Source: Psilocybe azurescens (lineage: Eukaryota > Basidiomycota > Agaricomycetes > Agaricales > Agrocybaceae). From it: a stretch of DNA of 64,000 nucleotides. The notes beneath the pieces were generated by a model. That model was not told the DNA's origin. It saw only the letters and a list, made by a program, of their open reading frames with translations, and did no database searches. Location of the stretch: NCBI GenBank assembly GCA_023853785.1, contig JAJIRX010000714.1:62001-126000 (forward strand), written 5' to 3'. Both the position numbers and the translations under genes were made by a program. Shown one piece after another: positions 1 through 64,000 of this stretch; positions within the stretch are counted from its first letter, which is position 1; every line of letters begins with the position of its first letter.

Positions 1-1093
1 AGATGGGTTGGAAAACCTCGAAGTGATGCTCCATGTCATCCAAGGATATGGCGAAGACCTGCCTCCTGCGTGCCAAAACACTGGCCAGGAAGCCTGGCTA
101 GTCTTTGACAACTTTCTTTCGAATTACGGACTAAACTTTGATCTTGCTGAGCGTTCCACTCGTGTATTGCGACGGGGTATTGACCTCTTCAGCAAATCGG
201 CACTCCCAATTGCACCTTCTGTAGTTCATAGGATGTCTGTGGCGTTTGAGGCCACAGGTTACCCTAGCTTCCTTTGGATTGCTGGAAAGATCATCGGGCG
301 ATACGGGAATGAAACAGATCCAGCACTCAAAAATTCCATTCTTGAAATTTTCGAGCGCAGCACGAGCAAAGTGGCTTCGCTATTGGAGCAAAAGAGCGCG
401 GGAGAAATCCCCGATGGTGAGCCTACATATTTCTTGAATATATAGATTTTGACCTGAGGCCTTGAATCATAGTTTTGGAGGACTATCTGCAAATGTTGCT
501 CCAGCTTATTTCCCTTGCCCCCGACATTTTGTTTTTATCCTCTTCATTCGCTTTGGCATTCCGTTGTGCCATGGCAGGTCTCACAGTAGTTCATAGCGAC
601 ATCATCTTCGCTACTTTGGATCTTTTCCGGAGCATTCTAACACACGATTGCATGGAGCCACCGTTGCCTTCCATTCCTGCCAAATACCCGATGTATGCAG
701 CAGTTATCCGTGACACAATGAGCAAAGAAGGAAGCAAGTTTTTGGAATACGTCCTAAAAGGGTTTGTCGGGGACTTCCCAGAGGATGCCGCCTCCACTGT
801 CGTATCAATTTTCAGGTCCCTGGCTGCCTATTTCCCGAATCCACTTCTCGTATGGCTACGCCAAGTCCTCGTGTTACTTCCTGTCACCAGCGTGCCCAAT
901 GAATCCAAAGCACAATTGCTTCAAGAAGTTACTAAGTTAGTTCTTTTCTTCGTTCTGCTTAAGAAAATTCAATTGATAATTTCCCCCTTCCAGTGCCGTC
1001 AATACTAGACAGTATGACAAAGTCAAGTATGCCATCCTGGCTTTTGATCGAGCATCAAGAAAGACTCGTCATCGCAGGAGAACTACTATGTAA
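1..1093 (+). CDS. MTR10: Transportin-3/Mtr10-like nuclear import receptor, C-terminal part (5' end outside window)
   Basis: The frame is open from the first base. Three exons are seen (to 416, 473-935, 994-1093) with introns of 56 and 58 nt; the protein ends in a basic tail and stops at TAA 1091-1093. The helical sequence, for example the stretches around LVFDNFLSNYG, FLWIAGKIIGRYG and LRQVLVLLPVTSVPNE, fits the HEAT-repeat C-terminal half of the Mtr10/transportin-3 branch of importin-beta karyopherins. Members of this family carry SR-type or RNA-binding cargo into the nucleus and bind RanGTP through the N-terminal half, which is not in this window. Roughly 330 residues are present. The family assignment is by recognition and not by alignment; another importin-beta relative such as importin-13 is the main alternative. 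Confidence 0.8.
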
Positions 1094-1469
1094 TATTGAT
1101 ATGCATGGGTAACCCATGCCAATGTACACGAAGACCACTTATCCTTCGTGCATCATCTGTTACAACAGTAGTACTATCATCATTCAGGTAATATTGAAAT
1201 CGCGAGGGATATTTCGCTTAATGTTGTGTATGTAGTCAAAGACAATTAAATATAAAATCGAGAATTTTCTCTTCGTAGGTAGCGTAAGCCGTTGGATTAC
1301 TGCTCCACATCGCGATTTCCCTTCTTTTTTCTCCAAGTACCAGTCGCGAACAGCATGAATGGCATTGGCATCAAATTGCATCAACAAACCCAAATACACT
1401 GTAAACCGCTTGCGGCTTGAGTTTGCCCCGATTTGCTGTCACCACTAAAGAATTCTTTGGACTGATACA
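1094..1469. other. Intergenic, 376 bp between two plus-strand genes
   Basis: This holds the 3' untranslated region of the karyopherin gene and the promoter of succinyl-CoA ligase alpha. It is AT-rich and no coding exon, RNA gene or clear TATA box was recognised. Confidence 0.5.
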
Positions 1470-2942
1470 ATGCTTCGCCATGCTGGCCAGTCGTTAATTA
1501 GTTCTGGTAAGCCATACCACCTCTTATTGCATACAAGTTGACCCAATTTTCGAATGCAGGACGCAGGACGTTTTCTCAATCTGCAACCCGACACAGCTAC
1601 GATGATACAATTAGGAATCTCCTTATCCACAAAGATACCAAAGTTTTGTGTCAGGGACTCACTGGGAAGACAGTGTGTCACGTCTACCGTTCTGCTGTAT
1701 GTGTACTAAACTCATATAGGGGACTTTCCACGTCACGGAAGCGCTTGCCTATGGCACCAACATGGTCGGGGGAGTGTCGCCCAAGAAAGCTGGCCAGACA
1801 CACTTGGGGTTACCCGTCTTCGGGTCTGTTAGAGATGTATGGGATATCAATCTATACAGCAATTGGGAATTTCTGACAGTTTTCTAGGCTGTAAACGCGA
1901 CAAAACCTGATGCAACCATTCTCTATGTCCCACCACCAACTGCTGCAGATGCGATCATCGAAGCCATTGAAAACGAGATTGGCCTTATTGTTTGTGTTAC
2001 TGAGGGTATTCCCCAGTCCGACGAGATCCGCGTTCGTCAAATCTACATGCTTGACGCGCCAGTATTTAATCAACCCGTTCATATCAGGTCATGAATGCGC
2101 TTAAAAGCCAGTCGCGCTCCCGCCTTGTCGGACCCAACTGCCCAGGAGGTAGACCCAAGGGTGCTTTCTTCATTACCTCAACACACCCTGACTCCTCCTT
2201 TCTGCAGTTATCAACCCATTGGGTTGCAAAATGGGTATCCAACCTGGCCATATCCACAAACCTGGAAAAATCGGTCCGTCGCCTCAATGTCGTGTTATGA
2301 TATAGCTTACCTTTAGACAGGTATTGTCTCTCGTTCTGGTACGCTGACCTACGAGGCCGTCGCTCAGACGACCGATGTCGGCCTTGGACAATCCCTTTGC
2401 GTCGGAATCGGAGGAGACCCCTTCCCTGGGACTCAACACGTTGACGTCATTAAAGTTTTCCTCGACGATCCCAACACAGAGGGTACGGTCCTTGATGCAA
2501 ATTAAACTATTCAAACCCTCTCACGCCTAAAATTTTGACAGGCATCGTTATTATTGGAGAGATTGGTGGTTCCATGGAGGAAGAAGCTGCTGAATATCTC
2601 GAGCAATACAACAAGACTCGCAAGAACCCCAAGCCTGTAGTTGGCTTTATTGCAGGTCGCACTGCACCTCCTGGTCGTCGTATGGGACATGCCGGAGCCA
2701 TTATCTCAGGAGGAAAAGGTGGGTTTCATCCCAAGTCTTCTTCTGACTTCTCAATCTAAATCTATCTACAGGTGCCGCTGTCGACAAAGTTAAGGCCCTA
2801 GAGCGTGCTGGCGTTATTGTTACCGACAGCCCGGCTAAAATTGGCGCGGAGATGTTAAAGGTCAGTCTTTAGCAGCCTTCTTGACCTCAATCATGCTGAG
2901 AAATTGTTATAATAGGCCATGAAGGCAGCTGGGTTGGTTTAA
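1470..2942 (+). CDS. LSC1: Succinyl-CoA ligase (ADP/GDP-forming) alpha subunit, mitochondrial
   Basis: This is the alpha subunit of the TCA-cycle enzyme that converts succinyl-CoA to succinate with substrate-level phosphorylation, acting in the mitochondrial matrix with a beta subunit. ATG 1470 opens a short first exon (to 1506) encoding [12 protein letters not shown], the start of an Arg/Ser-rich presequence that continues in exon 2 as [16 protein letters not shown]. Further exons give the CoA-binding Rossmann part ([24 protein letters not shown] split over an intron, then [18 protein letters not shown]), [25 protein letters not shown], the VGPNCPG motif, [23 protein letters not shown] and the phosphohistidine region [10 protein letters not shown]. 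About eight introns of 50-130 nt fall in phase. The protein ends AMKAAGLV at TAA 2940-2942, the normal length for the family. No frameshift was seen. Confidence 0.96.
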
Positions 2943-3119
2943 AAGAACAGTTGTTGTAGAGATATTCGAGCTTAAATCAACTTTAGTAGACTCTGGAATA
3001 TTTGCTTATGTAATGGATTCTCCTTAATTTCACCCACCACATACCTGCTGTCCAGTGTTGGTTCAGTGCTATATACTAGGTTAACTTTGGCTTAACTGCT
3101 CAACCCTGGGGCGATAGTC

Positions 3120-3965
3120 ATGGTCGACTATCAAGCATCGTCAAATTTCCACGGGGCTGCTGCTTATCTTTCCTCAGCTTCGGCACTATCTAAAGTATCA
3201 ACCGCTGTGAAGCTTGAGGTCTATGTGTTCTTATGAGTTGTCCCCTTTCCTATCCTAACCAATCGGACAGTTGTATGGCTTGTTCAAATATATTACATCG
3301 GCGCGGATGCCCACGTCCTCGCGTCCTTCAATATTTGATATGACTGGGCGGGCCAAGTGGGATGCATGGAACAGTGCGGGGCAGAAATATGAAGAACCAG
3401 CCAAGGTCGAGGAAAGATACCTTGAAATTGCGCGTACATTGGGCTGGACGGAACAGACGACGACGGAAGTTATGCCAGAGCCTGAATTTTCCACCGACGA
3501 TGATATCTGGGATAAAGACGACGGTACTAGTAAGAGTGGCGGAGGGTTAAGGCTTGCAGTAAGCTCGATAGCGGCTCCACTCAAAGTTGTCGACAATAGC
3601 ATTTACGGGCTTGCTCTATCGAACGATGTTTCCGGATTGACCGCCTTATTGGAGACACATCCAGAAACAGATTTAAATGCGTTGGACGAATACGTGAGTA
3701 GTGCTTTCCCTACTTTGCCTTAGCTTAAACTTCTTTTTGTGCCAGGGATATGCACCAATTCACTTGGCTTGTGACCGAGGAAGCATTGAAATAGTAAAGC
3801 TTCTTCTAGCAAAAGGCGCAGATAGAGACATTAAGGTAGTTCATCACAGTTTCATGCAGAAGCAATATTGATTTCGGGCAGGACCCAGATGGTTTATCGC
3901 CGCTGGAGCTCTCGCAGGAGGCCGGTCACTCTGAGATTGCAAAGATCCTAGTATCTACTCCTTAA
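3120..3965 (+). CDS. Acyl-CoA-binding domain plus ankyrin-repeat protein (ACBD6-like)
   Basis: ATG 3120 starts an acyl-CoA-binding protein (ACBP) domain: the first exon gives FHGAAAYLSSASALSKVS, and after an intron ending at 3270 comes LYGLFKYITSARMP and DMTGRAKWDAWNSAGQKY, matching the YGLYKQAT and KWDAW signature of ACBP. An acidic linker follows (PEPEFSTDDDIWDKDD), then ankyrin repeats across two introns: [31 protein letters not shown] and DPDGLSPLELSQEAGHSEIAKIL. ACBP domains bind long-chain acyl-CoA esters; the ACBP plus ankyrin order is that of ACBD6, a cytosolic or nuclear lipid-handling protein. The total is about 230 residues. Splicing is in phase and no break is seen. Confidence 0.9.
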
Positions 3966-4169
3966 ATATTCCCGTACGGTTGTAATGTTGTAGACTGCCG
4001 AAATATAAATAAAAATGTAAAGCATGGGCAATCTTCTTGACATATAAGGGCTTGGGATGTATCCTCCATATCAAATCCGGAGTCCCTTTTGACAGGAATC
4101 GAAGGGAATTGTGGGGAAACACTGCTGTGGTTGGCGATTGGAGGTTCGCGAGCGGGAGTCCAAATATGA

Positions 4170-4567
4170 TCATGATGTGGAAGGTGATGTTTCCGATGCC
4201 TTCTCAACCAAAGGGTGATTTGGTTTCGTAGCTTTGGGATGATATGGCGAACCAGGTTTGAGAATGCCACCCTGAAAGAAAGTCAGAGCCCTGCGAACAA
4301 GAAAAGGAGTACAACCGAATAGCTCACCAGTTCCAACAGTTTGACAACAGATTTACTTGGGAGAGCTCCGACGTTCAGCCAATGGTGAATTCTCGCGACA
4401 CTCCAGCGGACTGTCCTAGCGTCGCGTCCTTCAGCTCCGTGAGGGTCATATACACCCAAGAGCTCTGTAGGTTGGGCATCTCGGCTTAGCTTGCTGTTGA
4501 TAGCTACAACATGAAAAATCTTCCTGTGGCGGTGGCCATGCATGGACATTCGAATTCGCATAGGCAT
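4170..4567 (-). CDS. MRPS16: Mitochondrial small-subunit ribosomal protein bS16m
   Basis: Two exons (4328-4567 and 4170-4271) joined across a 56-nt intron give 113 residues. The N-terminal half, MPMRIRMSMHGHRHRKIFHVVAI, is the bS16 start with its conserved basic RLxRxGxKxxPxYxIVV-like strand. LLGVYDPHGAEG is the YxP/GxYxP loop and VRWSVARIHHWLNVGALPSK is the helix followed by the GAxPT/S motif. After the intron, GGILKPGSPYHP closes the domain, followed by a short polar tail. It would be a structural component of the mitochondrial ribosome small subunit, binding 16S-type rRNA. ATG 4561 (MRIRM) two codons downstream is an alternative start. The 3' end faces the acyl-CoA-binding gene about 200 bp away (convergent). 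Confidence 0.93.
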
Positions 4568-6364
4568 CGCGGGCGAAAGAGTTGAGCGGCTATTACGCAG
4601 GCGGGTAATAGTAAATGGTAAATACTACGCACACTCAAAAACTGAAGTCAAATGGGAGGCCACGTGATCGGAGTACAATTTCAATAGTCAGTGGTCACAA
4701 ATAGTAGAGTCATTATATCGACTTCAAAAAGTTAGCAGAATATAGTTATTTGAAATTGCTCAGGCTTTCTATTAGCCATAGAATAACAGTATTTCTGATC
4801 TCTAATGCGGCAAAGAGAACTGCATTTTTATTTATGGCAATAGCGCTGGTCAGTGATGGCTCTCGACACTGGTTAGTTAAACTCAATAACAAACCACTGG
4901 TCTCGGCAGCGTTCGTCTGAATTTATTACTTGTGCACATACCTTTTGCACGCCTAAGAAAACTTACAAGAAATATTTGGACGTCCTGGCTTCTTGGGAAT
5001 GATTAACTCATTGAGAAAGTCGGGTTGTCGAAATATTGTCACTCGATAATATTAACGCCCAAGAGTGTTGAAGACTCCTCTCATAGAAGGCCGTTATACA
5101 GGGACAAATATCTGATTTTGACATGACTAAGAGAGATGCGAGCATAGAAGAAAGTGGCCAAAATGTGTAGACCCAGAAGTCTGCGATCATATGTCGACAG
5201 GTGAGCCGTAACAAACGAACGAGGTAGCACATAGTCTCCATGAAGAATTAATTCAGTCTTGATTTTAATAGGATTTAAATTGTAAAGCCCTCAGACTACG
5301 GCTATGTTGGTGTGATGGTTGATACAAAGCAAGACCAAAAATATTGGGATTTCGTTATTGCATTGGCATTAATTGTCGACTTCAACGATAGTTCGAGTTC
5401 AACTTGACTCGGGACCATCACTTCCGGGTATTAGCTGGGAGAATGGTCAGCGTTGAACATCCAGGACTGAAAGTCAAGGATAACGCACCATGGCGATGTT
5501 ACTTCCATTTAGTAATGTCTGTGCGAGCTTTGTCTTTTTACGCCTTGAGGGGTAGTTTCACTGGGTAGAACACAAGTTCAGAACAGTCTCGATATTCTGT
5601 ACGAGATAAACATACAACTCTGTAACATCTTCCAACACTATATCTGTAGGACACGCGATTAGACTACCAGTAGTAGCATATCTACAAAGGACAAAAGGTA
5701 CGCACTGACATAGTCATCGAATCCGAGAAGAGTGCCAGTGAATTCACGTTCGCTCTTCATAATCACCCAAATCTTGGACCCGATACATTTGTCAATGAGT
5801 TCTTGAAAACAATCAGCCTCACGTCATTGAAAGATCTCAAAAAACTATACCCAGAGGTAGAATCTGTGAGGCCATCTGAATATTTCTTTATGTTGTACGT
5901 TCAGTACAAGATTTATTGACAATTTCGTAGGAATTTATGAGGAGATAGAAGATGAGGGCATAGACCAGAAACGTATAGTCGGGTATATCAATTCGAGTCT
6001 TAAGTTGAGTTGAGTTGAGATTGACCAAGAGCAGTCTAAAGCTCAGAAAACGCATTCAATTTGCGTCACGTTTTCTCCAAAAATAGGCGATCACTGCTGA
6101 GATGATTGTCGTTCATAAATGTTCTGCTAATAATTTTGATTCCAGGGATCGAAATCGTTATAATTCATGACCGTAGTTAGAAGACAATCAAGATACAAGC
6201 ATTCGAGTATTATTTGGACTGGACAAGCAAAACAGGAAGAAGGAAGAAAAAGTGGTAAAGAACACTGGTGATAACTAGGACGAGTACACAATCTCAGGTG
6301 TGCAGGATACACACGTGTAGCGTTAAAAAGCGTGGATGATAATGAATACATTGGACTGAGAGAA
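4568..6364. other. 1.8 kb AT-rich intergenic stretch, no gene recognised
   Basis: Located between the bS16m promoter and the 3' end of importin alpha. Only short open frames occur in all phases, such as 5008-5241 on the minus strand, without a family signature or a consistent set of splice sites. No tandem repeat, terminal repeat or RNA gene was recognised. Confidence 0.5.
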
Positions 6365-8247
6365 TTACTCTCCGAAGCTGAATCCACCCTGAGGAGCACT
6401 CATATCGGAGTGGAACTAGAAGCAGGAATGAGAACAGTGCGGAGAAAAGAAAAAATTGAATACTCACGGCGAAGTTACCAGACGCGTCCACGCTTGGGGC
6501 ACTGATAGCGGTGTCCACCTCTTCTTCGTCGGGGAAGTACTTGTCCATGATGTTGAAAGCCTTCTTGTATATTTCCAAGTTGTCATGTTGCTGGAGATTG
6601 TGGATTGTGATCATGCCCCCGGCCTCTTCGACATATAGTGCATATTGGTTAACGGCACCCGGGCCGCCGGCAATCTTATCTTGTTCTCCGATCTTCAGGA
6701 TGTTATCCAATCCATCCAAAGCAACCTGAATAATCTTGTTGTCCATCATAGTCAACAAATCGCATAGAGGCTTGATGCATCCTTGTGAAACAAGGTATCG
6801 AATCTGGGCAGGTTCTTGAAGACCACCGGAGGTAGCATTTGAGATGGCCCAGCAGGCTTCTTTCCTGGTCTTGAAGTCGGCATTTTGGAGAATGTTAATG
6901 AGAGGAGGAATGATGTTGGCGTCAATGACGGACTGGATCTGAGGAGGAGAGCCGGCCGTGATGTTCGAAATCGTCCAGCAAGCCTCCTTGCGGATTCCGT
7001 CCTTTGGAGAGGAGAGAAGGGAGAGGAGAGCGGGAAGAGCACCGGATGCGATAACCACTTGAGTTTGTAGATCGTCTCCAGTCACAATATTTCCTACTGA
7101 ACGGAGAGCGGGGGTCTGGACGGAGGTTGATTGGTGCAACAGGAGATCAACAAGACGTCTGCAAACGCCTGATTCGATGACGGCTTGAATCTTGTCATTT
7201 GAGCCATCAGAAAGGTAAGAGATTGCCCAGCAAGCGTCAATCAAGATCTCATCATCGAGAGAATAGATCAGCTTGGTCAACACGGTCAAAGCCGGTGAAA
7301 TCTATAACACGATGTTTAGTTACGGCAAGGGGTGTCTTGAGAGTACAACATACCAAATCCCAATCTGGCTGAGGTGACTTTCCTCGGCAGAAGTTGCTCA
7401 AAGTCCAGGTGGCATTCCTAAGCATGCTGAGCTTGTGATTTTCGCTGAGCAAAGTGAGTAATGGCCTCAAAGCCCCCTGTTGGAGAACGTAGTCTCTGCA
7501 TTGTGGGCTATCTCCGGCGATATTTCCCAAAGCCCAAACAGCTTGCTCTCGAACATCGAGAACGGGCGAAGACAAAAGGTTGATGAACTCAGGTACAGCT
7601 TGGGCATTAATAACAACTTGGGTGTGTTCAGCAGTTCCGGAGGCAATGTTAGTCAAGGCCCAAGCAGCTTCGAACTAAGAAAATGATCAACAATAGAATA
7701 ATTAGACGACAGGATAATAAGTACCTGAAGCATGGCATGGCCATGTTTAAGGAATTCAACAAAGCGGGGGACAACACCACACTCGATTACGCGTTCGATA
7801 GGTGGGTTCTTCTCTTTTGAAAGAAGTTTGCGGAATTTAGTTGTCGCGTCCAGTTGACGCTCTGGATCATCTGAAAAGACACCGGAGATCATCTCTTCAG
7901 CAAGCTATTGAATGACATGCTGAGTTAATGAAAAGATACACGGATTAAGAAAATAGTGGCTTACGGGTGGATCCCAGACACCTCCACCAATTTCTTCATC
8001 AGAGTCGGGCCTAGCTGAGGGAAGAAAATTACGCCTTTTGGAGATGTTCTCCTCTCTCTTTTGACGTCTGATCTCGACTTGTTGTTCCTCTCGACGACGC
8101 CTGAGATCATCCTGCTTGAGAGGCCCTTTGGCTTTGTAGGCTAAACCACAAAAACGCGTTGAGAATGGATCGCACGCGATAATGATCAATGATAGCAAAC
8201 TTACCATCCCTACGAGCCTTCATAGTACGAGATTCTGCGGATTCCAT
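6365..8247 (-). CDS. SRP1: Importin subunit alpha (karyopherin alpha)
   Basis: ATG is at 8247 and TAA at 6365-6367; there are five or six exons. The N-terminus carries the importin-beta-binding (IBB) domain: [38 protein letters not shown] is split over one intron and rich in Arg/Lys. About ten armadillo repeats follow, with the Trp/Asn ladder that binds classical NLS peptides: [77 protein letters not shown] and [12 protein letters not shown]. The last exon ends with a Phe-Gly tail (GGFSFGE), probably the CAS/export region. It adapts NLS cargo to importin beta. Length is about 530 residues, usual for the family, with no frame break. Confidence 0.97.
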
Positions 8248-8567
8248 GGCTGTTGTATTTGATTGTATAGTGGCACAGATGAGTGATAAAAAGGAAGAAA
8301 CGAGAATCAACTTTGTCTTCAAATCCACTCGTCCAATTCTCTTCAAAGATGTGACTTGATCGTCGCGTGATCTTATCCAAAGCCTGTCACACCACATGTC
8401 TGTTACGCACTACCAAAAACGCGTCCAGTCGACTCCTTTTGCTGTTTGATGTTTGCTGAAGGCGACTCGGACTGGAATCCATGTACAGCGACTGCCTATC
8501 ATAATTGAGTGAACAATCCACTGCACGCCTTTTTTTTTATCGTCAGAACTCAACTTGGTCTCTTCTG

Positions 8568-8890
8568 ACTTGCAGCGCAACACGCTCTCACACGGCAAAG
8601 AGGATTCATTGAAGCCCTGCAACGCTAGGTATCGCTTGTGTATCGCTCGAATCCCGCTTAGTGTGTCTCCGAATTGCAGGATATTTACTGTTTTCTCACA
8701 CGGATTGCAGGTTTGCCAACTGGAAACGTTATACGTGCAACGCTAGATTCAGTTTGATGTCGTCGGAATTGCAGAAAATCACGCCCACATACGGCAAGGA
8801 ATTCACTCACTAGAAAGAAAACAACTTCAGCCTGTGTTACCACGAATTTTGACTTGCAGAATAATGCGCTCTCACACGGCAAGGGGGTCG
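8568..8890. repeat. Four degenerate dispersed copies of a ~40-bp element, spaced ~86-103 bp
   Basis: Similar segments start near 8568, 8671, 8764 and 8850. The shared pattern is a GA-ATTGCAG or GACTTGCAG box, then 10-20 nt later a CTCTCACACGGCAAG-like box (TCACACGGCAAAG, TCACACGGATTGC, CACATACGGCAAGG, TCACACGGCAAGGG). The first and last copies are the closest pair. They do not encode a continuous frame. Confidence 0.5.
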
Positions 8891-9415
8891 ACAATAGGAA
8901 ACGAATTGCCACTAGTTTTGGTCGACACCCTTTGTCCAACGCACACGGGATCTCGTCTTCAGTCGAAAATCCGTTCACCTTCTCAGCTGGACGATCGCGG
9001 TGTAATTGCATAGCGCACCGTAAATCATGACGATCAATGCCCATAAATAACAATACTGATTTGTGCTGCGTACGGTAACATCGGGTCGCACTCGCACGGT
9101 TGCACCGGCTGCAAATATCCTTCATGACGTATCATGAAGGCCTGTGCATTTCTCTGCTCTCGTTACATGGATAACCCTGATATCCACACACCAGCCCTAC
9201 GTCTCACTGACAATGTCAACCAATCTTACGCAGACCTCTTCTTTTTTATTCCGCTTCTCTTATTGGCATCTTATTCTCGTGATAACCGCTCTCAACCGCG
9301 TTGGAAGGCCGCACAAGAAGCATCAACCGATAACATTTCCGATTCTGGTACGCATTACGTGCGATGGATTTCAAAATACATATCCACTTTCATAGGACTG
9401 CATATTCTTCAAGCA

Positions 9416-9422
9416 TATAAAT
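9416..9422 (+). promoter_or_regulatory. Putative TATA box of the P450 gene
   Basis: TATAAAT lies 49-55 bp upstream of ATG 9471, a distance compatible with a short 5' UTR. Confidence 0.5.
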
Positions 9423-9470
9423 CCAGCTTTCGATGAGGTTTGCCGGCCAACATCAATTCCCATCTTAACT

Positions 9471-11677
9471 ATGGTTTCTTCAGCTACTTTGTACTCTCTT
9501 TGTACTCTAGCCGTCTGCATCTATCTATGGCAAAGGCGTCCACGCACTTCTCGTCTGCCTCCAGGCCCCAAAGGCTATCCCTTATTTGGAAACGTCTGGG
9601 ATATACCTCATGACCACTCCCTGGCTCACATACGCGAAGTGGGCCAAAAAATACAATAGCGATGTTATACACCTCAACGTTTTTGGCGCTGAGACAATCG
9701 TCCTTAATTCTTTGAAGGCGGCAACGGAACTCCTTGACAAACGCTCTTCCAATTATTCTGATCGACCTAGGATGGTAATTATTAATTATTAACTAGAATG
9801 AGTTTTCAACTTAACTTGCATCCATGTAGATAATGGCAAACGAACTGATGGGCTGGGAATGGGACTTCGCACATATGCCATACACCGATCGATGGAGGTT
9901 AGTACTTACAAGCATTCACTCGTGGCCATTTAAATGACACTTAATTTTGTAGGCGCCATCGACGGAGTTTTCATCAATATTTTCAACCACGCAATCTGTC
10001 AGCTTACTACCCTGTCCAACGAAAAGTAACCGTCACTTTCCTTGAGCAAATTTTGCAAACACCTGAGCATTTCTCAGCCCACATTCGACAGTAAATTATA
10101 TACTCCCTCATGGGTGTACATGTATTAACGACTCTTTAGGCACGTAGGCTCTATCGTTTTGCGCGCTGCCTACGGCTACGAAGTTAAGACCGAAGACGAT
10201 TTCTACATTGATTTGGCACACAAAGCCATGCAACCCCTTTTGTTGGTTGTACATGCTGGAGCAAATATGGTCGATTTTATTCCTGCCCTCAAACACATCC
10301 CAGGTATATTCTATAGCCCATTTTCTGAATTACACCTTGTTGACATATTGGATAAAGCTTGGTTCCCAGGTGCGACCTTCAAGAAGAATGCTGAGATTTG
10401 GGCTCGCGATACACTCAAGCTTCGAGACATTCCGTTTGAAAACCTTAAGAAAGCAATCGTTTGTCCACTTTCCATGAATTGGTTTTAAAATTTCTCATGT
10501 AAAATTAGGCCGAAGGAACTGCAGAACAATCCTATGCTTGCGACAACCTCGAGAAGCTCACGGTGGATGGGGTAATCGATCCTGCAGAGGAAGAAATCAT
10601 CAGAAATTGTGCTGGCATAATGTATCTAGGTCAGAGTCAATGCTGAATTCCTTGAACTTCAGTTGTCTTATTTTTTATTTTCAATGCAGCTGGGTCAGAC
10701 ACAGTAAGCCTATCGACGTCTCCTTTGCGACACCTCAGCTTATAGGAATTATAGTCTGCTTCACTTGTTCACTCCCTGTGGCTCCTGGCCATGGCACATT
10801 ACCCAGAAATTCAACGCAAAGCACAAGAAGAAATCGACAGTATCGTTGAAAATTCCAGACTTCCAGATTTCAATGATAGGTCTTCTCTGCCCTACGTGGA
10901 AGCAACTCTTCTGGAGACGTTGCGATGGGCGCCTATAACACCGCTAGGTAGGCTGAATTGTTGCTATCATTTCATCGCAGCATTGTCACAAACTGCCACT
11001 AGCCCTGCCACATCGTGTCATACAGGAAGATGAGTACGAAGGATATACAATTCCAGCCGGTAAGATAAGCATTCAACGCAGTCAGTCACCGTATAATTTG
11101 CTTTTCGTACATAGGCGCCACGGTTACCCCAAACGTTTGGTGAGTCCTCGATATGGTTTCTCCTTGTACCGTCCAAATTCTAACGTTTTCACTATGCAGG
11201 GCTATTTTGCACTGCGAAGAATATTATCCCGAACCTTTCAAATTTAATCCGGATCGATTCGTGAAAGGAGTCAACAATGGGGGACTCCAGCCAGATCCAA
11301 TCGCTACTGGTGCCTTTGGCTTCGGAAGACGGTAATAACAGTTATACCATGTTTTATATCCTTTCTAAGATCTGCCATTTTCCGTAGAACTTGTCCTGGT
11401 CGCTATCTTGCTCTGAATTCTGCATGGATTGCCGTAGCATCTATTTTGTCGACCTACAATGTTTCCAAAGCCATCGACAACGAAGGCAACGTCATTGAGC
11501 CACTGATTGAATATGAAGATGGGCTTGTCAGGTATGCACATCACACAATCTCGTCACCTTTCAAATTTGCTCACCTTCCACAAAAGCCACCCTAAAGAGT
11601 TTAGGCTCAGTATATCTCCTCGTTCGGAAAATACGCGAAAACGCATTGAATCTGCTAAACTCGCATTTGGCATGTAA
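9471..11677 (+). CDS. Cytochrome P450 monooxygenase (O-methylsterigmatocystin-oxidoreductase-like), with one apparent frame break
   Basis: A microsomal heme-thiolate monooxygenase of unknown substrate. An N-terminal membrane anchor (about residues 3-20) is followed by the hinge RLPPGPKGYPLFGNVWDIP. Later exons give MPYTDRWRRHRRSF (helix C), the I-helix motif AGSDT (split by an intron before 10738), ETLRW of the ExxR motif in helix K, FNPDRF (PERF-like) and the heme-binding loop FGFGRRTCPGRYLAL with its Cys ligand. About ten introns fit. Near 9619-9622 the frame of exon 1 (DIPHDHS) must shift by one base to continue as WLTYAKWAKKYNSDVIHLN; one extra C in the CCC run explains this. A 46-nt intron (9591-9636) would also restore the frame but would remove conserved sequence, so I favour an indel. 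No biosynthetic partners are adjacent. Confidence 0.9.
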
Positions 11678-11789
11678 CAAGCCTCAGGAACAGCGCAATC
11701 AACTCTTGTACCATATAACACTTGCTGCGAGGGCTCGACCGATAAATTACACCGTAACTTCTTTTAATACAAGCTTTGTCTGTCAATGA

Positions 11790-13046
11790 TCAAAACACAT
11801 TGTCTTCCGAGAATCTGTAAACATCAAGCAGCCATTCTCCAACTGAACGTGGTCGGTTTACAAATTCACCCCTAAATGGGCGAAAAGAACTAGAGATTAA
11901 TCTTTTGGGGTTTCCTTCCAAAAATGCAACGATATTTTCGACTGTCTGGCCCCAGAAGACCTAAAGGACGAAGATCAAAACTCTGAAGCATTGTAGGGAT
12001 TAGGCGCACTAGGACCTACAGCATAATTGGAGTCTGACAGATACCCAGTGTGAGGGCTCAATGTTAATCGTCCCGCCTTTCGAATGGGATGGTCCAGTGG
12101 AAGCGGTTCGATGTCAAAAACATCCAAACCTGCACCAGCGATCTTTTTCTTCCTTCAAAACTTCTAACAGAGCTGTCTCATCTACGAGAGGCCCTCGAGA
12201 GGTGTTGATAAAAATGCCGTGGGCTTCATGAGCAGAAGATCTTGCTTGGTGATGATATGCCTCGTCGTCTCCGAGAGCACTAGCTGTAAGGATACGATAT
12301 CGCTCTCTTTAAAAAGCTCCTCTTTACTCGCCACGAACTCGACGCCAGCAGCGTCTGCGCGCTCAGGGGTTAAATGAGGCGACCATCCAATGACTCTCAT
12401 GTTAAAAGCCTTAGCGATCTGTGTGATATTAAACTCTACAGTCAACGTCGTTATCTGGGATGCACCAAATCGGGCGTGAAATAAACCACCTTCGCAGTTT
12501 GACTTCCCAATCTTCCCACTCCCACCAAGCCAAGGGTTCTACCAGCTAGTCCCAGTGGCATTGTACTCTGCCATTGAGGGTTTCCCGTCTTAACATGAGA
12601 GTCTTCCACAGAGATAAATCGAACAGTAGCCAAAATCAAAGCCCATATGTGCTCGAGAGTAGCATTACCAGCACCCCCAGTTCCTGACACAGCAATACCC
12701 TTTTCTTGGCTATATGCAGTGTCGATACCCCTGTTCACTGTACCCGTCGTTGCGATTAATCTATGGAATGAGTGCTCAAATTAAGAGTTTCATCCTGTAA
12801 AGATGCGACGACAGACCTGAGTTTAGGTAGTCGGTCCAACAACGATCGAGGGAACTTCGTTCTTTCCCTCATCGCGCATATAACCTCATATTTGTCTAAT
12901 CTCTGAACTAGGGCATCCTCATCCTGAAGAGTGTCCCTGAATACGTCGATGGTGGCTTTCCCCTTCAAAGGAGACCAGTCTGCACTTGTCAGTGCAACAC
13001 CTTGATAATCATCAAGAATAGCGATCTGAATGGTAGGAGTCGACAT
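11790..13046 (-). CDS. D-isomer-specific 2-hydroxyacid dehydrogenase, NAD-binding, with two homopolymer frame breaks
   Basis: An NAD(P)-dependent reductase of 2-keto acids or an oxidoreductase of D-2-hydroxy acids; the substrate is not predictable. ATG 13046 gives IQIAILDDYQGVAL and the N-terminal catalytic half. The Rossmann fold shows LGLVGVGRLGSQ (GxGxxG). After AKAFNMRVIGWSPHLTPE the frame breaks at a run of five A (12210-12214, coding T5), where one more T would give FINTSRGPLVDE with the catalytic Arg. It breaks back at 12144-12148 (coding A5), where one A fewer gives AGAGLDVFDIEPLPLDHP, followed by SPHTGYLSD with the catalytic His. An intron (11961-12019) leads to VFWGQTVENIVAFLEGNP and a 30-residue tail not typical of the family, ending at TGA 11790-11792. 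The two shifts cancel, which suggests sequencing errors. Confidence 0.85.
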
Positions 13047-13190
13047 AACGAGAAGAGGAAGAAAGCAAATCCACCTGAAATGGCCAACACTCAGAAATGT
13101 TCACGTATGACAAAGCTCATGGTGTGATAAAATAAAATAAGACTATGAGAACGTGATTAAAACATCCCTAATTGCGTACAATGTCGCGAT

Positions 13191-16100
13191 CTATGTGTCA
13201 TTATCGAAAGGATACTGCAAGTGACCGCATGAGAAATTGGCATCGAGTGCATGGCTAAAAATTGAACATACCTCAAACGCTTCTGGGGGCTCTGCATCAG
13301 GTACACTCTCGTCCAAGGCAATGTGACGACCTGTGGGCTGAGCCTCTGGGACATTGCCGTTACCTGTAGGAGCCACTTCAGCCGCCACGTTTGCCGTTGG
13401 CGCTGTCTCAATCTCGATGAATTCAGCTTCCTCGTCCGGTCGAAGGTCTGTAAGAATGAGAATCCCACCACCGCCAGCGTATCTTTCCGAGCCCAGCCCT
13501 AACGCAGACGATACGTTCTGAGCAGCGACAGCTTTGCCCGATTTCGACAAAGTTGTTTTTGTTGATACAGCTCTTACAGGTTGATACCTGCCATCGGATG
13601 GGAATGAAATATAGGCCAGCTGGGTAGGGGTCACTCGAGAAAGATTGGGACGCAGCTCAGATGAAGGCTCCGCTTTCTTGGGTCGTGAACTTGAAGTCGA
13701 TGCCTTGTTTTCATCAGCAAGATTTGAGACTGATTGAATAATAGGTGAGACGTCTCCATCCCTAGGCGGCGTATCATCAGCTTTCATCTCGACGTCGGCG
13801 TCTCCTTCTGACTTATCCTAGAAATGATATCAATTATATTTTTTCCTTTGCGGAAAGTTTAAGACCAACCAGATCCATAGTATCGCCTTCGACAGCAGCC
13901 TTCTTCTTTTCTCTTGCCTTAACTTTGGCAGTGGTCGACAGTACGGCTGTAGCGACTTTGGCGACAGTCTCCTTCTTGGGAGGCTTTATAGAAGAGGGAT
14001 AAGCGAAAAGACTAGGCTTAGCATTCGAAATATATTCGAACTTGGGCGCCTATTGAGATATCGGTTAGCTTCGAGATAAAGATAATAGGGCCATCTTTGT
14101 CACTTACCATCAGGTCGCCATTCAGGCCAATGATGCCGGTAGGAGAGAATGCCAGACAAGCACAATGTGCCAGAGGGTACCAATACCAGAACTGGCAGAA
14201 CATGACCATGCCGACGATGGCACTTGTATTCGTACTTCCAGCACGGCTCTGCAGGCTTATAGTCACATTCCTTCCTCCCGCGTCGATGAATCCTTGTCCA
14301 ATAGCAGCACCAAAGCGAGCCATTGGGTCTTCATGCTTATCAGAAATGACTTTATTATATTTGGCGCGTGTAGCCGCAAGAGACGGTGACGAGGCCTCGG
14401 ACTGTTCAACCAGGATCATACCAAGGGCAATGAACGCTCCTTGACGAACGAAGTCGACGCTATCCTTAGTCATAGGTTCCAAGATTTCAACAGCATCCTA
14501 TAGCAAATCAGTTAACAAATCGGTCTCTTTCGCCGTTCGAAGACGACATACCTGAAGACCTGTTCCAGCACAAGCGATACCAAGTGCAAGAGTAGCACCG
14601 CATCGAACATGAGGGTTATAGCTCTCGCTCAGTAATTGTACAACACGAGGCACCTGGGCAGGGTTCTTGAACAGAAGGAACGCCAAAGAAGTCACAGCAG
14701 CACGTCGAACATCGTCAGAGGTGTCAGATACTGCGATATGTAGGAGTTTGCGAACAGCGCCGTTGTTTGCAGTGCCGGCATAGGCAAGGGCCAGAGTGTA
14801 GACTCCGCCATATCGTAGAATGGGGTCCTATAGAATGTTAAAACTGGAACATTATCAAAGACATAAAACATACCTTCTCAGAAAGCAAGAGTTTGATTTT
14901 TTCGTCCGCTTCTTCCTGTCGTCCGTAGTAGATGAATGCAATTCCCATAGCAAGACCACGAATGATCTTTTCGTGTTGGGTTTCCCGAGCGTATCGCAGC
15001 ATCTCCTCAACAGCATCTGCAGATGCGGTGCCGAGCATCACCAAGCCCATAGAGAATCCCGATGCTTCACCAGCAACAGCGGAATCTGAGAAAAGAGTGG
15101 TTTTCAAGTCTTCGAATGCTTCCATGCTCTTGGACCCCATGGCAGCAACACCAAGTCCAAGGGCAGCGCCGTGTTGTACTACTTCGCCTTGAGCAACTTT
15201 CAAGGCATCTCGAAGATAGGTTGACACGGAGCTCCCACAGCCTGCGTTGATCAAGCCCAAAGCATAGAGGGCGCCTCCCTCTGAGTAAGCAGCTCCTGCA
15301 ACATTGCTCTCGCCTCCACTTTGGGGAAGATATGGTCCCAAAATTGTTTGGCCCTGTTCGAAGTATCCCTTGTGAATAACACCTAAGCCTGCAGTGGCGG
15401 AGAACTTCGACCAGTTGTTGGCTAGACCGAGCCACTCCAAATTTTCTCGGAGGAAGATGTCGGAAGTTGTTCCAGCGTGCATGAAAGCGTTCTGGAGGGT
15501 GAGAGCAGTATGGTATATTGATGACCTTGGTTCCAATGCATCCTGGATATTCGAATTAGTCAACTCAAATGCAAATCGGATGCATGGTTAATACCTTGGT
15601 GTTCTTCAAGATGAGAAGATCGGTTTGGTTATTGCGCTTGAGGAATTCCCGGTAGAGTTTGACAGATTCTTTGCCGGTCAGAATTGTGCGAAGCTTATCG
15701 AATACGGGTTTGCTTTTCTACAACCGGCAAAAGTCAGATCCCAACTATAGCACATGGTGTTTACACTCACTGCATCACCTTCCGGCAGATCGGTCCGCAA
15801 AGTTTCAAGAAAATCCTGCGAGCCTCCTTCTACCAAATCGAAGGCGAATTGGTAGGCTAACAGTTGTTCTGTAGCAACGAGCGATGAAAGAAGGGAAATA
15901 GTCAGGCTTGGGTCACTGAGTGTCACAAGCAGGCGAGTCAAGGCATGAACATGTGGGGATCCATCTCCTGCAGCTGGCTGAGGGAACAAAGGGAATAAGA
16001 AGCGAAGCACTTGATCCCGGTACGAAAGTGAGAATCCAGTGTCGAGGACGCCCTCCATAGCATATGATAGAAGAGAAGTGTCTTGTGTTTTTGAATAAAT

Positions 16101-16792
16101 AGATGAGATAACGTCTAGGCGGTGGGATTCCAAAGCAATTCCTATTGCCTGAAGAAATATATGATTAGTGACATATGATGCCTATATGCATTGAACGTCA
16201 TACCTGCTTGAACTCGCCCTCTGAAATACATCGGTTGAATATGTCCTCGACAGTAGCTTGCAGACGTGGGTCAATCTTCTCTTTACTACCTGATTGCTCG
16301 GCTGAGCGCGCTTTGATATAGCGGTCGATGGCTTTCGCTGGTGTGAAATGCAAAGAATAAGAAACGATAGACGAAAACGCGATCAATAACTACTCACACA
16401 CTATCGTCTCAACATATTCTTCTGATTCACGGATACGAGTCTCGTTCTGGAACGCGTTTCCTGACCCAAGAGCAAAAGAGAGGGCTTCGTCATATTCCCC
16501 TAGGAAATAGTAAACCTTGCTGGCAACCAATGCTGCGGCATCTCTGGCTGGTTTGGAAAGTTCATTGCTTTCATACAGAGCTTCTCTGTAGGTTCCCGCG
16601 TCAGTTTAGCATATATAATGTTATGAAGTGTGTAAACATTACATTAAGGCGATATGTTCTGAGATTTCTGCCCAGAACTGCGGTACCAGGGAGCATAGTG
16701 TGGCGAGAGCACGCTCTTTGAGTGTGGAATCTGGCTCCTGCAGAAGGGCAAGGAAGCCAGCGGCTGAGGACTGTTTGACCATGGAAAGTGGA
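13191..16792 (-). CDS. RPN2: 26S proteasome regulatory subunit RPN2 (PSMD1)
   Basis: A non-ATPase scaffold subunit of the 19S base that docks RPN1, RPN10 and RPN13. ATG 16792 gives [19 protein letters not shown], the usual RPN2 N-terminus; the exons then read [32 protein letters not shown] and the proteasome/cyclosome (PC) repeats, for example [62 protein letters not shown] and [14 protein letters not shown] Trp/Tyr/Phe-rich toroid end follows ([13 protein letters not shown]), then a charged linker with [18 protein letters not shown], and a C-terminal domain ending PEAFEYPFDNDT, which matches the RPN13-binding tail of PSMD1. About twelve short introns fit. The last intron, 57 nt, is in frame without stops. 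It is divergent from COX13, with 187 bp between start codons. Confidence 0.96.
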
Positions 16793-16979
16793 ATAAGAGG
16801 GAGAGATGAGTTCGTAACTTGGACTTGTACAGAGGTCTAGGTGACGCGTCCTTAGCACGCGGACTCATTAGTTCCTAATAAATCCAAACAGACGGTGTCC
16901 TCCGAAATAACCCTTCCTGAGTCCTCCTCCTGTTCAGTCTCTCGTTTAAATCGTTATCCAGTTCTATTGCCCCTAGGCC

Positions 16980-17620
16980 ATGTCTTTTGCCATCCGAAAT
17001 CTTTTCTAGGCAAGTTGCCCGCGCACCATCGCGCTTCCACGCAAAGCCCCGTACTTTTGCCACCGCCGACAAATCTATCACGGAAAGTGCCCTCGAGAGG
17101 TATATCCAGGAAGACAAGGCTTTGACACACCACGCTCAACGTGAGTAACATCCAATCAACATCAGACTATGCATATTTACAAAGCTCTCAGAGACTACTG
17201 ACCTCTGGAGGAAAATCAGGTATGCCCTACACCCAAGAGTCTAGACCATGCCATTTCAACCATGCCTAACGCGTTGTCAAAAAGCTTCTACGTTTGTCTC
17301 CCAGCTAGTATGTCTTCGCTATTTTGCACCGCTCTTCAAATCTGATGTCTCTTCACCTCTGTTAGTCGCCGTTTGCGTTGCTTGGGTATACAACGCCGAA
17401 GTTGAACATGCCACGCACATTGAGCACATCAAGCACGAGAATGGTGGGGAGCTTCCCGAGAAACCCCTGTACGACCACCTGAACAGGAGATCCAAGCCAT
17501 TCCCCTGGGGGAACAACTCTCTTTTCTTCAACCCCCACGTGAGTCTTTGAGCCATCCCTCATTTCTATTTAATTGAGCGTTTCTTATGTGCATCAGGTCA
17601 ATAAAGACTTGAGCGAGTAA
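16980..17620 (+). CDS. COX13: Cytochrome c oxidase subunit VIa (COX13), with one frame break in the presequence
   Basis: A nuclear-encoded single-span subunit of mitochondrial complex IV. From ATG 16980 the frame reads MSFAIRNL and then stops; removing one T from the TTTT run at 17002-17005 continues it as SRQVARAPSRFHAKPRTF, an Arg/Ser-rich presequence. Exons then give SALERYIQEDKALTHHAQ, TTDLWRKIS, FYVCLPAIAVCVAWVYNAEVEH (membrane span), EHIKHENGGELPEKPLYDHLNRRSKPFPWGNNSLFFNPH and a last short exon VNKDLSE ending at TAA 17618-17620. The DLWRKIS, HIKHENG and KPFPWG...LFFNPH motifs are diagnostic of COX6A/COX13. Five exons. Presequences vary, so an unseen upstream exon is an alternative to the indel. 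Confidence 0.93.
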
Positions 17621-17841
17621 ATCTCTAGTTATAGGCGTGCATTTTGCGAGTAGAAAGTTATAAATTTATTTTCTCGGAGAGCTCATCCAGATCGCGACTT
17701 CGAAGATTTTTGAGCATTAAGTGTTTCATATATTCATTCCTTGTGCGCTAAGGTCCAAGGGTTCTACATATTCTCCAAAGAAGGTCCTAGTTTTTCAAAC
17801 AGACAACGCTGGGTTAAATACTCACGAGACTTTTGGAAGCC

Positions 17842-18978
17842 TCAAAGCATCAACAGCATGCCCACCAATGAAGCCCCGAAGACCGCTGTCAATGTCGACT
17901 GCGGCGCCAAAGATAGTGCACCAGATCTGCGTCATATTACTCAGTATATGAGGAATCACAGCGCATCCAAGGGACTTACTGAGTTTGTCCAACTGAAGAG
18001 TTAGCGGCCTTGCCTGTCGGTGCCACCGGTTTGGATGTTAACTGGGGCACAGAATCATTTATGGTCTCATTTGGGCTTCCTGGCGCAGGTCCTATGCTTG
18101 TCGCCGCTGGGAGAGGCGATGAGACCGTCCCACGTTGGGTGCTAGTAATCGTCTCTAGAGGCACTTTGCTCGTAACTGCTTCAGAGGCAATTACGACGAG
18201 AGATGTCTCAACTCGCGTAACAACCGTCTCCACGGACACTACCAGACATGCACCCGCGTTATGTTTTCTAATATCTGTGTAAAGACTGAAGCTCACCTTC
18301 GGTGTTCACTGAAGTTGTTGGGGTGGCTGAGATTGTGGTGCCACTTGCCGATTCTGTGTTTGCCGATTCTATGGCGGACGATTCGGATGTAGACGTTTGC
18401 GACACACTGTCAGCCTCCGAGGTGCTGCTAGGAAAGGTGCTGCTAGGAGAGGTACTGCTAATAGTTTCGGTTGGAAGTTCAGGAGTTGAAGACACAAAGA
18501 CCGCGACGCCTCTAATTCCCCGTTCCACTAAGCCCATTGAAAATCGGGCACGCCACTCTTCAGCGTCTAGTTATTTATAGTAACAGATTGATACGTACAT
18601 TTAGCTTTTGCGATCGTCAATTGGTCTACCAATCCTTCATACCCTAGCTCGCCTACAGTGGCTGTTCCAGGAGACAGCATTAACGAAGCATCCCACTGAC
18701 ATCTGAAAAACACACCTTCATCCACTTGTTGTTGGAAGTTCTCAACTTGGTCTTGGAGATCCACTAGAGTCGCTAATGTGAAGGGATTCAATCAGCAGTC
18801 ATACTGGTTTAATTTTAACCCTTACGTGGTATTTCATCCCCTTCAACGATTGGAATGAGATCTCTTTCCACAATCCCATTTGAAAGGCGGCCCAAAGGCG
18901 CTGCAGTTGATAAAATAGCAATAGAGCTCCACAGGAGAAACACGGCACACAGACTAGCCAAAAGGTGCTGCCGAGCAT
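17842..18978 (-). CDS. Putative secreted, Ser/Thr-rich, GPI-anchored protein of unknown function
   Basis: No family was recognised. Exons read from right to left: a hydrophobic leader (QHLLASLCAVFLLWSSIAIL, then STAAPLGRLSNG), a helical stretch (TLVDLQDQVENFQQQVDEG, FFRCQWDASLML, ELGYEGLVDQLTIAKAKYAEEWRARFSMGLVERG split by an intron), a Ser/Thr-rich segment with repeated SSTSP/SSTFP/SSTSEA and many possible O-glycosylation sites, and after a GTAAGT intron the tail TLTAVFGASLVGMLLML at a TGA (17842-17844), typical of a GPI-attachment signal. The leader frame has no ATG; ATG 18978 is in the neighbouring frame, and one missing base at about 18968-18976 would join them. The gene is best read as a cell-surface protein. 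The start is the weakest part. Confidence 0.6.
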
Positions 18979-19673
18979 ATTCCAGAAATTTATAGGTCGA
19001 AAGTGAATGTCGAAGAATAAACCAGGCCAGCTGCTCAATAGGGGAGAAATATGAAAGGATTTTGAAGAAAACCAGAACGAAAAGGAACGAAAATCTTGCG
19101 GAAGCAAGCTGCGAATGAGTAAAGGCGGACCGTGCCGTCGTTCAGAATAAAGGGAAGGAAAGGAGAGAAGAGATCTCGGTTGAGGCGTCGCTAACGAGTG
19201 TCCACTTCGCCGGGCTGGGGTTTATTGAGTCACTTTAGCATGGCGGCAACGGTAGGTTAGCAGATCACCCGGAAGATAGCTTGATAACTATGATGATCGC
19301 GGCCCACCTCGCGACTCGCGCACCCCTTCAACGACTCACGAGTCTCTTCACAATATGCTGCTGTCAGTGCGTGTGTAGAAACCATTTAAAGTTTAGATAT
19401 ATCGCAATGGGCATTAACGAACATTATAAACTTCATAATGATGGGCTTATGAAGATTGAAGTGTCTGCGAAGTTTACAGAATTGTAACGAAACATATAAA
19501 GATAGAGGATATAACATCAATGGAAGAATCGAAGGTAAGATATGTACATATGTGATATTAATATAATCACAGAAATTTACAGTCCATGCCTGCAGGAGTA
19601 CCGGGTATCTTTGTCCAAATCCGCGACACTCCAAAGATTCTTAAAGAATTCCGGTGGAGTAACAGTAATTCTT
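18979..19673. other. Intergenic, ~700 bp between two minus-strand genes
   Basis: Promoter side of the Ser/Thr-rich surface protein gene and the 3' side of the small GPI-protein gene. The part at 19380-19560 is AT-rich. No coding exon, RNA or repeat was recognised. Confidence 0.5.
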
Positions 19674-20349
19674 TTAGATGGTAATAAACGCGCCAACCAT
19701 GGTGCTAATCATGATGGTCGCAATGCCGACGATGAGTGGTGTCTGGACGTTTGAGGAAGGCGACATTGCACCATTGTGGGCAGCACTTGTGGCGGCAGAG
19801 ACGGCGGCTCCTCCAGCTGAAGTGGCTACGGTGTGAGAGAGCCAAAAACCGAAGTGACGGCGCCGTTAGTAGCAAGGGTGATTGCTTCACCGCCCACGCT
19901 GGTAACGACTGTTATTGCTTGTCCACCGACAGCTTCAGAAGGAGGGTCACGTCAGATAAGCATTTTTTGTATTATTTGAAATACGACATACATGTCACTT
20001 TTTGACCGATTCCAGCGCCGATGCTAGTGAAGTCTGAGCCAAGGCTAGCGGCACCAGCAGTGATTTGGCTACCAATTGAAGCAGCTATGAGAAAAAAAAA
20101 GCATAAGGAAGTGCAGTAATCTCAAAATCAACTACTACACACCACCACCGGTTATATCAGAGATGATGTCGTCAACTTGGGGAATAGGTAAGTATAGGAC
20201 CACTGGGGGGCAGAGACATACGACATACGTGCACGGGCTTGGAGCTCGGGTTCGAATGGGGGAGCAGGAGTAGGCTCTGGGGCAGGAGAAGCGGTGACAG
20301 CAAGAATGAGAAGGGCAAAGAAGGACGCGACAAAGAGTTTGGGGAACAT
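19674..20349 (-). CDS. Small putative GPI-anchored secreted protein, Gly/Ala/Ser/Thr-rich, with one frame break
   Basis: No family recognised. ATG 20349 encodes a clear signal peptide, MFPKLFVASFFALLILAVTA, then a Pro/Glu-rich segment (SPAPEPTPAPPFEPELQAR) with AR as a possible processing site. Exons 2-4 give DDIISDITGGAASIGSQITAG, SLGSDFTSIGAGIGQKVTS and VGGQAITVVTSVGGEAIT, a low-complexity pattern of I/V-G-S/T repeats. The frame then breaks at a run of five A (19844-19848); one more base leads into HTVATSAGGAAVSAATSAAH and a hydrophobic end, PLIVGIATIMISTMVGAFITI, a GPI-type signal. A TATAAAG 52-58 bp upstream of the ATG suggests strong expression. Role unknown, presumably cell wall or surface. 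Confidence 0.65.
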
Positions 20350-20400
20350 TATGGCTTAGTGGGAGAAGAAATGTAAGTGACTGCATTTCTGACATACGGC

Positions 20401-20407
20401 CTTTATA
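20401..20407 (-). promoter_or_regulatory. Putative TATA box of the small GPI-protein gene
   Basis: TATAAAG on the minus strand, 52-58 bp upstream of ATG 20349. Confidence 0.45.
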
Positions 20408-20621
20408 GCAATTTTAAATTTAAATTTTGCATGACGGAGTACGCAAAGCGATGCTCAATGACGCGAAGGCACTGAACCTATTTATAAGTCCGGGGATCGG
20501 GGACCGAAATAAATGGAGACAGAAGATTACGTCATACAGATGAGATCTGACAAAAGAAATTGTTGGGAAACATAGGCTAACTCACATACTTACTACTAAT
20601 CTCATTATCCCACTAACACTT

Positions 20622-21707
20622 ATGCCACGCGCAATCATCTCTCCTTCCGTTCTTGCTTCAGACTTCGGTCAGCTCACTGCTGAATGTAAGCGCATGATGA
20701 TCGGCGGTGCCGAGTGGCTTCATATGGGCAAGTTACTTCTTGTTTTCCGAGTCTCAGTTTTCTCAATTTCTCACAGATGTTATGGACGGGTGATTACCTT
20801 TCTTCAAGCACCCAAACACATATCTAACTCCATGTCGATAGCCACTTCGTGCCTAATATCACGATGGGTACATCTATTTTGATATCCCACATTTTTGTTG
20901 TTGTTCATCTAATCACCCCAGGAGCGCCTATCCTCTCGTGCGTGCACAAAGGAGTGCCGGGCATCTTCATGGATTGTCATATGATGGTTTCTGAACCAGA
21001 AAAGGTCTACCTTAATTTATCCTTTCTTTCATTCGATTTCATACTGATACCCCGCACATTACCCAGTGGGTAGATGACATTGCGGATGCTGGCGGCGCAA
21101 TGTACTGCTTCCACCACGAGGCTACAGGTACGTGATTTCTGCCCTCCAATCACACGTATGGGATCTCATACGCGCTGCCTGCGCATTTACGCAGACAACC
21201 CTATTGCCCTCATTGACAAGATCCACAAACGTGACATGAAAGCAGGCGTAGCCATTTCGCCAGATACCCCTTCCACCGCAATCACTGATGAGGTAGCCGC
21301 CCTGGCCGACATGCTGCTGGTCATGACAGTGTATCCAGGTAATCATCAATTTGCTGTACGACTCTAACGCACTAGTGACATCTACTCCCGACCATTTAGG
21401 ACGCGGTGGCCAGAAATTCATTGATAGATGCGTTCCTAAAGTAGCTGAGCTACGCGCTCGTTTCCCCTGACAAGGATATCGAAGTAGACGGAGGTGTGGG
21501 TCCTAAAACTATTGGCGTCTGCGCCGACGCAGGCAAGCCACCATTTCCCGTCCTTGCTGCATCTATGTTCAACATCACATCTCCTTTTCCACAGGCAGCA
21601 ACGTCATTGTCGCCGGAACAGCCATATTCGGAGCAGAGGACCCAACTTCGGTAATCCAAGAGCTCAAAGACACCGTTAATACTGCCCAAGCGAAATTTAC
21701 TCAGTGA
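20622..21707 (+). CDS. RPE1: Ribulose-phosphate 3-epimerase, with one homopolymer frame break
   Basis: Interconverts D-ribulose 5-phosphate and D-xylulose 5-phosphate in the non-oxidative pentose phosphate pathway; a cytosolic TIM barrel. ATG 20622 gives IISPSVLASDFGQL (Ser near the substrate phosphate), then after introns MDVMDGHFVPNITMG (metal-binding His and catalytic Asp), DCHMMVSEPEKWVDDIADAG, YCFHHEATDNP, VAISPDTPS, MLLVMTVYPGRGGQKF and VDGGVGPKTIGVCADAG with the second catalytic Asp, and IVAGTAIFGAEDP near the phosphate site. At 21464-21467 the CCCC run puts a stop just after RARFP; one C fewer gives RARFPDKDIEVDGG. It ends at TGA 21705-21707. The normal length is about 230 residues. 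Confidence 0.95.
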
Positions 21708-22537
21708 AGTCCTTTGGATGAAATATCGATTTAAACATTATCTATGTAGACTACCTGTTGTCTTGCTCTGTTTTGGATTATGGATCTATGCTCGCGGCAA
21801 ATAAATTTTATTAAGGAACATTGGCAACGGAGGAACACAATTATACAGATAATAGCTGGCTTGTCGATTTACAGTTATTGAAGGTAGGAGCAGTGTAGAA
21901 AAAACTGCGCACGTTGACTGCGACACAAGTTTATACGACGCGACACCAATATGGTGATACAGCCTTTGAAGTTTGGGGCATCAAATAGCAGGCAGTGCTA
22001 TACACAGCTAAGCGCAGAATGTGAGCCCGCAGTTTACGCAGGTTAGTGTAAAAACCATTGCAAGGAATCGGTGATAATTAAGACCATTAACAAAGGGTAT
22101 ACTAGCTAAAAGGGCCTGTAAGCTACCGAAATGGGGGATTTGGATAAGCATCCATAGTGTCTACATTAGTACAGTGCGGTAGGGAAACCCGGAGGTGGAG
22201 GTTCTGTTCGTGAATGCGTGCGTTCCAAAAATGAAAGGATTCTCGAGCCAGGAAAAGTAGGTGGGTTGTGGAATCATGAATACTATTTAATGTTCTTTCA
22301 TAACAACGCAATGATAGGGGTAGCTCCTGGGTGTTCTTCCGAACGAGTGCAAAAGTGCAAGTCCATATTGTCTTACCAGTGTCATGTGTCCGCTAAATAT
22401 TCTTGGAAAGAATATTCAAATAAAAAGCCTTCTCCTACTCCCTGAAAATAAAGCCTTCCAGCCCTTCTTACCATCATGGTTCGGAAAGAGTCACGGCCGG
22501 TCCAGTGAGGAGGCGAGCATCGTCATCAGCAGGGGGA
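21708..22537. other. 830-bp convergent intergenic region
   Basis: Lies between the 3' ends of the epimerase and the GT32 gene. Only short open frames occur. No gene, RNA or repeat was recognised. Confidence 0.5.
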
Positions 22538-25081
22538 CTACCACCGCAGCATCTCACCATACATATTTGGCCTCTCGCCCCGTACGTACGACTCAAAGAT
22601 GCGTTTGAGTACCGTCGCCCAATCCAGATCACGTCGATCATCCTCCACGCTGTCTTCATAGTCTCCCTCTGAGTGATGCAGATGAGCTTTCGGTGGCGTT
22701 TCAGGCCGACGGAGAGCACGACGGGCGGCGCGCTCGCCATCTGCAAACCGCGGTCCCAGATCGGGCCAATTCCGTGCAGGGTCGAAAGGCTTCCACCTAT
22801 AGAATTGACATAATTAAATTAACTGAAAGCTCGGAGGCGAAATCTCGAAGACATGACAGGACGCACCAAAAATTGTGGAAGTGATAAGAATAGGCACCTC
22901 TGAAGAAGCCTTCGAAACCTAGTGCTTGAGGAGCGGCGCTGTCAGTCGACGGGGTGTCAAAGAACTGCTCAAAACTATCATTAGAAGCAATTTAGGTTAG
23001 TCTTCGAAGACGCATGACAAACAAACGATCAAAGCTTACCTTGTGAAAAATGGCTGAGGTGGACGCATATGTTGATGGTCTTCAGTTATAAGCCAAGCAG
23101 AATCAAACAACGCATCCGGTAGTCGCATCAGCAGACCCTCTAGATAAGCCTCTTTGGTGTATTTCGAAACAGTCATAGGGTGAAAATCCAAATTGTTTTT
23201 CAACGCCGTCCGGAAGAGGAATTTTCCCAACGCAGAGTTCTTGTTCAGATGTAGCACGGCCGTATTGTACTTCTCGAGTCGTGACCAACGATAAGCGAAC
23301 GCGCCTTTCCAGCCCCAGAGTTCTTCCCAGTCACGTAGAAATATGGTGTCTGCGTCTAGATAAATACCTCCAAAACGATGACATAGGACGAAGCGGGCCA
23401 TGTCCGATAGAATAACAGACAGTCGGTCATAACTTGACAAGGATTTCGAGCCAGCGCGGTTAATCATATCGTCCTCCCTTGTCGCCGTTGAAAGGTATGC
23501 AGTGGCGTTTTCGTCCGGAGCACCTGCTCGATTTTCTTTCAGTTTGTGGGGAACCGGAATAACATATCCCGCCGAATTGAAAAGATCTCTCGATCGCCAT
23601 TCATCTTTGAGCTCGGGAACACCGTCTAACTGCTCCGTCGTGTTCCACATTTTGAAATGAATGATGTCCTTGAACCGGGGGTGAAGGAAGGGTGAAGCCC
23701 ATGGATTGGATTTTAGCTGAGCATACATGTCACGGACGGCTGCAGGATTTGGTACAGCAGCGGCAGGACCAGGATTAATCCATAACCAAAATTGAGGCCT
23801 ACAAACCCCGTTAGATGGATACTCATTGAGATGTAGACCGGTGTTTTGGGTGAATAGGAATGAAAGGATGGCGAGGTATGGTTTGTCTGTAAAGGGACCT
23901 GTCCAGAACATGTGGAATATCCGAGGGTTTTCTGGGTCGCATTGGGAAGGAGCGGTGGATGCAGGGTGATATGAGATAGGATTTGATAATTCGATAGGAG
24001 GCGTCTCCCACTCTACACCCCGCCGTTTGGATAGCCCACTATCAGGGTCGGCGTTGGGGTCTTCGGTTATGGTTACCTGAGCTTTGCGATAGCTGGGTCC
24101 TGTATCCTCGTCCAGTCCACGCGCAATCAGCGCACTGCTTGAATTGCTGAGCTGCTCAATGTAGATATATTTCCAATCGTCCATATTTCCTCTCCGCACT
24201 CTTCTGCCATTATCGAGGCCAGCACCGACACGTAGCACTTCTAAACAATCGCGTACGTACTTTGATAATAGATGCCCAGTTAGCCCGATACATGGCCATG
24301 ACAGGGGCCGCAGCACATACCTTCTTTTCCGAGAAATCACAATGTTCCATCACGACGTCTAAATCGGCAACACTTCCTGGCACCGGGCGTGGTGGGTATG
24401 CGATGTTTTCAGGTGAGCTTTGGATATCAAGGTAAATTCGTTTGGAGCCTGTTCCTCGAGTCTCTGTCGCATATGGTCCTTGATGTAAATGTGAAGACCG
24501 TCTGGGAGGTAGTGCAGGATTCTCGAGAGGAGACCTTAGTCGCAGTTGCTCAGGGACTGGGAATGGGGTTTATACATAATTGAAGGGGTATAAAATTAGA
24601 GTTGAGACATACCTCTTTGCCGACTTGGATAATGACCACTCGTTACCTCCCATTTCCATATCCGCTGCAAGTCCTCCCTTCTGAAAATGAGCGTAGGTGG
24701 ATCTGTGGTGAAAGGCCCTGGCCACCGCTTGGCATGTGTCCCAAACCGTTTCGCTAAGGCGAACACGAAGAACATGAGAAACAGTATTGATACACATAGC
24801 ATAAAGGATCCTCTTTTGCGACCAAACCGCGACATGCTGAAATGGTGCAGCCGCCGAGGGTTAATAAAGAAGATGCGCAGCCGCCGCGTTGAGAACCCAG
24901 GTATTCGTAGTGAGACAGAAATCCACCAGGGCGACTGTTGCATTCTACTTGTCGCGGCATACTTCTCCTGTACGGCGGAGGACGAGGAATAGACGGGGAG
25001 AGGAGCATTGCTGAAAGAAAGACGGCCTCGATGGTGGCCGTTCTGGCGTTGTGGTTTTGGATAGTAGGCAGATGTTGCCAT
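22538..25081 (-). CDS. Glycosyltransferase with DXD motif (GT32-like), type II membrane protein
   Basis: ATG 25081 starts a basic cytoplasmic tail (MATSAYYPKPQRQNG...), with one membrane span at SFMLCVSILFLMFFVFALA and a lumenal domain, the topology of Golgi glycosyltransferases. After a spacer with QRVPEQLRLRSPLENPALPP, the catalytic part reads RIFHMFWTGPFTDKPYLAILSFL, FWLWINPGPAA, SYDRLSVILSDMARFVLCHRFGGIYLDADTIFLRDWEEL, where LDADT is the DXD metal and nucleotide-sugar motif of the sugar-binding region family (GT32/Och1-like fold). C-terminal exons give FEQFFDTPS, FEGFFRGAYSYHFHNFW and an end at MYGEMLRW (TAG 22538-22540). It probably transfers mannose or another hexose to glycans or sphingolipids in the Golgi; donor and acceptor cannot be told. 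No frame break seen. Confidence 0.85.
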
Positions 25082-25457
25082 GGGCAAATATATATACTAT
25101 ATATTGCACAGGGACAACAAGGAAAGCCAAAGACTAGTTTATGAGAAGACGCGGGTTAAGAGGAATTATGAATGCGGCACTGATGGTCTGACCGCCAGCA
25201 CGGTTTGTTTTCGAAATTTCCGTCCGTGAGATATGATGGAACCGCAAATTTACCTCCGTTTGGCAGCCATACCATTCCTCCACGCGACGAGAATATAAAT
25301 ACATACTTTAACGGGATAGTCCTTTCCCGCTCAGTGTCTTTGACTCGAAAATGTTGTTCAATGACTTCGATTCTATATATTCACATCGTGCAAAGGCAAA
25401 GGCTACGGAAGGAGCACGTCTATCATACAAATTTTCTGGTCTTGGCACCATTGGCTC
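25082..25457. other. Intergenic, 376 bp
   Basis: Holds the GT32 promoter, with a short alternating TA tract just upstream of the ATG (about 25089-25105), and the 3' side of pyruvate kinase. No coding exon recognised. Confidence 0.5.
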
Positions 25458-27703
25458 TTACGCGGAACCCAGTGGTTGCAACTCCAAATCAGCACTGTCA
25501 GTGGGCACCGAAAGCACACGTAGGGTGTTGGTGTGACCAAGGCCACCCTTCCATCCTTGTACAGCAACAATGGTGGATCCGGGGGTGATGATGTTCAACG
25601 CGAGTGCGCTGCGCAGACCGAACCGAATTCGGTTGTCCACCTGGAGAATCGTTTTAGCACGGTCTGAAAACCCCACAATAGAAGTCAGAAGCTCACGTCA
25701 GTCTGCCATTGGTGGGTCTCGATGCCTCTGGGTTCAGGGTACCAGAATGGATAGCAACCTCGGTGCAAGTGAATTTGTCTCGATGTTTGCTGGTTGCGGG
25801 TGACTGCGCAAATGTATTAATGTCAAAGCTTCCCGAGTCAAGTAGAATAGAGCGAACCAGTGATGATGGGCACAGAAGGGCGATATTTAGAAACTAGACG
25901 GGCAGTATTTCCACTAGTCGAGAGAACGATAATAGCACTCGCTCCTTGCTCGGAAGCGGCGGCGACGGCAGCCATAGCCACGGTTTCGGCAGTCTCAGTA
26001 GGGCGGGGTTGGATCGACCTGATATCGTCATAAAGAGGCGGGTAGCAGATAGCGGCTTCAGCCAAAAGGCAAGTTTCAGCCATCATGAGAACTTCGGGAA
26101 TATTCAATCTCAATTTAAAATCGTCTGCGAAGAAGGGGACTCACCAGATTGAATAGGATAGTTGCCCTTTGCGGTCTCTCCGGACAACATCACGCAGTCA
26201 GCTCCGTCGAGAACAGCGTTGGCGACATCACTGACTTCAGCGCGAGTGGGCCTGGGGTTGTACTGAACTGCAATTTAGAAATGATAGATACGTTATTTGG
26301 AAAAACTCTTTACCGTCATAGACTGAAGAAACGCAGAATAAGATTATGTTCTTCAGGAACCAAATAAGAGACGCACCTCAAGCATTTGTGTTGCGACAAT
26401 GATAGGTTTTCCAACGATGTTGCACTTCGCAATCATCATTTTCTGGGCCAAGAATACTTGACTGGCGGGTATTTCAATGCCAAGATCTCCACGGGCAACC
26501 ATAACACCATCGGTCTCCTTCAAAATCTCGTCAAAGTTGGCGACACCTTGCTCATTCTCGATCTTGACAATGATCTTGACGTTGGCGCCGTCAGGTCCAA
26601 GGACTGTACGGATATCGCGGACATCTTGTCCTCGGCGAATAAACGATGCAAAGATCATGTCGACGCCATTCTTAACGCCAAATTGCAAGTCTGCCTTATC
26701 CTTGTCAGACAGAGCAGGGAGATCGACGTCGGTTTTGGGAAGGTTGACACCTTTGCGAGACGAGATGTTTCCTGTGTTCAGGGTGCGAACTCGGACGTTG
26801 GGTCCATCGATCGCTATAACCAACAAGGAAAGGATGCCGTCGTCGACGTAGATGAGCTTTCCGGGGGCAGTAACTTTAGGAAGGTTGGCCTAGTAAAAAT
26901 GAGTTTTTCAAGTGATTGTGGGAGGGGATACAACACACATAGTCAACCCACATAACTTGGTCATCGCAAAGTTCGCTATATTTGGGATCGGTAGAGATGG
27001 TAAATTCGTGGCCAGCGGGAATGGGCCACTATCAGATAATCTTAAACATATGAAAAACGGAAGTAATTGATCGAAAGTGACGTACGTCTTTGCCCTCCCT
27101 TGTCAAACCCGTGCGAATCTCAGGTCCTTTCTGCAAACCTATGTTAACTGATTGCTGTAAGGAAAAAGGGAGGCCAGAGTTAGCTTACAGTGTCAAGAGC
27201 AATGGCGACCGGACGTCCAGTGGGGTCCTCTGATTGAGACTTAGCACAGAAAACCTAGAGGCAGCCTATAAACGCGTACCAGCAATCATCTTCCTGGTGT
27301 TGTCAATGACACTCTGGTGGTATTCGTATGAACCATGGGAGAAGTTCATGCGAACTAAAACGGGGCGTTAAAACATCAAACTTGCAATGGACAGAATGGC
27401 ACACGCACCAACATTGACACCAGCGCGCCTCAGCTCGGCCAATTTCTCGACAGTGTTGACCTTGGGGCCTGTAAAAGGGTGAGGAATAGAGAAACATTTT
27501 GCAAACCTCGATAAAACATACCAATGGTGGCGATAATGGAGGTCTGAAAATGACAATCAAATTAGACACCGCAGACTGTTATTGTTGCAGAAGGTGTATA
27601 CCTTGCGCTTGTGCTTGTTCTCCTCGGTTGCTAGAGGAGCATGCTCGGTGCTCAAGGTCGAGTTCCACTCGAGTTGAGAGCGAATTCCGTCAGTAGGATA
27701 CAT
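25458..27703 (-). CDS. PYK1: Pyruvate kinase
   Basis: Last step of glycolysis: phosphoenolpyruvate plus ADP to pyruvate plus ATP, cytosolic homotetramer. ATG 27703 gives [20 protein letters not shown], then after introns [58 protein letters not shown], the B domain, [17 protein letters not shown], the signature [18 protein letters not shown] with its catalytic Lys, [13 protein letters not shown] (Asp/Glu metal ligands), [43 protein letters not shown] and the C-terminal allosteric domain [24 protein letters not shown]. It ends at TAA 25458-25460. Ten or so introns are all in phase. A TATAAAA about 180 bp upstream of the ATG fits high expression. Confidence 0.97.
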
Positions 27704-29937
27704 GGTGGATGAAAGAAAGGGATGTTCTGGGGAAGGTCAAGAACAAAAGATGGAAGTAAGCGGAGGTAGAGGGATGAGGATCAAAAGTTTTTATGAAACT
27801 TTTGGTTTTTGTTGCTAATCGCTAATCGATAAGATGCGGTGCACGTTTGAGCAGGGATCATCAAGAATTATTTTAATTGGGGCCCTTTTATATCGGCCGT
27901 GGTGTTCGTATCTCCAATACAGTACCGGCGCCCAACTCAGACTGTCTATAACTTTGTCTCTAATCTATCAACGTTTCATACCATCCACTCTTTTTCTCTC
28001 TCGTTCACTCCCATTACTGTCCAGTGTCTTATAGTCCTGCAAATCTTATCACAATCGATGCTCATTGGACTCTGAACACACTTGGCACAATCTTAGGGGA
28101 CGAAGCAGAGTACCGCTACTCCTTAAATAACACTCTGCGGCCCAATCGCAATGCGAAACATTCATGGAATGAAGAGTATTTAGACTTTAGCGTATGAGTA
28201 CCTCCAGCTGGAGGAATACCACTCAGGTTCTACAGGTCGGATCGCGGTAGATTGTTCTACTGCTCTCCCCAAAAGATTGCTAGACGAGTACTAATTACCA
28301 ATTCATGCGAAATTAGACAATACGTATACCCGGATTCTATAGCAAAACGGCTCAATCGACTCGGACCATGACATCCGATTGCAACTCTGCGTAGAGCTAC
28401 CCCAGAGCTACTCGGTACGAGTCGTGCCTAACACCACTGATGATCCGAGTGCACTACCAGTGTCCAAAGTGAACGCCATTGACCCTAGCAATTCCTTCGC
28501 AAACACGTGAGTGATAATTACCAATCATTTTCCCATTCGCCTAAAGTTGGACTTCAACGTTGCTTCGATAAATTGTCAACAAACACTCGTGTGTAGGCTT
28601 GGTGTAGGCACTTGTTGAAATCTCGTCGCCCAATTGCTTGGGTCAATAGTGTTCATTGTCTTCCACCAATCCGGATTAACATATTTTTATACAAACATTG
28701 CGCGAGACTCTTAATTTCCAAAATCTTCAAATGCATTCGTCTTGGTTCACACAGGAAGTTGCCCTCAAAGCGTATCTGGCGGACAGTTGGCAATCCGGAG
28801 ACCCGGTCCTTTCTCTCTGGAGTCTGGATAGTGCACGTCCTGGATGTCATTTTGTTCTGAACTTTGGGACTATCAGACTCGTCTGGATAGAACGTTAGGT
28901 ATGTCCTGCTCCACACAGCTCTGTCAATCTATTTCATGCATCGTTCTTTGTTTATTTTCTCAACGCTACCTCTGATATTATTTTATCCCAACAACTGTCA
29001 GATGAACCGACACGTAGAACATTCTGAGGATGGTACGTATGTGATGGCACAATGCATGCATTAACCCTGCTTGCGTGGATGGATAATCTATATCATGTTT
29101 AAGGTTATATCTGTCTTCAGGTCAGTTGCCAGGCGTGAAGGTGATCCGGAAAACTTCATAACACGTACTATGTATCGATTCTAGATGCATTCTGACTAAA
29201 AAGAAAGTGGTTCAGACGCTGAAGTGTAAGGAATTCCTCTTCTGCTACTTATATTCACCCGATGAAAATAGGTACAAAACAAAGATACTTTTGAGCAAGG
29301 TATATCTTGTTTCAAGACCAGTTTGCAAGTAACGCTGACATTCCCAAAGACCCAGATTACTTCTTGCGACAAACAGCCGGACGATACCTGTCAGGATGAG
29401 TTTTCCGGATTCAGACAACTCGACAGCTGAAATTCGCTGAGAATCTCCTGTCTACCGCCATGCATGAAGGGCTTCTCATTTTTATTTTGAATACCTACAC
29501 GCGGGCACGGACCTCACGTCGGTTGTGCTGTATCGCTCGAACGCCTAACGCGATATATCACCGCAACCACGGGTAATACAGATATGATTTAAACTGAAAT
29601 CGGTCATTAGAACGGAAATACGCCGTTGCCATTTTACGGCGCGACGTCGAACGCTTCCAGAATGTATCGGAGAAGCCTAACTCACCCAAATTGAAGCTGA
29701 GAGCCACATGGCAGGATACGCTTATAAAGTCAAAATTAAACATGGGTCTCATCGAAAGAACAGTATATCGCACAATATGCGGTACATACATCGTAAAGAT
29801 ATCTTTGTGTCATGAATGAAGGCCATACGGTTTTAACATTGTTTGTAAATGCTGAACAGTAATCAATTAAAAATAACAATATCCCCTTTACAATGCAACA
29901 TAGACAACGTTAACTAAATATACAATCCTTCGTCCAT
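27704..29937. other. 2.2 kb without a confident gene; contains coding-like exon fragments
   Basis: Holds the pyruvate kinase promoter, including TATAAAA on the minus strand at 27886-27892. Plus-strand segments at about 28040-28190, 28225-28290, 28342-28506 and 28690-28898 look like exons (listed separately). The remainder, 28900-29937, has only short open frames and ends with the 3' side of MCM3. Confidence 0.45.
28040..28898 (+). pseudogene. Coding-like exon series of unknown function (unresolved gene or remnant)
   Basis: No family was recognised with confidence. Segments with protein-like composition: about 28042-28191 (DAHWTLNTLGTILGDEAEYR, then LNNTLRPNRNAKHSWNEEYLDFS, followed by GTATGA), 28226-28287 (FYRSDRGRLFYCSP), 28342-28505 (NGSIDSDHDIRLQLCVELPQ, SYSVRVVPNTTDDPSALPVS, KVNAIDPSNSFANT, followed by GTGAGT) and 28698-28898 (MHSSWFTQEVALKAYLADSW, then GDPVLSLWSLDSARPG). 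The NxxxxHSWNEEYLDFSV pattern recalls a C2-domain strand, but this is weak. I could not find a start codon, and phases of the first two junctions do not match, so this may be a decayed gene or one with indel errors. Confidence 0.3.
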
Positions 29938-32703
<2,766 letters not shown>

Positions 32704-34072
32704 GGTGGTGGGAGAGGGATGAAAGTGGTTTTATTCCAAGACTGTTAATTGCAAAACGCGTGGCTGGACGCGCCGCTGACATAATAGTGGAAAAAGAAAG
32801 CTTGCACAAATACAAAGGTACCCACGCTCTCGCCTCCGTCCGCACATTCACCATTTGTATTGTCCCCAGGGTCTACAGAAGCTTTATTCTCTATCATGAA
32901 AGTCTACGTCTATCATACCCATTAATCCCATGCAAAAATATCTCAAGACAGCCCTTAATTCAGTCAGAATTCAGCTATCGAACTGATAAGCTCCTAAGAC
33001 TCCTCTACCTTCTTTAGAGTTCTTTCTGATAGGATTATATTTGATCACCTGTAGACCTTCAACCTATGATATAGGTTTTTGGGACTCTGGGGCCTTCATG
33101 TGACCCGATATATACTGTTATCGGAACGAGGAATCGTTGGGAAATTCTAATTGACCACGCACATCAGAATATAATTCCTGCGATATCTAACCACCATTAA
33201 GTTCGCACGTGTGACGCTCTTCGGACTTCGGAACCTCGGTCTGCCAGCTGGTCTCTGGTTTTCGTGTCCTCTGTCATTTGATCACCTTGCATCATGGAAT
33301 GATTCACACCACAATCTTGTTCGCTTTTGAGCTCAAATTTAGTCGTCACTGAGCTCATGGGAACCTTCCTGGAGTTAAAAGTTACAAGTCAAGAGAAGTC
33401 AACGGACTGTACAATTATGTCACTGTCCGGCAGGTCTCAATTTCCAGAAGCAGTTCTTTTGCAGAGGTAAAGTCCAGGTTTATAGCCCTATGACGAGTGG
33501 GGAGAGGAAACCTTGGGGCCTTCTCAAGACCTCTGAATAACATGGGATATATACTGATAATATAACAATACCCTTAATGGAGTTCGCCACTGGATACGTA
33601 GAAGCCGAGGTTAATGCTGCTCATCATTTCGGGCTTGACGTAGACAGCTTCTACTCTAGAATAGTTCCATGCCAATAAAAACTTTTGATGTGAAAACACC
33701 AGAGGAAAGAAATTTGGATTGCTAGCTCTTCGCCTCAACAATGCGGGACCTGACAACCGCATGACGAAGCATAGTGAATCCTACGTATGTGTACAACAAA
33801 AGTAGATGAACCTAGATGAAAGAATGTAAAGTTCTATCAAAGACTGTCGAGAGAGAACTGTAGCTAAAGTAAAGGTGTTTAAAGAGCGTCAGGCAACAGG
33901 TCGCCACGAAATCAAAGTTAAAGGGTTGGTCGGATCAAGGTGTGTGGGTAGTAGACAATTTTGGTGCTCCCTAAGCGAAGTAGAATGAAATACAACAATA
34001 ACTGAAAAGCTAGATGAGAGCAGATTTTAATTGGCTGGAGTCGCAAACCGCACCTTGCAGCATCAGGGTTCA
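32704..34072. other. 1.37 kb intergenic, no gene recognised
   Basis: Contains the MCM3 promoter with MCB-like sites at 32756-32774. The rest is AT-rich with only short frames in all phases. It ends in the 3' side of the repeat-peptide gene. Confidence 0.5.
32756..32774. promoter_or_regulatory. Two MCB-like (ACGCGT / ACGCGCC) elements upstream of MCM3
   Basis: ACGCGT at 32756-32761 and ACGCGCC at 32768-32774 lie 53-71 bp upstream of the MCM3 start. ACGCGN is the core bound by the MBF (Mbp1/Res-type) G1/S factor in ascomycete yeasts; its use in this basidiomycete is inferred. Confidence 0.45.
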
Positions 34073-34652
34073 CTAGGCCTGATTTTCTGTCCGTCTCCAA
34101 TCAACATCTCCACGTGCAATGTTTTCCGACCGTCTCCAATCGACGTTGGCACGAGCATTATTCTCTGACCGTCTCCAATCGACATTTCCCCGAGCATCAT
34201 TCTCTGACCGTCTCCAATCAACGTTTCCGCGGGCATTGTTCTTTGACCGTCTCCAGTCGACGTTGCCTCGAGCATCGTTCTCAGAACGTCTCCAATCGAC
34301 ATTGCCCCGAGCATCATTCTCTGAACGTTTCCAGTCAACATTGCCCCGAGCGTCGTTCTCTGAACGCTTCCAGTCGACATTGGCACGAGAGTCGTTTTCC
34401 GACCGTTTCCAATCGACGTTGCCGCGAGACTCATTCTCTGAACGTCTCCAATCGACATCGCCGCGAGGGATCTCTGAGCGTTTCCAGTCGACATTTCCCC
34501 GAGCTAGATTGTCAGCTTCGGGAACCTAGAAAGGTAGAAATAACTTAGTTTGGAGATGGCTGGAGGGATACATAACTCACAGGGGCAGCTGCCACTGTCG
34601 AGGTCAAAAGGAATAACCATATTGCAGTAAGGTAACGTGAATTGAACAGCAT
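34073..34652 (-). CDS. Secreted repeat peptide precursor, probably kexin-processed (KEP type)
   Basis: Not matched to a named family. Exon 1 (34581-34652) encodes only a signal peptide, MLFNSRYLTAIWLFLLTSTV followed by AAAP; a 55-nt intron (34526-34580) separates it from exon 2 (34073-34525). The 174-residue product then consists of eleven tandem units: VPEADNLARGNVDWKR, SEIPRGDVDWRR, SENESRGNVDWKR, SENDSRANVDWKR, three further SENDARGNVDW units (one ending KR, two RR), SKNNARGNVDWRR, SENDARGNVDWRR, SENNARANVDWRR and SENIARGDVDWRR, then TENQA. Every unit ends VDW plus KR or RR, the dibasic site cut by Golgi kexin (Kex2). Cleavage and trimming of the basic residues would release up to eleven 10-14-residue peptides, four identical (SENDARGNVDW), each with a C-terminal Trp. 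The role could be signalling, surface or defence. No UstY-like or other modifying enzyme was recognised next to it. Confidence 0.85.
34091..34525 (-). repeat. Tandem 39-bp coding repeat array (11 units) of the peptide precursor
   Basis: Units of 39 bp (one of 36 bp, the first of 48 bp) encode the 13-residue repeats. Many differences between units are at third codon positions (GAT/GAC, AAT/AAC, GTC/GTT, CGT/CGG/CGC), while the codons for Asp-Trp and the dibasic pair keep their meaning in all eleven units. Confidence 0.9.
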
Positions 34653-36102
34653 CGCTGGAAGAGAGGGAGGGGTGGAGTTAGTGATGAGGAGGATACTACG
34701 GGTCATTGCTTTTTATGCGTGGTTAAAAACCAGATCAAATCCGTTGATCCCATGTGTTGGAACCTGTTGAGATTCGGTGGGGAGGAGTCGAGCCGTCTTT
34801 CCGCATCAGGTATTTTGGGTACCTTGCCATAAAATTCACATGCAGCATCTGTTTTTGTCCAATTCACAGCATGTGTCTCGCAGTGACAGGCGTCGGGATT
34901 AAACCTCCCGTTGCTGAATCGCAATAAGTGTCCCCGTGGCGCAGTGCGCATGGTTCCATCATAAGAGTAGGGTAATCGAGATTTTTCCAGTTACGTGCCA
35001 GATAAAAGCCTCATTCTTGCATGGCTACGCTAATGATATACGGCCATTGACTTGCATCCCAGACGGAACTGCGGAAACTGGAAACCTCGGAGCCTATGAA
35101 ACCTTTGATAGCGTCAACTTTCCCAGATCAGTGGTGTGCCTTGAATACCTACTTACCAACTCTCACAGTCCCCTTAAATCACGGTGCTTCCCTCTTGATC
35201 GTCCTATCCTACGGATGGATTTGGGCGGTGCCTTCTTCGTAATTTCGGCTCTTTGAACAACCTTCAGCAGAGTAATAGAGTGTAAAATTAACACCTTGTA
35301 CCTCGTCCCACTCCAAGGCTATCAACTGTCGTTAACAAATGTCCGTGGTCATCCAATGACGCCGTCACATTACACTATGGTATGGACTCCGCGAGGATAT
35401 GGACGTCAGTGTTCGTCTTAAACGTTCTAATAGAACCTGTCATTGTCCAAACTGTTACACACACTCTCAAAAACATGGGAACATACCAAAAACAAGATGT
35501 CTTCAAGACGACGGTCCTAGGATACGGATGCTTAATCTGGGGTGTTGTCGGTCGTGAAAGATAACTATCTGCTTCAGGAAGTTTTCACTCGGACGTCTTT
35601 CGGCACATTGTTTGGTTTGAAAATAGCTGGACCTGAAGCCAAGGGAGCGGTTAGCAATCAATGCATTGATAAGTATGAATAGCTTTCAACCAACCTTTTT
35701 TGTTTGCGTAGACCAATCTGTCCAATATTTCCCTGCAGTTTTCGCGACCTGTAGTACAGCCAAACCGAGTCAATGGAGGCAACTGGAGGGATGACAAATT
35801 GACATCCTTTGAGATGATTTGTCTTAACATGAAACGACGCCTGGAACCGGGACCTCTTCTCACACTAGAAGCAACCACCATTATAGACCAACGAAGACCT
35901 GATATCAACGCAATGGAGAACTCCAGCTTTGTTCCTCATGTATTTTTGTGTATGAAAGTGCTTCGGCAAGTTAGATTTGCAACTCCCTACCTTTAGAAGA
36001 TACAGAAAAGTGAAAAGATTCATCGTGTAATTAGCATAGAATGACGACCGGATCATGATGTCATGTTGGCTTTACATAGTGATACAGATAACACGAAAAA
36101 TA
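34653..36102. other. 1.45 kb intergenic, no gene recognised
   Basis: Holds the promoter of the repeat-peptide gene, with a TATA-like ATAAAAAG (minus strand, about 34709-34717) some 57-65 bp before its ATG, then AT-rich sequence and the 3' side of PRP17. A 60-residue open frame at 35382-35564 (plus) with two hydrophobic stretches is not supported by splice context or family features. Confidence 0.45.
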
Positions 36103-38183
36103 TCAATCCTATTGAGATGTAATTAGTGATACAAGAAGAAAGCCGAAGATGAACAGTACTCACCCAAAGCTTGATAAGACCGTCCCATGAGGCTGTTATT
36201 ACTTTGGACTAGAGAGTACGTCGGTTAGCGACTGTATATAAGAAAGGTTGTTTTCGCTTACGCTTTCATGGGGTAGCCATTCATGCGCAATGACAACTTT
36301 TGAATGTGCCTTTAGTCGGGATTTAATGCGCCCTGTCTTCCAATCCCAAAATACAACATTGCCTTCGCCATCTCCACTGCTGATCCATTTTCCATCCGGA
36401 GAGAATCCGACTTGACAAGCATAGCCAGCAACTGAATGACCAGCGAAGCGCTTCTTGCGATTCTGCCGGAAGTTATCCGTACTATAAATTAGTATTTGAT
36501 TGTCAAGAGATTGGGCGGCGAAATATTTTTCTGTAAATAGAATTAGTTGATAACTCGGTTGCTGCTGAACATGAATCAAAAGCGTACTCGATGGATGAAG
36601 AGTGACGGCGGGCATGGAGTGCATATGAGGTTCGGCGATATATTTGATGACCACTGGGATATCGAAATCCCAAGCCCGTATCGTTTTGTCGTCTGACGTC
36701 GTTACGAAGCGACGATTCTCGTCGACGAATGTGATTGTGTTTACAGGCCCAAGATGTTGATCATACTCCTGAGTGATTTCTCCCGAGTTCATGTCATACT
36801 AGTGGAGGCGATGAACAAGGTTTCGTATTGAGATATTTCGGCGGTGAACTTACTTGAATAATTTTCTTGTCGGACATTCCGGCGAGGAATATGTTTTGTT
36901 TATCCTCGTCGGGGTGGAAGCGGATAACATAGGGGATTTTGCCGTTACTGAACCGTTTCAAGCATTGGCCAGTTTCGGTGTCCCATAACTTCATTTGGCG
37001 ATCATAACCACATGACAGGAATTGCCGCCCATCGTTGGAGAAAGAAACATCTTTGACGGCTTTGGTGTGGCCGTGGAAAGTTCTTAGACAATTTCCATGA
37101 GTATAGACATCCCAAAGCTAAGATACAGATTCAGCAAGCGTGATAGTTTGAAAAGATAACAAAGTCGTTACTTTGATTTTTGTATCCATAGAGCCACTAA
37201 GAAGTAGATGTCCGGTCTCGGGGAAGGTGCGAATGACTGATACGCCCTGGGTGTGTCCAGTCCAGGTATGTATACAGACTTTTGGAATAAAACAATCTTG
37301 CGAGCCAGCTTCCTGCAGTAAGTTTGGTGCTTCTGCCACAGGTGGTGACATATAAGTTCGGCCTTGGTAATCGGTCATAGATTTGCCGTGGAAGACAGAG
37401 GATTCTTGACCCTCGCCTCCGCGTTTTGGCCTTGCCTTTTGCCAACAAATTGGGGTTCTGGCTCCTCTTCCTCCTCTTCTTCCTCGTCTCCTCCGCCAGT
37501 TCCTTCAAGCCCAGTCAAGAAATGCTGTTGTGGCTCTTCTCCTTCCCATGATGCCCAAGGACCGACATAAGCGCCTTCTCCTTCGACTACCGACGAGTCA
37601 CCTTTCTGCTTTCTTTTACGTTTAAGTTCTCGCTTTTGGTCTCTTGTAGCACGAAGAGTGTCAATAGTCGAGAAATTGTTTGCTTGGGCGCTTTCCAGAG
37701 ATCCTAAGACAGCGGGCGCGTTTGGATCAATGGAAGGATTGGCAGAGTATCCCAAAATGGAATGGGTAAGATGCTGAGCACGGAAAGCATGTTCTGACAT
37801 GGACTGTTCTTCTACATGTCCAGCCAGGGCATTTTGGTTCATGAAGCGATTTCTGTCCCCAAAAGGATTTTCAGGACCTTGGATTGGGAGGGTCAAATCT
37901 TTGTATGGTATGTTCACATTCATTTGTGTATCGCTCGGGCGAGTAACCAAAGAAGTCATGTTCAAGGGATCCTTGAAATATACTAAGTGAGAAGTTTGAC
38001 GCGACAGGACACGGAAACACTTACCTCTGCTAGTACATGTGGAGCAGCATCCCTTGGGACTGTCTGTTCTTCCTCGACACGCGCTTTCTTCGCGCTTGGG
38101 AGAGAAGCTAAGCCAAAAGCATCCTTTGAGATAGAAGCTATATGATCCTCCTCATCGGAGGAGTATGCTACTGGAAGTGACAT
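36103..38183 (-). CDS. PRP17: Pre-mRNA-splicing factor PRP17/CDC40 (WD40), with one homopolymer frame break
   Basis: A step-II spliceosome factor with a C-terminal WD40 propeller. ATG 38183 gives [14 protein letters not shown] and an acidic N-terminal part; [20 protein letters not shown] and [15 protein letters not shown] match the conserved PRP17 N-region. After an EEEEEEEE run the frame breaks at a TTTT run (37424-37427, coding A4); one more A gives [20 protein letters not shown] and then [10 protein letters not shown], the family hallmark before the propeller. WD repeats follow: [84 protein letters not shown] and [20 protein letters not shown] final two-codon exon (GAT TGA, 36103-36108) gives the end GLIKLWD. 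It is divergent from the Myb gene, with 189 bp between start codons. Confidence 0.94.
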
Positions 38184-38372
38184 TAAATGGAGGATGTACT
38201 TAGTATTTTGTTTAGTTGAGTCGCGTTAACATAGCTATTGTCGAGCGCTTTGTCACGTAAGAGTCGTGCACTGTGACTGCGTTACCATCATACAGCCTCA
38301 CTGTGCAGCTTTCCTGGTTCCGAGTGAAGTGCCCCAACCTTTCCACTGGCATGATTTCGTGACTCGTCAACC

Positions 38373-40733
38373 ATGTCAGAAAGAAATACCAGTAAGCCGT
38401 GGACAGAAGAAGAAGGTTGGTTTTTTTCTTTTATTGTCATTATGCTCGATGTTTCATCTCTTTTCAGATCTTCTGTTGCGGCAGGCCGTCGCTCTCTTCG
38501 GTGAAAACGACAACTGGAAAAAGGTAGCATACTCGATACCTGGCCGAACCAACAAGGCCTGTAGAAAGGTAGCATATTTTTATTACATCAGTCTGGAATC
38601 AAATCTCATCCGGCATTGTTTCTAGCGGTGGCTTCATTCCCTACAACCTAATGTCAAGAAAACAGCTTGGACACCCAGCGAAGATAAAATGCTGGTGGAT
38701 CTCTTTGAGACTTATGGGCCAAAGTGGTCTGCAATAGCCCGCCAGATACCTGGCCGGACTGACGATGCCTGCTCGAAACGATACAGGGAAGCGCTTGATC
38801 CCTCGCTCAAGAAGGATCAATGGACCCACGAGGAGGATGTACTTCTTATGGATACCTTTAATCGCATCGGAGGGAAGTGGGGAAAGTTGGTCAAGAACTT
38901 CAACGTAGTGGTCTAGGTTGCAGAAACAGGTGAACAATATTCATCTTTTTGTATGACCCCAACGCTCATCGGAAGTAGGTGGCGCCTATTGGAACGTAAA
39001 AAGGCATCGAGTAGGGCGAACCAGAACATGAGTCCCGCACATGCGATTACTATCCGCGAAATGCCCGTGACCGTTGAGGAACCCTTTCCCATTATTCAAT
39101 CTCAAGAAGCACCGCTTCACGTACATTGGCCGCCGTATTATCCTCCTGAGGCGTATACTACGTTTCCTGTAGAAGAGGAAAATACCGGCGAAGTATCTTT
39201 CCGTGAACCCAGCCCAGAAGTCTTGCAAATACCTGATCCCAAGATTGCACCGTTCCAATTTTTCTTCATCGTCGCTTCTCACCGCTCTATCGGATCCCCC
39301 GAGGCCGCATGCTCCGCTCCCGCCTATTAGTGCTGTCAACACGCCAGAACTCATCCAGCATGATATTCCGAACGAATCTGAAAGACAGCCATCTCTTTCT
39401 CCTCTGTCCCAGTGCAATGGCATACCCGAAATGAACGACATTCTGATGTCGCTGGACGACTACACACAGGGCTCTATCGAACAACTACCTTTGGAAGTAT
39501 CCGTATCTCAACTGGTCTATGACAGCGAATCCTTCAATAACCTGCGCCAGTTCACGGATAGTGATATATACACGGCTTCGCCTTTCTCTATACCGACAGA
39601 AATTACTCGAACAGAACCTTATCTTTGGAAACCCCGTGGAATCCCAGAGTTTTACGACTCTCCCCACAGCGCTTTCGGCGGGTCTATATTGTACGAAGAC
39701 TACTCGTCTGCGTCTTCTACCCCATTCGTTTTCTCTTCTTCTTTGTCTCCGACTTCGAGTCCACTGCCCGCCACACTATTAGATCTGCCTAATACTGAAC
39801 AGCCGACCTCCAATTCTTTACTATTCTCGCCTGCGAATGACCCCCGAACGACTGCAACCGCGGCGAATATCCGCCGACCAAGGAAGAATACTTCAAGAAA
39901 GACAAAGCCGACCCTCAAGGTTCCGGTTGCAACCCGGCTCTCATCAACATTGCCCCTTTCTAGCGAGTGCGTGTTGTATGTATCCCCTCTAGGTTATTTT
40001 GCTCAATTCAATGTTTCTAGCCCGAATGTCCGACCTTACGCTTGCGGACGGCCGCAGTGTTGGCCTAGTACTGCAACGACCAGTTCGAATTGTTTCGCGA
40101 CGTCTGGAGAATTGCTAGATCATAGCAAAGAGCAACACCCAGACGAAGACGCGTCGGAGAAGCCGTATAGATGCGCTTTGACGGGCTGCGGAAAGTCCTG
40201 GAAGGTGTGCATTATATACTGCCTCCCGCGAGTTATATCGCTGAGCATCTTGCAAATTTTCTTCACAGTCAATAAATGGACTGCAATACCACCTACAGAT
40301 GTAAGCTGCGGGTCGTTTTTTTGCATATCTGGAATCTCATTGATCATTTTTCCAGATCCACGGCTCATTTTGCGACTGCACTGTCTTCAAGATTTTCTGC
40401 ACAATTGCCAGGCACGCCGGATCTCAATACGCCTTCCAGCCTGGAAGGGGAAATAGAAGACTTGGAACCAGAACGCAAATATATGTGTCCTCAACCTGGC
40501 TGTTTCAAAGCCTATCGCCAGCCGAGCGGTCTACGATACCATATCAAATTTGTACGTTCTTTTTTGTATTTAATGTATTCATATATTCACCCTGTCCATT
40601 TTTCTTTCAACAGGGTCACCCGACTGACATTCCGACACAACTTTCTGTCGTTCCTCCTGCCCTGGAACGCCAAATTCCCATCAAAGCAAAGAAATTGCGT
40701 GCAAAACCACCACCCGAACCTGTAGCGAATTGA
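38373..40733 (+). CDS. Myb-repeat plus C2H2 zinc-finger transcription factor, with two frame breaks
   Basis: Exon 1 (ATG 38373) reads MSERNTSKPWTEEE and joins LLLRQAVALFGENDNWKKVA, then IPGRTNKACRK and RWLHSLQPN: Myb repeat 1. TAWTPSEDKMLVDLFETYGP, WSAIARQIPGRTDDACSKRY is repeat 2 and QWTHEEDVLLMDTFNRIGGK is repeat 3, completed only if one base is added near 38886 (KVGQELQRSGLGCRNRWRLL). A long Ser/Pro/Thr-rich middle follows, needing one T fewer at 39259-39263. The C-terminal part has zinc-finger sequences FPNVRPYACGRPQC, YRCALTGCGKSWKSINGLQY and YMCPQPGCFKAYRQPSGLRY, followed by HIKFGHP. GLQYH and GLRYH after GC resemble the split fingers of fungal Sfp1. It is probably a nuclear DNA-binding regulator; targets are unknown. 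The join of the Myb and finger parts rests on one open middle exon. Two adjacent genes are the alternative. Confidence 0.8.
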
Positions 40734-41114
40734 TTGTGTTACCCCCGATTTATTAATATTTTCTCCCGGAAATGCGGTTCTCAAATTCTGTTTCTCACTA
40801 GAAAGTGGACATTTGACGGATTTTCAATGACTGTTTGACATAGTCTTCTTTCCTACCCTTGTCTCTTCAACAAGCTCTTCTGCGTTTTCTTCGTACCTTT
40901 GGGGTCTATCACATTGATTCTGGCTCTTTCTCACATTACATTTAGTCATATATCGTTACTATTCACTCTAATATTTTTTTACTTTGAATCCATTCCATCT
41001 CCTTCTGAATTTGTAACATTTTTTGACCGGTGATTACCCTGCTTAAAGCTGTATAACTATTAACCAATGTAGGCTGATGATCACAGAATAACAAATTTTG
41101 AATATCGAGAATGA
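40734..41114. other. Convergent 3' regions, 381 bp
   Basis: T-rich 3' untranslated sequence of the Myb/zinc-finger gene and the 3' side of SGT2. No coding exon recognised. Confidence 0.5.
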
Positions 41115-42381
41115 TTATCTACCGCCAGCGCCAGCGCCAAACTGGTCCGCTCTGGTTAAAAATGGATGTCAGATTGATTTCATATGGACAACATCTCAGA
41201 TGAATGACTCACAGTTGCCGCAAGCTGGGATCTGCCATGATTTCTTCCATTGACGGCATGTTTCCAGATTGGACACGGCTCATCTAAATAGCAACGAGTT
41301 AGAGCCACGTTTGCTTTATAAAGATCTGTCAACTTGTACCATGTTTGCGACTGTAGGGTTTTGCATAAGATTCGCGAGTCCTCCGTTTGCTGCCATCTGT
41401 TGGGCCATAGCCATGAGTTGGGGATTATTCATTAAGCCGGCAATATCTGGCATTCCACCACCACCAGCTCCGCCACTAGCACCAAAGTTTCTTAACATAT
41501 CAGCCATTCCACCCATTCCACCAAGTCCAGGGCCTGCTCCTGCTCCTCCAACCGATCGAGTACTGGGTAACACATCATCATCATCATCACCATCCTGATC
41601 GTCGTCGTCTATGCGAGCACGGGCATTCTGGAGACCCGATTTCAAGCTTGCATTAGTGGGCTCTAGTTTCAATCCGCGTTCAAAGGCACTCGCGGCAGCT
41701 TTGAAGTCATCGAGGGAGTATTGAGCGTGTCTAGGTGGAATCAAAAAATAAGAAATCGGGAAATGAGGGCTGGCGAAAGTTCAAGCACATACCCAAGTCT
41801 GTGATACGCCTTTACGAATTTTGAATCTACTGAGATCGCTTTCTCAGCATCGCCGACTGCGGCAAGATGATCACCTTTGCTCGAGTGCGCAGCGGCTCTA
41901 TTGGAATAATAGACTGGGTTGGTGGGATCCAGGGCCACAGCTTTATTGTACGATTCAATAGCCAGGTCGTACTCCTTGCTGGACATCTGCGCGTTGCCTG
42001 TCTGCTTGCACTTTTCTGCTTGTACCTTATCTTCGGCGGAGGGGACGGCAGGCTTGGAAGAGGACGCAGATGATGATGGCTGAGAAGAGGCGACTTTATC
42101 GCGAGTCTTAATATATACATCGAATATACTCGGCAGCGTTGCTGGTTTCACAGATAATTTCTGTGCTTGATCCTGGTTGGAGGGATCTACTCCAAATGCT
42201 TCTCCGATGCATTGGACTATAACAGGGTTAAATTAGACTGCGATTACTTAGATCTGAGGAAGAGAAGCTCACTGGCGACTTCAAGACTCTCTTGATCATC
42301 GGCCTTGACAGTTCCATCTTGAATAGACTGATTCAAGAACTCGATAATAGAGTATACGAGCTTCTGCTGTTTCTCGGACAT
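41115..42381 (-). CDS. SGT2: Small glutamine-rich TPR co-chaperone SGT2 (SGTA)
   Basis: A cytosolic co-chaperone that hands tail-anchored membrane proteins to the GET pathway. ATG 42381 gives MSEKQQKLVYSIIEFLNQSI, then VQCIGEAFGVDPSNQ: the N-terminal homodimer domain that binds Get5/Get4. After a linker, three TPR motifs run AEKCKQTGNAQMSSKEYDLA and YNKAVALDPTNPVYYSNRAA, then AISVDSKFVKAYHRLGHAQY and AFERGLKLEPTNASLKSGL. The C-terminal part is Gly/Met/Asn-Pro-rich (GLMNNPQLMAMAQQMAANGG, then LANLMQNPTVANM), the client-binding domain, ending ADQFGAGAGGR at TAA 41115-41117. All introns are in phase. It is divergent from PRP19, with 141 bp between start codons. Confidence 0.95.
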
Positions 42382-42522
42382 GGTGATCGAGGCGCAAGGG
42401 TGTAAGGTAACCTGAACGTAAACAAGCGAAAACAACCTGTAGTTGCGGTTTAAACGAAAATGTTCATTCATCCTCTCTTTTATCTTTCGACTCTGAATAT
42501 CCTTCTCTTCTAATCTCTCGCC

Positions 42523-44156
42523 ATGTTCTGCGCAATTTCTGGCGAACCTCCTCAAGAGCCTGTTGTCTCCAAAACATCCGGCCACATCTATGAAAAGCGC
42601 CTTATTGTCAAATACATTAACGAGAATGGAACTGACCCAACAACTGGAGAGAAGTTGGAAGAATCAGACCTCATTGCTGTCAAAGCATGTAAGCTATTTC
42701 ACATTCACTTATGTATTTCGCTCCTGAGCGTAATAACTCTCTTTACAGCTCCAAATACAGCTGCTCCACGTCCTCCAACTCATACATCTATCCCGGCCCT
42801 CCTCCATTTACTTCAAAACGAATTTGACGCAAATATTCTTGCAACGTACAATCTCGAGCAGAAATATAACGCACTGCGTCAAGAACTAAGCTACGCTCTG
42901 TATTCGAATGATGCTGCCAGCAGGGTGATCGCGCGTCTCATCCGCGAGCGCGACGTAGCGCGAGAGTATGTCTATTGGCCTTAACCTCGAAACTCACGAC
43001 TAATAAATATCTGCGATTAGGGCTCTTGGTAATGTCACAGCTTCAATGGGAATTGCACCTATAGCGTCAGCGGCCACTGAAGACGTCGAAATGGTCGAAG
43101 ATGGGACGACAGAACCTGGCCTTCCTGCCAATATAACTGCTAAAATTGATGAAACACATCAGGCATTGAGTGCTGCCCGTAAAAAGCGCAAGCCAGCCCC
43201 GGATATGCAACCGTCGCGGACATCAAAACATTTGTTCCTACTCACACCATTCCCTCTCTTCATTCGGCTTCTCCCGCTGGCATCACCGCGTTGGCTGTAT
43301 CTCAAACTCACCCCACGCAATTCTTGACTGGTGGTAACGATAAAGTTGTCCAACTATATGACAAGAGCACGGACAAAGTGTTGGCTTCTCTCAAGGGACA
43401 CACGAAAAAATCAACCATGTCGCTTTCAGGGAACAGGACGGCGAAAGCACTCTCTTGATTTCGGCTGGCTCAGACAAAATTGCGAAAGTTTGGGCGCATG
43501 ACGCCAACTCAGGAGATTATCTTCCTAAACTCACCGTCCGCTCTCACAAGGGTGAACTCACTGGCCTTGCTGTGCACCCAACATCTACCTTGTTCGCGCT
43601 CTCATCCAGTGACAAGACATATTCGCTTCACGATTTGACCACTTTCACCCAAATCTTTCGGTCTGCGCCATCCGATGAAGCTTTTACTTCGCTCGCTATC
43701 CATCCAGACGGAACTCTGCTAGGCTTGGGCACACCCACTTCAACGATCCAAATCTACGACATCCGAACAGGCGCTATCGCTGCGTCTTTGACACCCACTG
43801 ACCCCTCGCCGTTTACCGTCAACACACTCGCCTTTTCTGAGAATGGCTACCACCTGCTTGCTCCTAACTCTCTCTCCTCCGTCGCTGTTTGGGATCTCCG
43901 CAAACAAAAGGCCACTACCACTATTTCTCTCGGCGACGATTGCAAAATCAACCGCGTCTCATACGACACCAGCGCTCAATTCCTTGGAATTGCCACGAGC
44001 CAAGGTGCCAGGATATATGCCCACAAGACATGGGAAGAGCTGCTCAGACTTGAAGAGGGAGGAGAGGTTTCTGATTTCGCTTTCGGCCATCAAGGCAAAG
44101 AAATCTGGGGTGCTACAGGTAGAGAAGTGAGAACCTGGGGTCTGCCTGCTATCTAA
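42523..44156 (+). CDS. PRP19: Pre-mRNA-processing factor 19 (U-box E3 ligase, WD40), with two frame breaks
   Basis: Core subunit of the NineTeen complex that activates the spliceosome; a U-box ubiquitin ligase. ATG 42523 begins with the U-box: MFCAISGEPPQEPVVSKTSG, then HIYEKRLIVKYINENGTDPT. After an intron, APRPPTHTSIPALLHLLQNE and FDANILATYNLEQKYNALRQ, then ELSYALYSNDAASRVIARLI form the coiled-coil tetramerisation region. Near 43197-43202 (CCCCGG) one added base gives KPAPGYATVADIKTFVPTHT. At 43405-43410 (A6) one added A gives HTKKINHVAFREQDGESTLL. The propeller follows: ISAGSDKIAKVWAHDANSGD, LTGLAVHPTSTLFALSSSDK, IQIYDIRTGAIAASL, SSVAVWDLRKQKATTTI and EIWGATGREVRTWGLPAI. Length near 510 residues, as in the family. 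Confidence 0.95.
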
Positions 44157-44549
44157 TGATTTTGTCGATTATTTGACGTGTATAATACCGCGTATTTTTA
44201 TTCCTTTCCTCTTGCCAAATTACTTTCAGGCAACTTTTTGCCGCTCTGCCTTGTTTTCAGGAGAGAACAAACCGACCATTTTATTGACACCATTTTATTG
44301 ATTTTTGAATATTGTGTCCAAATGTGTGTGAATCGTGGTATGTCATTGCAGTCGTTGAGATACATGAAATGTAATGAAAATGCAGAGGGACGTAATGCCC
44401 AAAATGATGTGATGAGTGAATGTGAAGCAAATAATAGTTATACTAAAGAAGAATGGGGTTGGAATTCATACATATGAATTACAGGTAAATGATACACTGG
44501 GTATGCGTAAAAGTCATCTTGTCAAACCGAAGAAAAAGAAAAGAAATTT
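44157..44549. other. Convergent 3' regions, 393 bp
   Basis: AT-rich 3' untranslated sequence between PRP19 and the OPT transporter. Nothing further recognised. Confidence 0.5.
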
Positions 44550-47336
44550 CTAGGACCAAGTGGCAGGACCGACGAAGCCTGACTCAGGCATCGCTTTGAA
44601 GGGTATACCATTAGCATCTGCTGTATTTTGCCACACACTATTGAGGCATATTGTCAGCCTTCTGGCAAAAAAAAAGTAAACAAAAGAAAACTCACGTATT
44701 ACCCCACCAATTGAGTTCAATACCGCCGGTTTTAGGTAGGCCAAATGCAAAGAACAAAACCATCATTGCAAATACGGCGCCAGCGTCGAGAGCAGCCGAA
44801 AGGATATAGTTGTATCGCATCCACCACCTGAAGCGCAAGCGACGGATGACATAGTTGAAGATGAAACCTGCAAGCACCCACGATGCGTAGTTGATTCCTG
44901 AAGCTGGTGGCATAGCAGCGAGACCGGCAAAGAAGACGGGAATATTGACGTATCGGTAGAAGGACAATGGGAAGCGGCGAGCGAGGAAGTAGAAGGGGAT
45001 GGGTGCGAGGATGCCAACTGGGAAGAACCACAAGAGGCCGGAGTAAGTCGATCCTGGACTGAACAGACGACGAGGGCCAACAGCACCCCAGATGACGGAG
45101 GCGTTGTAGAACGTTGTAGAACCAGGGCAGCGGAATCCTTGCTTTTGGTCTGGGGTGCAGATATCTTCGACATTATTCAACATCCAATCTTGAATCAGAG
45201 TGACCCAAATACAAGCGATGATGGAGGCGACAACCTGGATCAAGAACATGATGCGAGGAGGGATCTTCATGTAATGACCAAGCTTGAGATCTCCGGCGAA
45301 ATTCACGGCCTGATTGGAAGTGATGAAGGCAATGGTTTTGAAAATGATATTTGCGATGGGTCTTCCGGGAAGCATGTAACCAGCGATGAGTTCGTGCATA
45401 ACCTGTGTGGGCACTTGCTGATTGGTGATTGCCTGGAGCATGGCGAGAGGGATGGCAAGGATAGCAGAGATAAGGATTCCAATGACGGCAGCCCAGATTG
45501 GCAGTTGAGTCGGAACGATTTCGATTGCAGCGCAGAAGAAGGCAAAGGCGATAATGCCAACAAGACCATACCACCATGCAGGAACTTCGGGATAGGCCAA
45601 CATAAGACGCGAGTGGACGTCGCGCTCATCTTTCAGAGAGCTTCGGAATCGTCGCATAATATCCTTGCGGAACCACACTGCGAACGTGAATAAGTTTTGA
45701 GGTTTTGAATAGATCGATAGGAGACTTACGGAATGTGTGCACAAAGACTGCGGGGAATGCGGCGAAGGCGATACCATATGCCAAAGCAAGTGTGGTGGTC
45801 AAGAAGACTGGGGAATATGCTTGATATTTAGCCAGATCGAAGACACCATCCGTGACAATTTGAATGGCTTGATATGGTGATCCGGTGTTGTCGAAGGTTA
45901 CAGGAGCTGAAATTGGGAAGAATGCAGAGTTCCAGACATTGGTGACTGTTGTGCGTGATCAGGCAGGTTCATAGAAAGACGGACGCGGGACTTACAGTAC
46001 AAAATAGGGGCAATAAACCAAAACATGATAACGAAGGCGACACCGGTATTCATCTGAGACCACCACTGCAGTATTTTGTTTAGTTATGGCAAGAGTGAGC
46101 GAACAGAATAAAAACGCACGGGTGTAACAAGAGGACTGCCAATGAAAGCTATCATTGACCAGTCGAAACTAATCATGCTCATACCCAAGCCAGTGTTGGT
46201 TCCGAACAGTGCGTTGACAACAACGTTGTTGGGGACAATCCAGCAAACCCAGTTAAACATACTGAGTGCCGTGAAAAGGTATCCAGGAATCCAGTACCAA
46301 ACAAAGCTGCAAAGCATTGCGATGACGAAGAAGCGTTCGCGAGTAATGTGTCCGCGGTCGCGCTTTCCGTAGTTTTTGTGAAGGGTGTTGAACAAAGCGG
46401 AGTTGACCAAAGCACCGGGCCAGATCATGCTCGAAGGCCATACGACAAACTGGCGAAGAAGGCCGCCCAGAGAGAATCCAATAATTTGGGATCCAAGGGC
46501 AAGAAGGATTTGATAGCTCATTGGGGTTGTTTGACCGTAGAAGACCCGCTGGCTCAAGACGACTTCTGTTGAATAGGCGCCTCCCCATACAACGTTGGCC
46601 ATGACAGTGATACAAACGTGCTCCTTGATCGTGAATGGTCCTGGATTGAATGACCATTTGTAGCCAAAAGTATTGAACACTTTAGTCGGAAGGATAACGG
46701 CTAGACCACGGCCCATGGGAAGAGAAACGAGCTGAGCAACAATGCCTGTGATGTAGACAGATGGATCTAAAAGATTCTGTCAGTTTTACCGAGCATATCT
46801 CATCGAAAGCAAAACGTACATCTCATCGAAAAAATCTGATTGAAGCCGGAAGTAAAAGGGACAAGAGAATGCCCAAAAACCACATGCGGAATGTGTTGAC
46901 GGGCATAGTAACATCGTCGATGCTTGATACAGCAGCTCGAACTTCTGGGTATGGCGACTCACTGATGAAAAGTCAGGATAAGGAGAGACGTAAAGAGAGG
47001 AGAGCACTTACTCGTCGAATTCAATTGCGGTTGAGACTCTTGACTCTGCCCTCGAAGTAGAGTAGTGGGAATCGGCGTCCGAGAAGTCGATCTTCTTCGA
47101 CTCATGCTCGTAAGGAGGGGTCGGACCATGTTCGCTATCTGACACGAACGAGGGTGGATAGTTCTTTCGTAAATCAAAATTGGGATCGTTTAAATGATCC
47201 TGGATGAACTTGGCTTGAATCTCGTCGTCGATGATATCTTGTGGGACATCGGGGCGGGACGGATGCGCAAGCTAGAACTGACACGCTCAGCTGCAGTGGT
47301 ATAGTGTGTACCCTCCTCCAATTTATAGGCCTCCAT
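44550..47336 (-). CDS. OPT-family oligopeptide transporter, with two frame breaks
   Basis: A plasma-membrane proton-coupled transporter of small peptides (tetra- or pentapeptides, glutathione or related). ATG 47336 gives MEAYKLEEGTHYTTAAERVS; one base is missing at about 47272-47276 before LAHPSRPDVPQDIIDDEIQA. An acidic cytosolic tail follows with SESPYPEVRAAVSSIDD, then NTFRMWFLGILLSLLL, where one base is missing near 46846-46852 before GFNQIFSMRYPSVYITGIVA. Membrane segments follow in order, with family stretches AQLVSLPMGRGLAVILPT, NPGPFTIKEHVCITVMANVV, GFSLGGLLRQFVVWPSSMIW, MISFDWSMIAFIGSPLVTP, VFDLAKYQAYSPVFLTTTLA, YPEVPAWWYGLVGIIAFAFF, NFAGDLKLGHYMKIPPRIMF and ASWVLAGFIFNYVIRRLRFR. It ends at TAG 44550-44552. 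About 800 residues and some 14 spans are expected. Confidence 0.93.
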
Positions 47337-49854
47337 AGTATGAGTATGGGACGGAAGAAGAGTTTACAGAAGAAGCAAAGAAGGAAAGGGTACCGCAAAG
47401 GGGGGATGGCGGGATAGGGAAAACGAGAATCAATGCGGGCTTTTGAGGGGAGGCGGCTTCCGTCGCATGAGAGAGGCCATAAGATTGCATTTCTAGTAGA
47501 ACGATGGAAGACAGGACCCAGATTTCCCCGAACAATTAGACAATAAGAACCAATAAAATTGATTCCGCCTCGGATATTTTGGGCCATTTGTGTACTTAGA
47601 GTCGAAGCTTAATTGATTCCCATGGTCATCGCGACACCCCCTTGACAAGATCCATGAATATATGGCTGAATGAGTCACAGTTGGCCGCTCTCAACCTGGA
47701 AAAGAGAGTCTAGAGGACAGTAAAGTAAGCCGTGAAGATTTGAACTCAGAGCCATAGATGGAAGTCGCATATTAATGTGAGATAAATTGTCGAGAAGCTG
47801 TTCCCGTTGTTATTGTGTTCGAGCGCGCGCAAGTTGGAAAGAGCCTCACAGAGTCCGGGAGTCGCTCCATTTCGGGACACGTTTGGTCATGTGTGATCCA
47901 TTTCTTTTTGTTCTTTGCCATCAAAATATAGCCGATCAATCCTTCCCACAACGCCTCCGATTCCATGTTCCACCAAGCTTTATGAATTCAGATAGCATGG
48001 CAGTTGGCAAGCACACTATATTTCTGACGTCTTTACCTATTATCTAGCTTCGCTTCTGTCTTTTGTTTGTCACTCTCTCGGCTTGCCTCAATTTCCACCT
48101 TATTATACATTCATGTTGCCCCTTAGTTGGCGTCGGGCCTGCCCAGATATTTGTGAACAATGCGGGTAGATACTACCACTAGGCTACGGGCATTGTTTGA
48201 TTGTTAGTGAGCTCGTCAGGCCTGTATATATAATTGTAATAGATTGTAATGGACTGAACGTATCTCCACTCATGATTGTGTTCAGATCAGCCGACGTTGG
48301 TGGTGTTGCTGGCTGGAAACAGAACACAATCATTACGAACAGCAAGCGTTAGCGGGTGAACATAGTAGATACTATACACTGTTGTAATGCTACCTATAGT
48401 GAGAAATTTTCGACCGGGCTCCAAGCTTCTTTTCTACACTCCATTTTTCATCTTTTAGATAGGAACTTACGATGTGCAGTTTTCTTCGAAAATGACTCTA
48501 CCTAGTACATTTAGATTAACCGATCGTCCAAAGATTCTGCATGGCATCCTCGTGCTCTTGTCGAGCATGTTTCACTTCTTGTCTCTGTACTCTGTGTTTA
48601 CGCTCCCCCCTTAGCTCGAGCCCGAACTTTATAGGATTGATAGACAACACCAGGTTCACTTCTGAACAGTTTTGACGGTCTCAATATCTGCATTTTTGCC
48701 CATTTTCTACAGGAGCTTATTCAAATCCCCCTTACAACACATCCACTGTATACTGGGAGCTTCAAGTATGAGGTCGTGGTAGTATCTCAGTACGCGCATT
48801 TAATATAGAAATTGAAAATTACAAGTCGTCTATTTGCGTAGTTTATAGCCCAGAGTAAGTTCATTGGAGCTTTGGACCGCGCCATAATATGTTTACAACC
48901 TCAAAACAAACGCCTACACTCCTCGGCTCATGATAATCGTGATAAAAGTCCATTTCAGTTGTGACGGCCCGATGTGTGATCAGTCGGCCCAGCCACTACA
49001 TACGCAATTCACGATAAGATAAAAGACCTCGTCACTTTCCGCAACTTGTGCTATACTTACGTCTGCATCTACTCAAAGACTATGCGGACATAGTGACGTG
49101 CACTTAGCATAGCGGCTGGCAATTTCTTAATTCGTTGTATAAATGACAAAATTGGAGCTGACTCGTTGGTGACTCGGAGAGTTCTACTTAAGGGATCCGC
49201 GGCCGACATAGCGCTTGAATTGCTCCCTCTAGGTCGAACAAATGAAGGCCGATTTTACTGAATTGAGGCTAACATTTACTTTACCTGAAGACCAGACTTT
49301 TAGAACAATTTTTAAGAACGGTATGCCTTGTCGGCTGGAAAAGGAAGGGTCATCGTGGTCACCAGCCCATGTCAGGATTCTAAATATCCTCGATGCTGAG
49401 AGACTATGAACTATCAAACGCTGTGAAGTCGCGACGCGTTATGAATAGATCGCGGTCAAGAAGACTTGAAGAATTCAATGGTGCCTTACTGGCATGCAAC
49501 GACTAACAAATTGAACAGCTTTCCAATTATCGCATTCATACTTCTACGCATCTGAAAACATCCCCTCTTATGTCATGTTACCCCTTCGTGGTTCAATCCA
49601 ATCTAAGTAGGGTTATACGCACAGGAAGTCCGTGTAGTGACATGCGTATAATTGGAGAAATATGGAGTTCAGATGCTACGCATGACAAGCCGATCCGGGA
49701 CATTATTTTCAGCTATATTTCTCAGTATACGAAAGTATTGCGTTTTCCGAAGCCCAAATGACGAAAATTGGCTTTTAGACATCGTTTTATAGCTCAATGA
49801 ATGAATGATGCCAGTGCAAAACTTTCTTTGAATACACACATCTGCAACCTCAAG
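47337..49854. other. 2.5 kb gene-free stretch
   Basis: Holds the OPT promoter at the left and the dioxygenase promoter at the right. Open frames are short and unsupported. A sequence like a tRNA D-arm/A-box is present at 48162-48190 (minus), without anticodon or T-arm, so no tRNA is called. No repeats or transposon ends recognised. Confidence 0.45.
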
Positions 49855-51235
49855 ATGTCTGCTACCACCACCACCGTCGCGGAGGCTGAACAAGGCGTAG
49901 CCACTCTCAAACTGCAGGCTCAGCCCGAGAAGAAAGAGGAGGAGCCATACCGCTACGCTCATCTTCTTCCCCACTTTTCTGCTGATCGCTATCCCCCCCT
50001 TACACCGTTCGAGCATGTTGATCCTGGACAGCGTGCTTTATCTCACCCCAACCCACGGTCATTCCTAGATGGGGCTACTAGTCTCGACGAGCTTACACCC
50101 CATCTTGGGACTGAGGTTATCGGCGTCAACCTTGCTGAGCTGGACGACGCAGGCAGGGACCAAGTGGCTTTGGAGGTTTGTCATCTCATCCCAGGACAGG
50201 TTCCGTCTCCTGAGATGGGAGTAAATATAGGTCGCCAGAAGAGGCCTCATGGTCTTCCGTGATCAGCAGGATTTCATTGACCGGGGTCCCGAATTCTATC
50301 GTCAATGGGGAAGCCATTTTGGACGGTCGGCTCTAATTTTATTCTGGACAAAGCACATGAGCAGCTTACAGAACATCGTAGCCTGCATATCCATCCCACC
50401 TCCGGACATCCGGCTGGATTCCCAGAGATTCATCTGGTATACAGGTAAGTGACATGCGAAAAGGGCATTCGCTGTGACCTGATTTTGTACCAGGGATTTG
50501 AAGAAATCTTTCAACTTCGAATACGACGACGCTGTAACCCCCACTGTCTGGCACTCCGATGTTTCTTATGAGTTACAACCCCTGGCTTAACGACCTTTTT
50601 CCTTCTTGCTCAACCAAAAAGTGGAGGAGATACTCTCTTCACGTCGCAGGTATCGACCTTGAAGAAATTGTCGCCGCCTTTTATCGCCTTCTTGCGCACT
50701 CTGAAGGCAGTTCACTCCGGTTTCGAGCAAGCGGAATTCTCTCGCGGAGGTCGTCGAGGAGGTACAATTCGTCGCGAGCCCGTTGAACACGTCCATCCTG
50801 TGATCAGGAGGCATCCAGTGACCGGAGAAGAAGCTCTTTATGTCAACCGACAATTCACTCGGCGTATCGTTGGCCTCAAGCGCGAAGAGTCAGGTATTTG
50901 TCGAGAATCATTTTGACATTAATCCTGGCTTGATTTATTGACGTGTTTGGCATAGCCACTATTTTGAATTTCTTGTACGACCATATCGACAAGAGTGCCG
51001 ATAACCAGGCTCGCATCAGGTGGCGCCCTAACACCGTAGTTTTGTGGGATAACAGAATCACTGCTCACGTATGTGTAAATCTTGAGTACAGAGAGGCCCT
51101 TTCTAATTGTCTCCATCGTTCTAGTCTGCGATCATCGACTTTAAAGAAAGTGGCGAAGCACGCCATGGAGCTCGAATTACACCACAAGCAGAACGTCCTA
51201 TTCCAGCTCTCGATGGCCTCGATCTTTCATCCTAA
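49855..51235 (+). CDS. TauD-type alpha-ketoglutarate-dependent (sulfonate) dioxygenase, with one homopolymer frame break
   Basis: A non-heme Fe(II)/2-oxoglutarate dioxygenase; relatives hydroxylate sulfonates such as taurine to release sulfite, so a role in sulfur supply is plausible. ATG 49855 was chosen; ATG 49801 is in frame upstream. The exons give GTEVIGVNLAELDDAGRDQV, ARRGLMVFRDQQDF, LHIHPTSGHPAGFPEIHLVY and the HxD iron ligands in TVWHSDVSYE. At 50579-50582 (CCCC) one more C is needed to give LQPPGLTTFFLLAQPKSGGD. HPVIRRHPVTGEEALYVN, RWRPNTVVLWDNRITAHSAI (distal His) and ARHGARITPQAERPIP with the 2-oxoglutarate Arg follow, ending at TAA 51233-51235. The length, about 370-380 residues, fits fungal members. 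Confidence 0.92.
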
Positions 51236-51692
51236 AATTGTAGTTTAGTCTTATCAGAATGAAGCAAATTATACGACTCGCCACTCGGAGTGGAGTATTA
51301 CAGCCTGATTAACTGTTGTATGTAAAGTTTTTGCCAATCATCTCTTTGAAAGTTCGACAAGTCGTCAACAAAATTGAAAATTGGGCCCGGAAGTTGGCTT
51401 CCCAGTGCAAAGGGCGTTGCTTCATTTTCGGAACTGTAAGCAGTTGATCCATCTTCTTGATGATATATTTGGCCCAGGTGCGAAAGAGGCGTAGGTGATT
51501 AGATTTACTGTAGACGTTCTGCGATGAGCAGCCGCTGCCCAGTGCCCAGTGCCCATGGCAGGAGAGACCAAGAAACGTTGCGGGCCGGACGGCGGGCGGC
51601 TAGCTCTAATTTCAGAAACCCTGGGTAGTAGGTACTGAACTCTGTCACTACTTCCAACACATTTTTCTGTACCCCTGCTCCATAGAGCGGGT
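51236..51692. other. Intergenic, 457 bp between plus-strand genes
   Basis: 3' side of the dioxygenase gene and the ALG10 promoter. A short direct repeat of GCCCAGT occurs at about 51536-51553. No coding exon recognised. Confidence 0.5.
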
Positions 51693-53504
51693 ATGTCGTC
51701 TCTCTATGCGGTATTCTGCACAATATGTGTCGCTGTGCTGAAAGAGATGAATACGATCGTCGACGAACCTTACATGGTGCAATTACTTCCGTGACTTGTA
51801 CTCGTGCAACGCCTACTTATTGACTTGCTGGTTACCTCAAGGACGAGCCTTTCCATATCCCGCAGGCCCAGGCATACTGTCGTGGGGAGTTTTCTTCATG
51901 GGATTCTAAAATTACTACGCCCCCTGGACTGTAAGTTGGTCACGAAAGTCATATACACTCGAAGAATGCCGAATCACTTTTGCTAGATACTTTTGTTTCT
52001 GTGTTTTTGAAACGGTTGTTTCTAGTCAAATGCAATCTTGCAATGCTAAGGCTCACACCGCTGCTGACTCTTATGGCACTCCCACTTGTGTTGACGCGTC
52101 TCATTAGCTATCATAAGCGCGAAAGGCCACCAGCTTCCATATTATCACCCCTTCCAGAAGCGATTGTTCTAGCAGCATTCCCGATTGCATGGTTCTTTGG
52201 CTTCCTGTACTACACGGAAGTACCCAGTCTTCTGCTTGTCGTTTGCACTGTAGTGGCCGCTTTTGAAAATAAGCACTGGCTTGCGGCTTTGGTATGTCTC
52301 GCGAGCTTTCCAGTTACATATGTTGGCACCCTGACGATCAATAGCTAGGCCTCGTGAGCTGCACCTTCAGGCAAACAAACATTGTATGGGTGCTGTACGC
52401 ATATGCTTCAAGTCAACTTATGCACCTGCGGTTCAGACGGCCAATTCCTGGCAAACCTCCTTTGGCGAAACTCCACGATCCACCAGCCCTTGCAGCAGGT
52501 CCAGGTATGCCGCAAAGTGCAGAAGGTCAACTACCACGCTAATTGAGCACACCTTTTAGGTGACTTGCTACAGGCAATCGTGAGTGCGCCTAAGGTTCTA
52601 CCAGACATTCTATTTGCTTTCATCCCGTACACGTTGGTTCTTACCGTCTTCGGTGCGTTTGTAGTCTGGAATGAAGGGATTGTATTGGGTACGTTATGGG
52701 TTTCAAAATTAGTACTCAAATTTCCTGATTCACTCTTGCTAGGCGATAAATCGAATCACATACCCTCGTTCCATATACCCCAGTTATATTATTTTGTTGC
52801 ATCTGCGACTTTCTTCGGATGGCCAGTTCTCGTTTCTGGTCCAGGGGGTGCAGGTGCATTGATCGCAAGCGTGCGGGTGCGCATGTTTGACAGCAAAATG
52901 TCAGTCTATATCAACCTCTTTCCATCGTTGGACTAACAAGCTTTGCGTATAGACGTACGGTCGTTTCGATTATAATATGCGGCCTCATGAGTGTGACCGT
53001 GAAACTATTCACGTCGGTTATCTTTCTCGTGTCAAGAGGTGCATTGAGACTTACTTGTTATTTCTAGGATCCATCATCCTTTCCTTCTTTCGGACAATAG
53101 GCATTACACGTTTTATGTGTGGCGTAGGATATACATGCTACACCCCCTAGTTCCATATCTGCTAGTTCCCGTTTACCTGGCTTGCGCATGGGCATGGTTC
53201 TTGCGAATAGGTGAGTTGACGCTCTTACTTGTCAGATCAATCAACTGAATGCGTTTGTAGGGCGTGGACAATCCCTGCTGCAGTCTCTCGTGTTACCTAT
53301 TTGTGTAGTTCCAACATTGCTGCCAACCCCTTTGCTGGAGCCACGATACTTTCTGATCCCTTACATCCTACTCCGGTCACAAATAAGTGATGCGCCGGTG
53401 TGGGGAGTGGTTTTGGAGGGGTGTGGTACTTAGTTATTAACGTTATGACGATGGGCGTCTTTTTGTACCTTCCTCGAGAAGGAGTTGGCCGGTTTATGTG
53501 GTGA
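51693..53504 (+). CDS. ALG10: Dol-P-Glc:Glc2Man9GlcNAc2-PP-Dol alpha-1,2-glucosyltransferase (ALG10), with frame breaks
   Basis: An ER membrane enzyme that adds the terminal glucose to the lipid-linked oligosaccharide used for N-glycosylation. ATG 51693 gives [20 protein letters not shown], then TIVDEPYM joins across an intron to [20 protein letters not shown], then [10 protein letters not shown]: the family's first lumenal loop (MDExFHxPQAQxYC, DPxITTPPGLY). Multi-span exons follow: [118 protein letters not shown] and [19 protein letters not shown]. At 53418-53421 (G4) one more G gives [20 protein letters not shown]. The acceptor near 51986 is also one base out of phase with the next exon. 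Ends at TGA 53502-53504. Confidence 0.93.
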
Positions 53505-53706
53505 AGGGCAAATAGAGACAAAGAGTCGGGATGTCGGTTGAGGCTGGAAAAGGAAAGAGCAGACTTGAACGTTTGAACGTTGATTCCACCATCACAATCT
53601 CGGTTACTACTGCTGTAGTGGCTAGCCACGCGTTTTTCGTTGACGGCGACGTGCCCTTTTCTTTTCTTTTCTCATACATATCACAACTCTATATACCTGT
53701 GCTGCA

Positions 53707-55818
53707 ATGCCTGACGATTCTAAAACAACCGCAAGTCCAAAGTCGAAGCCGGCAACCAGAAACTCCATTCGGCAGTCCCTCAATCTCGCATCTGTTGGCA
53801 AAGCTTTTGCAGACGCAATAAGCAAGGATGGCAGGGAGGCTAGTAAAAACGCTAAGAAGACCAAGGAAGCATCTCGACGCAACAGTGTCCTCAGTTCACT
53901 GCCATCCGCACCCCGTGCATCCATGGGCGACGTCAGGCCATCCTCTCAGAGCTCAAAGAGAACATCCACTCCCGACTCTAAAACCGCCTCTCGCAGACGA
54001 GTCTCCACCTCACACCAAAGGGACTCTCCAGACGACCAATCTCCCAAGCCCAGTGAAAGTGCCACACCACAACCCATATCTGCGATCACCCGAACTTCAA
54101 CCCTTCGTCCCAGAAATGCCAATGGCACCTCTGCCTTGCCCAAATATCGACCAAAGTCTGTCCTTGTCGAGATATCGAAGCCACCTTCTCCAACAAGAGC
54201 TGGTACCCGCCGTCGATTTAGCACGTCGGACGATGAAAAGAAGGAACAAACCAGACCGACGCCATCTATCTCTCCTGTCGAAAAAATCTCGCGACCCATC
54301 AGCCCACTTCCTCAAAGAGCAGCACTGAAAACCAATCTTACGAATTCTGTCAATGCAACGCCTCCAACGACTCCCCTCCAAACCTAAGCTCACTACCCCC
54401 ACTTCTGCTAAAACCTCATCTTCAAGGCCCGCCAAGATAGTCAAAACTACACCGGCTATAACCACTATCCCTCGACCACCGTCTTCTAGCTCGTCATCAC
54501 TACTAGCGGCCCCAACTACCACTGCTGCAATTACTCCTAAATCCTCCATTCCGAAAGGGTCTCCACCTAAATCTTCCGGCCTCCAAGACTAAGCTTGGAT
54601 TATCGCGGTCAGTGCAAGATAAAAGCAAATCCTCTGGTGGCCAGTCGACTATACATCATCTTCCAAGCAGGGATTCTCCATCACCCCTTGCTCAGCGTGC
54701 ACGGAAAACTCTGAAAGCGCCTACTCCTGCATCCTCGAGCTTGTCCGGACAGTCCGCGAACATGTCCCATATATCTGAAGGCAACAGCGAAGACGAAGAC
54801 AGTGACGCTGAGGATGTAGCTCTACTACTTGCTCCTGTTGCAGCAATTAGTGCACCAACCCCTGCCATGCCCAGAATACAAGTCAACCGGAAACGGCTCG
54901 CTCCACAGACGCCCACTCGGGCCAATCTTCCTAGTCGTGGAAATATGTCATATTCATCTCCTCTCCCACCTGATACTGCAGAAAAATCGTTGCTACTTCG
55001 ACCCCCTCAGCGCGAATCGGCAAATCAGCGCGCGATGCGTGGGTCGATTTTGTCATGGGAGCAACTTGCAAACGAGCAGTCTGTGTCATTAGGAGAAGAT
55101 GAGTTTGGGCGGATGCTTTCGGAAATACCTGCACCTTTCCGCTCCGGGAGCAGTTTCTCCAAGCCTCAGCTCGCATATAGATGTACCCGAGAGCCCTTGT
55201 CTGAGTGCTATTGACTCTCCTGGTGGATATGGGTCGATTTCGCAGGTACTACTCCCCGAGGTTACACCTTCACCAGCGATGCACCAGAGTTTGCTACAAG
55301 GCAGATTCAGTTTATCGCCTGATAAGGCTGCCATGGATGCTTCGACGTGTACTCTTCTACGCCTGCAATTAGCCTCTGTCGAAAACACGGCGAAAGAACG
55401 TCTGTTCCAGATTCAAGCAATGGAAGAAGAATTCCATCATGTTCAACAAGCTCATACACTCCAGATGGAAGAAATGCAGAAGCAGATGCATTATATGGAA
55501 ACACAATGGCGAACGAACGAGGAGCAAAATCCGTCTGTCGCCTTTCTCGAAGAGCAGATCCTGTTGGTTCAGCGGTCGAGAGATGAGGCAGTTGCAGAGG
55601 CAGTTGCTCGCTATCAGGAGGAAGCTCGCCTTTCCAGCAGTTTTGCTATTAAAGCAGAGCAATTGAGGCAAGAAGCTTTGTCATCTGCGCGTCTCGCCTC
55701 TTCGGGTTGGGAAACGTTTCACGAAGTTTGTGATATGGAGTTGAGCCTTCTGCAAGGAGACAGGACACTTTTATCAGTACTATTAGCACAACTTGACCAG
55801 ATGTGCTACGCTCTTTGA
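53707..55818 (+). CDS. Ser/Pro/Thr-rich protein with C-terminal coiled coil, unknown function, three frame breaks
   Basis: No family recognised. ATG 53707 opens MPDDSKTTASPKSKPATRNS, a long basic, Ser/Pro/Thr-rich disordered stretch with many S/T-P sites. The frame changes between 54370 and 54395, again at about 54550-54590 (to KTKLGLSRSVQDKSKSSGGQ) and at about 55130-55145 (to APGAVSPSLSSHIDVPESPC); each change keeps the same Ser/Pro-rich composition, so one gene with indels is more likely than four. Middle motifs are SHISEGNSEDEDSDAEDVAL (acidic) and SILSWEQLANEQSVSLGEDE. The end (about 55330-55790) is a predicted coiled coil: LRLQLASVENTAKERLFQIQ, MEEEFHHVQQAHTLQMEEMQ, AEAVARYQEEARLSSSFAIK. 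A cytoskeletal or cell-cycle adaptor is possible; this is a guess from composition. No introns are needed. Confidence 0.65.
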
Positions 55819-56110
55819 TTTTGTTATTTCATCTTTTCTTTTGACCGTTTCCCCCTTTTTAGTATCGACTTTTTCTTTCTTCGTGGATCACTATTTCTAT
55901 TCACCCCAGTTCGATTTGTATTTCTAGTTTATTTTTGGTCACATACATATGCCCTCACATTCACATACCTATTTAAATTGCCTCGACGCCATGTGTAAAT
56001 GTCAACGATGACGACGTTCAATAATGATAACTGAAGCCCATAATGTCGTTCCAATGCAAGAAAGTACATAAAGTAATAATATTTTACAGCTGGTGAATAT
56101 TATAATGAAA

Positions 56111-59100
56111 TTAGTGATAGACATCCTGTGCTTCAATGCATGCGTCTAGCAAGCAAGCATAATTATCCGTGGGTGAAGCTTGGCTAAGCCGTGATGACAC
56201 TGCTGTCAGTATCGCCGAACGACTGATGGAAAGTTGAGTTAATTTACGACTGTACCATCTGTAAAACGGGGAATCGAACTTACTCAATAGTACCATAGGC
56301 GACGTCAACTTCACAGTCCAAAGAATCGATAGACATTGGCCATCGAGATAGTGTATTAAACGAGAAAAGAAACGAGATAAATGCCTTAGCCTTGATGGAT
56401 GGAAACATGATCATGGCTGTGGCTTTGAAATTCGGCGGGGCAGAGTCCCCAGATGGTAAATAAACTGAGATATCCAAGGGATATTTGACGTTTAGTAACG
56501 TGAGTTGTAAACGTAGTCGAGCACAAGATGACCAGTAATCGCCTAGCCGTTGAACAATCTGCAAATAAATTGAGCATTTGCGTGGTACAGCAAGAAAAAT
56601 ACTTACCTCACGGACTGTCATACTATCGCCTTGCGTAATGAGACGTTTTGCACAGGGTCAAAAGGAAAGAGCTGAGGTGAGGGTAGTCGTCTTTGTATCT
56701 TGTCTCCGGCTTTCCATGACGAGTGATATTTACTTTCGTTACAATCGGCACAAAGTTCTTGCAAGGTATTGAGATTTGGAAAAGGGATGAATAAACATAT
56801 TCAAAGAGATTGGTGTTGACTTTCGTGATTCGACACATGTGTAGATCTTCCAGAGCTTCAAGCTCGCCTAGAGAAAAAAATGAGATGAATGTTATCAATA
56901 GAGGATTTTAGCATGTTATTTACTTTTGAGTCGGAAAACTTCAGAACGGGTCGATGTTTGTTTCATTCGCAAAATACGCTCCGCTGTACTGATCGTATTT
57001 TTGTTCTCACGTTTCTGGGCTTCAATCTCTTCCAGGCGCTCTTGAAACCATCGGATTTCGTCGTTGCCTTCAGCAAGTTCGGCCTTCAATGCTTCGATTT
57101 CGATGCTAAGGGATATGATAAGAATTCCATGGCGTATACTCATTCAGAGGGGGAAAAAAACTGGCTTACTTTTGCTCCGCTATCGTGGCCTTAAGTTCAT
57201 TGAGATAGTCTTGGTCGCTATCTTCAATTTCGGCTACTTCTAACTGCTCCTGCTCCAGTTCGCGCATAAGTTCTTCATATTCCATTTTCTAGCGCGTGAA
57301 TGATATCGGCCATGGCTTTCTTGGGCTCTTCCAGTGCTCGGGCATCCTGGAAAAAATTAGGATATGTTGATGAAGCATTTGAGTTGCATTTACATTTTCG
57401 AGAGAAGTAAAGGCGCCTTCTGCCGTCACTCTCAAACCTTCTACCCATTGCAGTTTCCATTCATACCAATCCGACCTTGCTAAAAATCGCGTATGTGTCC
57501 GTATCAGATTTAGTTGTTGCTTATTTATTTCAAATGCATCAGCATTCGTTGCCAAAGACAAAGAAAAAGAAAAATCTTACGAGAAGTTCCGCCTGCCCTT
57601 CCTCATCTGCTCTAGCATATTCCACAAAGAGTTCTGGAGTGACTTTGGCAGCCTCCTCTTCAGCCTGCGCAAACACAATCTTGCTCTTTTCCATCCAGCC
57701 TTCCAAGTCTTTCGATACTCTAGAGTAGAGGTCCAGCTGGGGAATATCAATTGCCATTGCAGTAACGTACTCCGCCAAAGGAATATCTGTAATATTACGA
57801 GGCTGGCGAATCGGTTGCTGTGAGGGATGAATTGAACGTCTTGGTGCCGTTAATTCGTCCATGAATTTGACCCCCGTCATAGCAAAGAATTGAGTGACAG
57901 ATATTGACGGCTGTTAGTGTCAATGAAGTCAGCGGATTCAAAGACGAATATGATGATAAGATCTTACCACTTCTTCCTCATCCTCTTCGTACTCGATTTG
58001 CTGAACACCTTCGCGCCAATGTTGTGTTGCGTCTTTATCGATTTCCATTTTTCCAGAAAGATCTTCAGTTTCTGGGTCATGTTCGATTGTACTGGTAACC
58101 TTCTGTGGTTCGGGAGAGGACTCTCTTGGCTCTACAATAGGTTCAGCAAAATAGACGGATTGAGCCGGCGCTGGTGAGCTTCGTGTCGGACTTGGCATAA
58201 CATTAATTTGTCGCTCAGCTTCCTGGACGCTAGCATTTGGCCCTTTCTCTTCGGCGCCTGATTTTGATGCTCCTGGTTGATTGAGCGTCCCCAACCCAGA
58301 TTCCTTGTTAAAACGCGTCCAAGCATCAGGCGGTGCAGACCCCATACTCGCACGAGCATAACCAGGCTTCTTGTGTGTCGAGGAATTATCAATTGTCGCA
58401 GCTTTGTTGTCCGTCGATGCTGAGTTGAACCCAACGGCTAAGCTTTTCCTCTTCGCAAAATATCCGGAGGGTCTTCTTAGCGCAGATGACGGTCGGGATG
58501 TTGCTTCAGGAGCAGATGCTGTAGTAGCTGAGAAGGGAGCTTTCTTACTAGGCGAAAATGGCCGTGGTGTGGGCGCTGCAGCTTTGGGCGCGGACGAGTG
58601 CAGGTCCAAAGAATTATCCTTCGGTTGATTGGCGATGTCAGACAGTTTCCTAGAAAAAGCCTGTCGTTTCGCGGGACTGGGTTGATCGTCGTCGGTTTCC
58701 ACGTCATCTTGGTGGGACGGGCGTGATCGTTTAATAGGTGGTCCAGGTGATGCTGCCGCCTTTTTGGGTGATTTTCGGGCGACGGGAGGTGCAAAAGCTG
58801 CAGAGAATGTGGATTTGGGTTTCGTCTTCGAAGTATCAATTGACTTGGTTGGAGATTGAGCTCTTGGTGTGAAAGAAAAATGCTACGGAGGGTTTCGGCG
58901 TTGGTGCAATATTTGCAATTGAAGCCCTCGAAGTGGGGGCCTCACGAGGTGGTTGGAAGACAGAAGGTTGCGTGGTCGGCTTTGGGGCCTTGTCGGGAGA
59001 GGAAGGAGGCTGCGGGGCAAAGGAAGGGCGTGGTGTCGACGACGCAATGTTGCCATATATCTCAGATTCGTCCATATTGGACTCTTGGTACCCCAAACTC

Positions 59101-60346
59101 ATCCGTGAGTTGGGGCCAAGACTAACTCGACCGAGGACTACACTGAGGTTCAATGTCTTGTTCCCATCTTCAGGATCATCAAAACTGTCTTCTGTGCTTG
59201 TAAAAGTATCGTCTTGACCTTCGTTCGTTTGTGATTCAGTTTGATGAGAGGAGGGCAGAGATTGACGGGCGCGTCTCAAGCGTTCCATGGCATCGTCCAG
59301 ATTCATGTCGACTGCTTCCTGTGTCATTCCGTCGTCCGAACTCAGTTCGGGTTCTGATGGATCGTTCCCCGAGTGAGTCATTTGTTTGAGGGCAAGCCAA
59401 GCTTGGTCCTGGTCTGCTGGCTTTAGAGATTGTCCTAGAGGAATGGTAAATTCCATTGCCATAGATTGTTCGGATTGCTCTGATATCCCCCCCTGACTGG
59501 AAGGATTCATTTCCATTATCGGAACGCGATTCGTCCGCTTCATTAAGATGTTGTTGAGAAGGTGACTGCAGTTGGGATAGAGGTCGTCGACCACCAATCG
59601 AAAGTGAGCGTTTCCGTGCAAAATCTCCCGGTATTGCTTCGGTCACATCCATGTCCGCGTCGTCATATTCGTCGTCGTCGTCGTAATCAAACTCTTCGTC
59701 TAAAATGGCTGATCCTCTGGCCACCATTCCTCCGGGAGCAATTGAAGTCAAATCCATGTCCTCACTCTCTGCTAGAGAGTACCGAACAGAACTACGCCTC
59801 CTCCGTGAACTTTGGCCAGGGTAATCGTTCTCATTGGAGAGGCTCTGCGGTTGAGGAGGCTCTGGAGAGATTGGATCGGAGCTTGGAGTTGAAGATCCAT
59901 TCGTATTGTTTGTTTCGAACATGCGGACATGGGAATGTGCGGCAAAACTAACGCGCCTGCCTAGTGACTTGCGGGTAGTATTGTCGCGGACAAGAGCAGT
60001 ATAGTCTTGTGTAATGTCCATAGAGCGCGTGGTATTAGAGTCGTCTCCAGCCGATGGTGTTGGCTGGCTCGTCGGTTGCGATGACAAGTCAACATTCAGG
60101 GTGTTGATTGAAGCTTTGAGGATACTTTTCCTTGGGGCCTGACAGGATATCGAATAGGTAACATTTAAAGCGAGACTATTGAGTCATACATACCAGAGAG
60201 CGTCGTGCCTTAGCCATTGGGCTCAGCGCAGCACCTGGAACTATGCTATGCGCTCGCCGTCTACCCTTCGGCACAAGTGAAGGCTGGTTCTGGTTTGGCA
60301 CCGCGATGGACCTTCGGCGGTTGGGAGATACCTTCTTTGGTGCCAT
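56111..60346 (-). CDS. SPC7: Kinetochore protein SPC7/KNL1, with three frame breaks
   Basis: Outer-kinetochore scaffold of the KMN network that recruits Bub1-Bub3 and PP1. ATG 60346 gives MAPKKVSPNRRRSIAVPNQN, then APRKSILKA. A PP1-docking RVSF motif occurs in SLGRRVSFAAHSHVRMF. MELT-like motifs follow: MDITQDYT, MDLTSIAPG, MDVTEAIPG and MEFTIPLG. Frame breaks: a C7 run at 59487-59493 (one base fewer gives FQSGGISEQSEQSMAMEFTI), 58874-58882 (to FFFTPRAQSPTKSIDTSKTK) and a TTTT run at 57285-57288 (one more base gives HALEKMEYEELMRELEQEQL). The C-terminal half matches the Spc7 domain: ISVTQFFAMTGVKFMDELTA, PRNITDIPLAEYVTAMAIDI, a coiled coil, then LCKTSHYARRQGDSMTVREI, ending at TAA 56111-56113. 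About 1,200 residues. It shares a 529-bp divergent promoter with a kinesin-6. Confidence 0.92.
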
Positions 60347-60875
60347 GATATGCCTGTCAAAACACTAGAGTCGTAGAAAAACAGTGAGAAATCAAGAAAT
60401 ATCCGGAGATCCAAATAGATATAGGAAGAGTTGAGGGAGAGTGTCGAGAGTGGCAAGTAAACAGACGCGTTGAATTCCTGTCAATCCGCGGGAGCTCGGG
60501 TACAATCTACATAAACATCACGTGTATAAGGGCACCAAACCTTCAAAGTTACAAGTAACGCTAAAGATAATTGTTTACAAGATTAAAACACAAGTATTAT
60601 AATTCAATAAATTTACTAATAGCTGTTAAACTTAAAAGAGTATTTATACTGACAGAATAGAAATTTCAATAAGTATTTCTTCAATCTGTGGTGTCAATAT
60701 TAACAGATATTAACACCCAAACGCCATCATGTGACCTTGAGCGCGTTCATCACGCGCGTGTTTGCCTCGCGTCACGCTCATCATTTCCCAATTAAGAGAT
60801 TGCAAACCTGAAAATTGGTCAGGTCGTGCCACTCGTACAACTCTGTTCAACTCCCTTTCACAGAATCCTTAATCC
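60347..60875. promoter_or_regulatory. Divergent SPC7 / kinesin-6 promoter with MCB-like ACGCG elements
   Basis: 529 bp between two mitotic genes. ACGCGT at 60475-60480, GCGCGT at about 60741-60746 and a palindromic ACGCGCGT at 60752-60759, with another CGCGTCACGC at about 60768-60777. The middle (60560-60720) is strongly AT-rich. ACGCGN is the core of the G1/S MBF site in yeasts; function here is inferred. Confidence 0.5.
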
Positions 60876-63800
60876 ATGTCGGGTAAATTAACAGCAACCA
60901 GGGCATCGTCCAGAGCCAAAACAACAACCACTGCCATTCCTACAGCGACGAGAACAACTAGAGCACGGGCGGCCACCGGGAAGAGTGCCGCACCCGTTAT
61001 TGAAACACCAGCCCCAGTAGCGGTCAAGAAGAATGTCGGCAGGAAACCTCTCGTGAGCAAAGACAACTCCGTTGATGTCCCTGCGCCTGCGAACAAGCCG
61101 AAAGCAAAGACTGCCCCAGTTCGAAAAGCTGGCAAATTGGCCATTGAAGGAGGAGACTCTGAACGGGAGCCCATTATGGTGAGCTGGCTTCTTGTGGCAT
61201 GTCGACTACTTCCCTCAAATGTATCAAGGCATATCTTCGCATACGACCGCAGAATGGAGATGAAGAGCCTGCGGCTTCTCCTTATTTGACCCCACTTTCA
61301 GATACAAGTGTGAACATGACGGATCCGCAAGATTCTCAGAATGGTCGCTCCAAGTATCGATTTTCGACTGTGACGCCTTCGTCTCTGTACACTTTCTCTC
61401 ATGTGTTTCCTCCCAGTACGACACAATCCGATTTCTTTACCAAAACAACACTTCCCCTCGTAAAGGATGTTCTGGTCGGCCAAAATGGTCTTTTGTTCAC
61501 TTACGGCGTCACAAATTCTGGCAAAACATATACCGTGCAAGGTGGAGCAGATAAAGGCACTGCGGGAATTCTACCCAGATCTTTAGATGTCATCTTCAAC
61601 AGCATTGAAGGTTTGCATGGTGATGGAAGAGTAAGTGGAGATAGAATATCATCATTGATTCATCATCTTATGGGCTTTCTATTCTCAAGTATCGACCCGT
61701 GCGCTTGCACGGGGTAGAACTCTCCGATGATCTTGATTCTAGGGCACCTCCCACCATGCCTGAGCCTGCTTTAGCTGATGTCCTGGGATCTTTCGATACA
61801 GCCGAAACAGAATTCGACATCGATCCTACAATAATCTCAGTGGATCGTAACCACGAGTACACCATCTGGATATCGTACGCAGAAGTATACAACGAGAAGG
61901 TGTACGATCTCCTAGCTTCTGTGAAAGACGAATCAAATATTCGCCCCGAGGGTGCACGTCCACGGCCTACAGGAGGCCAATCTCTTCTTCTGACTAGGCA
62001 GGCCTTGCCTTTGAGACCGTCTCCTGCCTTCGATGCAATTGACACTGATTCTGGCGGAAAATACATCGCTGGTCTTCGTCAGTTCCGCGTCCACAGCGCT
62101 GCACAAGCAAAAGCACTTGTCAAACTCGGTCAGCTCCATCGCCGTGTCTTTGGTACATTAGCAAATAGTGAAAGCAGTAGAAGTCATGGTATGGTCATTA
62201 TAAAGGTGGTTAGAGGTCATCGAGGCGAACGAAGCGTACGTTTTCAACCCTGCTGTATAAGCATGTATTAAATGCTAAATATACAAACTACCAGGATCCA
62301 ACATCGTTGCAAATATCCAGACTAACTCTCGTTGATCTCGCAGGATCTGAACGCACGAAACATACCCATACAACAGGTGATCGACTGAAGGAGGCGGGAA
62401 ATATCAACAAATCACTTATGGTTCTTGGACAATGCTTGGAAGTGATGCGTTCTAATCAACGGAAAATTGGAATGAGCCTCTCCAGCGATTCAGTCAAGGA
62501 AGGTCGCGTCGATACAAGAGATGTAAAGAAAGGATTGGCTGTTGTTCCTTTTAGACACAGCAAACTAACTGAAGCTTTGATGGACTATTTCGTGGGCGAT
62601 GGAAAGACGGTATGCCAAAATTGACATGTGGCTAAAAAGTTTTAATCATTATCTTGCTTGCCCAGGTAATGATTGTCAACGTCAATCCTTACGATACAGG
62701 CTACGACGAGAATTCTCATGTAATGAAGTTCGCTGCTCTTGCAAGGGAGGTCTATGTTACTCCGGCACCTGCACCCCTCCAGCGGGTGCCCCAAGTGGGC
62801 CCAGGTAGCTTGCATGGAAAGAAAATAAAAAATTTAGGCCCTCTTACTCTGAGCGACCCCGAAATTGTGCCTCGTCCATTCACGAGAAAGGTTACTATTT
62901 CAATGAATGGCCATGAACACGGCAAGAAGCCGGTGGAAGCTATCCTTGAGGTTCGCGAGGGTATGTCAACATCTACACCTGTAATTTCGTTAGCTTACCG
63001 GCTTTTTGTAGACGATGAACCACATGAAGAACCCGACAGAGATCAGGACGACGATCCCATTAATCCTCTGGTTGATGCCCTTTTCGATGAAGTGGAACAT
63101 CTTCGTCTTCAGGTATGTCAGCTCTTACAATGCTGTACCTATGCGACCATCTCATCTGTCTGACTTCAGATTTTCGAATCTGAGATGAGATGCGCTCTAA
63201 TTGAAGCTGAAACCCGTGAAGAAGTCATGCGAGAAATGGAGGAGCGCATGAAGATGATGGAAGAAATGTACTCTAGGCGCTTGATGAGTGAGGTGAGTTG
63301 TCCACTGTCAAGATTACTTCCATTAATTACCAACTGTTAAAAATGCAGCTGGAACGGAATGAGCTAAAGACAGACGCTAAAATCGATATGCTACATCAAT
63401 CTGGCTTATTTGGCAGCCCTACGAAGGCTTCTCGCTATGTTGCTGTGCATGACGATCTCTCGGAGGAGGAGGAAGACGTTGAAATGAGCCTAGTAAGTAG
63501 AATCTTGACTCACCATCCCGTCTCTGCATTGATTGGACCCGAAAGGTTGATTACGGTGAAGAGAATTTCTCAGAGGACAATGAGGACGATGGCTCGATGT
63601 CATTGTCGCCTTTGGCGACGAAAACAAGCAAATCGCCCAGGAAGTCCAGTGTCGCCCCACAACCCGTCATTGAGAAGCGAAATTTTATCCCCGACCCTCC
63701 TATGCTGCCTTCAGATTCTGAGGATGCACAACTAACTGAAACAGATGTCAGTGATGAAGAAACACCCAGTACAGCTCCTTCGCGCACTACAGCAAGCGAG

Positions 63801-64000
63801 TCAAACTTCGATGACCAGGACGAAGATGAGTATACCGATGATGACGAAGACGAGGAAGAAGATGAATGGCAACCCCTTCTGCAAAGATGTCGAAGGGAAA
63901 GAGACCTCCTTCTCCCAGTGTCAGCTCTTCGCCCTCGAAAGCTCGTCAACCCGTTGTCTCAAAAGTGTCTTCGAAAAAATCCAGAGTCTCGAAACTGGCA
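60876..64000 (+). CDS. Kinesin-6 family motor (KIF20/KIF23/Klp9-like), 3' end outside window, one frame break
   Basis: A mitotic plus-end motor of the spindle midzone family. ATG 60876 opens a basic, Ala/Thr-rich tail (MSGKLTATRASSRAKTTTTA), then the motor: AYLRIRPQNGDEEPA, LPLVKDVLVGQNGLLFTYGV, P-loop GVTNSGKTYTVQGG, WISYAEVYNEKVYDLLASVK, switch I-like ANSESSRSHGMVIIK, switch II LVDLAGSERTKHTHTTGDRL, then KEAGNINKSLMVLGQCLEVM, FRHSKLTEALMDYFVGDGKT. The insertion before KEAGNIN and the long loop with VSVDRNHEY-like sequence fit kinesin-6. The neck and stalk follow (VDALFDEVEHLRLQIFESEM, EEVMREMEERMKMMEEMYSR). At 63873-63876 (CCCC) one more C turns the tail into PPSAKMSKGKRPPSPSVSS. The gene runs off the right edge. 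ATPase and microtubule-binding motifs are intact. Confidence 0.93.

What the first reader, a model, noticed from the sequence alone, without database searches (positions are those of the whole stretch)
34073..34652. Secreted precursor of eleven Trp-ended 13-residue peptides flanked by KR/RR sites
Seen: a signal-peptide exon, then eleven tandem units, all ending VDW plus Lys-Arg or Arg-Arg; four would give the identical peptide SENDARGNVDW. Known: kexin (Kex2) cuts after KR/RR in the late Golgi, and repeat precursors of this design (KEP class, including dikaritin and fungal pheromone-type precursors) release many copies of a short peptide. Inference: this gene makes a small secreted peptide family with a C-terminal Trp, possibly a signal, surface or defence peptide, or a ribosomal natural product. 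I recognise no modifying enzyme (no UstY-like, tyrosinase or methyltransferase gene) within the window next to it, so an unmodified peptide is more likely. I do not know this repeat from a named family.
Basis: partly seen in the sequence, partly recalled or inferred. Interest (0 to 1): 0.9.

Follow-up and report, generated by a model that had tools for sequence, protein, structure and literature searches.

The report
Kexin-cut precursor of tryptophan-ended fungal peptides
This fungal gene encodes a protein with a likely secretion signal and eleven near-identical blocks that a processing enzyme is predicted to cut into short peptides ending in tryptophan; peptides of the same design have been detected in shiitake and oyster mushrooms, so it is a new member of a known class whose job is still largely unknown.

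Summary
On the minus strand a 24-residue hydrophobic N-terminus (34652-34581), a 55-nt GT-AG intron and exon 34525-34073 give a 174-residue precursor with 11 of 11 units ending VDW-[KR]R; four would release SENDARGNVDW. The predicted cores are 11 residues in nine units (14 and 10 in the other two), not 13. Unit-to-unit changes are mostly silent (pS 0.68, pN 0.09), so the peptide is probably what is selected. The genome holds three kexin-like loci, a likely Kex1 and a DPPIV/STE13-type locus; none of 28 UstYa matches lies on this contig, while two other repeat precursors sit about 1.5 kb from one. A metagenome relative keeps the N-terminus and DW-ended units. Trp-ended KEX2-processed repeat proteins (KEPs) are already published, including an 11-residue SGTGEASAADW detected in shiitake (PMC9769878), but I could not show that the cores are homologous. 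Verdict: a new member of a known kind, most likely giving an unmodified linear peptide. Transcription, splicing, cleavage and function are untested.

The parts
34581..34652 (-). exon 1: start codon and predicted signal peptide MLFNSRYLTAIWLFLLTSTVAAAP
   Evidence: the first 28 residues of the spliced product share 20 of 28 with P0001. No signal-peptide predictor was available.
34526..34580 (-). 55-nt intron, GTGAGT...CTAG
   Evidence: P0001 reads straight through the same junction (AAAP-APEA against AAAP-VPEA)
34073..34525 (-). exon 2: eleven kexin-site repeats, short tail TENQA, stop
   Evidence: tandem array
34478..34525 (-). unit 1: VPEADNLARGNVDW-KR; the only unit starting with an X-P (STE13-like) dipeptide
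34442..34477 (-). unit 2: SEIPRGDVDW-RR
34403..34441 (-). unit 3: SENESRGNVDW-KR
34364..34402 (-). unit 4: SENDSRANVDW-KR
34325..34363 (-). unit 5: SENDARGNVDW-KR
34286..34324 (-). unit 6: SENDARGNVDW-RR
34247..34285 (-). unit 7: SENDARGNVDW-RR
34208..34246 (-). unit 8: SKNNARGNVDW-RR
34169..34207 (-). unit 9: SENDARGNVDW-RR
34130..34168 (-). unit 10: SENNARANVDW-RR
34091..34129 (-). unit 11: SENIARGDVDW-RR
34711..34716 (-). TATA-like ATAAAA 64 nt before the start codon (possible promoter element, pattern only)

Best explanation
This gene encodes a 174-residue repeat protein with a predicted signal peptide and eleven tandem units that all end Val-Asp-Trp before Lys-Arg or Arg-Arg, and kexin would likely cut it in the late Golgi so that, after a Kex1-type carboxypeptidase trims the basic pair, mostly 11-residue Trp-ended linear peptides would be released, four of the eleven being SENDARGNVDW. 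Shown by sequence: the exon reading frames and splice signals, the 11 units, mostly silent change between units, kexin-like, Kex1-like and DPPIV-type genes in the same genome, and no UstYa match on the contig. Inferred: secretion, splicing, cleavage, absence of cyclisation, and that ten of eleven peptides keep their N-terminal Ser because they lack the X-A/X-P dipeptides that STE13 removes; the first unit, preceded by AP-VP-EA, would be trimmed if signal peptidase cuts before AP. Most likely role (inferred, about 0.4): an extracellular message, to the fungus itself or to a partner organism, rather than a toxin or wall material, because the peptides are small, hydrophilic and mostly acidic, without Cys.
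For: Anatomy. Codon pattern; a second Trp-ended KEP of the same genome shows the same over the last five codons of 13 of its 14 units (pS 0.75, pN 0.08). Relative P0001 (JGI contig of 950 bases, E 7.3e-5; 43% over 112 aligned positions, single-comparison E 6e-19) has the same N-terminus and mostly DW-ended units and reads through the intron position. Kexins: three loci from four matches; the one exon compared has yeast kexin as best PDB match, E 7.8e-67. DPPIV/STE13-type: one locus. Kex1: a C471 fragment has KEX1(delta)p as best PDB match, E 5.2e-5, ahead of carboxypeptidase Y at 5.1e-4. No UstYa on C609: 0 of 28. Precedent: SGTGEASAADW and SGVAADW detected by mass spectrometry in mushrooms (PMC9769878 section 8). 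Another KEP here (C600) ends its last unit in Trp-stop, which suggests Trp as the mature C-terminus there.
Against: No transcript or peptide data. No signal-peptide predictor was run. Only one relative passed E of 1 among 7991 scored candidates, so wide conservation of this core is not shown. In-register identity of SENDARGNVDW to four shiitake-type cores is 3 of 11, no better than shuffles (P 0.26-0.31), and to P0009's core 2 of 11 (P 0.62). P0001's units are irregular: one ends HRRW and one has lost its dibasic site. The Arg present in all 11 units could be a monobasic cut site; PMC9769878 reports some products of apparent single-Arg cuts. Antisense frame 1 also shows pS above pN. Six KEP knockouts in Coprinopsis had no phenotype and the tested peptides no antibacterial effect.
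Confidence: 0.85

Rival explanations
1. (About function, compatible with the best explanation.) The peptides are a self-signal of the Cryptococcus Qsp1 kind: a secreted 11-residue peptide with C-terminal Trp that is taken back up by an oligopeptide transporter and acts inside the cell.
For: Qsp1 is an 11-mer ending in Trp, imported through Opt1 (PMC5959073, PMC7537855, PMC6571750, passages). Nine of 11 cores here are Trp-ended 11-mers. An OPT gene lies about 10 kb away in the window (matches within 44692-46779) and gives the best OPT match of the genome.
Against: Qsp1 matures outside the cell through Pqp1, not through kexin repeats; beyond length and last residue the sequences do not look alike (by eye). 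OPT matches lie on 18 contigs and none of those scored lies on the contigs of the other Trp-ended KEPs (C600, C852, C905); WD40, Myb, TPR and Prp19 genes lie between, so the closeness is probably chance.
Confidence: 0.1
2. (About function, compatible with the best explanation.) The peptides act on a partner organism, as a host- or symbiosis-directed secreted peptide like Laccaria MiSSP8.
For: PMC9769878 cites the MiSSP8 paper for KEP-derived mutualism modulators; MiSSP8 has a repetitive motif shared with saprotrophs and is up in ectomycorrhiza and fruiting bodies (PMC7105643, PMC8708209, PMC9610748, passages). That its motif is DWRR is recalled; the paper is not held.
Against: No expression data; the organism and its life style are not identified; the motif occurs in saprotrophs too.
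Confidence: 0.2
3. It is a dikaritin-type RiPP precursor whose cores are cyclised by UstY-like enzymes.
For: Same precursor layout; the genome has UstYa genes and two repeat precursors about 1.5 kb from one.
Against: 0 of 28 UstYa matches on C609; no Tyr or Cys in any core; Pfam scans of 30 window ORFs show no tailoring enzyme, though 12 of the 30 matched nothing and other ORFs were not scanned.
Confidence: 0.04
4. The peptides are structural surface material like Ustilago Rep1 peptides.
For: Rep1 is also a kexin-cut repeat protein whose peptides form amyloid-like fibrils (PMC9769878 introduction).
Against: Cores are short and hydrophilic (GRAVY -0.65 to -1.88, 11 of 11 negative).
Confidence: 0.05
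5. The reading frame is a non-expressed repeat or a decaying gene.
For: One protein search found only one relative; a sister KEP (C852/C905) has broken frames.
Against: Frame intact over 11 units with mostly silent changes, clean splice signals, intron position supported by P0001.
Confidence: 0.06

Closest known systems
Lentinula edodes KEP 2599 and its kin (SGTGEASAADW; here P0007, core SGTNEGSAADW)
   Same: Secreted-type N-terminus, 13-residue unit, 11-residue core starting Ser and ending Asp-Trp before KR, no STE13 dipeptides; peptide detected in fruiting bodies (P0007).
   Different: Core ends AADW, not VDW; 3 of 11 identities, no better than shuffles; weak whole-protein match, 28% over 85 positions. 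P0007 as annotated has three full cores, not eleven.
Pleurotus KEP 1091723/1439342 (SGVAADW; here P0010) and Coprinopsis KEP 490115 (QYKAPSW, QMRPPSW)
   Same: Trp-ended kexin-cut repeats; Pleurotus peptides detected in fruiting bodies, Coprinopsis 490115 peptides in Pichia medium.
   Different: They carry STE13 dipeptides; 10 of 11 window units do not.
Basidiomycete XSDW-repeat KEPs of Le Marquer et al. 2019; Laccaria MiSSP8
   Same: Repeats with a SDW motif (the C852 units of this genome, NSDW, are closer still); the MiSSP8 paper is cited for KEP-type mutualism modulators.
   Different: VDW here; no symbiosis data; MiSSP8 sequence not seen.
Cryptococcus neoformans Qsp1
   Same: Secreted 11-residue basidiomycete peptide ending in Trp.
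   Different: Different sequence, and maturation by Pqp1 outside the cell.
Ascomycete alpha-pheromone precursors
   Same: Kexin-cut repeat precursor.
   Different: No STE13 signature in 10 of 11 units; no STE2 receptor found (no positive control), STE3 family present.
Dikaritin precursors (ustiloxin type)
   Same: Layout.
   Different: No UstYa match on the contig, no Tyr in cores.

Membership tests
KEX2-processed repeat protein (KEP) | N-terminal signal peptide | tested here: inconclusive
   Hydrophobic stretch and AAAP boundary seen in the sequence and kept in P0001; no predictor available
KEX2-processed repeat protein (KEP) | at least three near-identical repeats separated by KR/RR/KK | tested here: met
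   11 of 11 units
KEX2-processed repeat protein (KEP) | kexin present in the organism | tested here: met
   three P_proprotein loci; the one exon compared matches yeast kexin best
KEX2-processed repeat protein (KEP) | actual cleavage to peptides | not testable with these tools
   needs mass spectrometry
Trp-ended basidiomycete KEP (as in PMC9769878) | every core ends in Trp before the dibasic site | tested here: met
   11 of 11
Trp-ended basidiomycete KEP (as in PMC9769878) | core homologous to a published Trp-ended core | tested here: inconclusive
   3 of 11 identities to shiitake-type cores, shuffle P 0.26-0.31; one unit of P0001 ends AADW
alpha-pheromone-like KEP | X-A/X-P dipeptides after each kexin site | tested here: not met
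   1 of 11 units
dikaritin RiPP precursor | UstYa gene close by | tested here: not met
   0 of 28 matches on C609
dikaritin RiPP precursor | Tyr in the core (recalled as typical) | tested here: not met
   no Tyr in 11 cores
Rep1-type surface peptide | hydrophobic, surface-active peptides (recalled) forming fibrils | tested here: not met
   GRAVY negative in 11 of 11; fibril formation itself not testable
Qsp1-type import signal | 11-mer with C-terminal Trp | tested here: met
   9 of 11 cores; Qsp1
Qsp1-type import signal | extracellular maturation and OPT import | not testable with these tools
   OPT gene about 10 kb away is only a lead

The most novel reading that the evidence does not exclude
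SENDARGNVDW and its sister peptides form a Qsp1-like language of mushroom-forming fungi: kexin-released Trp-ended 11-mers secreted in many copies, taken up again by oligopeptide transporters (perhaps the OPT gene in the same window), with the free C-terminal Trp as the shared recognition mark and the rest of the core changing fast between species.
Probability: 0.08. Interest if true: 0.75.

Novelty: new member of a known kind. Interest (0 to 1): 0.36.

Why it matters
KEPs are widespread in fungi (7878 in 1345 of 1461 strains; PMC7329392 abstract), yet PMC9769878 says that most have no known function, and Trp-ended ones have been detected as real peptides without a function. This gene adds a clean member with eleven units, four identical, no STE13 motif in ten of them and mostly silent change, in a genome that also holds a STE13-type Trp-ended KEP and UstYa-linked repeat precursors. 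That makes a side-by-side test of three processing styles possible in one organism, and gives an exact mass to look for. If Trp-ended 11-mers proved to be signals as Qsp1 is, a general peptide language of Basidiomycota would become testable.

Tried and rejected
Pfam and NCBIfam on the precursor: nothing above cut-off; the weak DUF809 match (E 0.073) was taken as chance. Bacterial promoter and terminator scan and tRNA scan: nothing, and not expected to help in a fungus. A second allele or copy of the locus: none found in the assembly; the three other DNA matches fall in the MCM part of the query. Other Trp-dibasic arrays: the genome-wide pattern gave 38 matches against 43 for the reversed control, so the raw count means nothing; 26 of 38 fall in arrays on C600 (11), C609 (9), C852 (3) and C905 (3); the frames of the other 12 were not read. 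A STE2-type receptor: none, but nothing rang in the controls either. Homology of cores to shiitake: not supported. OPT neighbour as evidence of function: rejected as probably chance (71 of 85 candidates scored). Kex1: 51 S10 exon matches; four loci were fetched for a closer look and only C471 was followed; a neighbouring C471 exon gave no S10 or PDB match. Literature: the motif letters gave no relevant paper (one irrelevant match); 'C-terminal tryptophan' with KEX2 and Basidiomycota gave none.

Full report
What is there. The minus strand of 34652-34073 reads as a two-exon gene. Exon 1 (34652-34581) encodes MLFNSRYLTAIWLFLLTSTVAAAP, a hydrophobic N-terminus ending in an AAAP boundary, a predicted signal peptide. 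A 55-nt intron (GTGAGT...TTTCTAG) follows, with a CTAAG branch-like motif. Exon 2 (34525-34073) encodes eleven units and the tail TENQA. All 11 end VDW followed by KR (4) or RR (7). Nine units are 13 residues long and would give 11-residue cores; the first core is 14 and the second 10 residues. SENDARGNVDW appears four times (units 5, 6, 7, 9).

More than chance. Outside the gene W[KR]R occurs 51 times in 127,996 codons of the six frames and DW[KR]R once; one other open frame of 163 codons holds three W[KR]R. Comparing the nine units of 13 codons, 12 of 13 third codon positions vary but only 4 first and 3 second positions; the column-shuffle P is 0.0002. Silent differences per silent site are 0.677 and amino-acid-changing ones 0.088. 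In four of the five other frames the relation is reversed; antisense frame 1 also gives more silent than changing differences (0.495, 0.120), so this test alone does not settle the strand. The signal-peptide exon, the splice signals and the relative do. Sequence homogenisation between tandem units can also shape these numbers.

Relatives. One search of 5.8 billion proteins returned one relative below E of 1 among 7991 scored candidates: P0001, from a 950-base JGI contig. Its N-terminus shares 20 of the first 28 residues, it reads through the position of the intron (AAAP-APEA against AAAP-VPEA), and its blocks end PDW (two), HRRW, AADW, EDW and ADW. It supports the splice junction and suggests that the cores change faster than the N-terminus. 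One of its blocks (EDW) has lost the dibasic site.

The same genome. The window lies in a 70.4-Mb assembly of 937 contigs, on C609. Its STE3-family receptors (43 exon matches over six contigs) fit a basidiomycete, which is an inference; the species is not identified. The locus is single-copy there. Processing genes: three kexin-type loci, one exon of which was compared and matches yeast kexin best in the PDB; one DPPIV/STE13-type locus; and, among 51 S10 exon matches, a C471 fragment whose best PDB match is KEX1, with carboxypeptidase Y not far behind. Two further Trp-ended KEP types exist: C600, with EAEA spacers and QRNPTW or GGRNPTW cores, whose last unit ends in Trp-stop, and C852 with a near-copy on C905, PPNSDW-type units with broken frames. 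The C600 units show the same silent-change pattern over their last five codons (pS 0.75, pN 0.08, 13 of 14 units).

Modification. The genome has 28 UstYa exon matches, 0 of them on C609, C600, C852 or C905. Two other repeat precursors, GTDAEQGTSFRR-type on C625 and C623, each sit about 1.5 kb from a UstYa match, so the enzyme family is present and simply not beside this gene. No core has Tyr or Cys. Pfam scans of 30 window ORFs (of 83 listed at 120 codons or more) found importin-type Arm repeats, RPN2, pyruvate kinase, MCM, WD40/Prp19, TPR, OPT, ALG10, Myb and kinesin domains but no tailoring enzyme; 12 of the 30 matched nothing. The plain linear peptide is therefore the more likely product.

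What is known. Le Marquer et al. (PMC6339444; results and two discussion sections read) named KEPs and noted a repeated XSDW motif in Basidiomycota. Umemura (PMC7329392; abstract and passages) counted 7878 KEPs. Vogt et al. (PMC9769878; introduction, parts of results, discussion and passages) detected Trp-ended KEP peptides: GPPAPSW (from a non-repetitive C-terminus) in Coprinopsis medium, SGTGEASAADW in shiitake, SGVAADW in Pleurotus, and QYKAPSW on expression in Pichia; they also note many basidiomycete KEPs with STE13 motifs and C-terminal tryptophan. I retrieved shiitake and Pleurotus members (P0007, P0010). The shiitake design (13-residue unit, Ser first, Asp-Trp last, no STE13 dipeptide) is the closest to this gene, but the cores are not more alike than shuffles. 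So it works like, and belongs in, the broad class of Trp-ended KEPs; descent from the shiitake gene is not shown.

Function. I found none reported for a close relative: six KEP knockouts in Coprinopsis were silent and the peptides tested did not inhibit bacteria. Two precedents point to signalling or partner effects: Qsp1 of Cryptococcus, an 11-mer ending in Trp that is imported by Opt1 (passages), and Laccaria MiSSP8, cited for KEP-type mutualism modulators (original not held). The small, hydrophilic, mostly acidic cores (net charge -2 to +1, negative in 10 of 11) argue against membrane-active or wall-coating roles. An OPT gene lies about 10 kb away, but OPT matches sit on 18 contigs and none of those scored on the contigs of the other Trp-ended KEPs, so I treat the closeness as chance until tested.

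Verdict. A real, apparently intact, well-built KEP gene, a new member of a known kind. It is likely to make linear Trp-ended 11-mers without STE13 trimming. Interest is moderate: the class is known and its function open.

Noticed in passing
G000 C625:41447-41866 (-) and C623:313940-314398 (+); loci L016, L017, L070, L071: Two repeat precursors with 13 and 14 dibasic sites and GTDAEQGTSFRR-type units, each about 1.5 kb from a UstYa match: dikaritin-like candidates, perhaps two alleles, with Phe but no Tyr in the repeated core; their signal peptides were not looked for.
   Followed up: partly
L003 1251-2019 (C600:168676-169444): A textbook alpha-pheromone-like precursor with EAEA spacers and QRNPTW/GGRNPTW cores, last unit ending Trp-stop; N-terminal Gln suggests pyroglutamate.
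   Followed up: partly
L004 1440-2025 (C852) and C905:42445-42827 (L069): A PPNSDW-type Trp-ended KEP in two near-identical copies, both with broken reading frames, near ORFs that look by eye like retroelement integrases.
   Followed up: partly
window 44692-46779 (-): OPT oligopeptide transporter gene about 10 kb from the KEP and the best OPT match of the genome; probably chance, but testable as an importer.
   Followed up: partly
G000 C777 and C800: Dense clusters of STE3-family receptor exons, on the face of it a pheromone-receptor mating locus present in two assembled versions.
   Followed up: no
P0002, P0004, P0005 (P0002 and P0005 from Zasmidium cellare): Precursors with many Leu-Trp-dibasic sites and acidic-Ala spacers; Zasmidium is an ascomycete (recalled), so Trp-ended KEPs do not look confined to Basidiomycota.
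   Followed up: no
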